This document shows, piece after piece, positions 1-9,522 of a stretch of DNA of 9,522 nt. The notes under the pieces were generated by a model. The model did no database searches. It was not told the DNA's origin and saw only the letters and a program-made list of their open reading frames with translations. How positions within the stretch are numbered: position 1 is the first letter of the stretch; every line of letters starts with the position of its first letter. This stretch comes from Candidatus Baldrarchaeum yapensis (GTDB lineage Archaea > Asgardarchaeota > Baldrarchaeia > Baldrarchaeales > Baldrarchaeaceae). The stretch is from assembly GCA_016840465.1 (NCBI GenBank), contig JAEOSH010000070.1, positions 1 through 9,522 of the forward strand. The letters are read 5' to 3'. Made by a program: the position numbers and the translations under genes.

Positions 1-611
1 CTCTCCTCCAATAGCGATAGTATTTTTTCGTAATCTTCTCTTCCCGCTATACATCCTTGGTTTCTCGCATGGATGTGTGCCCAATCTATCACAGGGACTG
101 TTCGTGGGATCTCCTCGCACATGTTGATGACTTCTTCTAAAGTTCCGAGTTGTGACGTTTTACCGGTGGTCTCCGGACCGAGTAGTACGTCTGTTATACC
201 TTCGCGCTCGGCATTTTCGAGGACTTCTTTAAGGGCATCTATGCACATTTTAAGCGCCTCTTCTGGATTCTTTTCACCGTAATACCCTGGGTGGAACACC
301 ACCAGACGCGCGCCCATCCAGTGTGCCGCCTTTAGCGCATCGAACAACCTTTTCTTTGACTGTTCATATGTTGTCTTTTTATCAGAAGATAAATTTATGT
401 AGTACGGAGCATGTAGTGACAGAAGGACGTCGCATTTTTTCGCATTTTCGCCTAATATTCTTGCTTTCTCTTCTTTTATCCTTACCCCTCTCACCGCCTG
501 GTATTCGTAAGCGTCTAGGCCCTTTTCTATGAGGAAGAAGGGAACTTCCTCAGTTGGTCCTTTATATCCAATGGGGTTTCCGGCGGTGCCGAACCTGGGC
601 CTAGAAGTCAT
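1..611 (-). CDS. nfo: Endonuclease IV-like AP endonuclease (5' part, truncated by window edge)
   Basis: My own translation of the minus strand from ATG at 611 is open to the window edge (203 residues visible; family about 280). It looks like a TIM-barrel, zinc-dependent AP endonuclease of the endonuclease IV (Nfo) type, which incises DNA 5' of abasic sites in base excision repair. Seen: HAPYYINL with H67, VVFHPGYY with H107, GPETTGK with E147, and VIDWAHIHAR with D176, H179 and H181. The spacing of these residues resembles the first zinc ligands of E. coli Nfo. The C-terminal third lies outside the window. The start is supported by GAGGG ending 7 nt upstream; an in-frame ATG two codons earlier would sit directly on that motif. 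It begins 10 nt after the stop of the upstream CPBP gene on the same strand, so the two are probably co-transcribed. Archaeal paralogues of the fold can be sugar isomerases, but the HAPY and GPETTGK motifs favour the nuclease. Confidence 0.85.
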   Translation of the reverse strand, partial: MTSRPRFGTAGNPIGYKGPTEEVPFFLIEKGLDAYEYQAVRGVRIKEEKARILGENAKKCDVLLSLHAPYYINLSSDKKTTYEQSKKRLFDALKAAHWMGARLVVFHPGYYGEKNPEEALKMCIDALKEVLENAEREGITDVLLGPETTGKTSQLGTLEEVINMCEEIPRTVPVIDWAHIHARNQGCIAGREDYEKILSLLEE

Positions 612-621
612 ACTCATACCC

Positions 622-1449
622 TCAGATGAAAAGGGGTATTACTTGGTAGAGCACGTGTGAACATATGCATGGAAGGATTCTCCTATTTCTTAACTGATAT
701 AGGAGGCCGAGTAGCAGGTTTTCTATGAACATTGGTAGGAAAAGCCATAAAGCGTATGTGTACGAGAAGATTATAAACATAAGTGTTACGAGGAGGGAGG
801 AGAGCAGTAGCCCTTTTCTTTTCCCGCTGCTGTTTTCAAGTCCCTGCTGAATGAGTACACGTGCGAAGAACTCCTCTGAAATTGGTGTTATTAGGCCGGT
901 GCTTACCAAGAAAAGCGCGTAATCTTCAGGTTTTGCCGTCTTAAAAACTGTTTCCACGAATTCATAGAGAGGATACGGTGGTAATAATGTATCCTCCACC
1001 GTATAAATGACCCAAACGACCGCGATTAGAATCCCCGCCCAAACGATGCCGATGAGGATATCCGAAAGTAATGAGCGAGAGTCCTCATAGGATACTCCGA
1101 GCTCCTCCTTTTTGTTAATGTACCATGCTACTGGGATCAGCAGAACCGCCTTCGTTGCGGAGATGACAGAAAGAATTGCCAGGTCGGGTAGATCGAGTAC
1201 AAGCGGTCCATATAGTACTATTAGAATGTATGCGCATGAGTTTATGGCGACGAGTAGGAGTAAAAAGCCCAATATTAATGCTTTCAGGGAAGTTTTCCAG
1301 GTTAGGATTTTCGGTTCGACGGGAGTTGGGGGTTTAAACTGAGGGGGAGGAGTTTCTAGTGGCGTGTTGCAGATCGGGCAATACTTTATGGACGGGGCTC
1401 TGATTTCAGCGCCGCATTTTGGGCATATTCTTATTTGATCCGATGTCAC
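622..1449 (-). CDS. Zinc-ribbon CPBP-family intramembrane protease homologue
   Basis: 275 aa. The N-terminus is a zinc ribbon (C9-x2-C12, C24-x2-C27), then a proline-rich linker (about 31-47), then several hydrophobic helices (about 52-80, 88-110, 128-150, 178-190, 214-252). Near the C-terminus is the CPBP (CAAX protease and bacteriocin-processing) signature: EEFFAR (E192, E193, R197), then FSYTY, then CSHVLYQ with H265. The family comprises glutamate-dependent intramembrane proteases such as Rce1. Oddity: the second motif, normally FxxxH, reads F228-x3-Y232, so one of the expected active-site histidines is replaced by tyrosine and activity is uncertain. The GTG start at 1449 is preceded by GGAAGGT (1456-1462) at 6 nt. 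It is divergent from the zinc-ribbon/PH-like gene and co-directional with the endonuclease IV gene. The substrate is unknown. Confidence 0.85.
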   Translation of the reverse strand: MTSDQIRICPKCGAEIRAPSIKYCPICNTPLETPPPQFKPPTPVEPKILTWKTSLKALILGFLLLLVAINSCAYILIVLYGPLVLDLPDLAILSVISATKAVLLIPVAWYINKKEELGVSYEDSRSLLSDILIGIVWAGILIAVVWVIYTVEDTLLPPYPLYEFVETVFKTAKPEDYALFLVSTGLITPISEEFFARVLIQQGLENSSGKRKGLLLSSLLVTLMFIIFSYTYALWLFLPMFIENLLLGLLYQLRNRRILPCICSHVLYQVIPLFI

Positions 1450-1562
1450 GCCCGGACCTTCCTAATATTGTTCTCGGTAATTAATATGATGATGTTACAA
1501 GGCATTAAATATTCTTGCACGACTATAGTCCTTGGTCTTATTTCAAATTAACTCTTGGGCTG
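1450..1562. promoter_or_regulatory. Divergent intergenic promoter region
   Basis: AT-rich gap between the divergent CPBP and zinc-ribbon/PH-like genes. On the plus strand, CATTAAATATTC at 1503-1514 resembles an archaeal TATA box. It would place a transcript start near 1535-1540, downstream of the possible TTG start at 1515, which favours the ATG at 1563. On the minus strand, ATATTAATTA (1487-1478) is a weaker candidate for the CPBP gene and sits rather close to its SD motif. Confidence 0.35.
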
Positions 1563-3056
1563 ATGCTATTGAGGGTCACCAATGGCTTCGATGACTTATT
1601 ATGTGCAAAGACGAATTTAGAGATTTTCATTTGCTTAATGTGTGGAAGTATTCTCCGTAGCGGAGATGTTGATGTCAAGAAGAAAATGTACTTCTTATGC
1701 AAGAATTGTAATTCGAAATACGAGCGTTTGGGCGATCTTCCCGCGTGTAAGAGGTGTGGCTCCTCCCGTCTCCTTCTTCTCACAAGATATATAAAAACCT
1801 GCAAGTTTTGTGGATCGGAAAAAATACTTCCGTTATCTCAACTTAAGGCCCTCGTGTTGAAGCGAGCACGGCAGGTAATTGCGGTTGCTAGAGAGGTATT
1901 GAACTCGGTATCATCTCTTGTGCGAAGGTTTGAGAAAATAAAAGGAATTGCGTTGGAGGCGCGGTCTGCTGGTTTTCATCACTTCCCGATAATAGAATTG
2001 AGTTTAAAGAAATTTTCGGATAGATTACGCGATATAAAGTTGCTAATATCTCAGAAACTCCATAGGATACTTAACGACATGCTTGCGTGTGTGGAGTTTT
2101 TGGGGGGGAGTAATGGGGAGAAAATGGTGCTCGCGATGGAAAAGTCGAAAAGTCTAATCGATGAGATCGAGAATATCAAGAACGAGATAAGTAATGTTAA
2201 GGATAAACTGATGGGGGAACTTTTCGAGATTTCGATACCAATATACACGCTATACTATAACAGTCGTCTTTTTAGCAGGTATGGAAGGTTTATCCGTTTG
2301 CAAAACCATGAAAAACCGATATTTGTCCTTGATGGGATTCTAACCACGCGCTCTGACGGCAGAAAGAGTGTCTGTATGGTCATACTGACTAACATGAGGA
2401 TAATTGCACTTCAGATAGATAAGTACTATAAGGTGCCGAGGATATTTTGCGAGTATGAACTTATGTCGATCAAGGGAATGAGAGAGATGGGGGTGCTGAG
2501 AAGGATCCTTCTCCTGAAGTTCAGTAACGGGAGTGTGAAATTTCAGTCATCACCCGAAATTTTGAAATTGTTGCGTGAGTATATGGAAATTGCGCTCAAT
2601 TACGAAAATTATTCGATTAAAGAACCGTATAAGGAAGTATTTGACAAGATCACGGTATCTATCGAAGATTTGGACAAGATGATTGTCGAATTTGAAGAGA
2701 AGTTGAGAAATGCGCAGAAAGTGGGCACTAAGGAATCGAAAACAAAACACGATCGAATGGATACTAGCCGCGCAAAAACGAACCTAGTAAGAGAAGTTAA
2801 TGGGCGGAAGTCCTATCTGGAAATGCGGAAGAAGGAGTTAATATCACTACTGGAAGAACTGGAGCGAAAGTTCAAAGAGGGAATAATTTCTGTGGAGGAC
2901 TATTTCAGATACTATCGTACATGGATGGGGGAACTCTACTCCATAAATGCGCAACTTGGCGAATCGGACAAAACGTCGGAAGATAGTATGCATGGAAACT
3001 TAAATATTGTTTCTGAGAACAAGAAAGTGGGTAGTAATGAAGCAGACGACAAGTGA
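1563..3056 (+). CDS. Double zinc-ribbon, coiled-coil, GRAM/PH/GLUE-like protein with C-terminal hairpin; candidate ESCRT accessory subunit
   Basis: 497 aa from ATG 1563; an in-frame TTG at 1515 would give 513 aa and the residue numbers used here. Seen in order: zinc ribbon 1 (C40-x2-C43, C62-x2-C65), zinc ribbon 2 (C78-x2-C81, C96-x2-C99), long helical/coiled-coil stretch (about 110-235), a beta-rich segment (about 255-365) containing VLDGIL and MVILTNMRIIAL typical of GRAM/PH/GLUE folds, more helices (380-400), a charged linker, and a C-terminal helical hairpin (about 432-482) with LEELERKFKEGIISVEDYFRYY. That hairpin resembles the ones in Vps23 and Vps28 of this locus. Eukaryotic Vps36 combines a GLUE (PH-like) domain with zinc fingers, so a membrane/ubiquitin-binding adaptor for ESCRT is a reasonable inference, but no Vps36-type winged helices are seen. 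No strong SD precedes the start. The last 20 nt overlap the next gene. Alternative: an unrelated zinc-ribbon/bacterial-PH protein. Confidence 0.8.
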   Translation: MLLRVTNGFDDLLCAKTNLEIFICLMCGSILRSGDVDVKKKMYFLCKNCNSKYERLGDLPACKRCGSSRLLLLTRYIKTCKFCGSEKILPLSQLKALVLKRARQVIAVAREVLNSVSSLVRRFEKIKGIALEARSAGFHHFPIIELSLKKFSDRLRDIKLLISQKLHRILNDMLACVEFLGGSNGEKMVLAMEKSKSLIDEIENIKNEISNVKDKLMGELFEISIPIYTLYYNSRLFSRYGRFIRLQNHEKPIFVLDGILTTRSDGRKSVCMVILTNMRIIALQIDKYYKVPRIFCEYELMSIKGMREMGVLRRILLLKFSNGSVKFQSSPEILKLLREYMEIALNYENYSIKEPYKEVFDKITVSIEDLDKMIVEFEEKLRNAQKVGTKESKTKHDRMDTSRAKTNLVREVNGRKSYLEMRKKELISLLEELERKFKEGIISVEDYFRYYRTWMGELYSINAQLGESDKTSEDSMHGNLNIVSENKKVGSNEADDK

Positions 3057-3297
3057 GATAAAGGAGATTTTTAACTCAATAGAGCAGTCACTTATCGAGG
3101 GCTGGAATTTTCTCTTAACAGTAGGAACATATGCGGCTCTTTTTACAATGGGAATAGGCGCAATACTCTGGTTTTCCGGATTTGATACTGTAAAGGGTAA
3201 GAGAATGTTGCTCGGCGGGGTAATTTTATGCGCGGTAGTTCGCATCCTTGCAACAATTTCGCCAAGAGAACTGATCCAGGCAGTTTTAGGAAAGTAG
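3037..3297 (+). CDS. Small two-helix membrane protein of unknown function
   Basis: 86 aa from ATG 3037; an in-frame TTG at 3007 would add 10 residues. An amphipathic N-terminal helix (about 5-22) is followed by a transmembrane segment (about 23-46), a short basic loop with TVKGKR (51-56) and a second transmembrane segment (about 57-75). The hydrophobic-loop-hydrophobic plan with a basic loop and glycine-rich helices resembles TrbC/VirB2-type pilins and the small membrane subunits of archaeal DNA-import systems, but there is no specific motif, so this is only a topological resemblance. It overlaps the 3' end of the zinc-ribbon/PH-like gene by 20 nt, which suggests translational coupling. It meets the Vps25 gene tail to tail with a 13-nt gap. 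A membrane anchor working with the upstream protein is another possibility. Confidence 0.7.
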   Translation: MKQTTSEIKEIFNSIEQSLIEGWNFLLTVGTYAALFTMGIGAILWFSGFDTVKGKRMLLGGVILCAVVRILATISPRELIQAVLGK

Positions 3298-3310
3298 CAG
3301 AATACGAATA

Positions 3311-3934
3311 CTAAGGCACATGTATTTGTATAACAGACTTCTTCTTAATCCATCTAGCCTTACCCCTCTTGACAAGTATCTCGAACAACGTTAATACTTC
3401 GTCAAGCGGCATCTTCCTTAGTTCCTCGGGGCCCTCGGAGATAATAGTAAGTGGCGTCATCTCCAGCATGCCGTTCCTGATAGCATAATCGTATAACTCG
3501 TCAGCAAACTCCTCTAGGCTCTTCCAGAAAATTCTGATAGAAGTCTCACCGCGCCAGCGCGCGACACCGCTCTCCACCAAATACGCGAATATTTCCTTCA
3601 GATCCTCGCCACCTAACTTCGAAAACGGATACACCTTGGAGATCTTAGATATCGACAGCACATGCTCAAAGTGCGCCGCTGCCCACTTTACTAATAGATC
3701 TCCCCAGCTTTTGAGCCACGATTTGAGGTACATCTCTTGCTTTGGCCTAATGTACATCCACGGATACTCAACCCACTCTGGTAGTGCAAACTCGGTGCCT
3801 CTCTCCTCATGGATCCTTTCCGAAACTTTAACTCTTTGCACTTCGGCAACTTTAATATCAAGTTTACTCTCTTCATCTATCTCTTCTGTTTCTTCCTTTT
3901 TCTTCCCGCGAACCTTTTCTCTCTCGATATTCAT
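3311..3934 (-). CDS. vps25: ESCRT-II subunit Vps25-like
   Basis: 207 aa from ATG 3934. Residues about 1-50 are a highly charged, probably disordered extension. The rest fits Vps25, two tandem winged helices. Seen: VEYPWMY (55-61), comparable to the conserved PWQY near the Vps25 N-terminus, then KSWLKSWGDLLVKW (71-84), matching the eukaryotic segment with QLxxWxxLVLxF. GVARWRGETSIRIFWKSLEEF (123-143) matches the end of winged helix 1 and the linker to 2, and PLDEVLTLFEILVKRGKARWI (176-196) matches winged helix 2. In eukaryotes Vps25 is present twice in ESCRT-II and recruits the ESCRT-III subunit Vps20. The start is chosen because GAGG (3946-3943) lies 8 nt upstream and overlaps the Vps4 stop; in-frame ATG 3976 and TTG 3985 would instead overlap Vps4 by 32-41 nt. 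It follows Vps4 in one operon. Confidence 0.87.
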   Translation of the reverse strand: MNIEREKVRGKKKEETEEIDEESKLDIKVAEVQRVKVSERIHEERGTEFALPEWVEYPWMYIRPKQEMYLKSWLKSWGDLLVKWAAAHFEHVLSISKISKVYPFSKLGGEDLKEIFAYLVESGVARWRGETSIRIFWKSLEEFADELYDYAIRNGMLEMTPLTIISEGPEELRKMPLDEVLTLFEILVKRGKARWIKKKSVIQIHVP

Positions 3935-3942
3935 CCCCCAAA

Positions 3943-3946
3943 CCTC
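3943..3946 (-). promoter_or_regulatory. Ribosome binding site of vps25 overlapping the vps4 stop
   Basis: GAGG on the minus strand, 8 nt before the ATG at 3934 and overlapping the TGA of vps4 (3947-3945). It supports the shorter Vps25 start and suggests coupled translation of the pair. Confidence 0.5.
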
Positions 3947-5150
3947 ATGCAGAATATGCTCTCGCCCAATCTTCATATTTGGCAATTTCTTCCTTCGATA
4001 TCGATGGCTTTATTCTCTTAAGTGCCTCTAGAAAATCATCCATCGTAATGGGACGAATTTTCTCTGTCTTCAAAAGAAGTCCCTGCTCGTCGAGTTCCCT
4101 AATAGGGATCATCGCAGCCTCCCTGCATACTAAGGCAATATCCGCACCACTATACCCATCGGTTAATTCTGCAAGTTTGTCAAAATCAACTGAAGGATCG
4201 AGATCTAGACCACGTGTGTGAATCTTAAATATCTGAACCCTGGCATACTTATCGGGAGGCGGCACGTATATCCTACGCTCAAACCTCCTTCTCATTGCGG
4301 GATCTATCTCCCAAGGCCTGTTCGTTGCACCTATGACCACTATTCTTTCATCGGACTCCGACTTCAACCCATCCATCTCCAATAAAAACTGGGTCTTCAA
4401 CCTACGCTCCCCACCTATCTCGTCCTCCCTCCTCACGCTCGCAATAGAGTCTACCTCATCGATGAATATTATTGCCGGTTGCCTCTCCCTCGCTAAGGTG
4501 AACAACGTCTTAACAAGTTTTTCAGACTCCCCTAACCACTTAGACACGAGAGTTGCAGCATCCACGTTGAAAAATGTAGCATTGCACTCGGCGGCTACAG
4601 CCTTTGCCAGTAATGTCTTTCCACAACCGGGTGGGCCAAAAAGTAGTATTCCCTTCCACGGCCTCCTCGCGCCCTTGAATAGATCGGGACGTAGCATCGG
4701 AATTATTATCGCCTCCCTCAGAATGCCCTTCGCCTCTTCGAGATCTGCAATGTCATTAAAGGAAATCAACGGGCGCTCAGTTACTATTGCGGATTCTATG
4801 ATCTCAGAAAGCTGTTTCAAATCTTCTGGCAGTTCACTTGCCTTCTTTTCGGGTACTGGCATCCTTCTGGATACGTACCTCCTGAGTTCCTTGCAACGCT
4901 CTATATACTCTTGCGCGCGCTGATAATAGAGCGCCCTCAACTTGCGATTTTCTGTCAACTTTGCAAGTTGAAGTAACGTTTCCGCGGCCTTGAGGTAATA
5001 CTTGATCGACGCCTCATAATCTCCTTTCCGGTCGAGTTTTATTGCCATCTTCGCAAAATAAGACGCATAGTTTAGTAACTGGGCGCCCATATCTCTTCTC
5101 TCCGAGAAAATTTGCAATATACCCGTGTTTAATTCCGCAATAGTAAACAT
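3945..5150 (-). CDS. vps4: Vps4-like AAA ATPase with MIT domain
   Basis: 401 aa. An N-terminal MIT three-helix domain (about 25-92; AKMAIKLDRKGDYEASIKYY) is followed by a linker (93-125) and one AAA+ module. Walker A is GPPGCGKT (172-179), pore loop KWLGE (204-208), Walker B IIFIDE (227-232), sensor 1 GATN (274-277), arginine fingers in MRRRF (286-290), and IYVPPPD follows. A C-terminal helix KEEIAKYEDWARAY matches the Vps4 end. There is no room for the beta-domain insertion of eukaryotic Vps4, as in archaeal CdvC. It should disassemble ESCRT-III polymers by threading subunits, docking on their C-terminal MIM helices. Start: ATG 5150 has no SD but has an AAAAATACTA box 20-29 nt upstream, fitting a leaderless transcript. 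ATG 5090, with GGAG 7 nt upstream, gives a 381-aa protein with the MIT domain intact and is a real alternative. It is divergent from the ESCRT-III operon and upstream of vps25. Confidence 0.95.
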   Translation of the reverse strand: MFTIAELNTGILQIFSERRDMGAQLLNYASYFAKMAIKLDRKGDYEASIKYYLKAAETLLQLAKLTENRKLRALYYQRAQEYIERCKELRRYVSRRMPVPEKKASELPEDLKQLSEIIESAIVTERPLISFNDIADLEEAKGILREAIIIPMLRPDLFKGARRPWKGILLFGPPGCGKTLLAKAVAAECNATFFNVDAATLVSKWLGESEKLVKTLFTLARERQPAIIFIDEVDSIASVRREDEIGGERRLKTQFLLEMDGLKSESDERIVVIGATNRPWEIDPAMRRRFERRIYVPPPDKYARVQIFKIHTRGLDLDPSVDFDKLAELTDGYSGADIALVCREAAMIPIRELDEQGLLLKTEKIRPITMDDFLEALKRIKPSISKEEIAKYEDWARAYSA

Positions 5151-5156
5151 ATAAAG
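5149..5156 (+). promoter_or_regulatory. TATA box for the ESCRT-III/I/II operon
   Basis: ATATAAAG lies 39-46 nt before the GTG start at 5195. A transcript starting about 25 nt downstream (near 5178) would include the strong SD motif. It overlaps the first codon of vps4 on the other strand. Confidence 0.5.
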
Positions 5157-5169
5157 ATTTTACTTGTGT

Positions 5170-5179
5170 TAGTATTTTT
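5170..5179 (-). promoter_or_regulatory. TATA-like box for vps4-vps25
   Basis: The minus strand reads AAAAATACTA, centred about 25 nt before the ATG at 5150. This is the spacing expected for a leaderless archaeal transcript beginning at that ATG. The box lies back to back with the promoter of the opposite operon within 44 bp. Confidence 0.4.
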
Positions 5180-5180
5180 C

Positions 5181-5189
5181 GGAAGGAGG
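5181..5189 (+). promoter_or_regulatory. Strong ribosome binding site of the first ESCRT-III gene
   Basis: GGAAGGAGG, the best SD match in the window, sits 5 nt before GTG 5195 and 8 nt before GTG 5198. The in-frame ATG at 5216 is 26 nt away. It therefore decides for a GTG start. Confidence 0.7.
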
Positions 5190-5194
5190 CATCC

Positions 5195-5818
5195 GTGGTG
5201 CCCCTCTCAGATGCCATGAGGAAGTTCATAAGATGGCTTAAAGGCGTACCTAGTACTAGGAACCTATCGACACAATTGCACATTTTGTCAAAGAAACTCG
5301 AATTTCAAAGAAGAAAATTCGAGAGTGAGGCATACAAGTGCAGAGAAAAGGCCAAAAAGTACCGTATGGAGGGGGATTACGAAGCTGCAAAAACCTACGC
5401 AGAATACTACCTCAGGTACAAAAAATGGGCTCTCGGACTGGATATGTACCGACTACGCATGGATATGATCCTCGCAAAACTGCAACAGAGCCAGGCATTG
5501 GCAGATCTCGCCCAGATAATGCAAGATCTCAAGTACATACTGATGGGAGTAAAGGACTTGGTCAGTGCAACTGGCATCGCCGAAACGATTAGCGACGTTG
5601 AGAGAATAATGGGAGAGATAGATGTCGCGGCGGAAGTGGCAGGGAATAGCATAGAGAGAATCAGCGTGGATACAAAGGTGTCCCCCGATGAGGTGAATAA
5701 AGTACTTGCTGAAATAGACCAGGAGTTGGGTATAGAGACCGGAATGGCTCTCCCAGAGCCCGGAAAGAAAATAGAAGAATTAGAAAAGGAGATAAAGAAA
5801 CTTAAGGAAGAATTTTAA
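5195..5818 (+). CDS. ESCRT-III protein, Vps2/24/46-like class
   Basis: 207 aa, almost entirely helical. An N-terminal basic region (MRKFIRWLKG, 8-17) would face membrane. The long helical hairpin follows (about 22-100), with REKAKKYRMEGDYEAAKTYA at its turn, which matches the Snf7-fold pattern of A-x-x-Y-A-x-x-x-x-R-x-K seen in Vps2, Vps24 and Vps46. Shorter helices follow (100-155; IMGEIDVAAE), then a linker and a C-terminal helix (193-206) whose L-x2-E-I-x2-L-K pattern resembles a MIM1 motif for the Vps4 MIT domain. There is no winged helix as in CdvB. It would co-polymerise with the downstream ESCRT-III protein to constrict membrane. First gene of the plus-strand operon, 13 nt before the next. 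The split into Vps2/24/46 versus Vps20/32/60 class is by overall resemblance and is less certain than family membership. Confidence 0.88.
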   Translation: MVPLSDAMRKFIRWLKGVPSTRNLSTQLHILSKKLEFQRRKFESEAYKCREKAKKYRMEGDYEAAKTYAEYYLRYKKWALGLDMYRLRMDMILAKLQQSQALADLAQIMQDLKYILMGVKDLVSATGIAETISDVERIMGEIDVAAEVAGNSIERISVDTKVSPDEVNKVLAEIDQELGIETGMALPEPGKKIEELEKEIKKLKEEF

Positions 5819-5831
5819 GGAGTTGATGTAA

Positions 5832-6470
5832 ATGTCGTTCCTTAAGAGATTAAAGGGAGCCCTTACGGGAGGATCAAAAAAGAACATTGACCGCACGATC
5901 GCCGAACTAATGTCCGTTATCAACGTTTTGCAACTCCGAACCAAAGAACTGGAAAGACGAGCAATGGCGAGCAGAGAAAAGGCAAAGGAGTTCATAAGGG
6001 CAGGAAATAAGGTGCTTGCTCGTCATCACCTAAAGCGTTATGTGCGCTACTCAAAATATCTGGAACGGTACTATAAGTTTGCCGCAAACTTAGAGGATAC
6101 GATCATGGAGATAAAAACAGCCCAAGATGTTGTGCAACTCGAAAGAGCACTAGAAAAGGCATCTAACATCCTAGAAAAGACGAAAACATTTGTATCTCGG
6201 GAAAAGGCATTTGAGACCATGGGTAGGGTTCAAGGACTCTTTGAAGAAATAGAAACTGCCTCCGAAATCCTCAGTGGAGACATAGAAATACCAGGAGAGG
6301 AAGAGGAGGTTGAAAAGGAGTACGAAAAATTGCTAACCGAGATCACGCTCGAGGCAGAAGCTGAACTCCCACGGGTGGCAACCGCGGAAAAAGAAGTTGC
6401 CGTAGAAGATGAACTAAAAAAGGAAGTCGAGAAACTAAAGAAGGAGGAGGAAGAGAAAGAGAAGGAATGA
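5832..6470 (+). CDS. ESCRT-III protein, Vps20/32/60 (Snf7)-like class
   Basis: 212 aa. A basic amphipathic N-terminus (MSFLKRLKG) is followed by the Snf7 helical hairpin (about 17-95), containing KVLARHHLKRYVRYSKYLER (60-79), like the A-x-x-x-L-K-R-K-K-x-x-E segment of Snf7/CHMP4. Helices follow to about 147 (METMGRVQGLF-type segment at 130-137), then a strongly acidic tail. The last helix (192-203) reads E-x2-L-x2-E-V-x2-L-K, a MIM1-like pattern that differs from the consensus at the central arginine. The extreme C-terminus is a run of Glu/Lys. In eukaryotes this class is nucleated by ESCRT-II through Vps20 and forms the main filament. Start ATG 5832 has GGAG 9 nt upstream. Lies between the first ESCRT-III gene and vps23 in one operon (13- and 14-nt gaps). 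Confidence 0.9.
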   Translation: MSFLKRLKGALTGGSKKNIDRTIAELMSVINVLQLRTKELERRAMASREKAKEFIRAGNKVLARHHLKRYVRYSKYLERYYKFAANLEDTIMEIKTAQDVVQLERALEKASNILEKTKTFVSREKAFETMGRVQGLFEEIETASEILSGDIEIPGEEEEVEKEYEKLLTEITLEAEAELPRVATAEKEVAVEDELKKEVEKLKKEEEEKEKE

Positions 6471-6472
6471 AA

Positions 6473-6477
6473 GGGGG
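6473..6477 (+). promoter_or_regulatory. G-rich ribosome binding site fixing the TTG start of vps23
   Basis: GGGGG followed by ATGA; the ATG at 6478 is out of frame, and the in-frame TTG lies 7 nt beyond the G run. The same arrangement precedes vps22. Confidence 0.45.
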
Positions 6478-6484
6478 ATGACAA

Positions 6485-7255
6485 TTGTATTCGGGTATAG
6501 ACTTCGATCAGATTCTAGCACGCGAAGCCCAACTTATGATAAACAGGGCACCCGGATTCGAACCAGTACATGGAGATCTTAGAAGATGGAGAGGAAAAGT
6601 GAAAACTGGGAGAAACCAATGGGTGGAAGTCGAGATAATCGTCCCAGACGGATATCCCCATGTGCCACCGGAAGTTAAGGTATTAACTCCTATCAAGCAT
6701 CCCTACGTCGATAGTCAGGGAAAACTTCATCTTCCAATTCTTGAGTCATGGCGTCCTCATTACCACTTGCACCACGTCGTCAACACAATAAAGGGCCTCT
6801 TTGTGAGGTACCCACCCGAGGAGGTCACGCCACCTAAACCTCCCCTCCACAAAGAACCATCTAAGGATATTGCAACTCTACAAAAGAAGATACAAATACT
6901 GGAAGAGCAAATAAAGGCGCTACAAAGGGAACTGCATGAAAAAGATGTTGAAATCGTACGTCTAAAAAATATGATACACTACAACATTCCTGATAGGACA
7001 ATGGCAACATCATCAAGAGATATACTTGATGAAGCCCTGCCAGAAGACCCGGAGGAAAGGTTAAGAATAGAATTGGAGTGCGAACTGCAAGCAATAGAGG
7101 ATATGTTGCATATCCTCGAAGAAAAATTCGAAGCGGGCGAAATACCCCCAGAGGACTACCATAAACTCTACACAAACTACCTGAAGCGAATGTATAAGGT
7201 CAAAAAACTTCTCGAAGGTATGAAAAAGGGTGAAGGTAGTGAAAAGAGCAGATAA
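6485..7255 (+). CDS. vps23: ESCRT-I subunit Vps23/TSG101-like (UEV + coiled coil + steadiness box)
   Basis: 256 aa, TTG start. Residues about 5-110 form an E2-like UEV domain: the YPHVPPEVKV strand/PP turn (57-66), then HPYVDSQGKLHLPILESW (72-89), very close to the TSG101 pattern. The E2 catalytic cysteine position is occupied by H82 and there is no other cysteine in the domain, so it should bind rather than conjugate ubiquitin-like partners or peptide motifs. A proline-rich linker (110-121) leads to a coiled coil (about 126-163) and then a steadiness-box hairpin (about 188-246) with LEEKFEAGEIPPEDYHKLY. In eukaryotes the steadiness box packs with Vps28 and Vps37 in the ESCRT-I headpiece. Its 3' end overlaps vps28 by 26 nt (17 if the second GTG is used), consistent with coupled translation of direct partners. 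Confidence 0.93.
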   Translation: MYSGIDFDQILAREAQLMINRAPGFEPVHGDLRRWRGKVKTGRNQWVEVEIIVPDGYPHVPPEVKVLTPIKHPYVDSQGKLHLPILESWRPHYHLHHVVNTIKGLFVRYPPEEVTPPKPPLHKEPSKDIATLQKKIQILEEQIKALQRELHEKDVEIVRLKNMIHYNIPDRTMATSSRDILDEALPEDPEERLRIELECELQAIEDMLHILEEKFEAGEIPPEDYHKLYTNYLKRMYKVKKLLEGMKKGEGSEKSR

Positions 7256-7847
7256 GACGTTAGAACTGAAAGCTGAACTTTTTGCATGTATTGCCACATT
7301 AGACAACCTCATGCGAAACTTCCAAGACGGAAAGATAGACCCCGCAACCTATAGAAGGCAGTTCAAATCGCTACTCCACGACATATTCAAGTATAAGCAG
7401 ATGCTTGAAGAAATGAACATAAACGTCGAAGACTTTATACGTGAGGAAAGACTGGACGAGAAATATCCTCTTGCAATGAGGAAATTCGCTAAGGAAGGAG
7501 AAACGGAAGCACCAGTGCTACAAACTACAACAACATCAGCAAAACTCGCAGTGAAGGCCTCCGATATAGTCGCCAACCTTATAACAATAATTGATTGTAC
7601 AAAACTCCACGATCTCGTCACAATTAAAATGATAGCACCACTTCTCGAGGAAACGATAACTCTACTTGTAAACTTCCCAGGTCTGCCTCCAAATTACTGG
7701 GTTGTCGTAGATATGAGAAACTGGCTAAATAAATTACTATCAATGGATCCGGAGGCAAAATTGGATGCTAAAACTTCTAAAGAACTGGAATTTCAGGCGG
7801 TGAGATGGTTAAACGACTTTAGGCTCCGGCTACGTGAAATGCAATAA
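7230..7847 (+). CDS. vps28: ESCRT-I subunit Vps28-like
   Basis: 205 aa from GTG 7230; GTG 7239 (202 aa) has GGTGA 5 nt upstream and may be the true start. Residues 12-62 form the N-terminal hairpin (LDNLMRNFQDGKIDPATYRR) that in ESCRT-I packs with the Vps23 steadiness box. Then ERLDEKYPLAMRKFAKEG (73-90) closely matches the conserved Vps28 segment written RLDCPLAMERI in human VPS28. After a Thr-rich linker, residues 108-203 match the C-terminal four-helix bundle: IVANLITIIDCTKL, then NFPGLPPNYW, VVDMRNWLNKLLSM and a final FQAVRWLNDF helix. In eukaryotes that bundle binds ESCRT-II (Vps36) and ESCRT-III (Vps20). The gene overlaps vps23 and is followed by a small paralogue-like gene. Confidence 0.92.
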   Translation: MKVVKRADKTLELKAELFACIATLDNLMRNFQDGKIDPATYRRQFKSLLHDIFKYKQMLEEMNINVEDFIREERLDEKYPLAMRKFAKEGETEAPVLQTTTTSAKLAVKASDIVANLITIIDCTKLHDLVTIKMIAPLLEETITLLVNFPGLPPNYWVVVDMRNWLNKLLSMDPEAKLDAKTSKELEFQAVRWLNDFRLRLREMQ

Positions 7848-7868
7848 TAAATACTGAGGTTTTGTAGA

Positions 7869-8165
7869 ATGAGTAGAGCAACTGGCATAATAGAACTCAG
7901 AGAGCGTCTATTAAAGTTAATAGATATGGTGGAACTAAGATTAGATGCTGAGTATATATTGGAGGAATTAGATGTGATAAGATATCTTATGAAGGCATAT
8001 TTGGGTCCTAATCATCAGGTGACAAAGGAAGTAGAGGAATGGTATAATACTCTCATGCAGAAATATCGCAATAATATGGGGGAGAGGATATCGGACGATG
8101 AAAGAAAAATTCTCTCTCTTAAGGCAAGCTCTTGGTATAATATCGTAAAATCGATCTTATTTTAG
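7869..8165 (+). CDS. Stand-alone Vps28 C-terminal-domain-like four-helix protein
   Basis: 98 aa, all helical, with no signal peptide or membrane span. I read it as a free-standing version of the Vps28 C-terminal bundle. LLKLIDMVELRLDAEYILEE (14-33) aligns with LITIIDCTKL of the upstream Vps28 and with the human ITVMDKLRLEIRAMDEI region. YLGPNH (44-49) corresponds to the GLPPNY loop, VEEWYNTLM (55-63) to MRNWLNKLL, and the final ISDDERKILSLKASSWYNIV to the LDDSQVRQMLFDLESAYNAF helix of human VPS28. Identity is low, so the call rests on pattern and position. ATG 7869 has GAGG 9 nt upstream; it starts 21 nt after vps28 and ends 12 nt before vps22, so it is part of the operon. The gene looks AT-richer and uses more TTA/GAT/ATA codons than its neighbours. 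If the reading is right, it may compete with or duplicate the ESCRT-I to ESCRT-II contact. Confidence 0.8.
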   Translation: MSRATGIIELRERLLKLIDMVELRLDAEYILEELDVIRYLMKAYLGPNHQVTKEVEEWYNTLMQKYRNNMGERISDDERKILSLKASSWYNIVKSILF

Positions 8166-8169
8166 GGGG
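8165..8169 (+). promoter_or_regulatory. G-rich ribosome binding site fixing the TTG start of vps22
   Basis: GGGGG then ATGA, with the in-frame TTG 8 nt beyond the G run. The ATG at 8170 opens only a very short frame. Confidence 0.45.
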
Positions 8170-8177
8170 ATGAATTT

Positions 8178-8918
8178 TTGGGGCTTCATGAAATTGAGAA
8201 GAAATTGAAGATGAACGCAGCTTTTAAGCAGAAAAGATTAGAACTCATGCTCACAGAGTTGGAAATGCTGATGCAGGGAATGAGGGACCTCTCCCAAAAA
8301 CTTGAAGAGTTCGAAGAAAAATACGGAGACATAATATCTCTTCATCCGGAATATAGGAAAAAGATAGAGGATCTAAAAAGAGAACTGGGAATATCGCCTG
8401 TTGTAGAGAAAGTGGAAAAGCCGAGCTTTTGGGAGAGATTGCGCGGGAAAGGACCATTTTATAATACACTTGCGATGAAAATTCTGAGAATCGCACTTCC
8501 TCTTGCAAAGAAAACAGGCGGGATACTCACACTGGCTGAACTTCTAACGACATTAACAAAGAAATTCCCAACAATGCAAATAAAAACAACAGATGTATTA
8601 AAGGCCCTAAACGTGTTAAAAGAAGAAGGACTGATCGCAGACGTGAGAAAACTCAAAAGTGGCGTCGTATTAATTGAGGTGCTCCCGGTAGAATTATCAA
8701 ACGATCAGCACGAGGTGTTATCGCTCGCGTCCGATAAGGGATGGGTAACCCTTGATGAAGTGCTGTTGAAAACGGGTTGGACTCAAGAACGTGCACGGAG
8801 GGTGCTTAAAGAACTTGAAAACTCCGGTATTGCTGTCTTTGACCCCAATTATGCAAAGGGAGGAAGATGGTTCTTCCCGGGCCTTAAGAGTGCATCTAAG
8901 GCTAGTTCTTCCCCTTAA
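8178..8918 (+). CDS. vps22: ESCRT-II subunit Vps22/EAP30 (SNF8)-like
   Basis: 246 aa, TTG start. The N-terminal helical hairpin (1-75) includes LEEFEEKYGDIISLHPEYRKK (42-62) and GISPV, matching the human SNF8 segment with F-x-x-K-H-x-x-x-I-x-x-N-P-E-F-R and IGVDP. SFWERLRGKGPFYNTLAM (83-100) matches the FW-x-E-x-L-G-x-G-D-F-Y-Y block. Winged helix 1 spans about 98-170 (KKTGGILTLAELLTTL) and winged helix 2 about 171-237 (VELSNDQHEVLSLASDKGWV, then GWTQERARRVLKELENSGIA, ending in GGRWFFPGL). A short Ser/Lys tail follows. In eukaryotes Vps22 pairs with Vps36 and two Vps25 copies to form Y-shaped ESCRT-II. Here it closes the plus-strand operon; its partner Vps25 lies in the divergent operon. The last 17 nt overlap the PDCD5 gene tail to tail. 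Confidence 0.93.
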   Translation: MGLHEIEKKLKMNAAFKQKRLELMLTELEMLMQGMRDLSQKLEEFEEKYGDIISLHPEYRKKIEDLKRELGISPVVEKVEKPSFWERLRGKGPFYNTLAMKILRIALPLAKKTGGILTLAELLTTLTKKFPTMQIKTTDVLKALNVLKEEGLIADVRKLKSGVVLIEVLPVELSNDQHEVLSLASDKGWVTLDEVLLKTGWTQERARRVLKELENSGIAVFDPNYAKGGRWFFPGLKSASKASSSP

Positions 8919-9288
8919 ACATTTCTTCTAAACTTTTTTCCTCCTTCTCACCTCGTCGCTTGATAGTAATTTTCGGCTCATAACCCTCTATCTTTCTCTC
9001 TAAAATCTTGACATCCACCTGGGACAACTTCGTTACCAAGGATCCCATTCGCAGCGCATCCATAATTATATTTTCTATGCGCCTCGCGACATTGGGCTTA
9101 TTCCTTTTAAGTTCAGAGAAATACTCGTACGCATCCGGTAACATCACCACCCTCATAATTTCATCCATCTTCCTCTCCATCTCCTTTCTTCTTTCCTCGA
9201 TCTTCCTACGCTCCTCAACCTTCTTCATAAGTTGAATCATCTTCCTCCGCATCAATCTCTGAAGCTCTAGATCCTCACTCTCGCCCAC
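8902..9288 (-). CDS. PDCD5-family DNA-binding protein
   Basis: 128 aa. Shows the PDCD5/TFAR19 pattern: N-terminal LELQRLMRRKMIQLMKKVEE helix (8-27), a very charged Arg/Glu helix (27-45), MRVVMLPDAYEYFSELKRNK (45-64) corresponding to the ILTPEARERLxRLKLVRP-like core, then NVARRIENIIMDALRMGSLV (66-85) and a basic C-terminus (EPKITIKRRGEKEEK). The family is widespread in archaea as a small nucleic-acid-binding protein and is related to eukaryotic PDCD5; its exact archaeal role is unsettled. GTG start at 9288 with GAGGAG 6 nt upstream and a clear TATA box. Slightly longer than the usual 110-120 aa. It overlaps the end of vps22 by 17 nt on the opposite strand. It is probably a housekeeping neighbour rather than part of the ESCRT system. 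Confidence 0.9.
   Translation of the reverse strand: MGESEDLELQRLMRRKMIQLMKKVEERRKIEERRKEMERKMDEIMRVVMLPDAYEYFSELKRNKPNVARRIENIIMDALRMGSLVTKLSQVDVKILERKIEGYEPKITIKRRGEKEEKSLEEMFKGKN
8934..8939 (+). terminator. Possible T-run terminator after vps22
   Basis: Six T residues preceded by a pyrimidine-rich stretch 16-21 nt after the vps22 stop, in the style of archaeal oligo-T termination. It lies inside the PDCD5 coding region, and no stem-loop is evident. Confidence 0.25.
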
Positions 9289-9294
9289 AGCGAT

Positions 9295-9300
9295 CTCCTC
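9295..9300 (-). promoter_or_regulatory. Ribosome binding site of the PDCD5 gene
   Basis: GAGGAG on the minus strand, 6 nt before GTG 9288, supporting this non-ATG start. Confidence 0.55.
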
Positions 9301-9329
9301 AAAAACTTTGTAAAATATTCACTCCATCA

Positions 9330-9339
9330 GTTTATAAAA
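9330..9339 (-). promoter_or_regulatory. TATA box for the PDCD5 gene
   Basis: CTTTTATAAA on the minus strand, the best TATA match in the window. It lies about 42-51 nt before the GTG, giving a short leader that contains the SD motif. The rest of the 132-nt gap 9289-9420 shows nothing else I can name. Confidence 0.6.
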
Positions 9340-9420
9340 GCACTCTCAGAGGAATATCTCAGACGATAAAACGAAAAGAGCCCACCAAAAGGTTGTCTTT
9401 TGTCAAACCCTGCACCTCAA

Positions 9421-9522
9421 TCACCTCCCGCCACCTATCCGCACGAAGAGGCCGGCCAGCGCCTCCAGCATCAACATCCGCCTAACGTTGTGCGCCGCCG
9501 TCCTGAAAACAACAAACGAGGC
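9421..9522 (-). CDS. 3' end of an unidentified ORF (truncated by window edge)
   Basis: My translation of the minus strand from the right edge gives 33 codons open to a TGA at 9423-9421, with segments such as FRTAAHNVRRMLMLEALAGL. It is arginine/leucine/alanine rich and clearly more GC-rich than the other genes. I do not recognise it. The AAHNVRR segment vaguely recalls the C-terminal helix of some transposases, but that is not enough for a call. Being so short, it could be open by chance; the GC rise could also mark a structured RNA. It would be upstream of and co-directional with the PDCD5 gene, which has its own promoter. Confidence 0.35.
   Translation of the reverse strand, partial: ASFVVFRTAAHNVRRMLMLEALAGLFVRIGGGR

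Follow-up and report, generated by a model that had tools for sequence, protein, structure and literature searches.

A Znr_PH_CC_SB family protein encoded in the ESCRT gene cluster of Candidatus Baldrarchaeum yapensis, a candidate membrane adaptor of ESCRT-I

Gene content of the window

The DNA analysed here (hereafter referred to as the window) is an entire contig of 9.5 kb from the 96%-complete genome of Candidatus Baldrarchaeum yapensis, an archaeal relative of the ancestors of eukaryotes. The gene for a putative adaptor protein lies in its membrane-cutting (ESCRT) gene cluster, and the remainder of the window is mostly occupied by the other genes of this Asgard cluster, as listed below.

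1563-3056 (+): adaptor gene, with zinc modules, stalk, PH domain and steadiness box (SB), Asgard family Znr_PH_CC_SB; 497 amino acids, ATG at 1563, stop codon ending at 3056
3311-3985 (-): Vps25 (ESCRT-II); Pfam ESCRT-II 5.8e-11
3945-5150 (-): Vps4 ATPase; MIT, AAA and Vps4_C domains
5195-5818 (+): ESCRT-III subunit (Snf7); Pfam Snf7 3.6e-10
5832-6470 (+): ESCRT-III subunit (Snf7); Pfam Snf7 2.3e-19
6485-7255 (+): Vps23; UEV plus steadiness box
7230-7847 (+): Vps28; steadiness box and C-terminal domain, Pfam VPS28 2.3e-16
7869-8165 (+): stand-alone paralogue of the Vps28 C-terminal domain, 98 amino acids; hhalign 94.9%, 4.4e-8 against the Vps28 C-terminus
8178-8918 (+): Vps22 (EAP30); the only EAP30 protein of the genome over the cut-off

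The adaptor reading frame and its set of domains, as observed in an earlier note made from the sequence of the window, are confirmed. An alternative TTG start at 1515 adds 16 amino acids without evident homology.

Conservation of the gene neighbourhood was examined in 36 loci carrying a family ORF. A Snf7 gene is in reach in 31 of these loci, a few of which come from the same genus, so that not all represent independent events; in the other five, the gene is cut by the contig end (two) or belongs to a divergent relative (three). The Snf7 gene is the tail-to-tail, convergent neighbour of the adaptor gene in 30 of the 31 and is located less than 300 bp away in 29, while several loci present full clusters combining the adaptor with Vps23-Vps28-Vps22-Vps25-Vps4-Snf7. 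The linkage with ESCRT genes, to which the earlier note had drawn attention, is thus strongly conserved. The sole exception among the 31 loci is the window itself, in which the Vps25-Vps4-Snf7 block (3311-6470) is inverted relative to the adaptor gene; this may reflect a real rearrangement or an assembly error.

Family assignment and distribution

The adaptor belongs to an already described family, Znr_PH_CC_SB (also Znr_CC_PH_SB; cog.011556), the match being made to the published description. The architecture was described by Makarova et al. 2024 (PMC10936438), where cog.011556 is regarded as 'a likely ESCRT-I component' that probably goes back to the Asgard ancestor, with a PH domain presumed to act at the membrane as in Vps36. 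The protein had been recognised independently in the earlier note as a candidate adaptor, but it is not a new one; both its architecture and its assignment to ESCRT-I were already in print (PMC10936438), and the present additions are refinements, namely the subclass of the PH domain, the putatively B-box-like first module, the phylum-wide linkage and the specificity of the hairpin. A search of the open-access literature found no experimental study under the Znr_PH_CC_SB name. The window's member resembles the published family in its N-terminal zinc region, coiled coil, PH domain, C-terminal steadiness box and ESCRT neighbourhood; it differs in having two intact zinc sites, a reduced form of the three zinc ribbons published.

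Using a profile built from 14 members (E<=1e-22), family members were detected in 106 of the 148 sampled Asgard genomes, as counted from the listing of matches. This distribution, together with the ESCRT synteny, indicates that the adaptor ORF is not a chance one. Protein searches of 59 related genomes gave a match in 41, some of them through the Vps23 hairpin only, and the nearest relatives in the family search were records labelled Baldrarchaeota, plus one labelled Odinarchaeota. A close-relative scan of genome contigs with the protein gave no match, and an alignment of 14 diverse members contained no stretch conserved enough for scanning. The family is absent, by the 14-member profile, from a relative assembled as a single contig of 1.42 Mb (G006) in which the ESCRT cluster is present, and by profile from another ESCRT-bearing genome (G012). 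Asgard ESCRT systems therefore do not all depend on it. At three loci (L049, 8941-10443, -; L055, 9637-11136, +; L069, 10048-11313, -), the relatives are divergent, their hairpins are degenerate and ESCRT genes are missing from the neighbourhood; they are possibly paralogues that have taken up another role.

Domain organisation

Taken alone, the adaptor protein has only sub-threshold Pfam matches, such as DZR_2 at 0.001, below the cut-off, and its relatives were therefore used for the domain analysis. In the family alignment, the order is zinc modules, helical stalk, PH domain, variable linker and hairpin. Structural modelling was performed with AlphaFold2 on nine sequences (mean pLDDT 79, PH domain mostly near 90). 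The features of the window's member are given below.

1632-1709 (+): first zinc module, residues 24-49; B-box-like in relatives, by alignment and zf-B_box/ANCHR-like B-box matches
1746-1811 (+): zinc ribbon, residues 62-83; two CxxC pairs, invariant in alignment A3
1833-2291 (+): helical stalk, residues 91-243; three long helices in the model (91-135, 142-179, 185-243)
2316-2597 (+): PH domain of the PH-GRAM/GLUE/bPH type, residues 252-345; seven strands and a C-terminal helix in the model
2724-2795 (+): flexible linker, residues 388-411; low confidence in the model
2796-2981 (+): steadiness box hairpin, residues 412-473; helices 402-438 and 444-477 in the model

The zinc region carries CxxC pairs at residues 24/27, 46/49, 62/65 and 80/83, which make up two complete zinc sites, in agreement with the number of zinc ribbons proposed earlier, although the first module looks B-box-like in the relatives. 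Most relatives have six CxxC pairs, or three possible sites, in the alignment; the window's member retains four of these pairs (2, 4, 5 and 6), the other two (1 and 3) being degenerate. The first module of the relatives follows the pattern CxxC-x8-CxxC-x4-CxxC and matches B-box profiles weakly, zf-B_box being matched in 7/8 members (best 3.5e-4), with the window's member below the cut-off. Fold matches of the module are weak and mixed, B-box and zinc-ribbon folds both scoring Z 4-5, and no confident one was found. In the cross-brace of a B-box, pairs 1 and 3 hold one zinc and pairs 2 and 4 another, and the joint loss of pairs 1 and 3 is therefore the pattern of one lost site. From this pattern, seen in one lineage, we infer that the family may possess a B-box-like first module and one ribbon, a revision of the 'three zinc ribbons'.

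The zinc modules are followed by the three-helix stalk, which corresponds to the coiled coil of the earlier note. For the isolated PH domain, the best Foldseek match is the GLUE domain of yeast Vps36 (E 2.4e-5, TM by target 0.62). In VIA-align, several top matches are tied, with PH-GRAM of MTMR2 (Z 13.6), EAP45 GLUE (2hth_B, 13.0), BBS5 (12.9) and Vps36 GLUE (2cay_B, 11.7) among them, so that PH-GRAM and EAP45/Vps36 GLUE are about equal. As PH-GRAM, GLUE, BBS5 and others fall within about 1 Z, the domain was not assigned to GLUE in particular; high-ranking RhoGEF DH-PH matches were set aside as helix-plus-PH alignments (rmsd mostly >13). Profile searches with 16 members matched bPH_3 in 13 (best 1.8e-7), GRAM in 10 (1.7e-5) and, among the relatives, the Pfam Vps36 GLUE profile in six (best 0.0016). 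Judged by sequence, the domain is nearest to the bacterial PH (bPH_3) and GRAM domains. The 'LTNMRI' pattern singled out in the earlier note is the conserved strand 'LFLTxKRLIFL' of the family's PH domain, the domain as such matching the bPH_3, GRAM and Vps36 GLUE profiles. The GRAM/PH/GLUE call made there thus holds at the level of the superfamily, in fold as well as in profiles, and the ESCRT-II GLUE domain is among the top structural matches, but the call does not extend to descent from GLUE specifically. The net charge of the domain is +8 in the window's member (residues 236-350) and +5 in the family median, and such a basic PH domain fits the putative binding of acidic lipids.

Many relatives have a longer, proline-rich linker. 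P[ST]AP motifs, which bind UEV domains, were considered in these linkers and dropped, with none in the 35 aligned linkers; the looser P[ST]xP was observed nine times against 5.1 expected. PPSAPTS is present by eye in the protein of locus L064, outside the linker segment used for the P[ST]AP count.

Searched against the PDB, the full-length family profile matches the yeast Vps23 core (2p22_A) at 7.3e-8, and the hairpin-only profile matches yeast Vps23 (2f66_A) at 1.2e-6 and TSG101 at 1.1e-3. By hhalign, the hairpin aligns with Asgard Vps23 (98.2%, 2.6e-13) and Vps28 (94%, 2.3e-8), as against at most 2.1% for the controls (Vps22, Vps25 and both Snf7 families). Among 4,067 ORFs from ESCRT loci and loci adjoining them, the hairpin HMM detects, outside the family, Vps23 and Vps28 only. 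Because of these profile, control and HMM results, a generic coiled coil is rejected; what the earlier note had termed an ESCRT-I-type hairpin is a true steadiness box, by sequence homologous to the hairpin of the ESCRT-I headpiece. The homology with Vps23/TSG101 covers the C-terminal box, preceded by helices in both proteins; the adaptor, however, lacks the UEV and has zinc modules and a stalk in its N-terminal part instead, and the true Vps23 is separately encoded in the window. As a side observation, the ESCRT locus of Jordarchaeia/Sigynarchaeota encodes a large ATPase-like protein (L035, 13334-16399, -; L033, 7808-10543, -) whose C-terminal hairpin is faintly steadiness-box-like (hhalign 16-19%).

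Relationship to Vps36 and Vps37

Profile searches of the 96%-complete genome gave no match over the cut-off for Vps37/Mod_r, none for GLUE at E<=1, and no EAP30 protein over the cut-off besides Vps22 that could represent Vps36. The absence of recognisable Vps36 and Vps37, remarked upon in the earlier note, is upheld at the level of the genome. An Asgard ESCRT-I/II reconstruction has likewise been made without Vps36 and Vps37, the bridge between ESCRT-I and ESCRT-II of Odinarchaeota being left undetermined (Hatano et al. 2022, PMC9192718). The adaptor itself has no EAP30, Mod_r or UEV/E2 match in Pfam and, lacking the EAP30 winged helices and a detectable Mod_r domain, is neither Vps36 nor Vps37. 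Like yeast Vps36, it combines a PH-superfamily fold with zinc modules, but its zinc modules are N-terminal and not inserted in the PH domain, whose sequence is nearer to bPH_3/GRAM. The hairpin resembles those of Vps23 and Vps28, whereas no Vps37 chain occurs among the PDB matches of its profile (kinship may still exist). This counts against the headpiece position of Vps37, which we infer the adaptor could take. The steadiness boxes encoded in the window's cluster, those of Vps23, Vps28 and the adaptor, are three, equal in number to the hairpins of the eukaryotic headpiece. Hatano et al. 2022 (PMC9192718) found the Vps23 of Odinarchaeota to form a dimer that takes up a single Vps28, and two-hybrid data indicate that a steadiness-box protein of the ESCRT neighbourhood of Loki-/Thorarchaeota, which may not be Znr_PH_CC_SB, may interact with Vps28 (PMC9192718).

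Proposed functional role

The adaptor is considered fairly likely to be an ESCRT-I-associated membrane protein, with its hairpin docked, its PH domain on the membrane and its zinc region binding a partner. The steadiness box, being related to the hairpins of Vps23 and Vps28, would become the third hairpin of the ESCRT-I headpiece, docking where Vps37 sits in eukaryotes or a second Vps23 in Odinarchaeota; the basic PH domain would hold the complex on the membrane through presumed lipid binding, and the partner of the zinc modules would most likely be ubiquitin or else a subunit of ESCRT. The observations underlying this proposal are the domain make-up, the hairpin homology, the PH fold, the ESCRT-III linkage and the lack of a recognisable Vps36 or Vps37. 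The PH fold, the ESCRT linkage and the hairpin homology likewise sustain part of the interpretation of the earlier note, whereas the merging of Vps36 and Vps37 roles envisaged in it would be an analogy only. Two of the findings that would have refuted that interpretation, an unrelated fold of the middle domain and a lack of conserved ESCRT linkage, are contradicted by these results. Against a role in ESCRT-I, the immediate neighbour is an ESCRT-III gene and not the Vps23-Vps28 operon, the family is missing in some ESCRT genomes, and the window's member has lost half of the first zinc module. The family, spread across the phylum and encoded in the core cluster, combines a steadiness box with a PH domain and zinc modules; it is the obvious candidate for a membrane-binding headpiece subunit and bears on the question of how membrane recognition entered the ESCRT system before eukaryotes.

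The main rival explanation, an unlikely one that retains some force, is that of a CdvA-like anchor for ESCRT-III, in which the PH domain would be the membrane-bound part and the C-terminal coiled region would recruit Snf7 polymers directly, outside ESCRT-I. The Snf7 gene is indeed the closest and most constant neighbour, convergent in 30/31 loci, but convergent neighbours are not co-transcribed. The logic of a membrane anchor joined to a coiled coil is shared with CdvA of TACK archaea, and the similarity of the steadiness box to CdvA was noted by Makarova et al. 2024 (PMC10936438). Weak C-terminal matches were also obtained here (Pfam CdvA, 0.008 in one member; PDB CdvA 9s9i_A, E 0.12); the same region, however, scores far better against Vps23, and the adaptor has a PH domain where CdvA has a membrane-side domain of its own.

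It is rather improbable that the protein is a peripheral, ESCRT-0-like adaptor whose steadiness box touches ESCRT-I only transiently, the choice of cargo or membrane site being left to the zinc and PH domains. Such a transient role has been proposed for many further SB fusions of Asgard genomes (PMC10936438), and the absence of the family from some ESCRT-bearing families would agree with an accessory role, but its wide presence and fixed place in the core cluster look like those of a core subunit. An evolutionary scenario in which the family is both the ancestral third headpiece subunit of ESCRT-I and the source of the PH domain of eukaryotic Vps36 GLUE, its functions having split into Vps37 and Vps36, is regarded as decidedly doubtful. 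Finally, coiled coils and PH folds (small beta barrels) are common and the window's member alone has only sub-threshold Pfam matches, but generic matches in a protein unrelated to ESCRT are very improbable in view of the negative helical controls, the specificity of the hairpin HMM and, above all, the phylum-wide ESCRT synteny.

Other reading frames of the window

The 98-aa paralogue of the Vps28 C-terminal domain, situated between Vps28 and Vps22, is conserved in several lineages, and separate copies of this domain are mentioned in the Asgard survey (PMC10936438). An ORF of 86 amino acids with hydrophobic stretches (3037-3297, +), for which neither a Pfam match nor a homologue in the compared loci was found, lies between the adaptor gene and the inverted block; its first 20 bp overlap with the 3' end of the adaptor gene, with which it is possibly co-translated. 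Upstream, a membrane protein with an N-terminal zinc ribbon (622-1449, -) resembles the CPBP type (CAAX-protease-like) by the look of its sequence. An Endonuclease-IV-like gene, identified by eye, occurs upstream of the adaptor gene both in the window (3-617, -) and in locus L032 (6392-7294, +), and the flank is therefore partly conserved too.
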